Shown: in pieces, positions 1 through 64,000 of the stretch
Position numbering within the stretch: position 1 is the stretch's first letter
Layout of the letters: each line of letters starts with the position of its first letter
Assembly (NCBI GenBank): GCA_002254845.1
Contig: NKPT01000006.1
Span: forward strand, 1 to 64,000
Direction of reading: 5' to 3'
Origin: Chloracidobacterium sp. CP2_5A
Lineage (GTDB): Bacteria > Acidobacteriota > Blastocatellia > Chloracidobacteriales > Chloracidobacteriaceae
DNA length: 64,000 nt
Position numbers and translations under genes: made by a program
Notes under the pieces: generated by a model
Told to the model about the DNA's origin: nothing
Databases searched by the model: none
What the model saw: only the letters and a program-made list of their open reading frames with translations

Positions 1-50
1 GGGACGGATGGCAAGCTGGGACGGATGGCAAGCTGGGACGGATGACAAGC
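1..50. repeat. 17-bp tandem repeat, three units
   Basis: The window opens with two identical copies of GGGACGGATGGCAAGCT (1-17 and 18-34). A third unit (35-50) has one G-to-A change and lacks the last T. The array stops one base before the start codon of the next gene and may extend upstream of the window. No function is apparent. It could be a slippage-prone 5' untranslated segment. Confidence 0.85.
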
Positions 51-51
51 G

Positions 52-465
52 ATGACCGAGCCGGGCTGGGTACTGCTTTATGACGGCGTATGCGGCTTCT
101 GCAACTGGGCCGTGCAGTTCATCATCGCCCGCGACAAGCGCGGAACAATGCGCTTTGCAGCCCTTCAGAGCGAGTATGGGGCGCAAGTCGTGACGCGCCA
201 CCCATGGCTGGCGACGGTGGATTCCGTCATTCTGATTGAGTCGGGGGCCGACGGCGCGGAGCGGATCGCGGTTCGCTCAACGGCGGCGCTCCGCGTGGCG
301 GAATACCTTGGCGGCTGGTGGCGACTGCTGACCGTCGGGTACATCCTGCCGACGCCCCTGCGCGACTGGCTCTACGAGGTCTTCGCTAGCTGGCGCTACC
401 GGCTATTTGGAAAATATGACGCGTGCCCGATGCCCGCGCCGGGCATCCGCGCACGCTTCTTGTGA
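52..465 (+). CDS. DCC-family thiol-disulfide oxidoreductase-like protein
   Basis: This 137-residue protein matches the small DCC (DUF393) family. The signature DGVCGFC lies near residue 11, followed by a typical F-AALQS segment near residue 41, and the C-terminus ends in the family-like RARFL. The CxxC pair suggests thiol-disulfide chemistry, but substrates of the family are mostly unknown. There is no signal peptide, so it is probably cytoplasmic. The ATG at 52 follows directly on a tandem repeat and has no clear Shine-Dalgarno site. Other nearby ATGs are out of frame or quickly blocked by stops. The aroDE gene begins 10 bases downstream in the same direction. Confidence 0.8.
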   Translation: MTEPGWVLLYDGVCGFCNWAVQFIIARDKRGTMRFAALQSEYGAQVVTRHPWLATVDSVILIESGADGAERIAVRSTAALRVAEYLGGWWRLLTVGYILPTPLRDWLYEVFASWRYRLFGKYDACPMPAPGIRARFL

Positions 466-475
466 GCGACGGACT

Positions 476-2011
476 GTGATTTGCGCGCCAATTGCCGCCC
501 CAACGCCGGAGGCGCTCTTCGCCGCCATGGCGGCGGCGGCCGCGACGGCTGACTGGCTGGAGCTGCGCCTGGACGCGCTTCAGACAGCGGCGCCCGCCGA
601 AGCGAGCCAAGCGTTGCGCCAAGCCCTCGCAAGACGGACGAAGCCCGTGGTCGTCACGTTTCGTCCCCGCGAGCAAGGCGGTTTCCGCGAGATTCCTCGC
701 CAGGAGCGCCTCGCGTTCTGGCGCGCCGCGCTGCAAACCGAGGCGGAAGCTTTTGATATTGAAGCGGACCTGGTCGAGCCGTTGCTGGCGGATTACGCGC
801 CCGCCCATCCCATCTGGTCGCGCGCGCTGGTTTCTCATCATGACTTTGCCGAAACGCCTGAAGATGTGATGGGCTTTGCCGCGGCGCGCTTTCCGCCATA
901 CGCCGGAGCCGTCAAGCTGGCGACCAAAATCAACCAGCCGGATGACGTTTGCCGACTCTTCGACTGGCTGCTTCAGGGCCCGCCGCCAGCGCGGAAAATA
1001 CCGGTTGGCATGGGCGGCTATGGCATCTTCACGCGCATTCTCGGGCCGGCTTACGGCGCGCGCTGGACGTACGCCGCCGCCCACGACGGGCGCGCCATCG
1101 CGCCGGGACAGCTTCCGGCTGCCGAGCTGCGGCAAGTTTTTCGCGTGACGGAGCTGAACCGCGAAACGATCGTCGCCGGACTCATCGGCGCGCCCGTCGC
1201 GCATTCGCTCTCGAAGGATATGCATAACGCCGCCTTCGCCCGCCTAGGCTTGAATTGGGTGTATATCCCTGTCGAAACGCCGCCCGATGCGTTGGAACGG
1301 CTCATTCGAGACTGTATTCACCCGCGCTCGCGGCGCGCCCCATGGCAGGCGGGCGGCTACAGCGTCACGCTGCCGCACAAAACGGCTGTCATCCCCTACC
1401 TTGACCGGCTGACGCCGCTCGCCGAGCGAGCGGGGGCGGTCAATACCCTGGTGATTGAGGGGGAGGAACTCCTGGGCGACAACACGGATGTCAGCGGCGC
1501 GATGCGTCCGCTGGTGGCGCGGTTTGAGGTGGCGGGAAAGCGGGTGGCCGTGTTGGGCGCGGGCGGCGGGGCGCGCGCCGTTGTCTGCGGACTGGCTGAC
1601 GCCGGGGCGGCGGTGACGGTCTTTGCGCGAAACCCCGCTCGCGCGAGCGCGCTGGGCGAGCGCTTTGGCGTGTCGGTCGCGCCGCTGGATCGGTTTCGCG
1701 GCGCTGATTTCGACGGCCTCGTCAACACGACGCCGGTCGGCCTGGCGGGCTCCGCCGAAGAAGCCGCCTGTCCGGTTGCGCCAGACAGGCTCGACGGACT
1801 GGCGTGGGTTTATGATCTGGTGTACCGCCCGCGGCTGACGCCCCTGCTGCAAGCCGCCGGACAGCGGGGCATCGCAGGCCTTGACGGGCTGCCGATGCTT
1901 GTGGCGCAGGCGGCCGAGCAGTTCGCCCGCTGGACGCGGCGGAGCGCGCCAGAACAAGTCATGCTGGCCGCCGCCGAATGCGCGCTAGCTACCCGCCCAG
2001 CAGGGACTTAA
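476..2011 (+). CDS. aroDE: Fused 3-dehydroquinate dehydratase (type I) / shikimate dehydrogenase
   Basis: This bifunctional enzyme carries out steps 3 and 4 of the shikimate pathway (dehydroquinate to dehydroshikimate to shikimate). The N-terminal half is a type I AroD. ELRLD lies near residue 29, SHHDF holds the catalytic His (about 122), and GAVKLATK holds the Schiff-base Lys (about 147). The AroE half begins near residue 235 with GAPVAHSLSK. It has VTLPHK with the catalytic Lys, GAVNTL, NTDVSG, the nucleotide loop GAGGGARAV and NTTPVG. I chose the GTG at 476 because it gives the usual M-I-C-x-P-I start and clears the upstream gene. An open frame continues to 407 but would overlap the DCC gene. 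The 3' end overlaps the convergent rimI-like gene by 23 bases. Confidence 0.93.
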   Translation: MICAPIAAPTPEALFAAMAAAAATADWLELRLDALQTAAPAEASQALRQALARRTKPVVVTFRPREQGGFREIPRQERLAFWRAALQTEAEAFDIEADLVEPLLADYAPAHPIWSRALVSHHDFAETPEDVMGFAAARFPPYAGAVKLATKINQPDDVCRLFDWLLQGPPPARKIPVGMGGYGIFTRILGPAYGARWTYAAAHDGRAIAPGQLPAAELRQVFRVTELNRETIVAGLIGAPVAHSLSKDMHNAAFARLGLNWVYIPVETPPDALERLIRDCIHPRSRRAPWQAGGYSVTLPHKTAVIPYLDRLTPLAERAGAVNTLVIEGEELLGDNTDVSGAMRPLVARFEVAGKRVAVLGAGGGARAVVCGLADAGAAVTVFARNPARASALGERFGVSVAPLDRFRGADFDGLVNTTPVGLAGSAEEAACPVAPDRLDGLAWVYDLVYRPRLTPLLQAAGQRGIAGLDGLPMLVAQAAEQFARWTRRSAPEQVMLAAAECALATRPAGT

Positions 2012-2477
2012 CCATTTTGAGCGCGTCATCGCCATCGGCATAGTAACGCGTCAAGCGCTGGGTCACGCTGTATCCCGCGCTGGCGTAGAGCCGGTAAGCG
2101 GCGGCGTTCGCGGCATGAACTTCCAAATGGACGATCGCCACCCCGCGCCGCCGAAAGCCCTGCTCGGCCACCGCTAACAACCGGCGCGCGTGGCCCTGGC
2201 GGCGCGCCTCGGGCGCGACGCCAACCGCGATGATGTGGCCGCTGCCCAGGAGTCGGCCGCGACCGCGACCGGGCGCTCGATCAACCAGTCCGACGAGAAA
2301 GCCGACCAGCCGGCGGCCGGCATCCAGGGATTGGTAGGAAACGGAGTCCGGCGAGTCGAGCAGCAACCGAAACGTCGCGAGGTCGTACGTCTCGTGATCA
2401 GCAAAGCACCGGCGGTTCAGCTCCCAGCAGGCATAGGCGTCAAGCGCCGTGAGCGGGAGCACATCCGACGCTTCCAC
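1989..2477 (-). CDS. rimI: GNAT acetyltransferase, RimI-like
   Basis: A single GNAT domain of about 160 residues, most like RimI, which acetylates the N-terminus of ribosomal protein S18. The acetyl-CoA loop reads APEARRQGHARRLL, and the RimI-like LEV-AAN-AAYRLYASAGY segment follows. The GTG at 2477 is preferred because it starts 5 bases after the upstream pterin-synthase stop. An ATG at 2525 is possible but would overlap that gene by 43 bases. It follows that gene in a - strand run. rimI often sits beside tsaB, but here tsaB is at the other end of the window. The exact substrate is inferred and other N-acetyltransferases of the family remain possible. Confidence 0.75.
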   Translation of the reverse strand: MEASDVLPLTALDAYACWELNRRCFADHETYDLATFRLLLDSPDSVSYQSLDAGRRLVGFLVGLVDRAPGRGRGRLLGSGHIIAVGVAPEARRQGHARRLLAVAEQGFRRRGVAIVHLEVHAANAAAYRLYASAGYSVTQRLTRYYADGDDALKMVKSLLGG

Positions 2478-2482
2478 GGCGA

Positions 2483-2869
2483 TTAGCCTACCCCATAGGC
2501 GGCCATGGTGGCGGGCGTCTCCCACGCTCGCACGAGCGACACTTGGCAGCGATCCGTGTTGATGCGGGCGGCGACTTGGCGGAAGACAAAAGCCGCGATG
2601 TTTTCCGTCGAAGGGTTGAGTTCCTGGTCAAAAGGGGGCACCTCGTTGAGATGCTTGTGATCGAGATACTCCATCACTTCCTCGGTCGCTCGGCGCACCG
2701 CCTGAAAGTCAATCAGGATGTGGTTCTCATCAAGCTGCGCGCCGCGGACAAAAACCTGGATGCGCCAGTTGTGACCGTGGAGCGACTCGCCCTGCCCCTG
2801 GTACCGGCGCAGCGCATGCGCCGCCGAGAACTGGGTTTCGACCATCACCTCGTAAAAGCGGTTGTGCAT
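2483..2869 (-). CDS. 6-pyruvoyltetrahydropterin synthase paralogue, PTPS-III type
   Basis: This 128-residue protein has the QueD/PTPS fold signature. Zinc ligands are His18 (FSAAHAL) and His31/His33 (LHGHNW), followed by LDHKHLNE, PSTEN and WETP. The usual catalytic Cys of CxxxHGH is Gly27 here, while Glu28 gives ExxHGH. Cys loss with this Glu is the hallmark of PTPS-III enzymes. Those are reported to convert dihydroneopterin triphosphate to 6-hydroxymethyldihydropterin, bypassing FolB in folate synthesis, and they occur in Acidobacteria among other phyla. A folate role is therefore more likely than queuosine synthesis, although a plain annotation would be queD. It is separated by about 100 bases from the upstream DHS-like gene. 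Confidence 0.88.
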   Translation of the reverse strand: MHNRFYEVMVETQFSAAHALRRYQGQGESLHGHNWRIQVFVRGAQLDENHILIDFQAVRRATEEVMEYLDHKHLNEVPPFDQELNPSTENIAAFVFRQVAARINTDRCQVSLVRAWETPATMAAYGVG

Positions 2870-2973
2870 AGCCGAATGCGTTTTATCCGTGGCGGCGGAC
2901 CAGAGACAAGGCTGGTCGCCGGCGGGCTGCGACTGCGGTCGGCGCGACGACGACCGCGAAACCTTCCGCGGCG

Positions 2974-4023
2974 CTAGGTGGCGCTGATGGAGAGGTCGCG
3001 GCCCAGCGTGAAGGTCGGCTTGCGCCGGGACTTGATCTGGCGCGCCGCGCTCTGGGCGAGCGCCGTGGTCAACATCGGCAGCGCAATTGTCGGATCGCAG
3101 TACACCGTCGCCAGCCGCAGGTCCTTCGCCGCTCGACTCCAGTTGTCGGCATCCTCCACTGGGTGCAGGGTCGCGCTGCCGCTGTGCAGGGCGTCAAGCG
3201 TGACCTGCACAACGTACTTAAGCGGGCGCAAGCGCGCATTGACGACGGTGCCGGTCGCCTGGGACTGGCGCACAAAGTCGCTGCACAAGCTCGACCCGAA
3301 GTAAAGCGCGCCCACATTAGTTGACCCGACCAAAACGTGGGCCATCTCCACAACGTCCTGAATCACGTCAAACAAAAAGGGCGACTTCCGGTCAATCCGT
3401 CCTGCCGCGATGCCGCGCACCAGCGGCGAGGTTGTCACGCCGGGACAAAACACCGGCACCCGCGCCTTGTAAGCCGCCGTCAGAATGCCATCCTCGCTCG
3501 CAATCTCGGATAACTCGTGGCCCAGAAGATTGAGAAACTCGCGGGTGGCGTAGGGGCGCGTCATATCCTGCATATTGACAAAGCTGCGCAGCCATTCATC
3601 GGCTTCTCGCGCCTCTTCCTCGCTCAGCAGCGTGTCATACAAGCGAGCGATGCCGTGGGTTTGCAACTCGCTGGCCGCGGTGAAGGGGGAGCCTTGGTAG
3701 TGCTGGCGTCCGAGCGACTCATGAACATCGTGGAAGACCGTCAGCCCGTCGGTAATCACAACGTCCACATAGCGGTTGCGAATTAGCCAGGCGACCAGCC
3801 GCCGCATGCCGGCGGGGATGAGCGGGCCGCTCACCCCAAGCGCGATAGTGCAGGCGTCGTCCAGCATGTTGAGCCAAATGTTGTGGGCGATGGCGAGATT
3901 TCGGGCCTGAAAAGAGGTCGCCTCGAACTTAGCCAACAGCCCGGCAACGCTGCGGTCGCGGTCGATTTCGATGGGATCGGTTGGTCGTTTCAAGTAAGGC
4001 GACGCTTTCGCTTTTTTGCTCAT
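2974..4023 (-). CDS. Deoxyhypusine synthase-like protein lacking the catalytic lysine
   Basis: A 349-residue member of the deoxyhypusine synthase superfamily (NAD-dependent transfer of an aminobutyl group). Family-like segments include GVSGPLIPAGM (about 63-73), VDVVITDGL, VPVFCPG (189-195), GALYFGSSL and CDPTIALPML near the end. In human DHS, the Lys of SWGK forms the enzyme-substrate imine. The aligned stretch here is NWSR (Trp295, Arg297), with a Lys only at 300, and the K-H of GGGVxKHH reads S-D. The chemistry must differ from true DHS, and bacteria have no eIF5A. It lies 85 bases after speA on the same strand, suggesting a polyamine role such as transfer onto or from agmatine or spermidine. 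Start ATG 4023 has a GAGAG site; an upstream ATG at 4083 lacks support. Confidence 0.82.
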   Translation of the reverse strand: MSKKAKASPYLKRPTDPIEIDRDRSVAGLLAKFEATSFQARNLAIAHNIWLNMLDDACTIALGVSGPLIPAGMRRLVAWLIRNRYVDVVITDGLTVFHDVHESLGRQHYQGSPFTAASELQTHGIARLYDTLLSEEEAREADEWLRSFVNMQDMTRPYATREFLNLLGHELSEIASEDGILTAAYKARVPVFCPGVTTSPLVRGIAAGRIDRKSPFLFDVIQDVVEMAHVLVGSTNVGALYFGSSLCSDFVRQSQATGTVVNARLRPLKYVVQVTLDALHSGSATLHPVEDADNWSRAAKDLRLATVYCDPTIALPMLTTALAQSAARQIKSRRKPTFTLGRDLSISAT

Positions 4024-4108
4024 GATCTCTCGTTTTCTTGCACGGAGCGCCTTCTTGCGCGGGGCCCGATGCCAGCCCGCCAAAACTCCGGCGGCGGCTC
4101 CCGGCGGT

Positions 4109-5998
4109 TCAGCTCAAATATGTATAGCAGGAAACGTGGCTTTCATATTGTCGGCACAGCTCATTGGCGCGCTCGGCTGAAAGTCGCCCGCGCTTGACCT
4201 GCTCGGCAGCCAGCTCGCCAAAGCCCTCCTGAAGCGCCGCTCGCTCGTAACGCGCGGTTTCCACCGCCTCGCCCAGGGTTCCGCCCGGCACAACCTTGGT
4301 AATGAGATAGCCCTCGTCTTCGATGACGATGTGCGCCTCGTTGAGCGGGCCAAACAGGTTGTGTCCGCTTCCCATGACCTCCTGGTAAGCGCCGATGAGA
4401 AAAATGCCGAGAAAATACGGCTCGCCCTTGAACGGATGGAGCTCGAGCGTTTCCTTGATGTCCTTCAAATCAACAAACTTATCGATGACGCCGTCCGAAT
4501 CGCAGGTGATGTCCACGAGCGTCGCCAGCTCGGTCGGCGTCTTGTCCAGCTTGTGGAGCGGCATAATCGGGAAAAGCTGATCAATCGCCCAGCTATCCGG
4601 CAGCGAGCGAAAGATCGAGAAGTTGCACAAATACTTGGCGGCCAGCATCTGGCGCAGCTCTTCGTATTCGTCAATCATGCTCTTGTCGTTCTGCGCGTAT
4701 TTGGCCGTGCGCTCGCAGACTTCCCAGAACAAAATCTCCCCCTTGGCCCGGTCTTCCAGTGAAATCAGCCCAAGGTTGAATAGCGTGTACATTTCATCTT
4801 TGTGCTCGATAGCGTCATGGTAATACTCGGCGTAATTTTTCGAGTTGATGCCCATGCACAGATCCTTCAGCTCGACAATGACCTGCGGATCGTCGTCATC
4901 CACCTTGACGGCTTCGTATTCCCCGACGACCGTCTCAATCTCAGCGCGGATATTCGCCACTAGAACGGCATGATACGACGTGAGCATGCGGCCGGATTCA
5001 GTAATGATGTTCGGCTCGGGAACGTCTTCGTCCTCGCAGACGCTCTTGATGGTGTAAACAACGTCGTTGGCGAATTCCTGAACCGTGTAGTTGGCGGAAG
5101 ACTCCGAGCTGGTCTTGCTGCCGTCGTAGTCAACGCCGAGACCGCCACCCACGTCCAGGTAGTCAATGTTGATTTTCATCGCCCGAATCTTAGCATAGAC
5201 GCGCGCGGCTTCCTTGATGGCGTTTTTAACGCGCTTGATGCTCGTGATCTGCGAGCCAATATGAAAGTGAAGCAGGCGTAGCGAGTCAACCATTTCGTTT
5301 TCGCGGAGCACGCGAATAACTTCCAGAATCTCGCTCGTCGTCAGCCCAAACTTAGCCGACTCGCCGCCCGACTTTTCCCACCGGCCGCTCCCTTTCGAGT
5401 AGAGCTTGACGCGGATGCCGATCAGCGGGCGAACGCCGATTTCCTGCGCCAACTGCACAACGGTTTCAAGCTCGCCGATTTTTTCAATCACGATAACAAC
5501 GTTCTTGCCAAGCTCCGTGCCGAGCAAGGCCAAGCGGATATAGCTTTCATCCTTGAAGCCATTGCAAATCATGACCGAATCGGAGGCCTGCTCGTTGGCC
5601 AGCGCCGCGTATAGCTCCGGCTTGCTGCCAACTTCGATGCCAAAGTCATACCGCCGCCCGGCGCGCAAGAACTCTTCCACAACCTCGCGCCGCGGATTGA
5701 CTTTCATCGGAAACACGCCATAGTAACGACCGCTGTAGTTGAACTCCTTGATGGCGCTCCGAAAAGCCCCGGTCAGCTTTTTCATTTGGTTGACGAGGAT
5801 CTGGGGGAAGCGCAAAAGCAGCGGCGCGTGAATCCGCCGCCGCTGAAGGTCGTCCAGGATTTCCATAATATCGGCGCCGCGTCGGTCATACTCGCTGGGA
5901 TGAACGACTAAGTGGCCCTTCTTGTTAATGCTGAAATAGCCCGCGCCCCAATTTTCAATCCCATACGTCTGGGCGACCTCCTCAAGCTTCGCTTTCAT
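4109..5998 (-). CDS. speA: Biosynthetic arginine decarboxylase
   Basis: Full-length (629 residues) PLP-dependent arginine decarboxylase, which makes agmatine for polyamine synthesis. VFPMKVN holds the PLP lysine near residue 100. HFHIGSQ, DVGGGLGVDYDGS and the ESGR phosphate-binding segment follow in the order expected for the alanine-racemase-fold decarboxylases, with the typical long helical C-terminal extension. ATG 5998 is preceded by GAGG at a normal distance and by a good sigma70-like promoter about 60 bases upstream. The DHS-like gene follows on the same strand and probably uses or modifies the product. No agmatinase or agmatine deiminase gene is seen in this window. Confidence 0.96.
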   Translation of the reverse strand: MKAKLEEVAQTYGIENWGAGYFSINKKGHLVVHPSEYDRRGADIMEILDDLQRRRIHAPLLLRFPQILVNQMKKLTGAFRSAIKEFNYSGRYYGVFPMKVNPRREVVEEFLRAGRRYDFGIEVGSKPELYAALANEQASDSVMICNGFKDESYIRLALLGTELGKNVVIVIEKIGELETVVQLAQEIGVRPLIGIRVKLYSKGSGRWEKSGGESAKFGLTTSEILEVIRVLRENEMVDSLRLLHFHIGSQITSIKRVKNAIKEAARVYAKIRAMKINIDYLDVGGGLGVDYDGSKTSSESSANYTVQEFANDVVYTIKSVCEDEDVPEPNIITESGRMLTSYHAVLVANIRAEIETVVGEYEAVKVDDDDPQVIVELKDLCMGINSKNYAEYYHDAIEHKDEMYTLFNLGLISLEDRAKGEILFWEVCERTAKYAQNDKSMIDEYEELRQMLAAKYLCNFSIFRSLPDSWAIDQLFPIMPLHKLDKTPTELATLVDITCDSDGVIDKFVDLKDIKETLELHPFKGEPYFLGIFLIGAYQEVMGSGHNLFGPLNEAHIVIEDEGYLITKVVPGGTLGEAVETARYERAALQEGFGELAAEQVKRGRLSAERANELCRQYESHVSCYTYLS

Positions 5999-6055
5999 CG
6001 CGTGTCCTCGCGGCCTGAGATCACGTCATTCGGCAACGACGCAAACAAGCCTGCC

Positions 6056-6084
6056 AATGTAGCAAATGCAAGACAGAGCGTCAA
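6056..6084 (-). promoter_or_regulatory. Predicted sigma70-type promoter of speA
   Basis: Read on the minus strand, TTGACG (6084-6079) and TACATT (6061-6056) are separated by 17 bases. This places a start near 6049 and gives a leader of about 50 bases before the speA ATG. A run of nine T bases lies just upstream of the -35 box. The call rests on consensus match and position only. Confidence 0.6.
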
Positions 6085-6195
6085 AAAAAAATCCACATCC
6101 GCCTATTGAGCCCAAACCGCTTGCTCCCAACAACATAGTGGGCTTTTTCGGTCAGCGGCGGGCGGCGGCTTCCGGCCAGTCTCCCAAAGTAGTCT

Positions 6196-6225
6196 TTGCA
6201 TTTCGCCCAGCCCCTGCACTATACT
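6196..6225 (+). promoter_or_regulatory. Predicted promoter of tRNA-Leu
   Basis: TTGCAT (6196-6201) and TATACT (6220-6225) are separated by 18 bases. A start near 6232 would lie about 14 bases before the mature tRNA 5' end, which fits a stable-RNA promoter. The -35 match is weak and the -10 is good. Confidence 0.5.
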
Positions 6226-6245
6226 TGCTGATTGGTCGCAAGCCT

Positions 6246-6328
6246 GCCGGAGTGGTGGAATGGTAGACGCGCCGGACTCAAAATCCGGTGGGGGCAACCC
6301 CGTGAGAGTTCGAGTCTCTCCTCCGGCA
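6246..6328 (+). tRNA. tRNA-Leu (anticodon CAA)
   Basis: A type II tRNA with acceptor strands GCCGGAG and CTCCGGC, discriminator A, anticodon stem CCGGA/TCCGG and loop CTCAAAA, giving anticodon CAA (reads UUG). A long variable arm and the T-loop GTTCGAGTC follow. The 3' CCA is not encoded (ACT follows the acceptor), so it must be added by a nucleotidyltransferase. Confidence 0.95.
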
Positions 6329-6420
6329 CTCTTTATTGCTGAGGATTTATTTTGCTGAGGGCGCGACCTGAAGGCGCGCCGCGGGGCCGAACGGCTCTCG
6401 CCGGGCGCAGCCAGCGCGGC

Positions 6421-7947
6421 TCACCGCCGTCCGACGGCGATGGCAGCCTCTGCTTCATCGTCGCTCGCCGCCTCTTCGCTCGCCGCCTCGCTCATCAGCG
6501 GCTCAGCCTTCGGCGCTCCGCCCGACTCAGGCGCCGCTTGGTCAAGCCGCTCGGCAATTGGGGCCAGCGCTTCCTGTAGGGCCTGGAAAAGTCGCCGGAC
6601 CGGACTGCCGGTCGGGCGCGCGCCGTTGACGGCGGACAGCGGTCGCGCCGCCGGCGGGCGGGCGGCAACGGGCGACCGCGATGCTCGGCCGAGCCAATCC
6701 TCCAGCGCCGCCTGCAACCCGCCGCCGCCGTCGGCGATAACATTCCAGCCGGGCTGGTAATATGAGGCGACCCCTTCCAGCATTTGAATCAGCCGGAAAG
6801 GGTAGGCTAAATCTTCCGGGAGCAGAAAGCGAACTTGACTCCGCTCAACCGCTTGTCCAACCGCGGCAATGCGGTTTTTGGTGTTGGATTGCAAAACGCT
6901 GATTTCGCCAATCTGCGCGATAGCGGCGCGGGCCTGCGCCCGCGGCGTCTCCGGGGCGACCAGTCCAAGGCGGTAAAATCCGTCGGTCACCTCGTCAAGG
7001 CGACCGCGCGCGGCAGCCTGCACAAGGCGGGCCAGCGTCTCGCGCGTGGACGCCTCGATCGTCTGCACCATGCCGAAATCCAGCAGCGCCAAGCGACCAT
7101 CCGGCAACACAAGAAAATTGCCGGGGTGCGGGTCAGCGTGGTAGTACCCCTCGCACAGGATCATGTAAGCGTAAAGATGCACAAGACGGTCGAGCAATCG
7201 CTGCGGCTTGCGGATAATCCGGCGGACGGCGTCGGCGTCGCTAATTCGGCAACCCTCGACAAATTCTAGCGCCAGAACGCGCGGCGTACACAGCTCGTCA
7301 ATGGTCTCCGGGACGACGACACCTGAAAACGGCGCGAGCATGGCTCGCAGGCGGGCGGCATGCCGCCGCTCGGCCGTAAAGTCGGCTTCCTCTCGAAAGC
7401 CAGCCTCAAAGCGCCCGACCACCGTGAGAATGTCTTCCCAGACAGCGTTGCGAGAAATTCGGCGCAGCCATCCTGCAAGGCGGCGAATCAGCTCGAAGTC
7501 GGTATCGAGCAGCGCCAGCGTGTCTGGCTTGAGAAACTTGACGACGATTTCCCGCCCCCGCCACCGCGCCCGATGCACCTGCCCGATGCTCGCCGTGGCG
7601 AGCGGCTCAGGGTCGAATCGCTCAAAGATTTCCGAAAGGACGCGCCCGTATTCGCGCTCTAGAAACGGCTTGACAACGTGAATGGGCACCGGCCGAACGG
7701 CATCCTGAAGCTTGGCGAGCTCGGCGGCGTAGGGCGGCGGCAGCGTGTCAGTTCGGACTCCGACGACTTGCCCGACCTTAATAAACACAATTCCTAGCCG
7801 CTCCAGCGCCTCGCGCAGTCGTCGCGCCGCGCGGGCGGACTGGCCCGCCCGGTCGCCCATCGGCAAGCGACTGGCGATCCAAGCGCGAACGAAGGGCGAG
7901 AAGGCCAAGACAATGGCAAAAAAGCGACGGCGAAGGCTTGACGGCAT
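6421..7947 (-). CDS. ABC1/UbiB-family atypical kinase-like protein
   Basis: A 508-residue member of the ABC1 (ADCK/UbiB) family of atypical kinases or ATPases tied to isoprenoid-lipid and quinone metabolism. Near residue 55 is KVGQ (KxGQ motif), followed by the Ala-rich ATASIGQVH loop, VVKFLKP with the ATP-binding Lys, and HADPHPGNF with the metal site. LLDFGMV is the DFG equivalent. A low-complexity Ala/Glu-rich tail ends the protein. A polyprenyl diphosphate synthase elsewhere in the window fits an isoprenoid quinone theme. It is divergent from the GDH-like gene across about 220 bases. The specific substrate or partner cannot be read from sequence. Confidence 0.88.
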   Translation of the reverse strand: MPSSLRRRFFAIVLAFSPFVRAWIASRLPMGDRAGQSARAARRLREALERLGIVFIKVGQVVGVRTDTLPPPYAAELAKLQDAVRPVPIHVVKPFLEREYGRVLSEIFERFDPEPLATASIGQVHRARWRGREIVVKFLKPDTLALLDTDFELIRRLAGWLRRISRNAVWEDILTVVGRFEAGFREEADFTAERRHAARLRAMLAPFSGVVVPETIDELCTPRVLALEFVEGCRISDADAVRRIIRKPQRLLDRLVHLYAYMILCEGYYHADPHPGNFLVLPDGRLALLDFGMVQTIEASTRETLARLVQAAARGRLDEVTDGFYRLGLVAPETPRAQARAAIAQIGEISVLQSNTKNRIAAVGQAVERSQVRFLLPEDLAYPFRLIQMLEGVASYYQPGWNVIADGGGGLQAALEDWLGRASRSPVAARPPAARPLSAVNGARPTGSPVRRLFQALQEALAPIAERLDQAAPESGGAPKAEPLMSEAASEEAASDDEAEAAIAVGRR

Positions 7948-8168
7948 GGATACTTAGGCCCGCAGCCCGCCCGGCGCCGGCAAACCCCGGCGCGGCTGGG
8001 CAAGGCGACTCAACGTTACTCGCAACTTAGCGCATGCCGCCTGAAACCGCGCCATGCGAAATTACCGGGCAAAGCGCGTCGCGCGGCAAGGATGAATTAC
8101 CCGCGGCGACCCAATTCGTTGTAAAACTTACGCATGACGCGCCCATCCACAACGACAAGGAACCGCTT

Positions 8169-9468
<1,300 letters not shown>

Positions 9469-9476
<8 letters not shown>

Positions 9477-10056
9477 CGCGCTGGCGCGCTGGATGGCGGC
9501 GGCGCATGGGCGGCGCGTCTTGGACGTAGGTTGCGGGCGCAATAAGACCCCCGGCGCAACGGGGCTGGACGCCAACCCGCGCTCCGCCGCCGACATCATC
9601 CACGATCTGGATGACGTGCCGTACCCTTTTCCCGATAATGCGTTCGACCTTGTCATCGGGCGACACGTCATCGAGCATGTAGCTTCGCCGCTGGCCGTCA
9701 TCATCGAGCTGCACCGGATCACCTGTCCCGGCGGATGGGTCTTTCTCGTCGCCCCCCACTGGACGAATCCCGACTTCGCCACCGATCTGACGCATCGCAA
9801 CCACCTTAACAGCTATTCCTTTCGGAACCTCGCCGAGGGGCAGGAAGTTTTCGATTTCTATGCGGCAGCTCGCTTTCGTCAGTCGCCGCCCTATGTGACC
9901 CTGCTCAACCTCTGGCGCGCTTGCGGCATCGAATGGCTTATCAACCTTGACCGTCGTCATCCGCGCTGGCGCTTCCTGCGGCGCTTTTGGGAGCAATACT
10001 TGAATGCCTTCGTTCGCGGGAAGGAAATCTACTTCGAGCTCGAAGTCGTCAAGTGA
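9469..10056 (+). CDS. Class I SAM-dependent methyltransferase
   Basis: 195 residues with a Rossmann methyltransferase core. VLDVGCG is motif I near residue 18, GLDANP the acidic loop, and FDLVIGRHVIEHV motif IV. The substrate is not recognisable. ATG 9469 overlaps the GDH-like stop by 8 bases, so the two are probably translationally coupled. lpxD follows after 44 bases. Sitting just ahead of lpxD, it might act on an envelope component or a small metabolite, but that is only context. A Trp/Arg-rich C-terminal part with HPRWRFLRRFW may contact membranes. Confidence 0.78.
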
Positions 10057-10100
10057 CGACCGTCCTGCCAACTTATGATTATGATTATGAACGACTGGTT

Positions 10101-11171
10101 ATGAACGACGCGCGGCCGACGCATGCCTTACGCGAGATCGCGGCGGCCTTCGGCTATGAGGTCGAGGGCGCGGCGGATGTTGTCATTACGGGCGTGGCCG
10201 GACTCGAAGACGCCGGCCCGACCGAGCTGACGTTTCTCGCTAACCCTCGCTACGCCGCCAAGGCGCGGGCGACGCGCGCGGCGGCCATCCTCGTGAGCCG
10301 GGGCGCGGAGGTCGCCGGGCTGCCCTGCCCGATTCTGCGCGCGCCGGACGCCTATCTCGCCTTTGCGCAGGTGGCGCAATGGTTTTACCGCCCGCCGCCG
10401 CCGCCTGCCGGCATTCACCCGACGGCGGTCATCGCGCCATCGGCCCAGCTTGGCGCAGAGGCGCGCATTGGACCCTACGCGGTTGTCGGGGAAAACGTCA
10501 TCATCGGCGACCGGACGACGCTTTATTCCCACGTCGTCGTGTATGCAGGCGCTCGGATCGGCGCGGATTGCGTTCTGCACGCGCAGGCGGTTATCCGCGA
10601 AGGCGTCGAAATCGGCCAGCGGGTGGTGATTCACAGCCACGTCACGATTGGCTGCGACGGCTTTGGTTACGCCAAGCGACCGGATGGAAGCTGGGAAAAA
10701 ATCCCGCAGGCCGGGCGCGTCGTTATTGAGGACGACGTGGAAATCGGGGCCGGCACGCAGATTGACCGCGCTAGCGTCGGCGAGACCCGCATTCGGCGGG
10801 GCGCGAAGCTCGACAACCTGGTGCAAATTGGTCACGCTGTCGAAGTCGGCCAGGACACGCTGTTGTGCGCCCAGGTCGGCGTCGCCGGCAGCGCCGTCAT
10901 TGGCTCGCGCGTTATACTCGCCGGGCAGGTCGGCGTCGCCGGCCATCTGACCATCGGCGACGGCGCGACGGCGCTGGCGCAAAGCGGCATCCCGAACGAC
11001 GTGCCGCCCGCCCAACAGGTGGCCGGCTATCCGGCCGTTGAGCGGCGGCAGTGGCTGCGGGTTTCAGCCGCGCAGGCGAAGCTGCCGGCTTTGCTCAAAT
11101 TGGTTCAAGCCTTGGAAACGCGCCTCGCCGCCCTAGAAGCCGAGCGCGCCGCAGAAAGGAAACCCGAATGA
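10101..11171 (+). CDS. lpxD: UDP-3-O-acylglucosamine N-acyltransferase
   Basis: 356 residues. An N-terminal LpxD domain (about 1-100) is followed by left-handed beta-helix hexapeptide repeats and a short C-terminal helix. TIGCDGFGYA and the QIGHAV segment with the catalytic His are present. The enzyme adds the N-linked acyl chain to UDP-3-O-acyl-glucosamine in lipid A synthesis, in the cytoplasm. This supports an LPS outer membrane. ATG 10101 is chosen by alignment to the family N-terminus; the long upstream open frame is not conserved. The start region carries repeated ATGATT units and no strong Shine-Dalgarno site. It overlaps the next gene by ATGA. Confidence 0.94.
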   Translation: MNDARPTHALREIAAAFGYEVEGAADVVITGVAGLEDAGPTELTFLANPRYAAKARATRAAAILVSRGAEVAGLPCPILRAPDAYLAFAQVAQWFYRPPPPPAGIHPTAVIAPSAQLGAEARIGPYAVVGENVIIGDRTTLYSHVVVYAGARIGADCVLHAQAVIREGVEIGQRVVIHSHVTIGCDGFGYAKRPDGSWEKIPQAGRVVIEDDVEIGAGTQIDRASVGETRIRRGAKLDNLVQIGHAVEVGQDTLLCAQVGVAGSAVIGSRVILAGQVGVAGHLTIGDGATALAQSGIPNDVPPAQQVAGYPAVERRQWLRVSAAQAKLPALLKLVQALETRLAALEAERAAERKPE

Positions 11172-11716
11172 CCCGCCCCCGCGTCCCGTTGATCTGGATG
11201 AGCGCTCTGGCCCTGTGCCTTTCGCTTGCAAGCCTGCCCGGTCGCGCAGCGCCGCAGGCGGGCTTCACAAGCGCTTACACCGACCTCAACACGCAGTGTC
11301 GCCTTGTCCGCGCCGCTTCCAAGGGCGGCGACGCGCCGATGCGCTGCGCCGGACCGGACGGCTATCGCCTGCTGGTCAGCTTCAGCGCCTGGGCCGCCGA
11401 CCTGTTTGTGGAATCGCGCGACCAGCGATTCTCCCGCCTCGTGGCCGCCGGGCAAGCGGCGGGTTACGCGCGCCAGAAGGGGCGCAAAATCGAGTGGCGC
11501 ATCGCCAACGGGAAGCCGTTCGCCGTCATTGCGCGGGCTTTTGAATACGCCAGCGGCGACGACGGCGCGCCGGATTTCTCCCGGAGCGTCGACGAAAAGC
11601 TGATCGTCAAGGGGCTTGCAGGCTTCGAGCATATTGACTTCGCCGTTGACGCTCGGACGACGCCGAACGCCAACGTCCGCGCCCGCCAACTGGCGGATGA
11701 AAGCTACCAAAGATAA
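11168..11716 (+). CDS. Secreted protein of unknown function
   Basis: 182 residues beginning with a clear signal peptide (TRPR, then a hydrophobic ALALCLSLASLP stretch, cleavage likely after GRAA). The mature part has Cys near 40 and 56, which could form a disulfide in the periplasm. No family is recognised. Its ATG overlaps the lpxD stop (ATGA), indicating one transcript with lpxD, and the MBL protein gene follows after 9 bases. An envelope or surface role is a guess from location only. Confidence 0.72.
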   Translation: MTRPRVPLIWMSALALCLSLASLPGRAAPQAGFTSAYTDLNTQCRLVRAASKGGDAPMRCAGPDGYRLLVSFSAWAADLFVESRDQRFSRLVAAGQAAGYARQKGRKIEWRIANGKPFAVIARAFEYASGDDGAPDFSRSVDEKLIVKGLAGFEHIDFAVDARTTPNANVRARQLADESYQR

Positions 11717-11725
11717 AGGTGTCGC

Positions 11726-12739
11726 ATGAGCGCCGGTCGAGGTCGCCGCCTGGCCCGGGGCGGACGGCGCGGTTGCTTGCCGATCGTCGCCGGCATCGTC
11801 GCCATCGCCGCGGCTCTCTGGCTCTTCTGGTCTTTTCGGGACAAGCTCGCGCCGCCGCCCGCCCTGAAGGGCAAGGTTCTTTACGTTCACGCAATTGACG
11901 TGGGGCAAGGCGACAGCCATTTGATTGTCACGCCCGAGCGAAAAGCCGTGCTCATAGACGCCGGATCGGCGGAAGACGGGCCGCGCGTCGTCGCGTTCTT
12001 GCGCCGGCTTGACATCCGCGAGCTGGACCTTGCGGTGGCGACTCACCCCCACGCCGACCACATTGGCGGCATGGGGTATGTGCTGGAAGCCGTCAAGGTC
12101 AAGAGCTTCCTCGACAGCGGGCAGGAGCATACGACGCTGACCTATCGCCGGATGCTGGAAGCCGTCAAAAAGCATGTCGGGCGGATCACCATCGCCAAGG
12201 CAGGGCAGAGGTTCATCCTCGACAACGGCATCGCGCTTTCCGTGCTCGGACCCCGGCAGCCCTGGCTGCAAAATGTCTCGGGAAGCGACCTCAACGCCAA
12301 CTCAATCTTGCTGCGCCTGGATTACGGCAATTTCTCCATGCTGTTCACTGGGGACGCTGAAGACGAAACCGAGGCCCGCCTGCTGTCCGATGAAGCGCCG
12401 ATCGACGTCAAAGCGCTCAAGGTCGCTCATCATGGCTCGCGCCACTCGACCAAGGAGCTGTTTTTGCGCGCGGCCAAGCCCGAAATCGCCATCATTTCCT
12501 GCGGCGCGACCAACCGCTACGGACATCCCGCGCAGGCGACGCTTGACCGGCTGCGGCGCGCTGGAGTGACGCTGTACCGCACCGATCTGCACGGCGACAT
12601 CACGATTGCCGCCAATGGAGAGGGGCGAATCGTGACAACCGCTCGCCAGGCAGCGGATGCCGACCTTTGGCGCGGGCGGCGGCCTGAAGCCAGCAACGAC
12701 TCCGGCGACGACCTGCCGGGCCGCCCCTCGGGCCAGTGA
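11726..12739 (+). CDS. ComEC/Rec2-type metallo-beta-lactamase-fold hydrolase
   Basis: 337 residues. One N-terminal membrane helix (about 19-34) is followed by an MBL domain of the kind attached to ComEC. The motifs are AIDVGQGDS, THPHADHIGG (HxHxDH metal site), NANSILLRL, FTGDAE, VAHHGS and YGHP. The helix suggests the domain faces the periplasm. Stand-alone versions of this domain are often nucleases or phosphodiesterases, but the substrate is unknown here, and no ComEC membrane channel domain is present in this protein. ATG 11726 follows AAAGGTG. The C-terminus is low-complexity. Confidence 0.85.
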   Translation: MSAGRGRRLARGGRRGCLPIVAGIVAIAAALWLFWSFRDKLAPPPALKGKVLYVHAIDVGQGDSHLIVTPERKAVLIDAGSAEDGPRVVAFLRRLDIRELDLAVATHPHADHIGGMGYVLEAVKVKSFLDSGQEHTTLTYRRMLEAVKKHVGRITIAKAGQRFILDNGIALSVLGPRQPWLQNVSGSDLNANSILLRLDYGNFSMLFTGDAEDETEARLLSDEAPIDVKALKVAHHGSRHSTKELFLRAAKPEIAIISCGATNRYGHPAQATLDRLRRAGVTLYRTDLHGDITIAANGEGRIVTTARQAADADLWRGRRPEASNDSGDDLPGRPSGQ

Positions 12740-12782
12740 CGCGCGCCTGAACCCGCTTTTCGAGCCAACCCTCGGCAAGCCA

Positions 12783-14684
12783 TCAGGGCGCGGCGCCTTC
12801 CGCTGGCCGTCGGATGGCGTCGAGCGCGGCGTGCGCCGGAGCGAGGTCAGGGTCGAGACGCAGCGCCGCCGCGAAAGCCTCTTCCGCCCCGGATAGGTTA
12901 CCCCGCTTGAGCAGGACGGTTCCGAGATTGAACCGGATTATGGCCGTATCCACGCCCCGCGCCAGGGCGTCGCGCAGCAAGGCTTCCGCTTCAGCCAGGC
13001 GACCCAGCGTCACGTAGGCAATCGCGCTGGCGGCGATGCTCGGCGCGTCGCTCGGCCCGTAGCGACGCGCTTCCGCAATTTGCGCCAGCGCGCCGGCGGC
13101 GTCCTGGCGCAGAGCGAGCGTCCGGGCATACAGCGCGTGCGCCAAAGCCCAGTCAGCATCCGTCGGAATGACTTCCGGCGGCTTGGCCGCGATCAGGCGC
13201 GCTAGGGCGGCTTGCGCTTCCTCAACGCGCCCCTGCCGCAAGTCAAGCTGCGCCAACCCCAACAGGGCGATGAAGAAGCTCGGCTCTCGCGCCAGCGCCT
13301 GCTCGTAGTAGCGCCGCGCCTGCTCCGGGTCCGACGTCTGGCTGGCGTTGGCTAGCAGTGCGTAGGGCAACGGATGCTGCGGGTCGGTTTCCATGAAGCG
13401 CGAAAACAAGGCGCGGTCGTTCCGCCAGTCAAGGTTGCGCCGCGTCGCGCCGTAGGCGTAGCTCGCCAGGAGCGCGACGCTCAGCGCGACGCTCAACGCC
13501 GGCCGCCACTCGTTGGCGGCGGTCGCCCGCGGCCCCAGACCGCCCAGCCTGACCAAAGCCCACCCCAGCGCAATGGCGTACGACACGGACGGCACGTAAA
13601 GCCACCGCTCGCCGATGGGCGTCCAAATCGGCGTCAATACGTTACTGACCAGCGCCAGCGCGATGAACCAGAAGCCGACGGCAAAGGTCAGCAGCGGGCG
13701 GCGGCGGGCGGCCGTGGCCGCTCCGGCCAACAGCCCGATCGTCAGGAGCGCCCCGGCCAAGGCTCGCCAGCCCCACGTCGGCGTCAGGACAAGGTTGTGG
13801 GCGTCATACCAGGGCTTGAGGGGAAAGCCCAGAAAGACCAGCCGGTACCACTCCAGCGACACGCTGGACATCGTGACCAGCCGTTCCCAAAGCGTTTGGT
13901 CGCACATTGGGTTGCCAGAGAGCGCGCCCACGGGGCGGAAGCCCTGCCCGCTCGCGGAGCGCAGCCAAGCGTATGGAAGCCACGGGAGGGTCAGCCACAG
14001 AAAAGGCTGTGTCACGCGTCGCCAGGCGGTCCATCCATCGCGCTCGATCCGCCGCCGCGCCCGTAGCGTTTCCGCCAGCCACAGCCCGGCCGGCAGCGCG
14101 ACCATGTTTTCCTTTGACAGGATGGCCGCCAAGTAAGCCGCCGTCGCCAGCGCGCGCCACCGTCCGGCCGCGCCCGGCGACCGTCGGGCCTGAATCCAGC
14201 TCCCCCACATCAGCCCGCCAAAAAACATGCCGAGCAGCTCGGCGCGCCCGATGACATTCGCCACGGCTTCGGTATGCACGGGGTGAACGGCGAAAATCAG
14301 CGCCGCCAGCGCGCTCGTCGCGGGCGCGACGCGATAGGCGCGCAGGAGGTAAAACAGCCAGCCGACATTGCTGGCGTGCAGCATAATATTGGTTAGGTGA
14401 TAGCCTGCCGGGCGCAGCCCCCACAGGGCGTAGTCCGCAGCCAGCGTGACAGCGAGCAGCGGTCGGTAATTGCTCAGTCCAGCTTGTCGGTGATCCCAGT
14501 ATCCGCTCAGAAACAGTCCCGGCGCATTGGCCAGCGACCGAATGGTCGGATTATTGACGATAATCGGGCTATCGTCATACGCGAAGCCGTTCGCCAGGGT
14601 ATTAGCGTAGGTCAGCGCGGCCAGCCCCATCGCCAGCCACCCGATGAGGCGCGGACGGTTGGCGAGCTTGATCACGGTCAACAT
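12783..14684 (-). CDS. TMTC-like multi-pass membrane protein with C-terminal TPR repeats
   Basis: 633 residues. The N-terminal two thirds holds about ten hydrophobic segments and an early FAYDDSPIIVNNP motif, as in the TMTC/DUF1736 group of GT-C-type glycosyltransferases. HPVHTEAVANVIGRAELLG and LSKEN segments are typical of that group. The last 200 residues form TPR repeats (for example the segment around LARGVDTAIIRFNLGTVLLKRGN). TMTC proteins of animals are O-mannosyltransferases. Bacterial ones are uncharacterised, so transfer of a sugar from a lipid donor onto exported protein is inference. It is convergent with the MBL gene, 43 bases apart. Confidence 0.8.
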   Translation of the reverse strand: MLTVIKLANRPRLIGWLAMGLAALTYANTLANGFAYDDSPIIVNNPTIRSLANAPGLFLSGYWDHRQAGLSNYRPLLAVTLAADYALWGLRPAGYHLTNIMLHASNVGWLFYLLRAYRVAPATSALAALIFAVHPVHTEAVANVIGRAELLGMFFGGLMWGSWIQARRSPGAAGRWRALATAAYLAAILSKENMVALPAGLWLAETLRARRRIERDGWTAWRRVTQPFLWLTLPWLPYAWLRSASGQGFRPVGALSGNPMCDQTLWERLVTMSSVSLEWYRLVFLGFPLKPWYDAHNLVLTPTWGWRALAGALLTIGLLAGAATAARRRPLLTFAVGFWFIALALVSNVLTPIWTPIGERWLYVPSVSYAIALGWALVRLGGLGPRATAANEWRPALSVALSVALLASYAYGATRRNLDWRNDRALFSRFMETDPQHPLPYALLANASQTSDPEQARRYYEQALAREPSFFIALLGLAQLDLRQGRVEEAQAALARLIAAKPPEVIPTDADWALAHALYARTLALRQDAAGALAQIAEARRYGPSDAPSIAASAIAYVTLGRLAEAEALLRDALARGVDTAIIRFNLGTVLLKRGNLSGAEEAFAAALRLDPDLAPAHAALDAIRRPAEGAAP

Positions 14685-14932
14685 AAGTCTGCCTTCGATA
14701 GCGTCGTCGAGCTAGTTCGCTTTTCGCAGCGGCATCGCGTCGGATCCTCCAAGCCGCCGGAGCTGGCGCCCCTCCCGTAGCGCGCCGGCTTGGGAGGCGC
14801 GGCTTCTCGGCGGCACGCGAGCGCGGATTGCATCGCGCGAGCGGCTCGCACTAAGTTCAGCCTCTGGCCTGAGTCCCGTCCCTTGGTCGGCTGGAACATT
14901 CTTCGCGCGAAAGAGCCAAGCAGCAAACGCCC

Positions 14933-15178
14933 ATGAAGCCTGTCATTTGCACGTTCTGCAACTCGGAAATCTACACCTACGTTGGCCCCGAGCCAGTTGA
15001 GCTCAAGGCGGCGCACTTCAAGCCGACCCGCCCAGACTGGCCCGCGCCGAAGTCAGGCGACCCGATGTTCTGCCCGGTCTGCGGCAGCCGCTTCGTTGGC
15101 GTTTCCGTGCAAAACAAACAGCTTCGGATGGCGGTCAGCTCGGAGTACGCCGGCTCAGGCAACGTCGGTAAGCTCTAG
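14933..15178 (+). CDS. Small zinc-ribbon protein
   Basis: 81 residues with two CxxC knuckles: CTFC near residue 6 and CPVC near residue 47, about 40 apart. This should bind one zinc ion. No enzyme motif is seen, and no named family is recognised. It lies alone on the + strand, and its last 24 bases overlap the 3' end of the convergent Nudix-MBL gene. The 248 bases upstream hold no other gene that I can support. Confidence 0.7.
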   Translation: MKPVICTFCNSEIYTYVGPEPVELKAAHFKPTRPDWPAPKSGDPMFCPVCGSRFVGVSVQNKQLRMAVSSEYAGSGNVGKL

Positions 15179-16720
15179 GCGGCCGTCGCTCCGCCGGCGC
15201 GCCTTCCCTTCGCGCATCAGCTTGACGAGATGCGCCTGCACGGACCGGGCCGCCAGCGGATGCAAGGCAGGCGGCGTGTCGGCATAAACCGTGGCCACCA
15301 AGTCTGGCACCGTGGACGCGCCATCGCGCAACGCGGCGACAATCCGCGCCTCGCGCTGTCGGCGATGCGCGATATAGCTTTCGATGACGGCGCGCGGCGC
15401 CGTCAGCGCCGGGCCGTGACCGCCGGCAATCGCCCGCATCGGCAAGCCGAGCAGCCGCTGGAGCGAGTCCAGGTAATCCGCCATATCGCCCTCATCCGGG
15501 TCAACCAGAACGCTGCCCAGCCCCACGACCATGTCGCCGCTAAACAGCGTGCCGGTGGTCTCCTCAAAAAAGCACAGGTGCCCGCGCGCATGGCCTGGCG
15601 TGAACACGGCGCGCAGTCGCCAGCCGGGCCACGTCGCGGGAACCAGCCCTTGCGCGACCAGCGCCGCGGCCGACAGCTCGCAGGCGTCGCCGTCATTGAG
15701 CAACCGCGCAACTGGAATCTGGCCGTCCAGGAGCTTAGCCGTTATGGGATGGGCTGCGACCGGAGCGTTCCAGCGCCGACTCAAGGTCGCGACGCCGCCG
15801 ACGTGATCCGGGTGATGATGCGTTAGCCAGATCTCCCGAACGCGCGCGCCGGACTGATCGGCAAGCTGCGTCAAGTGCGCGTCAAGCCGGGTCTGCTCGT
15901 CGGGATAGGGCGAGGCAGGGTCAATCACGATGAGGTCGCGGTCGCCAACCAAGTAGCAGTTCGTGTGCGTCGCCGGCGGAAGGGTAGGCGTTCGCAGTGG
16001 AAACGTGACGATGCCGGGCGCGAGCTCGATGAACGCCGGCGGCTCGCCGCGGGCGGCTGGGTGATCGTGAAACAGGGCGCTTAGGCGTTCAAAGTCGGCT
16101 CGCCGCGCCGCGCCTTCAGCGGTCCAGCGGAGCAGGCTGCGCACGCTGTGCAGCGTTGGCGGCACCAGCCGGATGGCGCCGCGCGCCCAGGCGTCAAGCG
16201 CCTCGGAGGGCGTCATCCAGTTGCCATCCACCATTTCCTCGGGCCAGAGCCGCGGCTCCTGCTGAAAGTCTAGCTCGCTGATGAAAAAAGTCGTGTCATA
16301 GCGCCGCGGCACGCCGGCCGGCGTCACCCATCGGCCGGCTGGGGTGAACCGTCGAGCGTCAATTCGGAGATCGAAGCGAGCGCAAATTTCCGCGAAGGTG
16401 ACACGCCCGGCCATGAGGTCGGCGCGCGCGGCCAAGCGCGTCTCGGCATCCGTCAGCCGACCGTCGGCCAGCACGACCCCGGCTTCCTCAAAAACCTCTC
16501 GAGCGGCGCAGACGCACTGGGCCGCGTGCTCGGCGTCGGTCGCGTGCCGGACTGGGATGTGGTTATCTTCAGGATCGCGGCGACCGCCGAGAAACGCATG
16601 GTAGCCGCCGAGAAACGGCGTCGCCTCAGCCCGCTTCGCCCAGAAAAAGCGCCAGACGCCGGTTGGGTCCCGGCGAAGCAAGATCACCGCCGATGCATAC
16701 TTGGGAGTTGCCGTTGTCAT
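15155..16720 (-). CDS. Nudix hydrolase fused to a LACTB2-like metallo-beta-lactamase
   Basis: 521 residues with two catalytic domains. The N-terminal part (about 5-240) is Nudix-like. ASAVILLRR starts it, and AAREVFEEAGVVL supplies REUxEExGU. The segment between the leading Gly and this box is longer than usual. The C-terminal part (about 255-521) is an MBL domain close to LACTB2-type hydrolases. It has THHHPDHVGG, GHARGHLCF, FSGDMVVGLG, a GGHGPA segment and a winged-helix-like tail. Both activities, nucleoside diphosphate-X cleavage and nuclease or thioester hydrolysis, are inferred from family. ATG 16720 fits the Nudix N-terminus. It lies back to back with the TonB-like gene, whose start codon virtually abuts it. 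Confidence 0.87.
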   Translation of the reverse strand: MTTATPKYASAVILLRRDPTGVWRFFWAKRAEATPFLGGYHAFLGGRRDPEDNHIPVRHATDAEHAAQCVCAAREVFEEAGVVLADGRLTDAETRLAARADLMAGRVTFAEICARFDLRIDARRFTPAGRWVTPAGVPRRYDTTFFISELDFQQEPRLWPEEMVDGNWMTPSEALDAWARGAIRLVPPTLHSVRSLLRWTAEGAARRADFERLSALFHDHPAARGEPPAFIELAPGIVTFPLRTPTLPPATHTNCYLVGDRDLIVIDPASPYPDEQTRLDAHLTQLADQSGARVREIWLTHHHPDHVGGVATLSRRWNAPVAAHPITAKLLDGQIPVARLLNDGDACELSAAALVAQGLVPATWPGWRLRAVFTPGHARGHLCFFEETTGTLFSGDMVVGLGSVLVDPDEGDMADYLDSLQRLLGLPMRAIAGGHGPALTAPRAVIESYIAHRRQREARIVAALRDGASTVPDLVATVYADTPPALHPLAARSVQAHLVKLMREGKARRRSDGRLELTDVA

Positions 16721-16721
16721 G

Positions 16722-17876
16722 ATGAGGCGCATTCGGCGCGCAACGCGCCAGGTCAGACGATACACGTTTCAAGGGCGAAACGTCACGCGCCGCCGGACGC
16801 TTTTTTGCCTGGGCTGGCTGATGGCGCTGCTTGTCGCGGGACAAGCGCAGTCCAGCGAGCGGTTTTCCGTTGCCGTCTTGCCGCCGCGCTTGGCGGACGA
16901 GGCTGGCGGCGTGTCGGCGGAGATGGTTTTGACGCCGCTTGAGGCGGCCTTCGCCCGCGCCGGGCTGACCGTGTTGCCGCGCGCGCAAGTTGTTTCCGCC
17001 CTTCCGGCAGGCGACCAGCTCAACTTCAACCCGACGCGCGCTGAAGCGCGGGCGCTCGGCGCGCGCGTCGGCAGCGAGGGCTACGCGCTCGCGGCGCTTC
17101 AGCGCGGCGAGCGCAGCGCGACCGATCGCCGAACCGTCATTGGCGGGACGCTTCGTCTCTTCGCGGTTGAAACTCGCTCCGGTCAGCTCATCGCCAGCGA
17201 GCGGGCGGATTTCACGGAGGACCAGCGCGGCTTCCTGGCCGCCGTGGCGCCGCTGATGGAAGCCACGGCGACCCGTTTGAGCGCCCAATGGCGGGCGGCG
17301 CGGGAGCGGCTGACGGCCGCGGCTGGGCAGGGCGACGCTTGCCCGGAGGCGCTTGATCTGCGCGCTGGCGACCTGCCGCCCCAGACGACGCCGCCGGCGC
17401 CGCTGACCCGCCCGCGTCCGGAGCCGACTGAAGACGCTCGCGCAGCCGGCGTCGCCGTCACGATAAGCGCTGAAGTTTGCGTGACCGCGGATGGCGGCGT
17501 CAGCGGAGTGGAGATTGTCCGCTGGGCCGGCTATGGGCTGGAGGCAGCCGTTGTGGCGGCGCTGCGCGCGACCCGCTTCAAGCCGGCGACGCAAAACGGG
17601 AAGCCTGTCCCGGCGCGGTTTCTAGCGGACTTCAACTTTCGCGCGCCGCCGGCTTCATCCAGCGGAGCCGAGTCGCCAAAGGCGCGGCGCCCTATGCCCC
17701 CGGCGCGCCGCCGGCTTCAGGAAGCAGGGCGCGAATGGCGCGGACGACCCGCTGCACCTCGGCTTCATCCTCAAAGACCAGCATCACAAGCTCATACCCG
17801 GTGTAGATACACGCCAGGCCGTTGCCGAACAGCCAAACCGTCTCCAACACCGGATCGCCGCCCAGCACAATGCTGA
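16722..17876 (+). CDS. Exported TonB C-terminal-domain protein
   Basis: An N-terminal arginine-rich stretch is followed by a hydrophobic signal or anchor (FCLGWLMALLVAG). A middle domain follows, beginning with FSVAVLPPR, a start typical of envelope proteins that bind or hydrolyse ligands. A Pro-rich spacer (about 225-240) leads to a TonB-like C-terminal domain with GLEAAVVAALRATRFKPA and NGKPVPARF. The last 60 residues after FNFRAP run antisense over the convergent gene and look non-native, so a stop may have been lost. Start codons at 16719 and 16722 are possible; both overlap the divergent Nudix-MBL start. It may be an energy-coupling or scaffold protein of the envelope. No ExbB/ExbD genes are nearby. 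Confidence 0.7.
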   Translation: MRRIRRATRQVRRYTFQGRNVTRRRTLFCLGWLMALLVAGQAQSSERFSVAVLPPRLADEAGGVSAEMVLTPLEAAFARAGLTVLPRAQVVSALPAGDQLNFNPTRAEARALGARVGSEGYALAALQRGERSATDRRTVIGGTLRLFAVETRSGQLIASERADFTEDQRGFLAAVAPLMEATATRLSAQWRAARERLTAAAGQGDACPEALDLRAGDLPPQTTPPAPLTRPRPEPTEDARAAGVAVTISAEVCVTADGGVSGVEIVRWAGYGLEAAVVAALRATRFKPATQNGKPVPARFLADFNFRAPPASSSGAESPKARRPMPPARRRLQEAGREWRGRPAAPRLHPQRPASQAHTRCRYTPGRCRTAKPSPTPDRRPAQC

Positions 17877-18846
17877 TCGGAAAGCCGACAATGCGTCCGG
17901 GCGAGAGGATTTCCGCCCAGAGCGCCGCGCCCAGGGCGACATTGAACGCGCCCAGCAGCGGCGCGCCGACATACCGCGCCGCCTTGCGCTGAAAGGCGAC
18001 CCGCGCCCGGGCCGCCTCGTCCAGCTTGCCTTCGGCGACCAGCTTTTCCTGCTCGCGGAGAAAGCTCAGGTAGCTGTCCGCCAGCTTCTTCGCGCCATAG
18101 GCGGCCAATCCGCTGTGAAACAGCCAGTGCCGCGACTGTCCGAGGATAACCCGGTCAAAGCCAGGAAAAGCCGCGCCCAGCCGGAAGCCCAGCAGCAGCG
18201 ACAAGCCCATCAGCGCCGACGCGCCGGGGTTGGCCGCCACCCACTCGCGCGCCTTGCGATAGCCGTCCCGCGTTTCCACCGTCGCGCGAAACGCCCGCGC
18301 GCCGAAGTCATAGACCTCTTCGGCGCGCGCGTAATACTCGCGCGCCGTCTCGCGGACGGCATCAAAGGCCTCGCCGGCGCGCCCGACCACCTCCGAGGCC
18401 TTTTCGCCCCCGGCGCGCAGCGTATCCCCGCTGACCTCCGCCACCTTGCCGGCTACCTTCTCCGCCGCCTGCCGGATGTGTTCCGTGACGCGGTGCTTTT
18501 CGTCGAGATGCTTGAATTCGTCGCGCGCGGTTTCGACCGCATCCAAAACCTTGCCCGTCACCTCCTGCGCGTCGGGCAGCCGCTCCGCGACCTCCTCGAC
18601 GGCGTCCCGAACTTCCTGAACGACTTCCCGAACCGCCTCCGGCGCGCTCTCCGCCGCCCGCTGCATGCTTGAAGACAGCCGACTGGTCGTTTTCCGAACC
18701 TCTTCCGCGAGCTTCTCGGTTTGCTCGACGGTTTGCTCAACTGTCTTCTCGATGACTTCTGACAGGCGCAGCCGCTCGTCGACTTCCTGGGCCTTGCGCT
18801 GAATCTTGCGCCGCCACTCGCTGAAGCGATCAAAGTAATCCGCCAT
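17692..18846 (-). CDS. Amphipathic-helix and coiled-coil membrane protein, unknown function
   Basis: 384 residues. The first 200 are almost entirely charged helical repeats rich in Glu, Lys, Arg, Ala and Val (for example KTVEQTVEQTEKLAEEVRK), resembling apolipoprotein, LEA or phasin-like helices. The last 180 contain two or three hydrophobic segments (around ASALMGLSLLLGF, APLLGAFNVALGAALWA and VWLFGNGLACIYTGYELVMLVF). The helices may lie on a membrane surface or form filaments anchored by the C-terminal part. No known family is recognised. Its 3' end overlaps the tail of the TonB-like frame on the other strand. Confidence 0.75.
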   Translation of the reverse strand: MADYFDRFSEWRRKIQRKAQEVDERLRLSEVIEKTVEQTVEQTEKLAEEVRKTTSRLSSSMQRAAESAPEAVREVVQEVRDAVEEVAERLPDAQEVTGKVLDAVETARDEFKHLDEKHRVTEHIRQAAEKVAGKVAEVSGDTLRAGGEKASEVVGRAGEAFDAVRETAREYYARAEEVYDFGARAFRATVETRDGYRKAREWVAANPGASALMGLSLLLGFRLGAAFPGFDRVILGQSRHWLFHSGLAAYGAKKLADSYLSFLREQEKLVAEGKLDEAARARVAFQRKAARYVGAPLLGAFNVALGAALWAEILSPGRIVGFPISIVLGGDPVLETVWLFGNGLACIYTGYELVMLVFEDEAEVQRVVRAIRALLPEAGGAPGA

Positions 18847-18891
18847 GGCGCCACTCCCGGTTCCGACCGCCCGGCAGGACGGTCGCCGCTG

Positions 18892-19518
18892 TCAACGCTT
18901 GAACATCACGGCCGTGACCTGCAAGGCGACGGCCTGGTTTTCCGCTCCGCGCAACTCGACCTTCTCGTCGGTAATTTTGAGTGAAAAGCCATTCGCGGCC
19001 GCCACGCTCATTTCGTTGCCGGCCGGCAGCCGGACGGTCAGGGATGGCGCGCTGTCGCAGCCAAACGCGCAGGACAGCGTATCGCCGCCTTTCGTAATGA
19101 GCGCCTTACGGTCGCCGCAGGGCAGGTCGAGCTTGTTTTTGCGATACTTGATGCGCGCCCGCGCCGGCTCCACCGTCGCCGTCAGGTCGTCTCGCAAAAC
19201 TGGCTGAAACGCCGTGTGAAAGTATTTTTCCCGGTAGTCCGGGTGACTAAAAATCAGCTCAAACTCGCGCAGCTCGCGCCCGGCCGTCACCTGGATGGCA
19301 TAGTACCCCTCGGCGTCGGTCAGCGTCTTGTAGTCGTCATACTTCGTGCGCACGTTCACTTGGGCGTTCGCCAGCGGGCGCTTGGTTTGAGCCTCCACAA
19401 CCCGCCCGCGCACGGTCATCGAGCCGGCGGCCACCGAAAACTGCGCTCCGGCTTCCGTCCACAGCCCCGCGCCCCCCAGCCCCAGCGCCATCATCAGCCC
19501 ATATCGCAGGCGTTTCAT
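18892..19518 (-). CDS. Exported protein with a carboxypeptidase-regulatory-like domain
   Basis: 208 residues starting with a signal peptide (MKRLRYG, then GLMMALGLGGAGLW, cleavage likely near AGA). The mature N-terminus is a CarboxypepD_reg-like beta sandwich: MTVRGRVVEAQTKRPLANAQVNV and LTDAEGYYAI match the repeated pattern. The rest is unassigned and has two Cys pairs. I prefer ATG 19518 (AAAGG upstream); GTG 19548 and ATG 19533 are also in frame. Such domains are common on outer-membrane-associated proteins. It follows the lipoprotein gene closely on the same strand. Confidence 0.72.
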   Translation of the reverse strand: MKRLRYGLMMALGLGGAGLWTEAGAQFSVAAGSMTVRGRVVEAQTKRPLANAQVNVRTKYDDYKTLTDAEGYYAIQVTAGRELREFELIFSHPDYREKYFHTAFQPVLRDDLTATVEPARARIKYRKNKLDLPCGDRKALITKGGDTLSCAFGCDSAPSLTVRLPAGNEMSVAAANGFSLKITDEKVELRGAENQAVALQVTAVMFKR

Positions 19519-19544
19519 CAATCGGCCTTTCATAAATCGCGTTT

Positions 19545-20225
19545 TCACTCCTGCGCCCGCTCCGCCGCCGGCGACGTTATCATATCCGACGCCGGCAGCT
19601 CGATGCGCGTCACGCGGCGCTTGCCGGCCAACCGCAGCTCGATTTCGAGCGACATATCGCCGATGGGCTGGTCGCGCCGCGCGCGCGGTATCTCGAAAAA
19701 CAGAAAGCCGTCCGCCCGCTCGCCCGGCCCGCGCGCGCCGGCTGCGGGAAAGAGCGACTCATCGTAGCGCGCCCGAAACGTCCGATAGCCGTCCACGCTG
19801 TAGGCGCGAATGCCGTATGACTTCATCAGCCGTTTCTCTGACTGCCGCCCCGACAGCCGCCGCCACGCCTGACCGCTCGCATCCCGCAGCCGAAAGCGAG
19901 CCGACTTGAGGTCAATCGCCGTCGAGCGGCAGTCGAGCCAAACGTAGACTGGCAGCATGCCGGCCGTCAGGTGGTTGGCGTCGAAGCGATCCACCAGCTC
20001 GTTGCCATCGCGGAGAACGCGCGCGCGCGCCGCGTAATCAGCTTCGGCGACAGCGACGGCTTGCGTTTCGGGAACCGGGTAATCCGCCGTGGGACGCACC
20101 CGGAACGGCTCGCGGGCGCAGGCCGCCGTCAGCGCGAGCGGCAGCAGGCCAAGGGCCGCCCGCTGCCGCCAACGGCGGGGCGCGGCGCGAACGAGCGACT
20201 CAAGGTTGGAGCGCGGCCCAAACGC
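19545..20225 (-). CDS. Putative lipoprotein of unknown function
   Basis: 226 residues. A basic N-terminus and hydrophobic ALGLLPLALTAACA segment end in a plausible lipobox with Cys near 36, so the protein may be a lipoprotein exported to the periplasm or outer membrane. The mature part is beta-rich with alternating basic residues. No family is recognised. The start lies inside the end of cobS (26-base overlap), so translation is probably coupled. ATG 20258 is an alternative. Confidence 0.68.
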   Translation of the reverse strand, partial: AFGPRSNLESLVRAAPRRWRQRAALGLLPLALTAACAREPFRVRPTADYPVPETQAVAVAEADYAARARVLRDGNELVDRFDANHLTAGMLPVYVWLDCRSTAIDLKSARFRLRDASGQAWRRLSGRQSEKRLMKSYGIRAYSVDGYRTFRARYDESLFPAAGARGPGERADGFLFFEIPRARRDQPIGDMSLEIELRLAGKRRVTRIELPASDMITSPAAERAQE

Positions 20226-20957
20226 CATAAGCCAGAATCTCGCAGGCTTGGCTGACAAACCCCAGGGCGTCGCCGGTTATGCCGCCAAGCCGTTGTTGAA
20301 AGTAACGCCCGGCAAGCCAGGCCAGCATCGCCGCCAGCGCCAGCAGCAAGCTCCCCAGCCATCCGCCGACGCCCAGCGTCACGCCGCCGCCAATCAGCAA
20401 CGCCCCAAGGACGTGTCCGCCGCGCAGAAGCTCGGCGAAGCGCCCCTTGCCGCCTTCGGCGCGAGCGTAGGGAAGCTGCCACGCGAGCCAGACCACCGCT
20501 AGGCGCGCCAGACAGGGCGCGACAATCAGCGCCCGACACAGGGATTCAACGCTGTGAAAGCTCTTGAGCGCGACAAACTGCGCCAAAACCGTCAGCAGCA
20601 GGGCCAAAACCCCAAACGTCCCGATATGCGGGTCTTTCATGATGGCCAGGCGCTGCTCCCGCGACCAGCCGCCGCCCATGGCGTCTACCGTATCGGCGAG
20701 TCCATCATAGTGCAAGGCCCCGGTGGCTATCGCCGCCAGCGCCACCAGCAGCACCGCCAGGGCGTCCGGCGACATGAAGGCATGCAGCGCCAGCGCGCAA
20801 CCCGCCTGAAACAGACCCAGCAGAGCGCCAACCAGCGGGAAATAAGCCATCGCCGCCGCGAGCGTCGGCGCGTCCGGCCGAACCCAGTCTGGCACAGGCA
20901 GGCGCGTGAGAAACGATACCGCCGCCAGGAAGCGCCGCAGCGCCGTCGCAAGCGCGC

Positions 20958-20961
<4 letters not shown>
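20200..20961 (-). CDS. cobS: Adenosylcobinamide-GDP ribazoletransferase (cobalamin synthase)
   Basis: 253 residues, multi-pass inner-membrane enzyme that joins adenosylcobinamide-GDP to alpha-ribazole in the last steps of B12 assembly. Motifs include FLTRLPVP near the N-terminus, AMAYFPLVGALLG, HYDGLADTVDAMGGG with the acidic metal site, and KDPHIGTFG. Its ATG overlaps the mutS2 stop (ATGA). No other cob genes are in the window. B12 is used here at least by the predicted CarH-like regulator 12 kb away. Confidence 0.94.
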
Positions 20962-23414
<2,453 letters not shown>

Positions 23415-23552
23415 CGCCGTGACCGTCCCAAGGCCCAGCCGCTCGCCAGCGCGGCGGTTGCCAGGCACCGACTTCTGACCAAAACGCGCCGGTCTGTCAA
23501 CTCGCGGGCGTCGAGCGCGCGCCGCGCGCTTGGCGCTTGCCTGGCAGCGCGC

Positions 23553-25295
23553 TCATCGCTCAAGGTAGGTCTCGGCGCAGGCTTCAACGGCGCAGGCGGT
23601 GTCGAGCGTCAGAGCCTGCGCGACAAACTTCTCCGCGTCTTTCGCCGACAGCTTGCGCAAGGCGCGCTTGAGGCTGGGCAGAGCCGCCGGCGACAAGCTG
23701 AAGCGGCGAATGCCGAGACCGAGCAGGGCAAAGGCGCACGCCGGCTGCGCCGCCATTTCGCCGCACATGGTCAGGGGCTTGTTGGCGGCCCGGGCCGCCG
23801 CGACGATCACGCGCAAGCTCGACAGAACCGCCGGGTGGAGCGGCTGCTGCAAGTAGCTGACGCGCTCGTTGCCCCGGTCGCAGGCCAGCAGGTACTGCAC
23901 GAGGTCATTGCTGCCAATCGAAAGAAAATCGCTTTCCCGCGCCAGGCGGTCGGCGATAAAGACGGCGGCCGGCACTTCAATCATCGCGCCCAGCTCAATG
24001 CGCTGGGCGGCCGCGCCCGTGACCGCCAGCTCCTGGCACACGGCGTCGAGCAGCGCGCGCGCCGCCTGTAGCTCGCTCAGGCAGGTCACGCGCGGAACCA
24101 GTATCCGCGCCCGACCAAACGCCGCCGCTCGAACGATGGCGCGCAGTTGGCTCCTAGCGACGCTTTCGTGGGCGAGCCACCAGCGCGCGCCGTGGAGACC
24201 GAGCGCCGGGTTCGGCTCGGCGATGCGGGCGTCGCTCGGCAGGGTATCGCTGCTGAAATCGAAGACGCGAATCGTCGCGGCCCGATCCGGCGAGGCCGCG
24301 ATGACCGCCCGATAGGCCGCGTATTGGCTTTCCTCGTCCGGCGCCGCGCCGGCGTCGCTCGAAACGATAAACTCCGACCGATACAGCCCGACGCTTTCGG
24401 CGCCGCATCGCTCGACCGCCGGAAGCTCGGACTGAATCTCGATATTGGCCAGCAAATGACAAGCGACGCCATCGCGGGTCACAGCCGGCAGGCGCGCGGA
24501 CGTCAGGCCATCGCGGCGCAGGCGCTGCTCGGCGGCGCGGCGACCGAGATAGATGGTCTGGGTTGCGCGGCGCGGGCGCAGGATGACCTCCCCCTGCGAC
24601 CCATCCACAATGCAGGGCGTTCCTTCAACCGCGCGGTCAAGGGCCTCGCGCGCGCCGAAAACGGCCGGAATGCCCAGACTCCGAGCGATGATCGCGGCAT
24701 GCGTCGTGACGCCGCCGGCATCCGTGACGATGCCGCTGAGGTTGGCCGGGTTCATTTCGGCCAGCATGGTCGGCAGGATGTCGTCGGCAAAGAGCGCCGA
24801 CGGCGCCGTGAGCGTCGGCAGGCGCATGGGCTGGCCGGAAAGCATGGCGATGAGCCGCTGCCCGACATCCCGGATGTCATCGCGCCGCTGGCGCAAATAG
24901 CCATCCTGAAGCTGATCAAACGAGGCCAGCAACGAATCGACCGCGCGCTTGACGCCCCACTCGGCATTGATGCGGTGCTGCCGGATGTTGTCCTCGATGG
25001 CCTGCGTCAAAACCGCGTCATCGAGCATGAGGATGTAGGGGTCGAGCAGGTAGGCCGAGCCGTGGCCGACCTGTTCCCGAAAGTGCTGCTTAACGCTCTC
25101 CAGATGCCGCCGCGCGCGGCGCATGGCGCGCTTGACGCGCTCGACCTCAAGCGCGACGCGATGCGGCAAGACATTGATAAACAGCGGCGGCCGACTCTGG
25201 GGCACCAGCCGGACAACCTGCCCGAAGCCGATGCCGGGCGAGGCGGGCGAGCCGGCGAAGTGGACTTCCGTCTCGGTCAGCGGGCTAGAAGACAT
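23553..25295 (-). CDS. ptsI: Phosphoenolpyruvate-protein phosphotransferase (PTS enzyme I)
   Basis: 580 residues, full-length EI, which autophosphorylates from PEP and passes the phosphate to HPr. The active-site His lies in GGVTTHAAIIARSLGIP (usual form GGxTSHxAI). The TIM-barrel half carries LYRSEF, IEVPAAVFIADRL, IGSNDLVQYLLACDR and MCGEMAAQP. AGGAG upstream of ATG 25295 supports that start. It overlaps the HPr gene by 11 bases and ends the PTS run. No EIIB/EIIC is in the window, suggesting a regulatory phosphorelay. Confidence 0.95.
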   Translation of the reverse strand: MSSSPLTETEVHFAGSPASPGIGFGQVVRLVPQSRPPLFINVLPHRVALEVERVKRAMRRARRHLESVKQHFREQVGHGSAYLLDPYILMLDDAVLTQAIEDNIRQHRINAEWGVKRAVDSLLASFDQLQDGYLRQRRDDIRDVGQRLIAMLSGQPMRLPTLTAPSALFADDILPTMLAEMNPANLSGIVTDAGGVTTHAAIIARSLGIPAVFGAREALDRAVEGTPCIVDGSQGEVILRPRRATQTIYLGRRAAEQRLRRDGLTSARLPAVTRDGVACHLLANIEIQSELPAVERCGAESVGLYRSEFIVSSDAGAAPDEESQYAAYRAVIAASPDRAATIRVFDFSSDTLPSDARIAEPNPALGLHGARWWLAHESVARSQLRAIVRAAAFGRARILVPRVTCLSELQAARALLDAVCQELAVTGAAAQRIELGAMIEVPAAVFIADRLARESDFLSIGSNDLVQYLLACDRGNERVSYLQQPLHPAVLSSLRVIVAAARAANKPLTMCGEMAAQPACAFALLGLGIRRFSLSPAALPSLKRALRKLSAKDAEKFVAQALTLDTACAVEACAETYLER

Positions 25296-25572
25296 GGGAC
25301 GACTCCTGAGCTTCGGCAAACAGCCCCGCGACGGCCGCCAGCGCCGCTGCCTCATCCTCGCCCTCGACGCGAATGACGAGCGGCGTGCCCTGCGCAGCCG
25401 CCAAAAACATGACGCTCAAGATGCTGCTGGCATCCACAAAGGTCGCCTCGTCCGCCCGGCGTATGAGCACGCGACTTTTGAACTGACCGACAACCGTGAC
25501 CAGACGAGCCGACGGGCGCGCATGCAGCCCAAGCGGATTGACAACCGTGACCAGACGTTCGAGTGGCATCAA
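25285..25572 (-). CDS. ptsH: HPr phosphocarrier protein
   Basis: 95 residues. VNPLGLHARPSARLV holds the phospho-accepting His near 17, and the ASSILSVMFLAA segment is the counterpart of the regulatory Ser46 region, with Ser present. HPr carries phosphate from EI to EIIA. It lies between the EIIA and ptsI genes on one transcript. Two 18-base identical stretches encode the flanking RLVTVV segments on either side of the His loop, a curious internal duplication. Confidence 0.93.
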   Translation of the reverse strand: MMPLERLVTVVNPLGLHARPSARLVTVVGQFKSRVLIRRADEATFVDASSILSVMFLAAAQGTPLVIRVEGEDEAAALAAVAGLFAEAQESSHVF

Positions 25573-25625
25573 CAGGCCCAGCGATGACGCGCGCGGGGAC
25601 GCAAAACGTCGGAAAAAAGCGGAAG

Positions 25626-26039
25626 CTAACTAGCGCGCGGCTGAACCAGCTCGCTCGCCAAGTGAATGTTTTTGCGTCCCTGCTCAGTGACGCAACGGGC
25701 GACATCGAGCAACGACCAGTCGGATGAAGCGGTGGCTAGCTTGATCACCATTGGCAAGTTGACGCCGGTGACGACCTCAACCCGCGCCGGTCCGGCATAC
25801 GTCATGACCAAGTTCGTTGGCGTGCCTCCAAACAGGTCGGTGAGAACGAGCGTCCCGGCCCCTTGATCAGCCTGCGCGATGGCGCGCTCGATCAGCCCGC
25901 GGGCGGTTTCCACGTCGTCATGCCAGTCAATCGAGACGGCCCGCACATGGCTCAGATCGCCGACGATCATCTCGGCGGCGTGCAGCAGCTCCATCGCCAG
26001 TTGTCCGTGTGTGATGATGACGCCGCCGACGCGAGGCAT
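25626..26039 (-). CDS. PTS EIIA component, mannose/fructose (EIIA-Man) family
   Basis: 137 residues. GVIITHGQLA holds the conserved phosphorylatable His near 11, and LVLTDLFGGTPTNL plus VTGVNLPMVIKL match the EIIA-Man fold. It would accept phosphate from HPr. It is the first gene of the run EIIA-HPr-EI. With no permease components next to it, it may act as a phosphorylation-dependent sensor rather than in sugar uptake, a role known for other EIIA-Man-only systems. TATAAG at 26152-26147 could be its -10 box. Confidence 0.9.
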   Translation of the reverse strand: MPRVGGVIITHGQLAMELLHAAEMIVGDLSHVRAVSIDWHDDVETARGLIERAIAQADQGAGTLVLTDLFGGTPTNLVMTYAGPARVEVVTGVNLPMVIKLATASSDWSLLDVARCVTEQGRKNIHLASELVQPRAS

Positions 26040-26186
26040 GACTGGAAAGTTCCTTGTTGTCGAGGAGGATCGCCGGCGCGGAAACGTTGACTGGCGCGGC
26101 GCATGACGCGCCCCGCGCTCAACCGAGCCGCGTTATGACGCCGCAACTTATAGCACACTGCCGACGGCTTGACGAGTCAGACGCTC

Positions 26187-28865
26187 CTAGCGCGGCGCCT
26201 CCGGCGTTTCCTCCAGCGCCTGCGCGGCGCGCTCATCCGACTGGCGAGCAAGGCCCTGCCGCGCCGCCCGTCGGACAAGCGGCGACGGATCGCCCAGGGC
26301 GTTCAGCAGAAGCGGGAGCGCGTCAGGATGGCCATCCTCGCCAAGCCGCTGAAGCAGCAGCGCCCGCACGGCCGGGTCGCTGTCCGGGACAGCCTGGCGC
26401 AGGGCGGCGCGACCAGCCGCGCCGCAGGCCAACAGGGCGTCGATGAGCTCGTCCGGCGTCACGGCAAAGCCCCCGGACTGCCGCGCCAGCAAGGGCGACA
26501 AGGTCGCCGCGTCGCCTATTCGCCCCAGCGCCTCCACAGCGGCCGAGCGCGTCTGCGCCTCTGGGCTGGCGAGCGCCTCCCGCAGCAGGTCGCGGCTTTC
26601 CGCGCTGGGCGGCAGCAGGCCCAGCGCGCGCAAGGCGTCCGCCCGCAAACGCGGGTTTTTCGAGCGGGCGCGCTTCACGACGCCCTCCCGCGCCGCTGCG
26701 CCGAAATCGGCAATCGCCCGCGTCAGCCACCACCGCCCCGGATAGCGGGTTTCGGCGTCAAGCTGCCGAAAGAGCGCGTCGAGCGTATCGGCGTCCCGGT
26801 AAGACCTCAACAGGGCCGCCGCCATGGCGCGCGCGGCGGGGTCAGGCGAGCCGAGACGGCGCAACAGCTCGGCGCGCGCCGCCTCAGGAGCAAGGCTTCG
26901 CAAAACCTCATAGGCGCTATACCACCCCCGCTGCCCGCGCTGGTCAAGCGCGGCGAGCAAGGCGGCCAGCGGGGCGACCCCCAGCTTCACCAACGCCTGG
27001 CGGGCGTAGAGCCGGGTCAGCGCCGAGGCGTCGTTGAGCGCGTCGGCCAGCGCCGGCGGAATGCGCGGATCATCCCACTCGCCAAGCCGCTGCGCGACCG
27101 CGGCGCGAACCCGCCAGTCCGGCCGCTTGAGCGCCGCCAGCAGCGGCGCGACCGCCGCCGGCGACTTTGTTTTGGCCAGCGCCTCAATCGCCGCGCCGAC
27201 AAGCGCGGCATCCGCGTCGCCCAGCAGCGGCAGCAGGGCGGACGCCGCGCGCTCGCCGCCGATGTCGCCCAGCGCGACCGCGGCCTGCCAGCGCAGCGCC
27301 GGCTCGCGGCTCTGGAGCAGGGCCGTCAGCGCCGGCGCGGCTTCCGGCCGCCCCAGCCGACCAAGCGCCGCCGCGGCCGCCAAGCGAACCGCGAGCGGCT
27401 CTCCTTCCCGGAGTCGCGCTGTCACGCGCGGCAGGCAGGAAGCGTCGCCGAGTCGCCCCAAAAGTCGCAAAGCCTCGACGCGCAGCGCCACGTTGGGCGA
27501 ATCGAGGTTAGCCGCGAGACGCTCCGGCGTTACCCCAAGGCGCGCCAGCGTCGCGGCCGTCGCGGCGCGAATCGCCGGATCATCATCGTCCAGCGCGTCG
27601 AGCAACGGCTCAACGGCGCGCGCGTCGCCCAGTTGCCCCAAAGCCTCAATCGCGGCTTGTCGCGTCCGCCGATCTCTGGACGCGAAGGCCTGACACAGCG
27701 TCTCGAAGGCAGTGGCGTCGCCCAACTGCCCAAGCCGCAGCGCCGTCTCGACCCGCGCCGCTGGCGCGAGATCGGCGTCGGACAGTCGCGCCTTCAGCGC
27801 CTCCGGGGTGACGCCCAAGCCTTCCAACGCCCGGTCAATGGCCGGCGCGCGCGACGAGCGCGCCGCCAGCAGCGCCGATGCGGCCAAGTCGCGGTCAAGC
27901 GACTGCAAAATCGTCACGTAAGCCGCTTGCGCCGCCGCTGTCGGGCTCGCTTTCAAACGCGCGACAATTGCGTCAACGGCTTCGCCAACCGGCCGCGCGC
28001 GCAACGCGGCAAGCAAAGCCGGCCGCGCTTCAGCTTCCGCGCCCAGCAGGGCGTCGAGGGTTTCCGTCAGCGGCGCTTGCGCGCCAAGCGCGGCCCAGGC
28101 GCGAGCGGCGGCCAGCGGCGGCGGCGACGACCGCAGCGCCGCGGACAGCGCGCCAATTGCTCTCGCGTCGGGTTGCAGCGCCCAATCCTCAAAAAGCTGG
28201 CGCTGCGTTTCCGCATCCAAGCGGGCGAAGTCTTCAATGACGCGCGCCCCAGCCGATTGGTCGCCCGTCCGATACCGGGCCAGCGCGATGTCGCGGTCAA
28301 GTTCCGCATCGCCGCCCGACCAAGCCGACAGCTTCGCGGCTAACGCGGCGAGCCGAAACCGGCCGATGTGGCGCGCCACGAGCCGCTTTTCATCCGCCGT
28401 CAGCGCTTTTTCAAGCGCGCGGGCAAGGATTGGCGCGACCTGCGCGCCGTCGAAGCCCCCTAGCGCCGCCAGCGCGGTCAGGCGCAGGATGCCGGCCTCG
28501 CCTTCGGCGGCCCGCGCCGCCAGCGGCAATCCGGCAGGGTCGCCAATGCGGCCCAGCGCCGCGATGATGCGCGCTTGGTTATCCCAGTCTTCCGCATCAA
28601 AGCGCGCCGCAAGCGCTGGAACCGCCGCCGCGCAGCGCCGCTCTCCCAGGGCTTGGATGGCGCGCGCCCGAACGCGCCAGTGACGGTCGTCAAGCGCCGC
28701 CGTTAGCTCTGGAGCGCAATCAGTCGCGGCGGCGAGCGTCGCGGCGCGCGCCGGCCAGTCATCTTTTTCCGGCGGCGCTTGGGCCAGCGACTGGTCCAGG
28801 CAAGCCCCCGCTAGCCACAGGGCGAGCGCAGCGGAAAGCCGGGCGGCGCGCCACTGGTCACGCAT
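26187..28865 (-). CDS. Exported HEAT-repeat protein
   Basis: 892 residues. A signal peptide (LSAALALWLAGACLDQSLAQA) is followed by almost continuous HEAT/PBS-lyase-like helical repeats of about 31 residues. Examples are LGRIGDPAGLPLAARAA, LGQLGDARAVEPLLDAL and LGDIGGERAASALLPLL. Such solenoids act as protein-binding scaffolds. ATG 28865 overlaps the stop of the LolC/E-like gene by 8 bases, so the pair is coupled. A frame open to 29021 is shadow sequence. The protein probably works in the periplasm with the permease. No enzyme motif is seen. Confidence 0.85.
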   Translation of the reverse strand: MRDQWRAARLSAALALWLAGACLDQSLAQAPPEKDDWPARAATLAAATDCAPELTAALDDRHWRVRARAIQALGERRCAAAVPALAARFDAEDWDNQARIIAALGRIGDPAGLPLAARAAEGEAGILRLTALAALGGFDGAQVAPILARALEKALTADEKRLVARHIGRFRLAALAAKLSAWSGGDAELDRDIALARYRTGDQSAGARVIEDFARLDAETQRQLFEDWALQPDARAIGALSAALRSSPPPLAAARAWAALGAQAPLTETLDALLGAEAEARPALLAALRARPVGEAVDAIVARLKASPTAAAQAAYVTILQSLDRDLAASALLAARSSRAPAIDRALEGLGVTPEALKARLSDADLAPAARVETALRLGQLGDATAFETLCQAFASRDRRTRQAAIEALGQLGDARAVEPLLDALDDDDPAIRAATAATLARLGVTPERLAANLDSPNVALRVEALRLLGRLGDASCLPRVTARLREGEPLAVRLAAAAALGRLGRPEAAPALTALLQSREPALRWQAAVALGDIGGERAASALLPLLGDADAALVGAAIEALAKTKSPAAVAPLLAALKRPDWRVRAAVAQRLGEWDDPRIPPALADALNDASALTRLYARQALVKLGVAPLAALLAALDQRGQRGWYSAYEVLRSLAPEAARAELLRRLGSPDPAARAMAAALLRSYRDADTLDALFRQLDAETRYPGRWWLTRAIADFGAAAREGVVKRARSKNPRLRADALRALGLLPPSAESRDLLREALASPEAQTRSAAVEALGRIGDAATLSPLLARQSGGFAVTPDELIDALLACGAAGRAALRQAVPDSDPAVRALLLQRLGEDGHPDALPLLLNALGDPSPLVRRAARQGLARQSDERAAQALEETPEAPR

Positions 28866-30105
28866 GGCGCAGCCCTTCCGCCGGATTGAGCCTGGCAGCC
28901 CGCCAGGCCGGGTAGATCGTCGCCAGCAAGCTGATGCCGAGCGCCACGCCCAACACCGTCGCCGTATCGAGGGCTGAAAACCGAAACGGGACGGAGGCAA
29001 TCGAGTAAATCCGCTCGTCAAGCTGAATCAAGGCGTAGCGATCGCAAATTACCGCCGTCGCTGCGCCCAGCGCGCCGCCAAAGAGCGCGCCAAGGAGACC
29101 AATCGCCAGCCCCTGCGCCAAGAATATCAGCAGAATCGCGCGGGGCGTGGCCCCCATCGCCAGCAGGATGGCGATATCGCGGCGCTTTTCCGTCACCAGC
29201 AACACGAGCGTCGTCACGATGTTGAGCGCTGCCACGAGGATGACCAGCCCAATGACTACGGCGAAGGCCAGCCGCTGAAGGTTGAGCGCGGCGAAGGCGG
29301 GACGATTGAGCGTCGCCCAGTCTTCAACCACATACGCCGCGCCAAGCTTGGCGCGCAGCGCCGCGCCAACCGCGCCGTAGGCGCGCGGATTGTCCAGCGT
29401 CACCTGTAGCACGGTGGCCGGGGACGCTTCGCCGGTCAGCCGCCGCGCGGCGTCGAGCGAAATGTAGGCCCAGGCGGAGTCATACTCATACAGCCCCGAC
29501 TCGAAAAAGCCAACCACGCGGAAAGCGTAGGTCGTCGGCAGCAACCCAAAGGGCGAAAGCTCCCCGCGCGCTTGCGGCGCGAGCGCCTCGACCCGGTCGC
29601 CGACGCGCAGATTGGCCTCCTGCGCGAGACGCTTGCCCAGCAGAATGCCGTCCAGCTCCGCGCCGTCCGCGTCGCGGCTCGGCGCCAGATCCGACAGGCG
29701 ACTGCCGGCGCACAGCGTCCGCGTCGCTTCAAGGGCGTCCGGCGATTCGGTCAAGTCAACCGCTTTCAAGACCGCCGCGGCCGACCGCGACCCGCTCAGC
29801 AACAACGCCTCGCGGTAGGTCGTCGCCGTCGCCGACCGAACGCCCGGCGTCTGCGTCACGCCGGCTTTCAGAGCGACGGGGTCTTCGAGCGGGCCGCCGC
29901 CCCGGCGCAGCACATTGAGATGGGCCGTGCCGGCTAGAATTTTTGACTGCAACTCGGCTTCCATGCCGCTCTGAAAGGCCAGGACGGCAGTCAGCGCCCA
30001 AACGCCGACCGCAATCCCCAGCGTGGCCAGCGCCGACACGATGGAAAGCGTAGCCCGCCGCCGCGCCCGAATGTAACGGTGCGCGATGAACCACGCATAG
30101 CTCAT
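28858..30105 (-). CDS. LolC/LolE-type (FtsX family) ABC permease
   Basis: 415 residues with the MacB/FtsX layout. One membrane helix lies near residue 25, a large periplasmic domain spans about 50-260, and three helices follow toward the C-terminus. The N-terminal WFIAHRYIRARRR and the KRRDIAILLAMGAT cytoplasmic loop are typical of LolC/LolE lipoprotein-releasing permeases. The ATPase partner (LolD) is not adjacent. It is flanked by TPR and HEAT-repeat genes on the same strand, a possible envelope-assembly unit. Confidence 0.87.
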   Translation of the reverse strand: MSYAWFIAHRYIRARRRATLSIVSALATLGIAVGVWALTAVLAFQSGMEAELQSKILAGTAHLNVLRRGGGPLEDPVALKAGVTQTPGVRSATATTYREALLLSGSRSAAAVLKAVDLTESPDALEATRTLCAGSRLSDLAPSRDADGAELDGILLGKRLAQEANLRVGDRVEALAPQARGELSPFGLLPTTYAFRVVGFFESGLYEYDSAWAYISLDAARRLTGEASPATVLQVTLDNPRAYGAVGAALRAKLGAAYVVEDWATLNRPAFAALNLQRLAFAVVIGLVILVAALNIVTTLVLLVTEKRRDIAILLAMGATPRAILLIFLAQGLAIGLLGALFGGALGAATAVICDRYALIQLDERIYSIASVPFRFSALDTATVLGVALGISLLATIYPAWRAARLNPAEGLRHA

Positions 30106-30138
30106 GTCGCCCCCGTGTGGCCGCCCCGCGGCGCCTGA

Positions 30139-32166
30139 CTACTGCGTTTCAGCGGTTTGCCCGCGCCGCAGCTTGGCTTCGATACGGTTGATTTCCTCCG
30201 GGTCGGTCGCCAGGCTGCGGGCCAGCTTCCACTGCCGCCGAGCGCCCTCTAGGTCGCCCAGGCGCTCCAGCACGTCGCCTAGGTGGTCGTTGAGCGTGGC
30301 GTTGCGCCGGTCATAGCTGAGCGCCTGCTCGATGTATTGCTTGGCTAGATCGAAGCGACTCTGCTTGAAGTAAACCCAGCCCAGGCTGTCGAGGAACGAG
30401 CTGTTGGTCGGCTCGATGTTGACGGCCCGCTGCACGAGCGAGAGCGCCTCGTCCAGCCGCTCGTTACGCTCCGCCAGAAAATAGCCCAAGTTATTGAGCG
30501 CCGTTGGGTTATCCGGGTCAAGCGACAGGGCGGCGCGCAAGAGCCGCTCGGACTCGGCGTACTGCTTGCGACGCTCCAGAATGGAACTCAGAGTGACGAG
30601 ATAGGCAATGTTTTTCTCATCGTAGCTGACGGCCTGACGCGCCGACTGCTCGGCGTCCTCGAAGCGGTTGGCGTCGCTCAGCACGATGGCTTTCATTTGA
30701 GCCACCTCGCCGGCGTCGTCAGCTTCCTCGGAAAGCTTTTTCAGCTCCTTTATCGCCTGGTCAACCTGCCCCAAGCGGGACAACGACTGGGCTTCCAAAT
30801 AAACAAACTGCCGCTCGCCAGGGAACCGCCGGCGCGCCGCGCGCGCCGCCTTGAGCGCCTCCTCGTGCTTGCCCTCGCCGCGCAGCCCCTCGATGACGAG
30901 CAAGTCCGCCAGCGTGCTTTCCGGACCCAGCAAGCGCCGCATGCGCTCGTAGGTCGCCTGCTCCTGATCTAGCTTTCCGGCCATCTTGTAAGCGGACGCG
31001 ATGCGAATCAGGATGATTTCGGCGCGCTCGCGCTGGCTCTCGCTCACGGAGCTGTCAGGATTCGACACGCTCCGCAGCGCGGCTTCATAAGTCGCGATGG
31101 CTTCATCCGCGCGCCCAAGCTCAATGAGGGTTTCCGCCAGGGCGTACTGCTGCGCCAGCGTTTCGGTGACATCCTGTCCGGCGAGCGCCTGGCGCAGCGT
31201 TTTGACCGCCTCCTCGCGGCGGCCGCTGCGCCGCTGCGCTTGGGCCAGAATCGAGAGCGCCTCCAGGTGATTCGGGCGCTCGGCCAAAATGCGCTTGACC
31301 TGATCCTCGGCTTCAGCATAGCGCCCGCCGCGCATTAGCGCCTCGGCGTAACTCAAAATGAGCCGCAGGTTGTTGCCGTTTTCCTCCAACAGCTCCTTGA
31401 GCACCTCGATGGCTTCGGTCGTCTGGCCCGAATAGAGCAAGGCCTGCGAAAGCTGGTAGCCCCACTGCGGATTCTCGCCGCTTAGGAGGTACGCCTGGCG
31501 GGCCGTGTTGGCCGCCTCCCGGTAGCGCCGCTTGCGAAAATACAGCTCCGTCGCGGCGGCGAACTCTTCCGGCCCGCCTTGATTCGCGCCGATGAGCTTG
31601 ACATAGGCCGAAAGCGCGTTTTCGTTATCGTTCAAGTCTCGGTAGAGCCGCCCCAGCAGCCGGTACACGTCGAGGTTGAGGGGGTCGAGCTTGGCGACGG
31701 TTTCAAAGGCGGCCACGGCCTGGCGCGCTTTCTCCCGATCGAGCGAAGCCCCCAGGGCCTGGGCGTAAAGCAATCGCCCCAGCAGCCAGTGCGCCATAGC
31801 GTCTTCCGCGTCGAGCGCCACGGCCTGGCGGGCATGGACTTCCGCCTCGCGCAAGTTTCGCGCTTCGAGATAGAGGCTCCCCAACTCGACGTGCGCCGCC
31901 GCCGCGCCAGGGTCGAGCGCCAACACTTCCTTGAAGGCCGCCATGGCGTTGAGCGGGTCCGCCTGCGCGATGTAGCGCCGCGCCTGAAGGAATTTCTCAT
32001 AGGCCTTGAGGCGCTGCTCGCGGGAAATCGCGGACGGCGCGGCGGCGGCGGGCGATTTAGCCGCGGGCGGCTTAGGGGATTGTTGCGGAGACGCCGCCGC
32101 CATCATCGAACTCGCGGCGACAAAGCAGCCCGAGAGCCAAATGGCGCTGTAGGGAACTGACATCAT
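30139..32166 (-). CDS. Exported TPR-repeat protein
   Basis: 675 residues. An N-terminal signal peptide (SAIWLSGCFVAASSMMAAAS) and a Pro/Ala-rich linker precede about 15 TPR units. Examples are FKEVLALDPGAAAAHVELGSLYLEA and ALNNLGYFLAERNERLDEAL. TPR solenoids bind peptides or organise complexes. The first gene of the run TPR-LolC/E-HEAT, it may form an envelope machine with them. GGAG precedes ATG 32166, and a second ATG follows at once. Confidence 0.87.
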   Translation of the reverse strand: MMSVPYSAIWLSGCFVAASSMMAAASPQQSPKPPAAKSPAAAAPSAISREQRLKAYEKFLQARRYIAQADPLNAMAAFKEVLALDPGAAAAHVELGSLYLEARNLREAEVHARQAVALDAEDAMAHWLLGRLLYAQALGASLDREKARQAVAAFETVAKLDPLNLDVYRLLGRLYRDLNDNENALSAYVKLIGANQGGPEEFAAATELYFRKRRYREAANTARQAYLLSGENPQWGYQLSQALLYSGQTTEAIEVLKELLEENGNNLRLILSYAEALMRGGRYAEAEDQVKRILAERPNHLEALSILAQAQRRSGRREEAVKTLRQALAGQDVTETLAQQYALAETLIELGRADEAIATYEAALRSVSNPDSSVSESQRERAEIILIRIASAYKMAGKLDQEQATYERMRRLLGPESTLADLLVIEGLRGEGKHEEALKAARAARRRFPGERQFVYLEAQSLSRLGQVDQAIKELKKLSEEADDAGEVAQMKAIVLSDANRFEDAEQSARQAVSYDEKNIAYLVTLSSILERRKQYAESERLLRAALSLDPDNPTALNNLGYFLAERNERLDEALSLVQRAVNIEPTNSSFLDSLGWVYFKQSRFDLAKQYIEQALSYDRRNATLNDHLGDVLERLGDLEGARRQWKLARSLATDPEEINRIEAKLRRGQTAETQ

Positions 32167-32407
32167 GTCTTGAAGCTCCAGTGGATCGAAGCGAAGGAAA
32201 AACGCGCCGATTCGGACCCAGCCGCCGCGGCATGTTACAGGTTATAAATCTAGCCGACTTGGCGCGGCATGGGAATGACCTCAGCGCGATTTGGCGGCCG
32301 CCAGACCCTACAAGGGACCCTGAAAGCTAGCCCCTAGAAAAAGGGCGCGCCGACAACTCGCGCAACCGTTATGACGCCCAAGCCGCCGGGCAGTTCAGTT
32401 TTTACCG

Positions 32408-32437
32408 GGCTGGCCGGACCTGACCGCCCGGCCAGCC
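32408..32437. terminator. GC-rich hairpin, possible transcript end
   Basis: GGCTGGCCGG (32408-32417) pairs perfectly with CCGGCCAGCC (32428-32437) around a 10-base loop. It lies 19 bases beyond the stop of the CarH-like gene in the 289-base gap before the TPR gene. No T tract follows on either strand, so it may be a processing or pause structure rather than a classic terminator. Confidence 0.4.
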
Positions 32438-32455
32438 GCGCGCCAGACGGGGCGG

Positions 32456-33397
32456 CTAGGTCGCCGCGTCCGAGGGCGGAAACTCGCGCCGGACGTATTC
32501 AAGAAAATCCGTCAAGCCGATGGCGCGAAAGTCGTGCAGAAAGATGTCATGCACTTGGGGGTCGGCGAAAGCCGCCCCGCCAATCACGATGCGGGCCGCA
32601 TGGTGCCGCGCCGCGCGGTAAAAATGCTTGTAGTCGCGCCGCAGGCGCTCCAGATCGTGAACAATGGTCGCTGAAATGCAAACCAGTTGCGGCGAAAACC
32701 GCTGCACCGCGTCGGCGAAGGAAAACAGCGGCGTATTCGGGCCCAACGAAATCGCCCGCCAGCCTTCGGCCTCCAGCGTCTCGACAACCATTTGCAGGGC
32801 GATCTCATGCAGATCGCCCTCCGGGCAGCCGCACAGAGCCACGCGCCCGTGAGCCGGCGCGCGCGGCAGCCGCCGGTGAAGATGCCCCGTCGCGGCCAGC
32901 GTCACCTGCGAGGCCAAATGCTCTTCCCAAATGTTGAGTTCCCCGCGTCGCCAGCGCTCGCCAATCAAGTGCAACACCGGCGTGAGGATGCGCTCCTTCG
33001 ACTCGATAGCCGAAATCCCGTCCTGAAACGCCCGTTCCAGCAAAGCCGCGCCGGCCGCCTCGTCGCCGGCTACGGCGGCTTCGTAATAAAGCTCCTGCAA
33101 CCGCGACCAGTCGCGGCCCGCCACGGCGAGGTCAAGCTGCGTCGCGTCCGCCGTCGCGCCGCGATGATCAGCGCCCCCGTCATCGCGCCCCGCGCCGCCA
33201 GCCCGCTGAAAGTCGAGCAACGCCTGCATGGTGAAACGCCGGTGCCCGCCGGGCGTCCGAACGCACGCCAGCGCCCCGCTATCGCTCCATCGCTTGACCG
33301 ACGACTCGCTGACGGCCCACATCCGGGCAACCTCAGCCGTGGAGTAGGTCCGACTCTGACTCAAGGCGGGCGGCGCGGCGCGCTTTGAACGAGACAC
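32456..33397 (-). CDS. CarH-like MerR/B12-binding transcriptional regulator
   Basis: 313 residues. A MerR-type winged helix (about 17-62, with STAEVARMWAVSESSVKRW and GGHRRF) is followed by a B12-binding helical module (about 105-180). A Rossmann B12 domain (185-305) ends the protein. W149 and E159-H160 give the W-x9-EH motif known from CarH, in which adenosylcobalamin acts as the light sensor. The lower-ligand His is in DLHEIA (His197), where the usual Gly of DxHxxG is Ala. It probably represses promoters in the dark and releases on light. The regulated genes are unknown; the oxidoreductase at 37791 is a candidate. Start ATG 33397 fits a promoter 60 bases upstream. Confidence 0.87.
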   Translation of the reverse strand: MSRSKRAAPPALSQSRTYSTAEVARMWAVSESSVKRWSDSGALACVRTPGGHRRFTMQALLDFQRAGGAGRDDGGADHRGATADATQLDLAVAGRDWSRLQELYYEAAVAGDEAAGAALLERAFQDGISAIESKERILTPVLHLIGERWRRGELNIWEEHLASQVTLAATGHLHRRLPRAPAHGRVALCGCPEGDLHEIALQMVVETLEAEGWRAISLGPNTPLFSFADAVQRFSPQLVCISATIVHDLERLRRDYKHFYRAARHHAARIVIGGAAFADPQVHDIFLHDFRAIGLTDFLEYVRREFPPSDAAT

Positions 33398-33462
33398 AGC
33401 AATGATAACCCAACGCAGCTTGAGAATATGAGCGTTTTGAGCGTTTCAAAAGCGACGCGAAT

Positions 33463-33492
33463 ACTGTACGGCACTTGACATGCCCAGGTCAA
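33463..33492 (-). promoter_or_regulatory. Predicted promoter of the CarH-like gene
   Basis: On the minus strand, TTGACC (33492-33487) and TACAGT (33468-33463) are separated by 18 bases. A start near 33456 leaves a leader of about 60 bases. The -35 box overlaps the inverted repeat listed at 33474-33493, consistent with autoregulation. Confidence 0.55.
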
Positions 33493-33493
33493 G
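33474..33493. promoter_or_regulatory. Inverted repeat, candidate operator
   Basis: CTTGAC and GTCAAG flank an 8-base spacer (33474-33493). The element covers the -35 region of the predicted promoter of the CarH-like gene. A 13-base direct repeat, GTTTTGAGCGTTT, occurs at 33434-33446 and 33606-33618 on either side of it. Either element could be bound by the regulator; this is inference. Confidence 0.4.
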
Positions 33494-33699
33494 CCTTTGC
33501 CAGCCGCGCCTACCAATAGCCCAAATACTTGTTTTCAGATAATTTAGCCAGCAAGTCGCCACGCCCGACTGCAAGTCGCGAAAAATTCCCTAATTGATCT
33601 TGACTGTTTTGAGCGTTTTTCATAAGCTCTCAAGCGTAAGTCAGTCGCCGCCGCCAAATCCGGCCAGGGCCGAGCGCGGCGGCGGGGCTGACTCGGGTC

Positions 33700-33830
33700 T
33701 TTGCGAGCTTGGCGCGCATCGCTCTTGTTTGGAGGCTTGGAACGACGACTCCGGGGGGAGTTTTCAGGTCTCTTGACGCTTGGGGGGTTGCGGTGCGCGT
33801 CAAAACTTCGGTCGCTGATAAAGCGCTGAC
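33700..33830. repeat. 131-base direct repeat, copy 1
   Basis: This copy and that at 33909-34039 align without gaps over 131 bases with about eight differences, roughly 94 percent identity. The offset of 209 bases is not a multiple of three, so a shared coding frame is not being repeated. It may be a dispersed intergenic element; no other copy is seen in the window. Confidence 0.9.
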
Positions 33831-33864
33831 GCCAGCCTCCGGCGGCGCGCAGGTTGCGCGCCAG

Positions 33865-33908
33865 CTGGCTGCGGCTGGCCTGGATACTGGCTGCGGCTGG
33901 CCTGGATA
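33865..33908. repeat. 22-base perfect tandem repeat, two units
   Basis: Two identical 22-base units (33865-33886, 33887-33908), each containing GGCTGCGGCTGGCCTGG. They end exactly where copy 2 of the 131-base repeat begins. Confidence 0.9.
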
Positions 33909-34039
33909 TTTGCGAGCTTGGCGCGCATCGCTTTTGTTTGGAGGCTTGGAACGACGACTCCGGGGGGAGTTTTCAGGTCTCTCGACGCTTGGGGGGTTGC
34001 GGTGCGCGTCAAAACTTTGGTCGTCGGCGAAGCGCTGAC
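33909..34039. repeat. 131-base direct repeat, copy 2
   Basis: Second copy of the element at 33700-33830; most differences fall in its last 20 bases. It lies 160 bases before the start of the next gene and could form part of its leader. The junction with the 22-base tandem repeat suggests formation by local duplication. Confidence 0.9.
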
Positions 34040-34199
34040 CCAAGTGAAATTGGGAGCGCGTTGCCGCATCGCTCCCGAGCGCGGCAAGCCCGAAGCAGGC
34101 TGGGCAGCTTCAGCTTGGCTGCGCCTGGTTTTGTATCGCTTGCTTCGTATAGGATGGGCGGCCACGTTCCTGCATCGCCAGCGCAACAAAGGCATTCTC

Positions 34200-34772
34200 A
34201 TGACGTCAATTAAGCTTCGAGTTGTGGCGGCGGTGACACGTTTCGCCCTGCGGTATCCGCGTCTGGCGTGGCGGGTGGCGCAACGCCTGGCGCCAGTTGC
34301 GACGTGGGCGATGCGCCGCTTTCGGCGCGCGCGCCCGGCGCTGGAGGATCAGGCGCTGGCGGAACTGACACGGGAGCTGACGCGAGCGACCGCCGGGAAC
34401 GCTTCGGATTGGCGGGATGTTTACGCTTTGGGAGAGCTGTGTATTCGCCAGCGCGCCTATGCCGAGGCCGCCCGGCACTTTCAGCGCATTACAGCGGCGG
34501 ATGTGACCGACCGCGAGCTCCGGCGCTCGGCCGCCTCGTGGCTGGGGCGAGCGCTTGAATACGCCGGCGACATTCCGGGCGCGCAGGCGGCCTACTGCAA
34601 TTATTTACGCGATTTTCCCGAAGTGAGCGGCTTTGAGCGGCAGCGCCTTGAGCGCCGCCTGGCCGATTTGGGCATGCCGCCGGCTCTCCCGGGCAAGGCG
34701 TCTTCCCTGGCGACGGTCGCGCCAGCCGGCGACCGCCCGAGCCGACTTCCCGCCAGGAGACAAAAGCAATGA
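34200..34772 (+). CDS. TPR-like protein of unknown function
   Basis: 190 residues. A basic, amphipathic N-terminus (about 1-45) is followed by TPR-like helices (DVYALGELCIRQRAYAEAARHFQ and SWLGRALEYAGDIPGAQAAYCNYL). There is no clear signal peptide. The ATG at 34200 has AAAGG upstream. A longer open frame begins in the repeat region but is not convincing. The stop overlaps the start of the polyprenyl synthase gene (ATGA), so the two are translated together. Function unknown; a scaffold for the isoprenoid enzyme is possible. Confidence 0.75.
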   Translation: MTSIKLRVVAAVTRFALRYPRLAWRVAQRLAPVATWAMRRFRRARPALEDQALAELTRELTRATAGNASDWRDVYALGELCIRQRAYAEAARHFQRITAADVTDRELRRSAASWLGRALEYAGDIPGAQAAYCNYLRDFPEVSGFERQRLERRLADLGMPPALPGKASSLATVAPAGDRPSRLPARRQKQ

Positions 34773-35824
34773 CGCCGATGCCCGCCAACGTGGCAACAAC
34801 CCCAAAGAGCTTATCGGCGAGTCCCGTTGACGGGGCGGTTCCGGCCGCGTTTCTGCCGCTCGCGGAGCGGGCGCAAGCCATCGCCAAAGTCATTGACGCC
34901 GCTATCGCGGAGGACCTGGACGAGGTGACGCAACCGGAGCTGCGGCAGGCCGTGACCTATCTTTTCGAGGGCAAGGGCAAGCGGCTGCGGCCGTTTTTGG
35001 TCGTCACGATGGCCGAGGCCGCCGGCGGCGCGTTTGAAGACGCGATCCCGCCGGCGCTGGCGGTCGAGTATCTGCACAACTTGTCGCTCATCCACGACGA
35101 TATGATGGATGGCAGCGCGGAGCGGCATGCGCAGTCCACGCTGCACACGCGCTTCGGGCTGAACCTGTCCCTGCTGGTTGGCGACCTGCTCTACGCCAAG
35201 GCTGTCGAGCAGGCTTCGCGCATTCGCCGCCATGCGCTGCAGATGGTTCATGTCTTGGGCGAAACGGCCAAGCAAATGTGCTACGGCCAGTTTGACGACC
35301 TGAGCTTCGAGCGGCGGCTTGACTTGGACATTGACGACTATCTGCGCATGGCGTCGCGCAAGACCTCCGCCCTGTATCGCGCGAGCTGCATCTTCGGCAT
35401 GCTGACCGCCGACGCCGACGCCGACCGCATCGCCGCCATGGCGAGCTTCGGAGAGAACATTGGCACGGCGTTTCAAATCTGGGACGACGTGCTTGACCTG
35501 CAAGCCGACCCGCTGCGCCTGGGCAAGCCCCTCGGTCTCGACATTCGGGACGGCAAAAAGACGCTGATTGTCATTCACTTTCTCAAGCATGCCCGCCCGG
35601 CGGCGCGCGAGCGATTCCTCAGGCTGCTGGGGAATCGCGATCTCAACGGCGAGCTCCAAGAAGCCATCGCGCTGCTTGAGGAAGCTGGCTCGGTTGACTT
35701 TGCCCGCAACTTGGCGATTGAGCATCTCGCTGAAGCCAAGCGGCTCTTGACCGTCCTGCCGGACAGCCCGCATCGGGCGCTACTTGACTCGTACGCCGAT
35801 TTCATGCTGCAGCGGCGGCACTGA
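34769..35824 (+). CDS. Trans-isoprenyl (polyprenyl) diphosphate synthase
   Basis: 351 residues of the E-isoprenyl synthase fold. The first Asp-rich motif is LIHDDMMD (about 110) and the second is WDDVLD followed by KPLGLDIRDGKKTL. GKGKRLRPFL is the substrate loop. The enzyme chains isopentenyl units into a prenyl diphosphate for quinones, carotenoids or other lipids. The residue five before the first DDxxD is small or medium, so product length cannot be set by eye. It shares a transcript with the upstream TPR gene and ends ahead of two hairpins. Confidence 0.92.
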   Translation: MTPMPANVATTPKSLSASPVDGAVPAAFLPLAERAQAIAKVIDAAIAEDLDEVTQPELRQAVTYLFEGKGKRLRPFLVVTMAEAAGGAFEDAIPPALAVEYLHNLSLIHDDMMDGSAERHAQSTLHTRFGLNLSLLVGDLLYAKAVEQASRIRRHALQMVHVLGETAKQMCYGQFDDLSFERRLDLDIDDYLRMASRKTSALYRASCIFGMLTADADADRIAAMASFGENIGTAFQIWDDVLDLQADPLRLGKPLGLDIRDGKKTLIVIHFLKHARPAARERFLRLLGNRDLNGELQEAIALLEEAGSVDFARNLAIEHLAEAKRLLTVLPDSPHRALLDSYADFMLQRRH

Positions 35825-35856
35825 GCGCGCTTTGCGCAGGTCGGCGCATTGACGTA

Positions 35857-35880
35857 GCGGCGGATTTCACAGTCCGCCGC
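35857..35880. terminator. Hairpin downstream of polyprenyl synthase gene
   Basis: GCGGCGGA and TCCGCCGC form a perfect 8-bp stem with loop TTTCACAG, 33 bases after the stop codon. There is no T tract. It lies between convergent genes and may serve both strands. Confidence 0.5.
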
Positions 35881-35910
35881 GGATGGCGTCCCTAGCGCGT
35901 CGACTTGAAA

Positions 35911-35932
35911 GGGATGGCTTCACAGCCATCCC
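35911..35932. terminator. Second hairpin between convergent genes
   Basis: GGGATGGCT and AGCCATCCC pair perfectly over 9 bp around loop TCAC, 30 bases before the end of the AtpZ-like gene. No T tract follows. Together with the preceding hairpin it could end transcripts from both directions. Confidence 0.5.
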
Positions 35933-35961
35933 GAAGCCGCTCCGCTGAGCCGGAAGGCGCG

Positions 35962-36192
35962 CTAGCCGAGCTGTCGCCACAGGCGGTAAAGCAGCCGCCC
36001 TCCGCTGACCAGTCCGGCGCTGCCAAGCAGCGCGAGCCACAGCGGCGCGGTCTGCAGCCACCGGTCAAGCCAGTAGCCGACGATAACCCCTCCGACCAGC
36101 GTCATCGGCAGGCTCAGCGCCAGCCCGGCGGTCGCGAGCATGCGGGCGCGCAGGGCCGCGGCCTCGGCTTCCGAATCGTTAGGGGACCGCAT
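35962..36192 (-). CDS. AtpZ/AtpI-like small membrane protein
   Basis: 76 residues with two hydrophobic helices (MLATAGLALSLPMTLVGGVIV and LWLALLGSAGLVSGGRLLY) joined by the GYWLDRWL segment. This resembles the AtpZ (AtpI-related) proteins that precede F0F1 ATP synthase operons and help assemble the c-ring or import Mg2+. No atp operon genes lie downstream in this window; the tRNA-Ser gene is immediately upstream. The family match is by layout and the short motif, so moderate confidence. Confidence 0.7.
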   Translation of the reverse strand: MRSPNDSEAEAAALRARMLATAGLALSLPMTLVGGVIVGYWLDRWLQTAPLWLALLGSAGLVSGGRLLYRLWRQLG

Positions 36193-36214
36193 CCCGTCAA
36201 AACCGTGAGGAAAG

Positions 36215-36300
<86 letters not shown>

Positions 36301-36313
36301 GCGAGGGCGCTCG

Positions 36314-36343
36314 ACTATAGCCCGCCCCCCGCGCCGCCGACAA
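36314..36343 (-). promoter_or_regulatory. Predicted promoter of tRNA-Ser
   Basis: On the minus strand, TTGTCG (36343-36338) and TATAGT (36319-36314) have an 18-base spacer. The expected start near 36307 is a few bases before the mature tRNA 5' end. Confidence 0.6.
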
Positions 36344-36438
36344 GGTCGCGCTGGTCAAGTTGCGCTACAATCCGGCGGGCGACATTGGTCCGGAAACAAC
36401 TAGCCAAGCTTCAACAAGCTATCGAGAGGGAAAGCGCC

Positions 36439-36744
36439 ATGGCTCAGGATGATCGAAATCGGTTCGAGTACCGGATTGGCGACGAAGTCTCATTTGCCGC
36501 CGGACACGGGATGCAGTATGGCGAAATCGCGCGTATCGTCACCCCCGGCCCTGACGGGGCGATTGAAATCCTGTGGGAGGACGGTCGCCGGGAAATCAAA
36601 AAAACGCGCGACCGCGCCATTCGGCTGCTCCGGCGCGCCAGCGGCGCGAGCGAGCTGGATGAGCATCGCGGCGGCCGCCGACGCGGCTTTGACAATGAAA
36701 TCTCCGAAGTCCGGCGCGACGACGCTCGCCGCCGGCACGGATGA
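36439..36744 (+). CDS. Small basic protein of unknown function
   Basis: 101 residues. The first 70 look like a small beta barrel (YRIGDEVSFAAGHGMQYGEIARIV, then ILWEDGRREIKKTRDRAIRLL), resembling short nucleic-acid- or protein-binding SH3-like folds. The rest is Arg-rich. ATG 36439 has GAGAGGGAAAG at proper spacing. The stop overlaps the miaA start (ATGA), so it is co-translated with a tRNA-modifying enzyme and could contribute to RNA metabolism. I do not recognise a named family. Confidence 0.72.
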   Translation: MAQDDRNRFEYRIGDEVSFAAGHGMQYGEIARIVTPGPDGAIEILWEDGRREIKKTRDRAIRLLRRASGASELDEHRGGRRRGFDNEISEVRRDDARRRHG

Positions 36745-37721
36745 TGGCGCGCGCGATTCCGGTCATTGTCGGTCCGACCTGCTCCGGGAAAAGCGACCTT
36801 GGGCTAGCGGTCGCCCGCGCGCTGGACGGCGAAATTATCAACTTGGATTCGATTCAGGTTTATCGCGGTCTCGATGTCGCCACGGCGAAAGTTCCGCGCG
36901 CCGCTCGCGCTGAAACGCCCCATCACCTGATTGACGTGGCATCGCCGACCGAGCACTACACCGCTGGCCGGTACGCTCGCGAGGCGGCGAACTGCCTCGC
37001 GGACATCGAGGCGCGCGGGCGGACGGCCGTCTTTGTCGGCGGCACGGGCCTCTATCTCAACGCCCTGCGCGGCGGCCTGTTTGCCGACGACGCCCCGACG
37101 GACTTGCATCTGCGCCGCCGCCTCAAGGCCATCCGCGACCGGCGCGGCGCGGCGTGGCTGCACCGCCTGCTTGCCCGCCGCGACCCGGCGACGGCCGCGC
37201 GGCTGCGCCCCAACGACTGGTCGCGGACGATGCGCGCGCTCGAAGTTTTTTTTCAGTCCAAGCGGCCGTTGGCGGAGCGCCAGCGCGACTTGCCGCCGCC
37301 GCCCGACTTTGTCGCGCGGATGCGGATTATCGTCTTGTCGCCGCCGCGCGAGGCGCTCTACGCCCGGATCAACGCGCGCGTCGAGGCGATGGTCGCCGCC
37401 GGGCTGCTTGACGAGATCCGGGGCCTGCTCGCGGCGGGCGTCCCGCCCGACGCGGAGGCGTTTCAAGCGCACGGCTACCGGCGATTTATCGAGTATCTGC
37501 GCGGCGAGCGAGCCTACGCCTCGGCTGTCGAGCAAATGAAAACCGATACGCGCCGTTACGCCAAGCGGCAGCTTTCGTGGTGGCGGCGCGAGCCGACGGC
37601 CGAGTGGTTCTTCGGCTTCGGCGGCGACCCTGAGACGCAGGCGCAAGTCATCGCGGCGCTGCGGCGCCCGGCGACCAATCCGGCGCGCGTCCTTCCGAGC
37701 GATGAAACCGCCTCGGTATAA
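36741..37721 (+). CDS. miaA: tRNA dimethylallyltransferase
   Basis: 326 residues. GPTCSGKSDLGLAV is the P-loop, NLDSIQVYRGLDVATAK the substrate site, HHLIDV the family motif and GGTGLYLNAL the dimethylallyl-diphosphate region. It isopentenylates A37 in tRNAs that read UNN codons, including the tRNA-Leu(CAA) and tRNA-Ser(UGA) of this window. It uses dimethylallyl diphosphate, tying it to isoprenoid supply. Coupled to the small upstream gene by ATGA overlap. Confidence 0.95.
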   Translation: MMARAIPVIVGPTCSGKSDLGLAVARALDGEIINLDSIQVYRGLDVATAKVPRAARAETPHHLIDVASPTEHYTAGRYAREAANCLADIEARGRTAVFVGGTGLYLNALRGGLFADDAPTDLHLRRRLKAIRDRRGAAWLHRLLARRDPATAARLRPNDWSRTMRALEVFFQSKRPLAERQRDLPPPPDFVARMRIIVLSPPREALYARINARVEAMVAAGLLDEIRGLLAAGVPPDAEAFQAHGYRRFIEYLRGERAYASAVEQMKTDTRRYAKRQLSWWRREPTAEWFFGFGGDPETQAQVIAALRRPATNPARVLPSDETASV

Positions 37722-37722
37722 T
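37717..37722 (+). promoter_or_regulatory. TATAAT box ahead of the carotenoid-type oxidoreductase
   Basis: A perfect TATAAT lies across the miaA stop. The -35 region is poor (TTCCGA at 37693-37698, spacer 18), so an activator or extended element may be needed. Transcription would begin near 37729. That leaves either almost no leader for ATG 37731 or a 60-base leader for ATG 37791. Confidence 0.4.
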
Positions 37723-37735
37723 CCGGCCGTATGCG

Positions 37736-37780
37736 CCCTGCCGAAGTTGCCCCTGCCGAAGTTGCCCCTGCCGAAGTTGC
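37736..37780. repeat. 15-base tandem repeat, three perfect units
   Basis: CCCTGCCGAAGTTGC is repeated three times without change (37736-37780). Read in the frame of the next gene it encodes Pro-Ala-Glu-Val-Ala three times. It is either a leader element or an N-terminal extension, depending on which start codon is used. Confidence 0.9.
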
Positions 37781-37790
37781 CAAAGCGGTT

Positions 37791-39374
37791 ATGGAAGTGG
37801 ATGTAGCGGTCATCGGCGCGGGCGTGGCGGGCTTGACAGCGGCTGCCCTGCTGCAACGCGACGGCTATCGGACGCTGCTGCTCGAAGCCCATGACAAGGC
37901 GGGCGGCTGCGCAGGCTATTTTTTCCACAAGGGCTACCATTTCGACGCTGGAGCGACGGTCCTGATGGGGCTAGACGCGGACGGGCTGCACGCGCAGACG
38001 TTTGCGCGACTGGGCGCGGCGCTGCCGGAAAGCGCGCTCATTCGGCGCGTCTCGGCGCATCTCCCCGACCGGACAATCAACATTGACCATGATCAGGCGA
38101 CCTGGGCGCGCGAGCGCGTCGAGCGCTTTGCCCGCGACGCCGCCGAAGCCGAGCGACTGCGCGCCTTCTGGCGGCTGATTGACCGGACAGCGGACGCGAT
38201 GTGGGCGGCGACGGCGAAGCTGCCCGCCCTGCCGCTGCGCGGCTGGCGCGACATCGCGGCGAATTTGCGCTTGGTTTCGCCGGGCTTTATGAGCGTCGCC
38301 CCGTATCTCTTTTCAACGGTCGGCGACGCGCTGCGTCGTCACCGGCTGCAGGAGAATGCGCCGCTGCGGGCGTTTCTCGACGGGCTGTTGCTCATCACCG
38401 CTCAGGAAACCGCCGGCCGCGCGCCGTTCCTCAACGGCGCGGCCGGGCTGGATATTTACCGGCATGGGATTCGTCGCGCGCGGGGCGGCATGAAAGCCTT
38501 CATCAAAGCGCATGTGGAGGCGTTTCGAGCGTTGGGCGGCGTTTTGAAGCTGCGTCACCGCGTGACGCGCATCGCGCCGCAGCGCGGGGGCGGCTACTTG
38601 GTCGAGACCGAGCGCGGCTTAATCGCTCGCGCGCCGCGCGTTGTGGCGAATCTGCCGATCTGGAACCTGCCGGGGCTAATCGAGGCCGACCTGTCGGCGC
38701 GGCTGGCGCGCCCGCTTGAGAAAGCCGGAACCGGCTGGGGCGCGTTCACGCTCTACCTGGGCGTCCGGGCGGAGGTCATTCCCGACGACGCGCCGCTCAA
38801 TCACCAGGTTTTGCTCCGCTACAACGAGCCCTTCGAGGATGGTAACAGCGCGTTTCTGAGCCTGAGCGAGCCGGACGACCGAGCCAGCGCGCCGCCGGGC
38901 CGCCGGACGCTCAATATCTCAACGCATACCGAGGTTGACGGATGGTGGCGCGCCGACCCGGAAGCCTACGCCGCGCGGCGGGCGGAGGTCGCGGAGCGCC
39001 TGTTGACGGCGGCGGAGCGCGTCTTTCCCAACCTCCGCGACGGCATTGAGTGTCAGCTGCCGGGGACCCCCGTGACGTTTGCGCGCTACACGGGACGCGC
39101 GCGCGGGATGGTCGGCGGGCTGCGGACAACGCTCTGGAACAGCAACCTGTTCGGCATTGGCGCCCGCGACGCGGGGCTGCCGAACTTCTGGCTCGTGGGC
39201 GATACGGTCTTTCCGGGCCAGGGCACGCCGGCCTGCGCGCTGTCCGGCATCAACGCCTGGCGCGACATCACCGGCCGCTGGACGCTCCAGTCGCCGCCGT
39301 CGCGGGAGCCGGCGCCGGACGAACAGCCATCCGCGCTCAACCCCGCGCCGCCGCTTGCGCGGACGGCGCGCTGA
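37791..39374 (+). CDS. FAD-dependent carotenoid desaturase/isomerase-like oxidoreductase (CrtI/CrtISO family)
   Basis: 527 residues. The N-terminal dinucleotide fold is AVIGAGVAGLTAAALL followed by the LLLEAHDKAGGCAGYF segment. The C-terminal FAD signature has LVGDTVFPGQGTPACALSGINAW. This places it with phytoene-desaturase-related enzymes, probably a carotenoid desaturase, isomerase or hydratase-type relative. No phytoene synthase or lycopene cyclase is in the window, so the exact step is open. ATG 37791 gives the canonical short N-terminus; ATG 37731 would add a repeat-encoded extension. It follows miaA with its own -10 box. Confidence 0.85.
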   Translation: MEVDVAVIGAGVAGLTAAALLQRDGYRTLLLEAHDKAGGCAGYFFHKGYHFDAGATVLMGLDADGLHAQTFARLGAALPESALIRRVSAHLPDRTINIDHDQATWARERVERFARDAAEAERLRAFWRLIDRTADAMWAATAKLPALPLRGWRDIAANLRLVSPGFMSVAPYLFSTVGDALRRHRLQENAPLRAFLDGLLLITAQETAGRAPFLNGAAGLDIYRHGIRRARGGMKAFIKAHVEAFRALGGVLKLRHRVTRIAPQRGGGYLVETERGLIARAPRVVANLPIWNLPGLIEADLSARLARPLEKAGTGWGAFTLYLGVRAEVIPDDAPLNHQVLLRYNEPFEDGNSAFLSLSEPDDRASAPPGRRTLNISTHTEVDGWWRADPEAYAARRAEVAERLLTAAERVFPNLRDGIECQLPGTPVTFARYTGRARGMVGGLRTTLWNSNLFGIGARDAGLPNFWLVGDTVFPGQGTPACALSGINAWRDITGRWTLQSPPSREPAPDEQPSALNPAPPLARTAR

Positions 39375-39512
39375 CGGGCGCGGGGCCTTGTCAGCGCGAA
39401 CGGAAGCGGGTCGCTTTCCTCGCCCGGAAAAATCGTAAAGCGGCGACGGGCGCGGCGCTCTCGCAGCCCGCCAGAAAGCCCGGCCTAACGCGCGCTGGCC
39501 CCGGCGGCCGCG

Positions 39513-40949
39513 TCATTCGCTCAGGTAGCGGGCGACATTCGTCCGGTAGGCGAGCGCCGCCGGCGCTAGCCCCATCGCCGCCCCAAGCAGCAGCGTGCCG
39601 AAGACGACGGCGGCCTCAAACGGGACGTACCCCGTCAGCCAGCCCGGCCCGACTTCCAAGCGGGTCCAGGTCCACGGCGAAAGCGGCAGACCGCTAAGGA
39701 ATTTGAGCGTCGTCCCGGCCGTCGCCAGCAGCGCGTGGCCCAACAGGACGCCGACCAGCCCGCCCAGCGCGGCCGTCGCGGCGGCTTCCCACAGAAGCCA
39801 GGCGAAAATCGTCCGGCGGCGCGCGCCCAGCGCCCGCAGGACCGCGATTTCGCGCCGCCGCTCGGCCAGCGAGTTGTAAATCGCCACGAGCACCGACGCC
39901 GCCGCGACCGCCACCACCAACAGCGAGACCAGCAACAACGCCCGGTCAACCGTTCCGACAATAGCGAATAGCTTTTGCACCTCGACGCCCGGCAGCGCCG
40001 CTTGCGCGTCCTTGCCCTTGTTGATTTCGCGCTGCATGAGGAACAAGTAGCCGGGCGAGCGGAGCTTCACGATCACCGCGGTCACTTCGGCGATCTCGCG
40101 GGCGGGCGCAGCCGGTTGCGCAGGACTGGCCGGCGGCGCGGTCGGCGCTTCCGGCGGCGCGGCGGACGGCGGCTTGTGGCTGTGACCCCGGCCGTGGCGA
40201 TGCCCGCGGTCGTCATCCTGAGCGTCGGGCTTGGCGGGCGTTTCCGGCTCCGCGCCCAGCGCGTTGAGCTGGTCAAGCAGGCTTTGGCTCTGCTGACCAG
40301 CGCGGGCGTTGTCGTGGTGGATTTCATCCACGCTGCCGAGCGAAATGAAAATCACGCGGTCAAGCGGCGTGCCGGTTTCGCGCAGGACGCCCACGACCGT
40401 GAACGGCGCGTCTTCGTGTTCTTCGGCGGCGACCGTGTCCTCGACGCCATGCCGGGCGACGAACGTTTGACCTAGCCCCAGCTTCGCCTCGCGCGCGACA
40501 AGGCTTCCAACCACGGCTTCATAGTCGGCCGCGAACGGCCGTCCCTGCGCGACGGCGACCGGCTGACCGTCCTTGAGCTTGACAAGGCTGAAATACTCCG
40601 GCTCGGTGCCCACCAGCCGAAAGCCGCGGTAGTTGTCGCCTAGCGCCAGCGGCACGGCGTAGGCGACGCGGTCGTCGGCCTTGAGCTTGCGATAGTAGGC
40701 GTAGGGGATGTTACCCACCGGCGCGTCGAGGTGAAACACCGTGTTGAGCACAAGCTGGAGCGGCGAGCCCTTGGCGCCGACGACCAGCTCATAGGACGCC
40801 GCCACGTTGGCGAAGCTCGCCTGCGCCTGCTGGCGCAGCGCCGTAATGGCCGTCGCCAGCGCCACGCCCAGCGCAATCGAGAGCGCCGTCAGGCAGGTCG
40901 AGAGCCAGCGTTGGCGCAGGTTGCGATAGATGACCGTGAGTGTCTGCAT
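39513..40949 (-). CDS. MacB/DevC-type ABC permease with a His-rich extracytoplasmic loop
   Basis: 478 residues. An N-terminal helix (about 18-40), a large extracytoplasmic domain and three C-terminal helices form an FtsX-type permease. Residues about 245-258 carry [14 protein letters not shown], flanked by Pro/Ala-rich linkers, a likely metal-binding loop. [18 protein letters not shown] is the coupling loop. It pairs with the ATPase gene upstream on the same strand. A CobW-type metallochaperone is divergently encoded. Zinc- or other metal-linked export or envelope handling is inferred. ATG 40949 is chosen by alignment; the frame open to 41075 is not conserved. Confidence 0.86.
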
Positions 40950-40971
40950 GGCTGGTTGGCGGTCGCCCCGC

Positions 40972-41643
40972 TCAGTTGACGCGGTTGATGTCGGAAAGGC
41001 GCAGCGTGGTTGGGAAGCGCCGCGCGACGGCTTCATCGTGCGTGACCACGATGAGCGCCGCGCCAATTTCGGCACACAGCTTTTGCATCAAGTCCAGGAC
41101 GGCGTCCCGATTGCGGGCGTCCAGCGCGCTGGTCGGCTCATCCGCTAGCGCTAGCTTCGGGCGATTCGCCAGGGCGCGCGCAATCCCGACGCGTTGCTGC
41201 TGTCCGGCGGAAAGCTGGCGCGGAAAGTAGCGCGCCCGCTCCCGCAGCCCAACCTTGGCCAGCAAATCGAGGGCGTGAGCCTTCCCGGCGCGATTATCGG
41301 CGAATTTCATGCCCAGCGCCACGTTTTCCAGCGCCGTAAAGGCCGGCAGCAGGTGGATGCTCTGAAACACGTAGCCGATGTGCGCGGCGCGAAAGCGGTC
41401 GCGGCGCGCCTCGTCAAGGCGCGCGATGTCGGTGTCGTCGAGCCGGACTTCGCCCGCGTCCGGCGTGACAATCCCAGCGATGACGTTGAGCAAGGTGGTC
41501 TTGCCGGAACCGCTCGCGCCGACCAGCGCGACTTGCTCGCCGGCGGCGACCGCCCAAGTCGGCACATCGAGAACGCGCGCCGGCGGCTCGCCATCAGGGC
41601 TGGGGTAAGCCAATTGAAGATTGCGCAGGCTGAGCATGGCCAT
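40972..41643 (-). CDS. ABC transporter ATPase (LolD/MacB type)
   Basis: 223 residues. Walker [15 protein letters not shown]-loop [12 protein letters not shown], signature [15 protein letters not shown], Walker [13 protein letters not shown] and H-loop VVTHDEAVA are all intact. The partner is the His-rich permease 22 bases downstream. Possible starts are ATG 41643 and ATG 41637. A frame open to 42090 is antisense to the CobW gene and should be ignored. Confidence 0.93.
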
Positions 41644-41687
41644 CCGGTTGCTGAAACTGACGCCGACACGCCGGGGGCGGTTGCGGC

Positions 41688-41701
41688 TAGGAGTATTCCT
41701 A
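41688..41701. promoter_or_regulatory. Short inverted repeat between divergent metal-handling genes
   Basis: TAGGA and TCCTA flank GTAT (41688-41701) in the 172-base interval between the ABC ATPase and CobW-type genes. It is a candidate shared operator, with no resemblance to a regulator site that I can name. Confidence 0.3.
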
Positions 41702-41815
41702 ACTACAGTCAGGAGGTAGCACAATCTACTCGATGTGGGAACGGGCGCGAAAGCCGCCGGTTCCCGAAATCGCGTCTTTGAGCGAAACATTTTTGGACAA
41801 GCGAGGCATAAGGCG

Positions 41816-43168
41816 ATGTCATCGGGAACTGCCGCGGAGCGCGTGCCGGTCACGGTGTTGACGGGCTTTTTGGGAGCGGGGAAAACCACGCTGCTAAACC
41901 GGCTACTGACCGAGCGGCACGGCAAGCGAATTGCCGTCATCGAGAACGAGTTTGGCGAGGTCGGCGTGGACAACGAGCTGGTCATTGACGCCGAAGAGGA
42001 AATCTTCGAGATGAACAACGGGTGCATCTGCTGCACCGTCCGGGGCGATCTCATCCGCATTCTCGGCAATCTGATGAAGCGCAGGGACAAGTTTGACTAC
42101 ATCCTCGTCGAGACGACCGGCCTGGCCGACCCGGGACCCGTGGCGCAGACCTTCTTCGTGGACGACGAGGCGCGGCGCAAAACGCGCTTGGACGGCATCG
42201 TGACGCTTGTGGACGCCAAGCACGTCTGGGAGCATTTCGATACAAGCGAGGTCAAAGAGCAAATCGCCTTTGCCGACGTCATCCTGATCAACAAAACCGA
42301 TCTGGCGGACGCGGAGACGCTTGACCGGCTGGAGCGACGCATCCGCGCGATGAACGCCACGGCGAAAGTTCTGCGCGCGCAGCAGTCCAACGTCCCGGCG
42401 GACGCCCTGCTCGACATCGGCGCGTTCGACTTGAACCGGGCGCTGGCGGTGGATCCGCAGTTTTTGGAGCCGGAGTATCCGTTTGAATATGGCGGCGCGT
42501 ACGAGCTGGCGGCCGGGCGGTACGAGCTTGTCATGCAGCCCGGACCCGACCCTGAAATGGACGCCGCGCTGCTGCCCGTCCCCGCCGGCGCGGAAGACGG
42601 CTTGGCGGCGACGGCCGACCGCGCCTTGGTTGTCTTCTCCGACGAGCCGGATTTGATGACGACAGGGAGCGTGATGACGCCGGGCGAGCGATTGCGGCGG
42701 CTGTGTCTGGAAGCCGCCGGCCCGACGACCTTTGTCTTTGAAGTTGAGCAAGATGGACGGTATGCGCTCTTTACCCGGCATCACCCCGACGAGTTCGCGG
42801 CCGCGCTCCGCCGCGACGGCCGCGAGATCGCGCCGACGGCGAGCCGGGCGTACAAGCCTGACCACGAACATGACGACGAGGTGTCGTCGGTTGGGATCAC
42901 GACGCCGGGCGATCTCGATCCGAAAAAGCTCAATGCGTGGCTGGGCGACTTGCTCCAGAGCCAAGGGCCGGACATTTTTCGGATGAAGGGCGTTTTGAGC
43001 ATCGCGGGCGATCCGCGCCGGTTTGTGTTTCAGGGCGTCCACATGATGTTTGACGGTCGCCCCGACCGCGAATGGGGCGCGGAGCCGCGCCACAACGCGC
43101 TGGTCTTCATTGGGCGCAACCTCGACCGGGCGGCGCTGGAAGCGAGCTTCCGAGCGTGTTTAGCATAG
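41816..43168 (+). CDS. CobW/COG0523-family GTPase metallochaperone
   Basis: 450 residues. GFLGAGKTTLLN is the P-loop, GCICCTVRGD holds the CxCC metal motif, ETTGLADP and NKTDL complete the GTPase, and a CobW C-terminal domain follows. An insertion of about 120 residues separates the two domains, with an acidic His-containing segment (PDHEHDDEV). COG0523 proteins insert or buffer zinc, cobalt or other metals. Location opposite a His-rich ABC exporter supports a metal-homeostasis role more than B12 assembly. AAGG precedes ATG 41816; an upstream frame to 41735 is less likely. Confidence 0.9.
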   Translation: MSSGTAAERVPVTVLTGFLGAGKTTLLNRLLTERHGKRIAVIENEFGEVGVDNELVIDAEEEIFEMNNGCICCTVRGDLIRILGNLMKRRDKFDYILVETTGLADPGPVAQTFFVDDEARRKTRLDGIVTLVDAKHVWEHFDTSEVKEQIAFADVILINKTDLADAETLDRLERRIRAMNATAKVLRAQQSNVPADALLDIGAFDLNRALAVDPQFLEPEYPFEYGGAYELAAGRYELVMQPGPDPEMDAALLPVPAGAEDGLAATADRALVVFSDEPDLMTTGSVMTPGERLRRLCLEAAGPTTFVFEVEQDGRYALFTRHHPDEFAAALRRDGREIAPTASRAYKPDHEHDDEVSSVGITTPGDLDPKKLNAWLGDLLQSQGPDIFRMKGVLSIAGDPRRFVFQGVHMMFDGRPDREWGAEPRHNALVFIGRNLDRAALEASFRACLA

Positions 43169-43485
43169 CTTGAGCGGGACGGCGCCAGGGCCATCCCCGC
43201 GCCGCTCGCCGCGGCGGGAAGCGGACGAGCGCCCTCAGTCCGCGATCGCAGATGAAAAGCCGCATGCAAGCGACTGACCGGAAAAGCCGCTCAGGACTTC
43301 CGGCAGCGACTCGGGGGATGGTATCGCCGCCGCCGCTGGAGTATGATCCGTAATAGCTGGCTGCCGTCGGCCGCGTCTCTCTATGGGCGCGTCGTCACCA
43401 AGGTTACGCTATCGTTCTTTTTTTCGCAGAAAGCTTGTCTTGCGCGCTGCAGCGCCCATCCGGTCTCGTTGGCGAGTAATGACCA
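43169..43485. other. Intergenic interval of 317 bases
   Basis: No gene, tRNA or convincing repeat is seen. A T-rich stretch (TTCTTTTTTTC near 43413) lies about 70 bases before the next start and could lie near its promoter, but no good -35/-10 pair is evident. Confidence 0.5.
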
Positions 43486-46400
43486 ATGGCCCAGAAAATA
43501 CGTGATTGTCTGAACGTTGCCGAGTTTACCCCGGTAGACTTCGCCACGCCGGGCTGGGAACGCGAGCTGCTTCAGCGGGCGCTGCTGACCTATGAGTTTG
43601 GCGATGTCCTTCAGCGGTTGAGCGCGCGGCTGGTCGAGCTGACGCCGGCGGGGCACCGCGCCTCGCTGCTGGTTGGGCCGCCCGGCAGCGGCAAGTCGTT
43701 TTTGTTGCGGCTGGTTCACGCGCTGGCGCAGTCCGCCGGCAAGTCGCTCGGTCAGGCTTCGCGGCGGCTACAGGATATTCACGCCCAGCTTGGGCCGCGG
43801 CGCTGGCAGGTGGTTGGCTTTTACGGCGGGCAAATCGCCCAGCCGGAAATCGCGTCGGCGTCGCTGGAGTACTTGGGGCGCTTCGTCAGCTACGCGCTGA
43901 CGGCGGACGGCTTATCCTCGGCAAGCGCGACGCCGGCCGTATCCGACATCCTCGCGGCTTGTCAGTCTCTCCCCCCTGGCGAGGGGGTGGTCGTTCTGAT
44001 TGACGGGCTTGACGACCTGCTGCACAAGCGCCCGTTTCGCGCGGCGGGGCTGGTGGTGGAAACCCTGGAGCTGCTGAGTCAGGTCTCGCGGCAGTCGCCG
44101 CTTTGCGTCTATGTTTCGGCGACGGACGTTTTGCTCGACCCAGTTAAGGGTCGCCGGCTGTCGGCGGAACAGGTGGCGACGCTGCTTGGCAACTATGCCA
44201 TTGAGTATCTCGGCGAAAACGCCATCCCGGCGCTGATCGGCGCGCATTTGCTGACCAAAAACGCGCGCCAGCGGCATGCAGTCGCGCAGGTGCGCGAGCA
44301 GCTTCAATCAAAGCTCCCGGAGCTGCAACTGGATGAGCAGCGGCTCATCAACCTCTATCCGCTGCATCCGATGGCCTGGGATATTGGCGTTCGCCTGCGG
44401 CGGCACTTGAGCGGCTTCTCTTTTCCGGCCTTCGCGCTGAAGGCGGCCGAGCGCATTCGGAATCGTCCGGCGGAAGGGCTCTTCACCGTGGACGAGATGT
44501 TTGACGCCTTGGAGTCGCGGCTGCGCGCCGTGCCGACCTTCGCCCACGCCTTTGAGAACTATGATCAGGCCGTGGAGGCGGTGCTGCCGCGCATCAGCCA
44601 GGGTCAGCGACTGCACACCCGCATGCTGCTCAAGGCGATGCTCATGCACTCGCTGGCCGGGATTCCCGCGACCGTGCGCAACCTAACCAACGCTATTCTG
44701 TTTTATGACCTCTACGGCCAGAAGCCGACCTATAAGCTATCGGCCGCCCTGCTTCAGCAAATCAAGGCGCTGGCGAAAAACGCCATCGTCACGGAGGGCG
44801 CGGCGGACGAGCGGGAGTATCGGTTCGCGCTACAGCCGGGCGAGGCCCTTGACAATATCGTCGCCGCGCAGGCGAGCGGGCTGAGCGACAACGACCCGCG
44901 CCTTAATCTGGCGCTCCTTGCGTCCGGAAGCCAGCTCTTTGAGGACTTTCCGCTTGGGTTCGCCACGGAGGGGGATAAGCTGTGGGTGATGCGCTGCGCC
45001 AGCCTGTGGCATATCATCCAGCAGGACGCGCTTGGGATTGTCTGGGAGCCGGCCCAGGCTCAGCGCGGCAGCGACCATCAGATGCGCGTCCATTTTCCGC
45101 GGCGCGCCGGGCAGGCGGATTTTGACATTGAAACCCTGCGCGCCAGCGACGTCGGGACGCACTGGCTGCCGGGGGCGCTCGACCCGGAAGACATCTGGGC
45201 GCTCAAGCGGCTGGTGTTCCTCTCCGACCCGACGCTGCTTGGCGGCAGCGCGCTGACCGACGCGGCCGCTCAGCGCGTCTTTGACGAGGCGAGGCAGACG
45301 GGGCTGGCGCTCTTCCGACGCAAGTATCTCTCCGAAGGGCGCTTCGTCTTTCGGAGCGGAACGGTCAGCGATGTCCCGCTGCCGACCTCGCCCGCGCCGT
45401 GGCAGATGTGGGAATGGCTTCTGCCGCTCACGTCGCCGACTTCTCCGGAGGGGGCGCCCGACGCGCTGTCGCTCGACGCGGCTCTGTGGATTGGCCATCT
45501 CGCCGCGCCAGCGCGCCAGCGCGTCGAGATGTTCATTCCCGAGGACGTTGAGCGGGCGCTATCGGAGCTTGGCGCTTACTATTACGCCTGGCGGCAGCGC
45601 GACCTTTCAAAAGCCATCGAGACGCTGTCGCAGGCGCCGGAGCAGGAAACCGAAATCTGGGACGCGATTCGCGTCGTCCGGCGGTTTGAGCGGGTCGCCA
45701 CCCACGCCCGCCACGCCCTCGCGCACAGGTCCATCACGGAAGAGCTGGAAGAAATTATCCTGCTTTTCGACAGCGACCTGGACGCCTTCTGGCGCGACCG
45801 CGCCACGCTGGAGATGGTTTATAGCTATAGCCAGGCGCAGGCGAGCTGCGAGGCCAAGCTGCGGTACCTCAATGAGAGCTTCGTCACCAATAATCCGGTC
45901 GCCGAGCGGATTCGCTCCACCTTCAAGCTCCGGGGCGCGCCGCCGTGGCAGTTGTTTTACGCCAACAATCGCAAGCAAGTGGATTTGGCGTTCGGGGCGT
46001 TTCAGCCGGCCTATGCTGAGTTTTACAGCTTGCTTCACGCCGGCGCGACGCAGTCCAGCGTCATCGAGCCGCTGTGCACGCGACTGGTTTCCAGTCCTGA
46101 ATGGCAAAACATGGAAATGATCACGCAGCTCAGCATTAGCCGGCAGGACTTTCTCGTGGACGCCATCAACGAAATCTCGAACCTTTATCAAATGGTGTGC
46201 ACGGAGCCAGTTGACGAAATTCTGCTCGTTCAGCCCAAATGCCGCTGCGGCTTCGCCCCGGAAGAGGCGGGACGGCTGCGCGCCGCGGAGGAGCGCGCCT
46301 TGAGCTTGATTCGGCGCGGGCTTGACATTCACCGAGATATTCTGCGCGGCCTGCGCGAGGAGATTCGGGAGCGCCTCAAGCGGCGCCGACAGCAGGTTTC

Positions 46401-46503
46401 GCCGGAAACCATTCACAAAATCGCGGCGCTCGTCGGAAACGACGCCATGCCGTTGCTCGATGACGAAACCGTGAGGGTTCTGAATGAAGTGATCGCCGGG
46501 TAG
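43486..46503 (+). CDS. Large P-loop ATPase of unknown function
   Basis: 1005 residues. LLVGPPGSGKSFLLRLV is Walker A (about 62-75) and GVVVLIDGLDDLL is a Walker B-like strand (about 166). A VYVSATDVLLDP sensor-like segment and a LYPLHPMAWDIGVRLRRHLS segment follow. The remainder is long and helical with a Cys pair (KCRCGF) near 918 and a basic C-terminus. Length, P-loop and the HPMA segment recall the BrxC/PglY (DUF6079-like) ATPases of BREX phage defence, but no PglX, PglZ or other BREX gene is adjacent. I cannot assign a function. The ATG has no strong Shine-Dalgarno site. It is followed closely by the nitrogen-sensing gene run. Confidence 0.82.
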   Translation: MAQKIRDCLNVAEFTPVDFATPGWERELLQRALLTYEFGDVLQRLSARLVELTPAGHRASLLVGPPGSGKSFLLRLVHALAQSAGKSLGQASRRLQDIHAQLGPRRWQVVGFYGGQIAQPEIASASLEYLGRFVSYALTADGLSSASATPAVSDILAACQSLPPGEGVVVLIDGLDDLLHKRPFRAAGLVVETLELLSQVSRQSPLCVYVSATDVLLDPVKGRRLSAEQVATLLGNYAIEYLGENAIPALIGAHLLTKNARQRHAVAQVREQLQSKLPELQLDEQRLINLYPLHPMAWDIGVRLRRHLSGFSFPAFALKAAERIRNRPAEGLFTVDEMFDALESRLRAVPTFAHAFENYDQAVEAVLPRISQGQRLHTRMLLKAMLMHSLAGIPATVRNLTNAILFYDLYGQKPTYKLSAALLQQIKALAKNAIVTEGAADEREYRFALQPGEALDNIVAAQASGLSDNDPRLNLALLASGSQLFEDFPLGFATEGDKLWVMRCASLWHIIQQDALGIVWEPAQAQRGSDHQMRVHFPRRAGQADFDIETLRASDVGTHWLPGALDPEDIWALKRLVFLSDPTLLGGSALTDAAAQRVFDEARQTGLALFRRKYLSEGRFVFRSGTVSDVPLPTSPAPWQMWEWLLPLTSPTSPEGAPDALSLDAALWIGHLAAPARQRVEMFIPEDVERALSELGAYYYAWRQRDLSKAIETLSQAPEQETEIWDAIRVVRRFERVATHARHALAHRSITEELEEIILLFDSDLDAFWRDRATLEMVYSYSQAQASCEAKLRYLNESFVTNNPVAERIRSTFKLRGAPPWQLFYANNRKQVDLAFGAFQPAYAEFYSLLHAGATQSSVIEPLCTRLVSSPEWQNMEMITQLSISRQDFLVDAINEISNLYQMVCTEPVDEILLVQPKCRCGFAPEEAGRLRAAEERALSLIRRGLDIHRDILRGLREEIRERLKRRRQQVSPETIHKIAALVGNDAMPLLDDETVRVLNEVIAG

Positions 46504-46530
46504 CCGCCGCTTATCATACGAAACGCCTCT

Positions 46531-46860
46531 ATGGTCAAGACTGAACGCACGTATCTCGGCAAGCTCGGCCTGATTTTCAACTCTCGGTACATCACGCAAA
46601 CCGATGACGATCGAGTGGAGTATCGCTACATTGCCTCTTGCGGCGAGAGCTATTTGTTTGAAGTTGTTGGCGACGATGTGTATATCGTGGCTGAAAACGG
46701 CGACTTTGACGAGTTTGAGGCTTACGCCCGGCACTTGGCCGAGGAAGTTTACCCGGCGCAGCGCGCCGCTCAGGCCGCTGCGCAGGAAGTCGCCGCCCGG
46801 CCAGCCGCGGACGGCGACGCGCCGGCCGGCGCGTCGCGAAAAGGCAGGAGCGCTCCATGA
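46531..46860 (+). CDS. Small protein ahead of PII, unknown function
   Basis: 109 residues. The N-terminal 75 look like a compact alpha/beta domain (KLGLIFNSRYITQTDDDRVEYRY, YLFEVVGDDVYIVAENGDFDEF), with an Ala/Pro-rich tail. No family is recognised. The stop overlaps the PII start (ATGA), so it belongs to the PII-Amt transcript and may be a regulatory partner. It begins 27 bases after the large ATPase gene and could be cotranscribed with it. Confidence 0.72.
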   Translation: MVKTERTYLGKLGLIFNSRYITQTDDDRVEYRYIASCGESYLFEVVGDDVYIVAENGDFDEFEAYARHLAEEVYPAQRAAQAAAQEVAARPAADGDAPAGASRKGRSAP

Positions 46861-47279
46861 AACTCATCACGGCTATTATTCGCCCAGAGCGGCTGGCAGA
46901 GGTCAAGTCCGCTCTTTTTCGGGTTGGCGTGACGGGACTCTCCGTTAGCGGCGTCCGGGGCCATGGGGGCGAGCCGGAGATTGTCGAGCATGTCCGCGGA
47001 CAGCGCATCGTGGTCGAGTTCACTGAGAAGGTTGAGCTGCGCATGGCCGTCTCCGAGCCGTTTGTCGAGCCGGCGGTGGCAGCCATCCTGACGGCGGCCC
47101 GCACCGGCGCGGTTGGCGACGGGAAAATCTTTATCCAATCGCTGGAGCGCGTGATTCGCATCCGCACCGGCGAGGAAAATGAAGCCGCCCTGACGCCGCT
47201 CACCGCCGAAGAAGTGCAGGCGCGGGCGTTGCAGGAAGCGCCCGACAAAGGGACGGCCAACCTTGGGAAAGCGCCATGA
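46857..47279 (+). CDS. PII-family signal protein with an atypical T-loop
   Basis: 140 residues, about 28 longer than typical GlnB/GlnK because of a C-terminal extension. The N-terminal strand (MKLITAIIRPERL) and the B- and C-loops (GAVGDGKIFIQSLERVIRIRTGEEN) are canonical, including the ATP-binding Lys and Arg residues. In the T-loop the uridylylation Tyr51 position is Val, and the conserved R-Q-K stretch is replaced by Gly-Glu-Pro. Classical uridylylation is therefore unlikely, and 2-oxoglutarate binding may be altered. Overlaps the amt start (ATGA), so control of that transporter is the likely job. Confidence 0.88.
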   Translation: MKLITAIIRPERLAEVKSALFRVGVTGLSVSGVRGHGGEPEIVEHVRGQRIVVEFTEKVELRMAVSEPFVEPAVAAILTAARTGAVGDGKIFIQSLERVIRIRTGEENEAALTPLTAEEVQARALQEAPDKGTANLGKAP

Positions 47280-48541
47280 ACGAGACAGGCATTTCAGCCG
47301 GCGACACGGCCTGGCTACTGACCTCAGCCGCCTTGGTCTTTTTGATGACGCCGGGACTCGCCTTCTTTTACGGCGGACTGGTCAGTCGGCGACACGTCCT
47401 CAACACCCTGATGATGACGATCGGGGCGCTCTGCGTGGCCGCGCTCGTCTGGGCATTGATCGGCTATTCGCTCGCCTTCGCGCCCGGCGGCGCCTTGATT
47501 GGCGGGCTCGCGTGGGCCGGCTTTCAGGGCGTCGGCGGCGAGCCGCAGGCGGATTACGCGGCGACGGTGCCGCACCTGGCCTTCGCCGCCTTCCAGGGCA
47601 TGTTCGCGGTCATCGCGCCGGCGCTCACGGCCGGGGCAGTCGTGGGGCGCATGGACTTTCGAGCGTACCTGCTCTTTGTGGCGTTGTGGTGCGTTGGCGT
47701 CTATGCTCCGGTGGCGCACTGGGTCTGGGGGCTTGGCGGATGGATTCGGGAATCCGGGGCGCTGGATTTCGCCGGCGGGACCGTCGTGCACATCGCGGCC
47801 GGCGCGGCAGCCCTGGTCGCCGCCGCCTTGGTTGGCGCGCGCGCCGATGTCAAGCGCTCGCCGCTTCGCCCGCACAATGTCCCGTTTGTGCTGCTGGGCG
47901 CCGGGCTGTTGTGGTTTGGATGGCTTGGCTTCAACGCCGGCTCGGCGCTGACCGCGGGCGGGCTGGCGAGCCTAGCCCTGGTCACGACGCACCTGAGCGC
48001 GGCGGCGGCCGTCCTCGTCTGGCTGGCGATTGAAACCGCTCGCGCCGGCAAGGCCACGGCGGTCGGAGCCGCGACCGCCGCGGTCGTCGGGCTGGTTGGC
48101 ATTACGCCCGCCGCCGGCTTCGTGTCGCCGGCGGCGGCGATGGCGATTGGCGGCATCACGGCGGCAGTCGGCTACGCGGCCATTCAGTGGCGGACGCGCC
48201 TCAACCTTGATGACACGCTCGACGTTTTCGCCTGTCACGGCGTCGGCGGCATGTGCGGCTCGCTCCTGACCGGCGTTTTTGCCCGGCAGTCGCTCAACGA
48301 GGCCGGCGCGAACGGACTGCTCGCCGGCAACCCAAAGCTGGTTCTGACACAGTTGATCGCGGTCGTCGCCACGCTGGCTTACACGCTGGCGGCGACGTTC
48401 GTCCTGCTGAAGCTTGTGGGGCTTATCCTGCCGCTCCGCTTGCCTCTTGCCCAAGAGCTGGAAGGCATTGACCGCCACGCCCACGGCGAAACCGCCTATC
48501 ATGAAGCCACCGGGGACGACCTCTTTGACCCGGCGGTGTGA
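47276..48541 (+). CDS. amt: Ammonium transporter
   Basis: 421 residues with about 11 membrane helices of the Amt/Rh family. DFAGGTVVHIAAG carries the first pore His, and DVFACHGVGGM carries the second. Signature stretches LMTPGLAFFYGGLV and WFGWLGFNAGS are present. It moves ammonium or ammonia across the inner membrane. The gene overlaps the PII gene by 4 bases, the usual pairing in which PII blocks Amt. The cytoplasmic tail is rich in His and Glu. Confidence 0.96.
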   Translation: MNETGISAGDTAWLLTSAALVFLMTPGLAFFYGGLVSRRHVLNTLMMTIGALCVAALVWALIGYSLAFAPGGALIGGLAWAGFQGVGGEPQADYAATVPHLAFAAFQGMFAVIAPALTAGAVVGRMDFRAYLLFVALWCVGVYAPVAHWVWGLGGWIRESGALDFAGGTVVHIAAGAAALVAAALVGARADVKRSPLRPHNVPFVLLGAGLLWFGWLGFNAGSALTAGGLASLALVTTHLSAAAAVLVWLAIETARAGKATAVGAATAAVVGLVGITPAAGFVSPAAAMAIGGITAAVGYAAIQWRTRLNLDDTLDVFACHGVGGMCGSLLTGVFARQSLNEAGANGLLAGNPKLVLTQLIAVVATLAYTLAATFVLLKLVGLILPLRLPLAQELEGIDRHAHGETAYHEATGDDLFDPAV

Positions 48542-48596
48542 GGCTGGGCAAGCGGCTGACTGGCGCCAACTCGCCTGCGGCTCCTGAAAACGCTCC

Positions 48597-49673
48597 GTGA
48601 ATTACATCGGCAGTAAGCGCTCCCTGCTTCCTTTTTTGGAAAGGCATATCCTGGAATTTTCATCGCCGGAAACCAATCGGGCGTTTTTTGATGTTTTCGC
48701 AGGCACTGGAGCCGTGGGGCGACACTTCAAAAAGCTTGGATTTCAAGTCATCTCAAATGATATTCAACATTATAGCTACTGCCTCAATCGAGCATACATA
48801 GGCATTAACCGCCCCCCGGCGTTTTGTAAGCTAGCGAATTTTTTTTCGGACTCCGCCAACGGCTTGCCCGACAAAGCGATTGACAGGGTTCTTGATTATT
48901 TGAACCGGCTTGCGGGCTGCGAAGGCTTTGTTTATCGAAATTACTGCCTGGGCGGCACAGTAGGGACCGAGTTTCCGCGACAGTACTTCACCGACGAAAA
49001 TGGAAAACTATGCGACGCTATTCGTCTCCAGATAGAAAAATGGCGTCAGGATAAGCTGATTTCCGATAATGAATACTTTTATTTGCTAGCAAGCCTCATT
49101 GAGGCGGTTGATAAGGTGGCTAACACGGCTTCCGTTTATGGCGCCTTTCTCAAGCGGATAAAGCCCAGCGCGCAAAAGTCGCTCAAGCTGGAGCGGCTTG
49201 ACATCATACCGAGCCAAAAGAAGCACCAGGTTTATCAGCAACCTGGCGCTTCGCTGGCGCGCAGCGTTGCCTGCGACATCCTTTACATTGACCCGCCCTA
49301 CAATCAGCGCCAGTACGCTACCAACTATCATGTGTTGGAAACCATCGCTCGCTACGATAGCCCGCCGCTTTATGGCGTCACGGGGCTGCGCGACTACGAG
49401 CATCAGAAATCAGACTTTTGCTACCGGTCAAAGGCCCTCAAGTCGCTTGAGAGCTTGATCCAAAACGCGACGGCGCGTTACATCTTCCTGAGTTATAATA
49501 GCGAAGGATTGATGCCGGAACAGGAAGTGATCTCAATGATGAAGCGATATGGCAAGGCGGAGCTCAGGCAAGCGGCGCATCGGCGCTTTCGAGCCGATGT
49601 CAACCGCGCGAGCCGACGATATAAGGCGGATCAGGTCACTGAGTATCTGTTCTGCCTCGAAAAGCTTGCATAA
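48597..49673 (+). CDS. D12-class adenine-specific DNA methyltransferase
   Basis: 358 residues. FFDVFAGTGAVGRHF is the SAM-binding motif I, ILYIDPPYNQRQY contains DPPY (catalytic motif IV), and the N-terminal MNYIGSKRSLLPFL is typical of the Dam/D12 group. It would make N6-methyladenine at a short DNA site. No restriction endonuclease is adjacent, so it may be an orphan modifier. The coding sequence is visibly richer in A and T than its neighbours, hinting at transfer. The start is GTG 48597, right after a 55-base gap from amt. Confidence 0.9.
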   Translation: MNYIGSKRSLLPFLERHILEFSSPETNRAFFDVFAGTGAVGRHFKKLGFQVISNDIQHYSYCLNRAYIGINRPPAFCKLANFFSDSANGLPDKAIDRVLDYLNRLAGCEGFVYRNYCLGGTVGTEFPRQYFTDENGKLCDAIRLQIEKWRQDKLISDNEYFYLLASLIEAVDKVANTASVYGAFLKRIKPSAQKSLKLERLDIIPSQKKHQVYQQPGASLARSVACDILYIDPPYNQRQYATNYHVLETIARYDSPPLYGVTGLRDYEHQKSDFCYRSKALKSLESLIQNATARYIFLSYNSEGLMPEQEVISMMKRYGKAELRQAAHRRFRADVNRASRRYKADQVTEYLFCLEKLA

Positions 49674-49710
49674 GGCATCTCTCGCCGAGACCTGACCCGG
49701 AGGCGCCGCC

Positions 49711-50184
49711 GTGGAAAGCATTGCCCGATTGCTTCCAGATATCGTTAAGTTTGCCGATGGGCAGGATGACATCCTCCAGGCAGCCTGTGGCGCCGCCTGG
49801 ACGCTGGCGGTAGGCGAGGCCACGCGCCAGGTCAGCCGGGTTGTCCGCCTTGCCGACCGGACGCTGACGGTGGCGGCGCGGGACGCCCGGTGGAAGCGCC
49901 AGCTCGAAGCCCTCGCGCCCCAGATCATCTTTCAGCTCAACAGCGTTTTGCGGCAGCCGCTGGTGCTTCGCATTCACATCATTGTGGACGAAAAGCTCGT
50001 CGGGCTGGCGCGGCGTCAGGAAAAGCCCGCGCCGCCTCCGGCCGCCGCGCTGCCGGAGGAGCTGATCGCAAGCGCGGGCGCGATCGCCGACGAGGCGCTG
50101 CGCGCGCAATTCCTGCGCCTCGTCGCGGCTTGTCTTGCCCGCGACCGCGCGGGCGACGGCCGCGCTCCGGCGCCGCCCGGCTAG
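49711..50184 (+). CDS. DciA-like (DUF721) replication helicase loader
   Basis: 157 residues. The core (about 20-95) matches DUF721/DciA: GAAWTLAVGEATRQVSRVV, LTVAARDARWKRQLEALAP and RIHIIV. DciA recruits or loads the DnaB helicase in many bacteria that lack DnaC/DnaI. GTG 49711 follows CGGAGGC with good spacing. The C-terminal region is low-complexity. It sits between an adenine methyltransferase and a subtilase, with no replication genes near it. Confidence 0.75.
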   Translation: MESIARLLPDIVKFADGQDDILQAACGAAWTLAVGEATRQVSRVVRLADRTLTVAARDARWKRQLEALAPQIIFQLNSVLRQPLVLRIHIIVDEKLVGLARRQEKPAPPPAAALPEELIASAGAIADEALRAQFLRLVAACLARDRAGDGRAPAPPG

Positions 50185-50327
50185 GCGGCTGACGCCGGCT
50201 ACGGCATTGGCTGGCGCGCCAGCGGCTCGACACAGTAAAGTGGCGCCGTATATCCGCGCGCGCTTCGGCTTTTCGCCGCTCGGCTCTTCGGCGCTTTTGT
50301 CTTCAGCGGCAAGGTTTTCATCCGCCC

Positions 50328-51695
50328 ATGTTCGTTTGCGCTGTTTGTCACTATGCGCTTGATGATGACCTGCGCATCGCGGCCTCGGCGATGTCGCGCC
50401 TCTCGCGCGACTTACTGCACTTCAACTTGCCCCACTGGGACGAGCGGGAGGGCGTCTGCCGCGATTGTCTAGAGCGCTTCACTCATGCGCGGGCGCGGGT
50501 TGGTCTTTACCTGTCGCCAACCAGCAGCCCGTCGCTATCGAGATTCAAAATTTTACCGACCCCGCTCCGGCTCGGCGCGAGTCCGCGCTACACTGGGCGC
50601 GGCGTCACAATCGCCTTCCTGGATTCCGGCTTCTATCCGCACCCGGATATTACTCAGCCGGTCAATCGCATTCTGCACTATCACAACGTTCTGACGCGCC
50701 GAACTGACCCGGCGGAGCTATCCGCGCCGGATGATTCCAGTTGGCATGGGCTGATGACGTCAGTGGTGGCGGCAGGCAACGGCTTTTTATCCAAGGGGCT
50801 GTATCGTGGCATCGCTTCCAGCGCTAGGCTGGCGCTGGTCAAGGTCGGCACGACGCGCCGCATTTACCACGACGACATTCGGCGCGGTCTGGACTGGGTG
50901 TATCGTAACCGCGAGCGGTTTGGCATTCGCATCGTTAACATTTCGTGCGGCGGCGACTATGAGGCTTCTTACTTGACGGATGCGCTCTCGCAATCGGCTG
51001 AGCGGCTGGTCAGGGCCGGCGTGGTGGTGGTGGCGGCCAGCGGCAATGCCGGCCACCAAGCCGAGCACCCGGTGCTCCCCCCCGCCAGCGCCCCGTCCGT
51101 CATCGCCGTCGGCGGCTTTGATGACAAAAACACGCTCGATCCCAACGAACACGACGTATATCAGTCAAGCTATGGCGTAACGCCCGACGGTCTCCAGAAA
51201 CCGGAGGTCATCGCGCCCAGCATCTGGATTGCCGCCCCCATTCTGCCGGGCACGCCAACCGCGCAGCAGGCGGCGCTTTACGAGGAGCTCACCCGCGCTC
51301 ACGATGGCGACCTCAAGGCGCTGCTCGCGCAGCACGCCGGAATTGACGCCGAGCTGGACGCCGCGGCCCACCTTGAGCCATATCAGTTGCGCCTGCTTGT
51401 CGAAGGCAAAATGCGGAACGAAAAAGTCATCTCCGGTCACTACAAGCACGTGGACGGCACATCGTTCGCCGCGCCAATCGTGTCGTCCATCGTGGCGCAA
51501 ATGCTGGAAGTCAATCCGCGCCTCACGCCGCAGCAAGTCAAGCGCATCCTGATCCGCACGGCGCGCCGCCTGCCCAACATTGAGCCTGACCGCCAGGGAT
51601 GGGGCGTCGTCAACGCGCGCCAGGCCGTGGCGGCCGCGCTCAATGGCGGCGACGCCCTGCTATCAGGGAATCACCTCGACCTCAACCGGCTGTGA
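50328..51695 (+). CDS. Cytoplasmic subtilisin-like (S8) protease with N-terminal zinc finger
   Basis: 455 residues. The catalytic set is complete: Asp in IAFLDSGF, His in DSSWHGLMTSVV, the oxyanion Asn in AASGNAG and Ser in DGTSFAAPIVSS. An N-terminal segment has CAVCHYAL and GVCRDCLERF, two CxxC pairs that should bind zinc. There is no signal peptide or recognisable propeptide, so the enzyme probably acts inside the cell. A loop of about 70 residues (around 300-370) separates the oxyanion Asn and Ser motifs. The substrate is unknown. The end overlaps the convergent lipoprotein gene by 33 bases. Confidence 0.88.
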   Translation: MFVCAVCHYALDDDLRIAASAMSRLSRDLLHFNLPHWDEREGVCRDCLERFTHARARVGLYLSPTSSPSLSRFKILPTPLRLGASPRYTGRGVTIAFLDSGFYPHPDITQPVNRILHYHNVLTRRTDPAELSAPDDSSWHGLMTSVVAAGNGFLSKGLYRGIASSARLALVKVGTTRRIYHDDIRRGLDWVYRNRERFGIRIVNISCGGDYEASYLTDALSQSAERLVRAGVVVVAASGNAGHQAEHPVLPPASAPSVIAVGGFDDKNTLDPNEHDVYQSSYGVTPDGLQKPEVIAPSIWIAAPILPGTPTAQQAALYEELTRAHDGDLKALLAQHAGIDAELDAAAHLEPYQLRLLVEGKMRNEKVISGHYKHVDGTSFAAPIVSSIVAQMLEVNPRLTPQQVKRILIRTARRLPNIEPDRQGWGVVNARQAVAAALNGGDALLSGNHLDLNRL

Positions 51696-52757
51696 CGGCC
51701 GGCTCTCGTTGCCAAACACATCCACCGCCGTGACGAAATAGCGATAGGTCTTGCCGCCAACGCCGGTTCGATCCTGGAAGGTCGTCCGCTGAATGGGCGT
51801 TGGCGTGAGCTTGATGGGCGCGGCGCCTGTTCCGCGCTCGCTACGGTAAACGATATAGCCGCTGACATCAGGCTCGGGGTTGGATGGAAAGAACAGGTTA
51901 ACCAGCCCAGCCGCCGAAGCGCCCGTAACATTGGCGGGGGCTGACGGCGGGAAGGTATCCGCCGGGCGAACTCGCAGCGGCGCGGAGGCGCGACTTTCGA
52001 TTGGCTCGCCGCGCGCGAGGCTGACCGCTCGGATAACGTATTCGTATTCCTCGCCAAAGGCGAAGTCCGTGTCGGCAAAGGCTGGCGAGGTCAGGGGCGC
52101 GCTGTTTCGGCGGGACTCCAGCGTTCCATCCGTCCGTCGCCGATACACGTTGAACCGCGTATCCGCCGCCGGCGATCCGTCAAGGCTTCGCGCTGGCGGT
52201 CGCCACGCCAGCCGAATGGCGTCTTGGGTCACTTCCGCGCGGGCGTCGCTAGGGGCGTCGGCGACGCCGACAAACGGGTAGGCCACGACGTAGCTCGATA
52301 GCGGCGACGGCCGCCCGAACGCGTCCATCAGCCGGACAGCGTATCGAATTCGCTTTTCCCGCCAACTCGCGTCCCGCGGGTCAAACGAATCGGCGTAGGT
52401 CGGCGCGGCGGCTAGCTCCGAGCTGCCGACCGAGCCGATCAGCCGCGCCTCGCGCAGAAAAACGTCTTCCGGCAGGGCGAGCGGCGCGTCGCGCGGCTCG
52501 ACCCGGCGGAAGACATCGGCGCGCGCCGCGCGCGCGATTGTGGCGAAGCGCAGAACAATCTGGTCGCCATACTGGGTGGCGGCAAGGTCGCTGGCCGCCG
52601 CCAAGGTAAAGCGCGGCGGCGGCACGGGCGGCCCGACTTTGGCGCAGCCGAAGCCGACGACAACCGCCGCCAGCGCGCCCCACGCCCAGCCCAGCCGCCA
52701 GCGCCGCGTCGCCCGCGGCGCAGCGCGGCTAGAGGATGTACTTGCTAAGGTCTTCAT
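51663..52757 (-). CDS. Lipoprotein with fibronectin type III domains
   Basis: 364 residues. A hydrophobic N-terminus ([12 protein letters not shown]) ends in a lipobox with Cys near 37. At least two FnIII domains follow; the clearest reads [20 protein letters not shown] with [12 protein letters not shown] and [13 protein letters not shown]. The first region (around 50-140) is a more divergent beta domain. Such domains bind proteins or polysaccharides on the cell surface. ATG 52757 lies inside the last codons of hslU (29-base overlap), suggesting coupling. Confidence 0.83.
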
Positions 52758-54114
52758 CCTGCACGATGTCGGCCAGCACCTTGCGGACATACGCCGCATC
52801 CACCCGAAAATGCTTCTCTTCCATATCCGGCGCGGCGAACGAGACCTCGTCAAGGACTTTCTCCATCACCGTGTGCAGCCGGCGCGCGCCAATGTTCTCG
52901 GTGTTCTGGTTGACCGTGAAGGCGAAATCGGCGACCGCCTCGATGGCGTCGTCGGTGATTTCAAGCGCGATGCCTTCGGTGTCGAGCAGGGCGACGTACT
53001 GCCGAATGAGCGAGTTGCGCGGCTCGGTCAAAATGCGCTTGAAGTCTTCCTTGGTGAGCGGATCAAGGTTGACGCGAATGGGAAAGCGCCCCTGTAGCTC
53101 GGGTATGAGATCGGAAGGCTTGGAAACGTGGAACGCGCCGGCGGCAATGAACAGAATGTGATCGGTGCGCACCATGCCGTAGCGGGTGTTGACCGTCGTT
53201 CCCTCAATGATGGGGAGAATGTCGCGCTGAACGCCCTCGCGGGACACGTCCGGGCCGGCGCTGGTTTCGCGCCCGGCGATTTTGTCAATTTCATCCAGAA
53301 AGACAATGCCGGTTTCCTCGACGCGCTCAATCGCCAGCCGAGCGACCTGGTCCATGTCCACCAGTTTCTGCTCTTCCTCTTGGGTGAGATACTCGATAGC
53401 CTCGCCGACGGACATTTTGCGCAGCTTGGTGCGCGCGCCCGGAAAAATGCCGGGGAGCATGTCGCGGAGGTTGATATCCATCTCCTCGATGCCCTGGGGC
53501 GTGATAATCTCAATCCCTGACGGAAAGCCGCGCTCCTTGACTTCAATTTCAACAATCCGGTTGTCGAGCTTGCCCTCGCGCAACTGCTGGCGGAGCTTCT
53601 CGCGCGTGCGCTGAAAGGCGGCTTCATCTTCGGGCAGAATGGACTCGCCCTCGCGGCGCGTCGGCAACAGCAGATCAAGCAGGCGCTCCTCGGCGTTTTG
53701 GCGCGCTTTTTCCTCGACTTCGGCGATTTTTTCCTCGCGCACAAGGTCAATGCCGATGTCCACCAAGTCACGGACAATGGATTCCACATCGCGCCCGACG
53801 TAGCCAACCTCGGTGAACTTCGAGGCTTCGACCTTGAGAAAGGGCGAGTTGGCCAAGCGCGCCAAGCGGCGAGCGATTTCGGTTTTCCCGACGCCGGTCG
53901 AGCCAATCATGATGATGTTTTTGGGCATGACATCCTGCGCCAGGTCGGGCGGCAGCTTCTGTCGGCGCACGCGGTTGCGCAGGGCAATTGCCACGGCGCG
54001 CTTCGCCGCCGCCTGACCAACCACATGCTTGTCGAGTTCCTGAACGATTTGACGGGGCGTGAGGTCGTCGAGTTGCGGCGTGTCTTCGACGGTGCCGGGA
54101 AGGTAGATGACCAT
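52729..54114 (-). CDS. hslU: HslU ATPase of the HslUV protease
   Basis: 461 residues. [16 protein letters not shown] is Walker [11 protein letters not shown] carries the pore GYVG loop, and [10 protein letters not shown] is Walker B. The inserted I domain spans about 110-240, and the C-terminus ends in LSKYIL, which docks into HslV. The enzyme unfolds proteins for the HslV peptidase. ATG 54114 is chosen by alignment; a frame to 54231 is not conserved. hslV is not adjacent here, where it often is. Confidence 0.96.
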
Positions 54115-54202
54115 GTGAGGTAGTGACGGGGATAACTCGGTGTGAGGAATGCGACGTTCCCGCCGTGGCGGCAGCGGCGCAGGCAAGTGAGCCGCCTGCG
54201 TG

Positions 54203-54231
54203 CACATAATCCGATTGCCCCGGCTTGTCAA
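54203..54231 (-). promoter_or_regulatory. Predicted promoter of hslU
   Basis: On the minus strand TTGACA (54231-54226) and TATGTG (54208-54203) are separated by 17 bases. The perfect -35 box and canonical spacer place a start near 54196, with a leader of about 80 bases. No heat-shock CIRCE-like inverted repeat is seen. The rest of the 54115-54482 interval holds no gene that I can support. Confidence 0.6.
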
Positions 54232-54482
54232 CGGACAGATGGCGAGCCTGGCCGGCGCGGCGGCGCGCTAAAAGAAAGGGCTTTGGCGCGGGCTTGACCC
54301 GCGCTCGACAGTCCAACGCATAAGGAAGCCTGTCGGAAGCGCGATGCCCAAGGGTTGGCGCGGCGCCGCTAGGATAACGCAAGAACGCATTCGACTGGGC
54401 GACTGACGCGCCTCAGCCCGGGGACGACGGCTGGCCCTTGTTGAAAAAGCGACCTGACGAAAATATGCCTTGGAAAGACCAA

Positions 54483-55592
54483 ATGCGGAAAGCGATAAGC
54501 CTGTTTTCCGGCGCGGGCGGCATGGACATCGGCATCAAAGACGCCGGCTTTGAGATTTTGGCCGAGATTGAGCTTGACGAGCATTGCTGCGCAACGCTCG
54601 CGGCGAACGCTCGGCGACAACAAAGCGCTACCCGCATCATCCGCGCGGATGTTAGAGCGATTGATCCCAGCGCGCTCCTGAAAGAAGTCAATCTCGAAGA
54701 GGGCCAGTTAGACCTTCTCTTTGGAGGGCCGCCCTGCCAGCCTTTTTCTCTGGCTGGAAAGCAGCTCGGCTTGCGCGATGAGAGAGGGTGGCTGATTTTT
54801 GAAATGGTCCGATTTGCGGAAGCCCTGCGCCCCGAGGTCATTCTGATCGAGCAAGTGAAAGGGCTGCTTTCCTCAAGAGGCGGCGAGCATCGGCGCGGAG
54901 AGGTTTTCGAAAAGCTTCTAAGGGAGCTTCGGGCGATTGACTACGCTCCAAAGTGGCAAGTGATGCTAGCCGCCGATTATGGCGTTCCGCAGATGAGAGA
55001 GCGGCTCTTCATTGTCGCGACCCGCGGGCGCAATGACTTCCGTTTTCCTGAGAGAACTCACGCGCCTTTGGAGGAGCGCGGCGGGCTCTTCGGCTATGAG
55101 CCTTATGTTGAAGTTGGCAAAGTCATCGCGGGACTAGGCAAGCCGACCCCTAAGATTCCAGGCGAAACGCTTGACGACCAAGACAACAACCATGTGGATG
55201 TCACGCCGGAAAGGGATCGGGAGAGAATCGCCCGCGTGCCGGAAGGGTCCTATCTTTCAGCGCAAACTCACCTTGGAGAAGAGCTTCGACGAGGCTTGTC
55301 GCCGAAGGACACGACAAAGTACCTGCGCCTGCATCGCGAGCGCCCCGCCAACACGCTGCGCTGCGGGGAAATCTTCTACCATCCGACGGAAAACAGATAT
55401 CTCACGCCGCGCGAGTACATGCGGATTCACGGATACCCGGATGACTATGTCCTGCGCGGGCCGATACGGTCCCGGACAGGCGCGGTGAAAAATCTCGACC
55501 AACATCGGCAAGTCGCCAATTCCGTGCCTCCGCCGCTGGCCCGTATTCTGGGAACGCAAATCAGGAGGCTCTTGGACGATCGAGACCGCTAG
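54483..55592 (+). CDS. C5-cytosine DNA methyltransferase with a changed motif VI
   Basis: 369 residues. SLFSGAGGMD is motif I, GGPPCQPFSLAG holds the catalytic Cys (motif IV), QMRERLFIVA is motif VIII and NSVPPPLARILG motif X. Motif VI reads IEQVKG, with Gln where nearly all family members have Asn (ENV). The enzyme would make 5-methylcytosine at an unknown site. No restriction enzyme is adjacent. ATG 54483 has GGAAAG at good spacing; ATG 54465 and TTG 54438 are also in frame. The sequence is somewhat A/T-rich compared with its neighbours. Confidence 0.88.
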   Translation: MRKAISLFSGAGGMDIGIKDAGFEILAEIELDEHCCATLAANARRQQSATRIIRADVRAIDPSALLKEVNLEEGQLDLLFGGPPCQPFSLAGKQLGLRDERGWLIFEMVRFAEALRPEVILIEQVKGLLSSRGGEHRRGEVFEKLLRELRAIDYAPKWQVMLAADYGVPQMRERLFIVATRGRNDFRFPERTHAPLEERGGLFGYEPYVEVGKVIAGLGKPTPKIPGETLDDQDNNHVDVTPERDRERIARVPEGSYLSAQTHLGEELRRGLSPKDTTKYLRLHRERPANTLRCGEIFYHPTENRYLTPREYMRIHGYPDDYVLRGPIRSRTGAVKNLDQHRQVANSVPPPLARILGTQIRRLLDDRDR

Positions 55593-55686
55593 GACCGCCG
55601 CGCGGCGCTTATGTCGCTCCGGTTGCCGAGGAACGCCGCATCCCGCCCGGGACGGCGCCCGGCATCGCGACGGACGCCGCGCGCGC

Positions 55687-57039
55687 TCACCCAATCCGCC
55701 GCCACAGCAACCACAGCAGAGCGAGACAGACCGCGAGCGCGCTCATCGTCAGCGCCAGGTCAAGCCAGCGATCCTGCCGCTGAGCGCGGGCGCGCGCTTC
55801 GGCATAGGGAATCCGCGTAAACGACACCATTGTGTAAAGCGGCAAAAAGCGGTCGCCGAGAACGCCGGAGAGCGCGTATTCCAGCCGCCGCCGCAGGAGA
55901 AACCACGGCGACGCCACCTTGGCGCGCATCTCCAGGTAGTTTTCATAGGCCAGCTCGGCTAGCGCGTCAGTATTGACCTTGCGCTGCCGCTGGTAATCGA
56001 GAAACGCCGCGGCCGTATCGCCGTTATGCCGCCGGAGACACGCATCTAAAACGAAGCAGTCCTCAAACGAGGCGTTCATGCCCTGCCCGTAAAACGGCAC
56101 GACCGCATGCGCCGCGTCACCCACCAAGACGACCCGTCCAGCGTATTGCCAGGGGAAACAGCGAATCGTCACCATGGCGCCAGTCGGATTACGCTTGAAA
56201 TCCTCCAGCAGCGTCGGCATCAGCGGCGTGACATCCGGGAAGCGCCGGTCGAAGAAGTCGCGGATGGCGTCGTCCTCGGTCAGTTGCGCGAAGCTTTCCG
56301 CGCCTTCATAAGCCAAAAACAGCGTGCAGGTAAACGAGCCGTCCAAGTTCGGCAGCGCGATGAGCATGAAATCCTGGCGCGGCCAAATGTGCAGGTAGTT
56401 CTTTGCGAGCGCGTGCGATCCGTCTGGCAGCGCCGGGATGGTCAGCTCCTTATAGCCGTGCGGTAAAAAGGACTGCGAATAGTCATAGCGCCCGGCGCGC
56501 TGGAGCGCCTGGCGAATCGAGGAAAAGGACCCGTCCGCGCCCACCACCGTCTGGGCGCTAACCTGTCGCGTCACTCGCGCTTGCGCATCCTCGATATCCA
56601 GCGTCATCGCGGACAGGTTCAGCCCGACGCAGCGCGAGGAGAAATGAATTTCCAGATTTGGACAGCCGGCGGCGGCGTCCAGCAGGGCGCAGTTCAGCTG
56701 GTGACGCGAGATGGAAAAGATGGTTTCCTCGGCCGAGCGCCCGTAGGGTTGAAAAGTCAGGTCCCCCTGTGGGCTGTGGATCATGCGCCCGCGCATCGGA
56801 ATCGCCAGGGGGCGAATGACCTGCGCCAGCCCGATGGCTTCGAGAGCGTGCAGCCCGCGCGTCGAAAGCGCTAGGTTGATGGAGCGCCCGCGCGGAACGG
56901 AGGTCGCTCGCATGTCCGGGTTGCGCTCGTAGAGCGTGACGCGGCTCCCCTGCCGGGCAAGGTAGAGCGCCGCGAGCGTCCCGGCCAGCCCAGCGCCACA
57001 AACCGTGAAGCTTGGCCCAGCCATCAGATCGCTAGACAT
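55687..57039 (-). CDS. kmo: Kynurenine 3-monooxygenase
   Basis: 450 residues. FTVCGAGLAGTLAALYLA is the FAD dinucleotide fold, GRSINLALSTRG and YGRSAEETIFSISR are family motifs, and VVLVGDAAHAVVPFYGQGMNASFEDC is the second FAD site. A C-terminal transmembrane segment (LTMSALAVCLALLWLLW) resembles the membrane anchor of eukaryotic KMO. The enzyme hydroxylates L-kynurenine, leading to tryptophan breakdown or NAD synthesis through quinolinate. No other kynurenine gene is present. Divergent from the kinase gene across 126 bases. Confidence 0.93.
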   Translation of the reverse strand: MSSDLMAGPSFTVCGAGLAGTLAALYLARQGSRVTLYERNPDMRATSVPRGRSINLALSTRGLHALEAIGLAQVIRPLAIPMRGRMIHSPQGDLTFQPYGRSAEETIFSISRHQLNCALLDAAAGCPNLEIHFSSRCVGLNLSAMTLDIEDAQARVTRQVSAQTVVGADGSFSSIRQALQRAGRYDYSQSFLPHGYKELTIPALPDGSHALAKNYLHIWPRQDFMLIALPNLDGSFTCTLFLAYEGAESFAQLTEDDAIRDFFDRRFPDVTPLMPTLLEDFKRNPTGAMVTIRCFPWQYAGRVVLVGDAAHAVVPFYGQGMNASFEDCFVLDACLRRHNGDTAAAFLDYQRQRKVNTDALAELAYENYLEMRAKVASPWFLLRRRLEYALSGVLGDRFLPLYTMVSFTRIPYAEARARAQRQDRWLDLALTMSALAVCLALLWLLWRRIG

Positions 57040-57066
57040 ATCGCCATGCTGTCCCTACAAAGGCGT

Positions 57067-57095
57067 TTGACAAACCTGGCATCGTCTCCAACAAT
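57067..57095 (+). promoter_or_regulatory. Predicted promoter of the kinase-FGE gene
   Basis: TTGACA (57067-57072) and AACAAT (57090-57095) with a 17-base spacer. The -35 box is perfect and the -10 matches four of six positions. A start near 57102 leaves a leader of about 64 bases. Confidence 0.6.
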
Positions 57096-57165
57096 CTCCC
57101 TGCCTGCAACTTGATTTCCAGCCGCGTCTAGCGACAGCCCAGGTGGAGAATAACGACAAACCGCG

Positions 57166-59172
<2,007 letters not shown>

Positions 59173-60024
59173 GCCCGCTTTCAGAGCTGCCTTTCCAGCG
59201 ATGACTTCGGCGCGGCGGCGGCTTGCCAGGCCTTGCCAGGCGCGGTCGAGGCTGGCTTACAGGCAAGGCGAACTCGCATCGGCGCTTCGCGCCAACTTGT
59301 TTTCCGCCCCGCCCATCGCCGCCGAGCTTGAAAAGCGAGGCTCGGCGCGCCGCCAGTTCCCAGATGTCCGCCTGGGCGCCGGCGTCATCCGCCAGGAACC
59401 GAGCGCGCCTGAGAGGAGCCGCCCGATGGTCGCGACCGCCGCGCCGCTGGGCGGCAACGCCATCGAAAAACTCATCGGTCGCCTGGTCAACTCCTGCGCG
59501 CTGGAATCCAAAGCCGACGGCCGGCTGCCGCCAAGGACGGTAGCGCTGCAGACTGCGCGTCCGGGCTTTTTCCGGAAGCCCGCCCGACAGGTCAGGCTGA
59601 CGCCGGTTGATGCTCGGCGGCCCGGCGTTTACGATTGGTCATACGGGACGGCGGCGATTCGGGTCAGCGCGGCGCTCAACAACTTGCGCGAGCGGGACGC
59701 GACGGAGGGGCTGAGCCTGCCGTATGGGAGGGAGCCCCGCCTGAAGGAAGCGATGTGTGGCGTCTGCCGCCGCGCGCGCTTTTGCGCGCGCCCTTTTGAA
59801 GGAGATTCCGGCGCGGGAGCGGCCACAGGACATCCCGCCGAGCGACAGCTGGATGATGTGTTGGCTGATGAGATTCGGGACGACCTCGCCAAGCGCCTTA
59901 GGGACAAGCGTCATCAGGAGACAGGCGGGCAACGCCTTGACTGCCACGCGGCCCTGGAGAGTCTGGGCAGGGGTCGCCTGAATCGCCGCCCCCGCCTCTC
60001 GCCTGCCGCGCGCGCCGCGATGTC
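59173..60024. other. Gene-poor interval of about 850 bases
   Basis: Open frames run through this stretch in several phases on both strands, the longest on + from 59099. None shows a family match, start site or coherent domain, so I do not call a gene. A short frame at 59757-59981 (+) and one at 59639-59947 (-) were weighed and left out. It could be a decayed gene. A hairpin lies at 59772-59791. Confidence 0.5.
59772..59791 (+). terminator. Hairpin with TTTT loop and short T tract
   Basis: Two GCGCGCGC arms (59772-59779 and 59784-59791) form a perfect 8-bp stem around TTTT. CCTTTTG follows. This is the best intrinsic-terminator shape in the window for the + strand, although it lies 600 bases after the kinase gene. 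Confidence 0.5.
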
Positions 60025-60801
60025 ATGCCGCGACTAAAGCTCACGATTGAGTATGACGGGACGAATTATGCCGGCTGGCAAACGCAGTCCAACGCCCGCA
60101 GCATACAGGCGGCGCTGTCCGAGGCGTTCATCCCGCTCATTGGCCGTCCGGCGCAGCTCCACGGCGCGGGGCGAACGGACGCGGGCGTTCACGCCCTTGG
60201 CCAAGTCGCGCACGCGGATGTCGCCGAGTCGCGCTCGACCGACACTTGGCGCGACGCTCTCAACGCGCATTTGCCGCCTGACATTCGCGCGCGGCAAGTG
60301 GAGGTTGTCGGCGCGGATTTTCATGCCCGTCGGTCGGCGCGGGCAAAGCTTTATCACTACGCCTTCTGGCGTGGCCGCGTCGAAAGCCCGCGCTGGCGGC
60401 GCTACAGCCTGACCGTTCCGGCAACGCTAGATTGGGACGCCATGCGCGAAGCCGCGCAGCATTTCGTCGGTCGTCATGACTTCGCGGCGTTCACTGTGGC
60501 CGACCGCGCGACGCTGACCACGATCCGAACGATTTATCGCGCGACTTGGCATTCGTCGGCCGCGGAGGGCGATCCCGACCAGCGCCATCCGCTTTGCCCG
60601 CCAGAGCTCATTGCCGTCGCTTTCTATGGCGACGGCTTTTTGCGCTACCAAGCGCGTCGCATGGCGGGCGCGCTACTGGCGGTCGGTCGGCGGAAAATGC
60701 CGCCGGAAGCCATTCGAGAACTGCTTTGCGGCACAAAGCAGTTTGCGCCTATCGTGACCGCGCCCCCCCAGGGCTTGACGCTCATGCGCGTGGATTACTA
60801 G
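60025..60801 (+). CDS. truA: tRNA pseudouridine(38-40) synthase
   Basis: 258 residues. LTIEYDGTNYAGWQTQ starts the domain, GAGRTDAGVHALGQ holds the catalytic Asp, and FLRYQARRMAGALLAVG closes it. TruA converts U38-U40 of the anticodon arm. ATG 60025 fits the family start, with no obvious Shine-Dalgarno site. uppS follows after about 70 bases. Confidence 0.96.
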   Translation: MPRLKLTIEYDGTNYAGWQTQSNARSIQAALSEAFIPLIGRPAQLHGAGRTDAGVHALGQVAHADVAESRSTDTWRDALNAHLPPDIRARQVEVVGADFHARRSARAKLYHYAFWRGRVESPRWRRYSLTVPATLDWDAMREAAQHFVGRHDFAAFTVADRATLTTIRTIYRATWHSSAAEGDPDQRHPLCPPELIAVAFYGDGFLRYQARRMAGALLAVGRRKMPPEAIRELLCGTKQFAPIVTAPPQGLTLMRVDY

Positions 60802-60873
60802 TATCGGCGCAACCGCACTCCACTCGCGCCGGCGCTGATCGCCGCGATCTTGGCTTGGTTACGTGAAGTTGGC

Positions 60874-61668
60874 ATGCACGAGCTTGAACCCCTTATCGAA
60901 CGCGGCTCCCCTGATGATTTTCTCCTTCGTCAACTTGATCCTAACCGACTGCCCCGCCATGTCGCCATTATCATGGACGGCAACGGGCGCTGGGCCAATC
61001 GCCGAGGCAAGGCCCGCATTGCCGGGCATCCGGCCGGCGTCGAGGCCGCGCGAGTCACGGTGGAAAACTGCGCCCGGCTAGGGATTCCGACCCTGACGCT
61101 CTACGCCTTTTCGTCGGAAAACTGGCGCCGCCCGCGGGTGGAAGTCACGATGCTGATGCGGCTTTTACAGCAGTGCCTGCGCCAAGAAGTGCCGCGGCTG
61201 AACCGCAACGGCGTCCGTCTGCGCTTCATCGGACGGCTAAGCGCGCTTTCTGACGAAACCCGGAAGGCGCTTGACTATGCGGTCGCGGCAACGGCCAACA
61301 ACCATCGCATGACGCTCAACGTGGCGTTCAACTACGGAGGACGGGCGGAAATCGTGGATGCGCTCCGCGCCGTGGCCCGCGAGTTCATGGGACTAGGAAG
61401 ACCGCTGGACTCCATCACGGAGGAAGATGTCGCCCGACACCTCTACACGGACAGCGACCCTGACTTGCTCATCCGCACGAGCGGCGAAATGCGCCTGAGC
61501 AACTTTCTGCTGTGGCAAATGGCCTACACGGAAATCTTTGTGACCAACACGCTGTGGCCGGACTTCAACCGAACGCATCTGCTTGAGGCGCTGGCGGCTT
61601 ATCAACAGCGGCATCGTCGGTTTGGGGGCGTCGAAAACGTTGGCGTTCCGGTGTCGGCGCTGGCATAG
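60874..61668 (+). CDS. uppS: Undecaprenyl diphosphate synthase (cis-prenyltransferase)
   Basis: 264 residues. HVAIIMDGNGRWA carries the catalytic Asp, FSSENWRRP and LLIRTSGEMRLSNFLLWQ are the other family motifs. It builds C55 undecaprenyl diphosphate, the lipid carrier for peptidoglycan and LPS, and uses the same precursors as the trans-synthase at 34.8 kb. ATG 60874 is preferred; TTG 60850 is the more distal option. The next gene starts 7 bases after the stop. Confidence 0.95.
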   Translation: MHELEPLIERGSPDDFLLRQLDPNRLPRHVAIIMDGNGRWANRRGKARIAGHPAGVEAARVTVENCARLGIPTLTLYAFSSENWRRPRVEVTMLMRLLQQCLRQEVPRLNRNGVRLRFIGRLSALSDETRKALDYAVAATANNHRMTLNVAFNYGGRAEIVDALRAVAREFMGLGRPLDSITEEDVARHLYTDSDPDLLIRTSGEMRLSNFLLWQMAYTEIFVTNTLWPDFNRTHLLEALAAYQQRHRRFGGVENVGVPVSALA

Positions 61669-61675
61669 TGCGCCT

Positions 61676-62959
61676 GTGACTAACCTGAACGCCCAGCGCC
61701 GACCAGCCGTTTATCGCATTCATACCGAACAGGGACGCTACTACTTCGCAGCCGGGCTGACGCTGATGCTGTCGAGCGCGGCGTTTCGGGCAGGCTATGC
61801 GTCGGCCGGCGTGGCGCTTTTCGCGGCCTTTCCTTTGGCGCTGGTTATCGCGCGCTTTGAAGTCTTGTCATTCGACGGCGCTTGCCTGCGCCGCCGCGGC
61901 CCTTACGCTTGGCTGCACGCCCGCCTGCTTGGCGCGCAGACGCAGCTTCCGATTGACCAGCTAGAGCTGACGATCACGGAAGCGGTTTACCTCCCGTTCA
62001 GCGCCGCGCGCCATCGGTTTCGCACGATTCTGGCTGGGGCCGGCTTCGAGGCGGTGATTTTCTCCAATAGCGCGGGCTATCAGCCGTTCGTCACCGCGGT
62101 TTTTGCCGTGACGGACGAGTCCAAGCTTGATTTTCATTCAAACGCTTGGCGCCGCTATGGCGCGCCGCCGCCCCTGACGCCGGTCGCCGCAACGCTCGAC
62201 GACGACCACATGGCGCAAATCCCGACTTCGCTTCTGCGTCGCGTGGCCAATCATCTCACCCTTATCGGGCATCTCAAGCTGGCCCTGCGGTATTTCCGAC
62301 AAGCTTACGGGCGGGACCGCGGCAACCCCCATTTGTTGTGCGAGATGGGGCATTTCTTCCGCCGCTTCGCCGTCAGCGAGAGCCCGCAGTGGCAGCTGCG
62401 CGCCGGAGCTTGCCTGCGGCTCGCGGCTCGCTTGGCGCGGCACGAGCCGCGCCTGCTGGAACGCATCGGCGAGGCTTACTGCGAGCTGTTTGACTTCGCG
62501 CGCGCCGAGCGGTGCTTTCGGCGGGCCATCGAGATTGACCGAAACCTGTTTCGCGCCTATGCCGGACTCGCTGAAATCGCGTTTCGAGACGGCCAACTGG
62601 CGCGGGTGGCGCACTACTACTACGCGGCAGCCCAGGGGTCGGAAGATCCGGCGCTCCGCCACCGAGCGCAGCGCGAGGCCCGCTACTACGAGCGACTCAG
62701 CCAGGACGACGAATATCTGGAAGCCGAAGTGCGCCGCATAACGTTTCTGCACCACGTGCGACAGATGCGCGCGGTCGCTGGCTATGCCTTCTTTACCGCC
62801 TGGCTGGTTGTCGGTCTCGCGGGGCGCCTGTCGCCCGATCTGCAAGATGGCGGGCTAGCGCTCATGGGGTCTTCCGGGCTGGCCTGGCTCGGACTCTCCG
62901 TCGGTCTTCGCTGGCGTCGCAAGCGAGCCGAACTGCCAGAAACCGCGACTTCAAAGTGA
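61676..62959 (+). CDS. Membrane protein with TPR-like repeats
   Basis: 427 residues. Two hydrophobic segments near 25-60 (YYFAAGLTLMLSS and VALFAAFPLALVIARF) precede a beta-rich region (about 70-150). TPR-like helices (HLTLIGHLKLALRYFRQAYG, AYCELFDFARAERCFRRAIEI) and two C-terminal hydrophobic segments follow. No family is recognised. GTG 61676 is just after the uppS stop, which argues for co-expression and a link to undecaprenyl-lipid or envelope assembly. The function is unknown. Confidence 0.77.
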   Translation: MTNLNAQRRPAVYRIHTEQGRYYFAAGLTLMLSSAAFRAGYASAGVALFAAFPLALVIARFEVLSFDGACLRRRGPYAWLHARLLGAQTQLPIDQLELTITEAVYLPFSAARHRFRTILAGAGFEAVIFSNSAGYQPFVTAVFAVTDESKLDFHSNAWRRYGAPPPLTPVAATLDDDHMAQIPTSLLRRVANHLTLIGHLKLALRYFRQAYGRDRGNPHLLCEMGHFFRRFAVSESPQWQLRAGACLRLAARLARHEPRLLERIGEAYCELFDFARAERCFRRAIEIDRNLFRAYAGLAEIAFRDGQLARVAHYYYAAAQGSEDPALRHRAQREARYYERLSQDDEYLEAEVRRITFLHHVRQMRAVAGYAFFTAWLVVGLAGRLSPDLQDGGLALMGSSGLAWLGLSVGLRWRRKRAELPETATSK

Positions 62960-63051
62960 CGACTTCAAAGCAACGGGACGGTCGCGTTCTTGGCGACCTT
63001 AATTGGCGACCTTAAGACGCTCACGCGGACTTTCCGCGGGAAGCGCGCCGC

Positions 63052-63771
63052 TCAAGTCGCCAGCGCCGCCCGAGCGTAAAAAGCCGCCACCCTGGTCGCT
63101 GAAATGGTCGCCCCTTCCGCCAGCCGAGCGGCGAGGCGCGGCAGCGCGGCTGGCGCAAGCCACGGCGGCGGCGGCTGCCGCGCCCAGTCGCCGATGGGCA
63201 CGGCGAGGCGCGCATCATCTAGCAGCGTCAAGGCGTCGCCCGTGATGACGCGCGGGCGGTCGCTCGGCGACTGCGCGGCCAGCCTGTCAACGACCTGCGC
63301 GACATCGCCTGCGAGCGCCTCGGTGAACGCCTCCGGGAAAGCGCCCGGCTCGACAAGAAATCCCTGTCCGTGAACCTCGCGCCGGTGGGACACATTGACA
63401 ACCAGCGCGGCGGTCGGCTCGCGGGCCGCAATCGCGCCGGCCGCGACTTCAAGCGTTGTCGCCGTCACAATTGGCAGGTTGCGCGGCTGCGCCAGCCCCT
63501 TGACGGCTGCCAACCCGACGCGAATGCCCGTGAAGCTACCCGGGCCGACCAGCGCGCCGACGGCGGACAAATCCTTGGGCTGAACGCCCGTCCGCTCAAG
63601 CAGATAGGCGATGTCGCCGACGACTCGGTGGACGCTCGGCCGCTGACTTTTGACGCCCCACTGGGCATGCAGCTCGCGACCGCGCGCCAGCGCCAAGCTG
63701 AGGCGCGGCGAGGCGGTATCCGCCACCAGCCACCAGTCCGCGGGCGCCGCTGTTGGGTCTGCCGGTTCCAC
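63052..63771 (-). CDS. tsaB: tRNA threonylcarbamoyladenosine biosynthesis protein TsaB
   Basis: 239 residues with an ASKHA fold. The N-terminal LVADTASPRLSLAL segment and VGPGSFTGIRVGLAAVKGLA are characteristic of TsaB, the partner that activates TsaD in making t6A37 of tRNA. The start is GTG 63771. It follows gcvPB by 5 bases on the same strand. No tsaD or tsaE gene is in view; a rimI-like gene lies far away. Confidence 0.93.
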   Translation of the reverse strand: MEPADPTAAPADWWLVADTASPRLSLALARGRELHAQWGVKSQRPSVHRVVGDIAYLLERTGVQPKDLSAVGALVGPGSFTGIRVGLAAVKGLAQPRNLPIVTATTLEVAAGAIAAREPTAALVVNVSHRREVHGQGFLVEPGAFPEAFTEALAGDVAQVVDRLAAQSPSDRPRVITGDALTLLDDARLAVPIGDWARQPPPPWLAPAALPRLAARLAEGATISATRVAAFYARAALAT

Positions 63772-63776
63772 GCGCG

Positions 63777-64000
63777 CTACTTGCCGGCCGCCTTGGCCGC
63801 GTGGGAAGGACGCCAGCGCAACACCGGATGCCGCGCCGCCGCCGTTTCATCCAACCGCCGCAGCCGCGCTCGGTGCGGCGCGGTTTTGACCACTTCCGGG
63901 TTTTCCTCGCACTCGCGCGCAATGGCGCGCATAGCTTCGATAAACAAATCCAGCTCGGCGCGACTTTCGCTTTCCGTCGGCTCAACCATAATCGCGCCTG
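63777..64000 (-). CDS. gcvPB: Glycine dehydrogenase (decarboxylating) subunit 2, C-terminal part
   Basis: Only the last 74 residues are inside the window; the gene continues past 64000. [23 protein letters not shown] is the conserved C-terminal segment of the P-protein, followed by a basic tail ([12 protein letters not shown]). The P-protein decarboxylates glycine with PLP in the glycine cleavage system. The split-subunit form (GcvPA/GcvPB) is inferred from its C-terminus and cannot be told from a full-length P-protein here. Confidence 0.83.

Follow-up and report, generated by a model that had tools for sequence, protein, structure and literature searches.

A closely related, already characterised counterpart of the regulator studied here is CtMerR (WP_157850694; structures 8JBS and 8JBT), for which AdoCbl binding, green-light photolysis and crystal structures were published in 2024 (PMC11796333). 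CtMerR is a tetramer in the dark and a monomer in the light, its lower (axial) ligand is His204, and it has an Arg where TtCarH has His132; AdoCbl binding and the loss of the oligomer in light were demonstrated, DNA binding excepted (PMC11796333). CarH operators consist of three to five 11-bp TnnACA direct repeats (PMC8156234, PMC9304148). The CarH motif is given in the literature as D/ExHx2G/P, and the W-x9-EH motif is incomplete in CarA (PMC9304148). BldC, a third point of reference, reads head-to-tail repeats 9 bp long, written AATTXXXX(C), where Arg30 recognises the C-G pair (PMC5859096). C. thermophilum requires B12, which the genus is said to obtain by salvage.

The window, that is the whole stretch of 64,000 nucleotides analysed from Chloracidobacterium sp. 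CP2_5A, contains a gene of this kind. Its features are as follows:
32456..33397 (-), CtMerR ortholog, a MerR/BldC-like DNA-binding domain with a CarH-type AdoCbl sensor (ORF, Pfam, match to 8JBS)
33200..33349 (-), winged-HTH DNA-binding domain, residues 17-66 (Pfam HTH_17; among solved relatives besides CtMerR, BldC 6AMK/6AMA is best)
32879..33097 (-), four-helix cap (B12-binding_2), residues 101-173, with W149-x9-E159-H160 (Pfam, conserved residues)
32567..32839 (-), Rossmann B12-binding domain, residues 187-277, with His197 and GxxxP at 219-223 (Pfam; axial ligand His204 in CtMerR, PMC11796333)

The regulator ORF runs on the minus strand from a GTG start at 33397 to a stop ending at 32456 and encodes 313 aa. 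All its Pfam matches are over cut-off (HTH_17 18-66, B12-binding_2 101-173, B12-binding 187-277), and the order of MerR-like DNA-binding domain, four-helix cap and Rossmann B12 domain is that of CarH-type AdoCbl photoreceptors. When compared with solved structures using phmmer, the top match was 8JBS (E 1e-153 over residues 2-311), the next best being TtCarH at about E 1e-17. The protein is about 73% identical to CtMerR over its full length and, judged on sequence, is an ortholog of this known photoreceptor of solved structure. The gene is present in 10/10 family genomes, with a single ortholog in each genome of the genus, and the orthologs in six other genus genomes are 72-84% identical to that of the window. 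A search for plasmid-borne homologs returned distant CarH and cobalamin proteins only.

The regulator carries W149-x9-E159-H160, D195-L-H197-E-I-A200 and G219-x3-P223, with Arg150 directly after the Trp, and the light-response signature GxxW, EH, GxxH, GxxxP is present as given in PMC11796333. The signature residues are conserved in the compared family orthologs, with the sole exception of E198G beside the His in G001, whose ortholog (L012, G001:C1:205203-206159) reads DLHGIA in place of DLHEIA at the axial histidine. The original prediction had proposed a CarH-like B12 photoreceptor with the W149-x9-EH signature, His197 as candidate lower ligand and an altered B12 motif. The signature is upheld and the photoreceptor reading strongly supported, AdoCbl binding and a green-light response being known for a close ortholog in which the key residues are identical (PMC11796333), and His197 corresponds to CtMerR His204. 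The substitution of Ala for Gly in the B12 motif is real, but it is not an unusual alteration: Ala200, at the glycine position of DxHxxG, is common to CtMerR (8JBS alignment) and the genus orthologs, and in more remote homologs this residue is Ala or Pro. It is a clade trait, and no bar to AdoCbl binding in CtMerR. By analogy with CtMerR, it is very probable that the regulator functions as a photoreceptor.

The region between the regulator and the synthase gene is laid out as follows:
33429..33446 (-), predicted Operator 1, AAACGCTCAAAACGCTCA, a pair of direct repeats with a 9-bp period, immediately past the -10 of the regulator's own promoter
33463..33492 (-), regulator promoter TTGACC-N18-TACAGT (promoter scan, 1 found against an expectation of 0.1 from shuffles; orthologs keep it)
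33600..33628 (+), divergent promoter TTGACT-N17-TAAGCT (conserved across the ten family genomes)
33601..33618 (-), predicted Operator 2, AAACGCTCAAAACAGTCA, which overlaps the divergent promoter at its -35 and spacer
33635..33702 (+), 5' region of the RNA with a predicted hairpin (without sequence conservation; hairpin in most versions; suggestive)
33703..33810 (+), predicted structured RNA core, copy 1, with P1, asymmetric loop, P2 and P3 (fold, covariation, covariance model)
33912..34019 (+), predicted structured RNA core, copy 2, a tandem duplicate (also in G004)
34150..34155 (+), TAGGAT -10 of the downstream operon (read by eye; conserved in ten genomes; no operator)
34200..34772 (+), conserved protein, TPR-like by eye, just before the synthase (ORF; no NCBIfam match)
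34769..35824 (+), polyprenyl/geranylgeranyl diphosphate (GGPP) synthase (syntenic in all nine relatives)

Paired 9-bp direct repeats of the AAAACGCTC type were found between the regulator and the polyprenyl/GGPP synthase gene in 10/10 family genomes. In the 3.4-Mb window genome there are exactly two matches to the pattern AAACGNYCAAANCRNYCA, at 33429-33446 and 33601-33618, and the upstream repeats mentioned in the original prediction therefore exist. The pattern is found at the regulator locus in all ten family genomes (in G009 at one of its two sites), against one match in the ten genomes for the reversed-pattern control; the upstream regions were compared side by side, and the pattern was derived from the same sites with which it was then searched. 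The half-site CRNYCA recurs at period 9 in all ten upstream regions. A CarH-type TnnACA pair at period 11 occurs in none of the ten, and operators of the CarH-style 11-bp kind were rejected on this ground. A one-mismatch scan for a wider regulon in seven genus genomes gave no second site common to the genus.

Outside the family, 20 loci with roughly 34-39% identical homologs from another Blastocatellia family were searched. Eight of the ten motif matches in 179 kb fell within the 9.8 kb upstream of regulators (p 3e-9, a value somewhat weakened by the pattern having been fixed after the half-sites were seen; reversed control 0), and the motif occurs at only 7/20 of these loci. In several cases the match again follows directly on the -10 element of a TTGACA promoter. 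At L138 and L140, likewise from another Blastocatellia family, the same repeats precede divergent genes that are fasciclin-domain-like by eye, and the target of the regulator clade seems to have changed there.

The DNA-binding domain alone matched BldC (6AMK) with E 4e-7 vs TtCarH with E 0.0084; the query had one V for L at the second or third position, outside the aligned part. The repeats (G)AAACGCTC and AAAACGCTC are compatible with the form of a BldC site. If four residues of the 72-residue chain are taken to be a tag, counting along the alignment would place BldC Arg30 opposite R36, which is invariant in the aligned orthologs. As the domain is BldC-like and BldC binds 9-bp direct repeats, the 9-bp period supports the repeats as sites of the regulator, and it is likely that they are its operators.

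The divergent promoter is of the TTGACY-N17/18 type in 10/10 family genomes. Further downstream, a TTG-type -35, read by eye, accompanies the TAGGAT -10 between the RNA element and the synthase operon, again in all ten. A conserved GTTCCYGCA-like stretch (34156-34180) follows this -10 in most family genomes. By promoter anatomy, the predicted direct targets would be the regulator and the RNA, and the synthase would be reachable only by read-through or via the RNA. The suggestion that light directly controls carotenoid genes does not agree with this layout, in which the conserved operators lie on the regulator and RNA promoters and the GGPP synthase promoter is separate and without operator. 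An indirect link of the regulator to isoprenoid supply is possible.

The isoprenoid genes reported nearby are indeed present, as the synthase (34769-35824) and a CrtD/CrtI-like desaturase (37731-39374). The synthase resembles several prenyl synthase models of NCBIfam, and because these matches are below every equivalog cut-off the chain length of its product is presumptive. The gene cobS, correctly placed in the same window, lies at 20227-20922 on the minus strand, about 12 kb from the regulator, and thus shares no operon with it. A CobW-family GTPase (41735-43168), which scores under the CobW equivalog cut-off, may serve as a metallochaperone and not in B12 synthesis. A BtuR-type adenosyltransferase is present in the genome; one of the PF01923 type was not found there. 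An FAD monooxygenase at 55687-57039 on the minus strand has the violacein oxygenase VioC as its best NCBIfam match, well below cut-off.

The RNA core is an element of 108 nt downstream of the divergent promoter. Judging from the -10, the RNA would start at 33635; its end too is presumptive, and terminator-like hairpins are weak in several genomes. The 5' hairpin has weak to moderate fold z-scores. Three divergent versions of the RNA fold far better than shuffles (z -3.9, -3.7 and -5.6) and have a common shape of P1, an asymmetric loop with invariant ACGCUUGGGGG, P2 and P3. In an alignment of 12 sequences, 97% of cells pair and 7 pairs change on both sides, a covariation reached in 0/500 shuffles (slid controls pair at 31-59%), most of which comes from the two divergent genomes G008 and G009, the genus copies being nearly identical. 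The core is tandem in the window genome and in G004 (G004:C90:22254-22554) and single in the other eight, and the second copy is without an operator-bearing promoter of its own.

A covariance model recovered the RNA in 10/10 family genomes, at the regulator locus only. It was found in 0/152 other genomes of the class and in none of 390 other phylum genomes sampled, a set overlapping the class, with stricter filters in both searches. The models of Rfam 15 gave no match, even in permissive searches, so that a known Rfam family was discounted; 6S RNA was likewise dismissed, its match lying elsewhere in 9/10 genomes. The best conserved reading frame is broken by indels of 1-2 nt, which makes a short gene unlikely, and a dispersed repeat was rejected because each genome has either a single copy or two, always at the regulator locus. 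The element is likely to be a real structured RNA, as predicted from these alignments. At the level of predicted features, the comparison establishes the repeats, the promoter layout, the RNA structure and the strict linkage of RNA to regulator. As a tentative best guess, the RNA might act in trans and use its G-rich loop to tune genes for pigments or isoprenoids.

The ten-genome comparison suggests a distinctive kind of DNA site through which the switch would act on two targets, its own gene and a structured RNA nearby that has not been described before. The explanation we favour, and hold to be fairly probable, is that an AdoCbl-bound dark tetramer represses its own gene and the divergent RNA through the 9-bp repeats, and that light or lack of B12 releases both. 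The dark repressor would combine a winged-HTH domain like that of BldC with an AdoCbl light sensor of the CarH type, as a tetramer holding AdoCbl with His197 below and with W149, E159 and H160 around the adenosyl group. Its DNA-binding domain would pair head-to-tail on the 9-bp direct repeats. The operator just after its own -10 would provide autoregulation, and the second, inside the divergent sigma70-type promoter, would repress the conserved structured RNA. Green light would cleave the Co-C bond, the tetramer would fall apart and both promoters would be free; a B12 shortage would bring about the same release in these B12-salvaging bacteria. We infer the roles given here to the parts, namely the repeats as operators of the regulator, repression as its action, the RNA as direct target and the RNA as tuner of pigment/isoprenoid output. 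On balance, direct control of the RNA by light and B12 is the better supposition.

The main rival explanation would make the light-controlled transcript from the divergent promoter a long leader of the synthase operon, so that the photoreceptor directly switches the synthase and the element is cis-acting, as an attenuator or riboswitch-like. The synthase follows the element on the same strand in all nine relatives, and the tandem copies in two genomes recall tandem leaders. Moreover, a scan of the window found no strong terminator after the element. However, the TAGGAT -10 and its TTG-type -35 stand between element and operon in all ten genomes, strong hairpins follow the element in G002, G003 and G007, and in G009 a T-run comes directly after P1. 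We regard a cis-acting leader as unlikely.

Less probable again is that the repeats are sites of another regulator, with the B12 photoreceptor acting elsewhere and the conserved place reflecting mere synteny. In two families the motif accompanies the regulator, the rest of the genomes being almost free of it, and its period suits a BldC-like domain, although it is absent upstream of 13/20 distant homologs. It is very improbable that the protein binds B12 as a light-independent sensor, CarA-like or degenerate through its altered motif. The change from Gly to Ala at 200 and Arg150 at the position of TtCarH His132 would fit such a sensor, but they do not abolish function, since CtMerR has both and yet binds AdoCbl, photolyses and monomerises. 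In addition, W149-x9-EH is intact in the window protein, whereas it is incomplete in CarA.

A dark repressor acting on its own gene and the divergent RNA is still the reading we prefer. Its widest form has about even chances: a B12 photoreceptor with a BldC-type DNA reader would control itself and a new family of structured non-coding RNA, and light and B12 supply would reach phototroph metabolism via this RNA. What is known here is the photoreceptor, as a CtMerR ortholog; what is new is the regulatory anatomy, that is the predicted operators and the predicted RNA. Neither the operator code nor the RNA was found in the CtMerR paper (PMC11796333) or in the wider literature, in a search with subscription papers mostly outside its reach, and the literature searched held nothing relevant on CarH or AdoCbl photoreceptors linked with small RNAs. 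The CtMerR paper gives a crystal structure without naming a DNA site or a target, and the predicted operators and two promoters make both testable. For optogenetics, the operators could also provide a B12 light switch that has an operator code of its own. Should the RNA be confirmed, a B12 photoreceptor would be controlling a regulatory RNA, for which no precedent was found in the literature searched. The setting is that of chlorophyll-based phototrophs of the Acidobacteriota, which must scavenge B12.

Among known systems, CtMerR is matched in its signature residues, in the Ala after the axial His and in the Arg after the Trp, and the G001 ortholog, from within the genus, is closer yet to the window protein. 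The window species differs from that of CtMerR, however, and operator, promoter and target gene are not described in the CtMerR paper (PMC11796333). 6S RNA resembles the element as a stable RNA with closing stem, internal bubble and apical stem; unlike it, the element is without an Rfam match, and 6S has its own separate match elsewhere in 9/10 genomes. CarH of Thermus thermophilus, Bacillus megaterium and myxobacteria shares the domain order and the AdoCbl sensor motifs, and a dark tetramer repressing a promoter, as in CarH, would be expected for the window protein. In contrast to CarH, the locus carries paired 9-bp repeats and lacks those of 11 bp, and the DNA-binding domain is only weakly CarH-like. 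The predicted photochemistry also differs in detail from that of TtCarH, because Arg150, likewise Arg in CtMerR, rules out the bis-His light state. BldC of Streptomyces (6AMA/6AMK; PMC5859096) is without a sensor domain and without a response to light or B12, unlike the window protein. It nevertheless provides the nearest solved DNA-binding domain, and the predicted operators of this locus resemble its sites, which are 9-bp head-to-tail direct repeats made up of an AT-rich part, four bases and a C.
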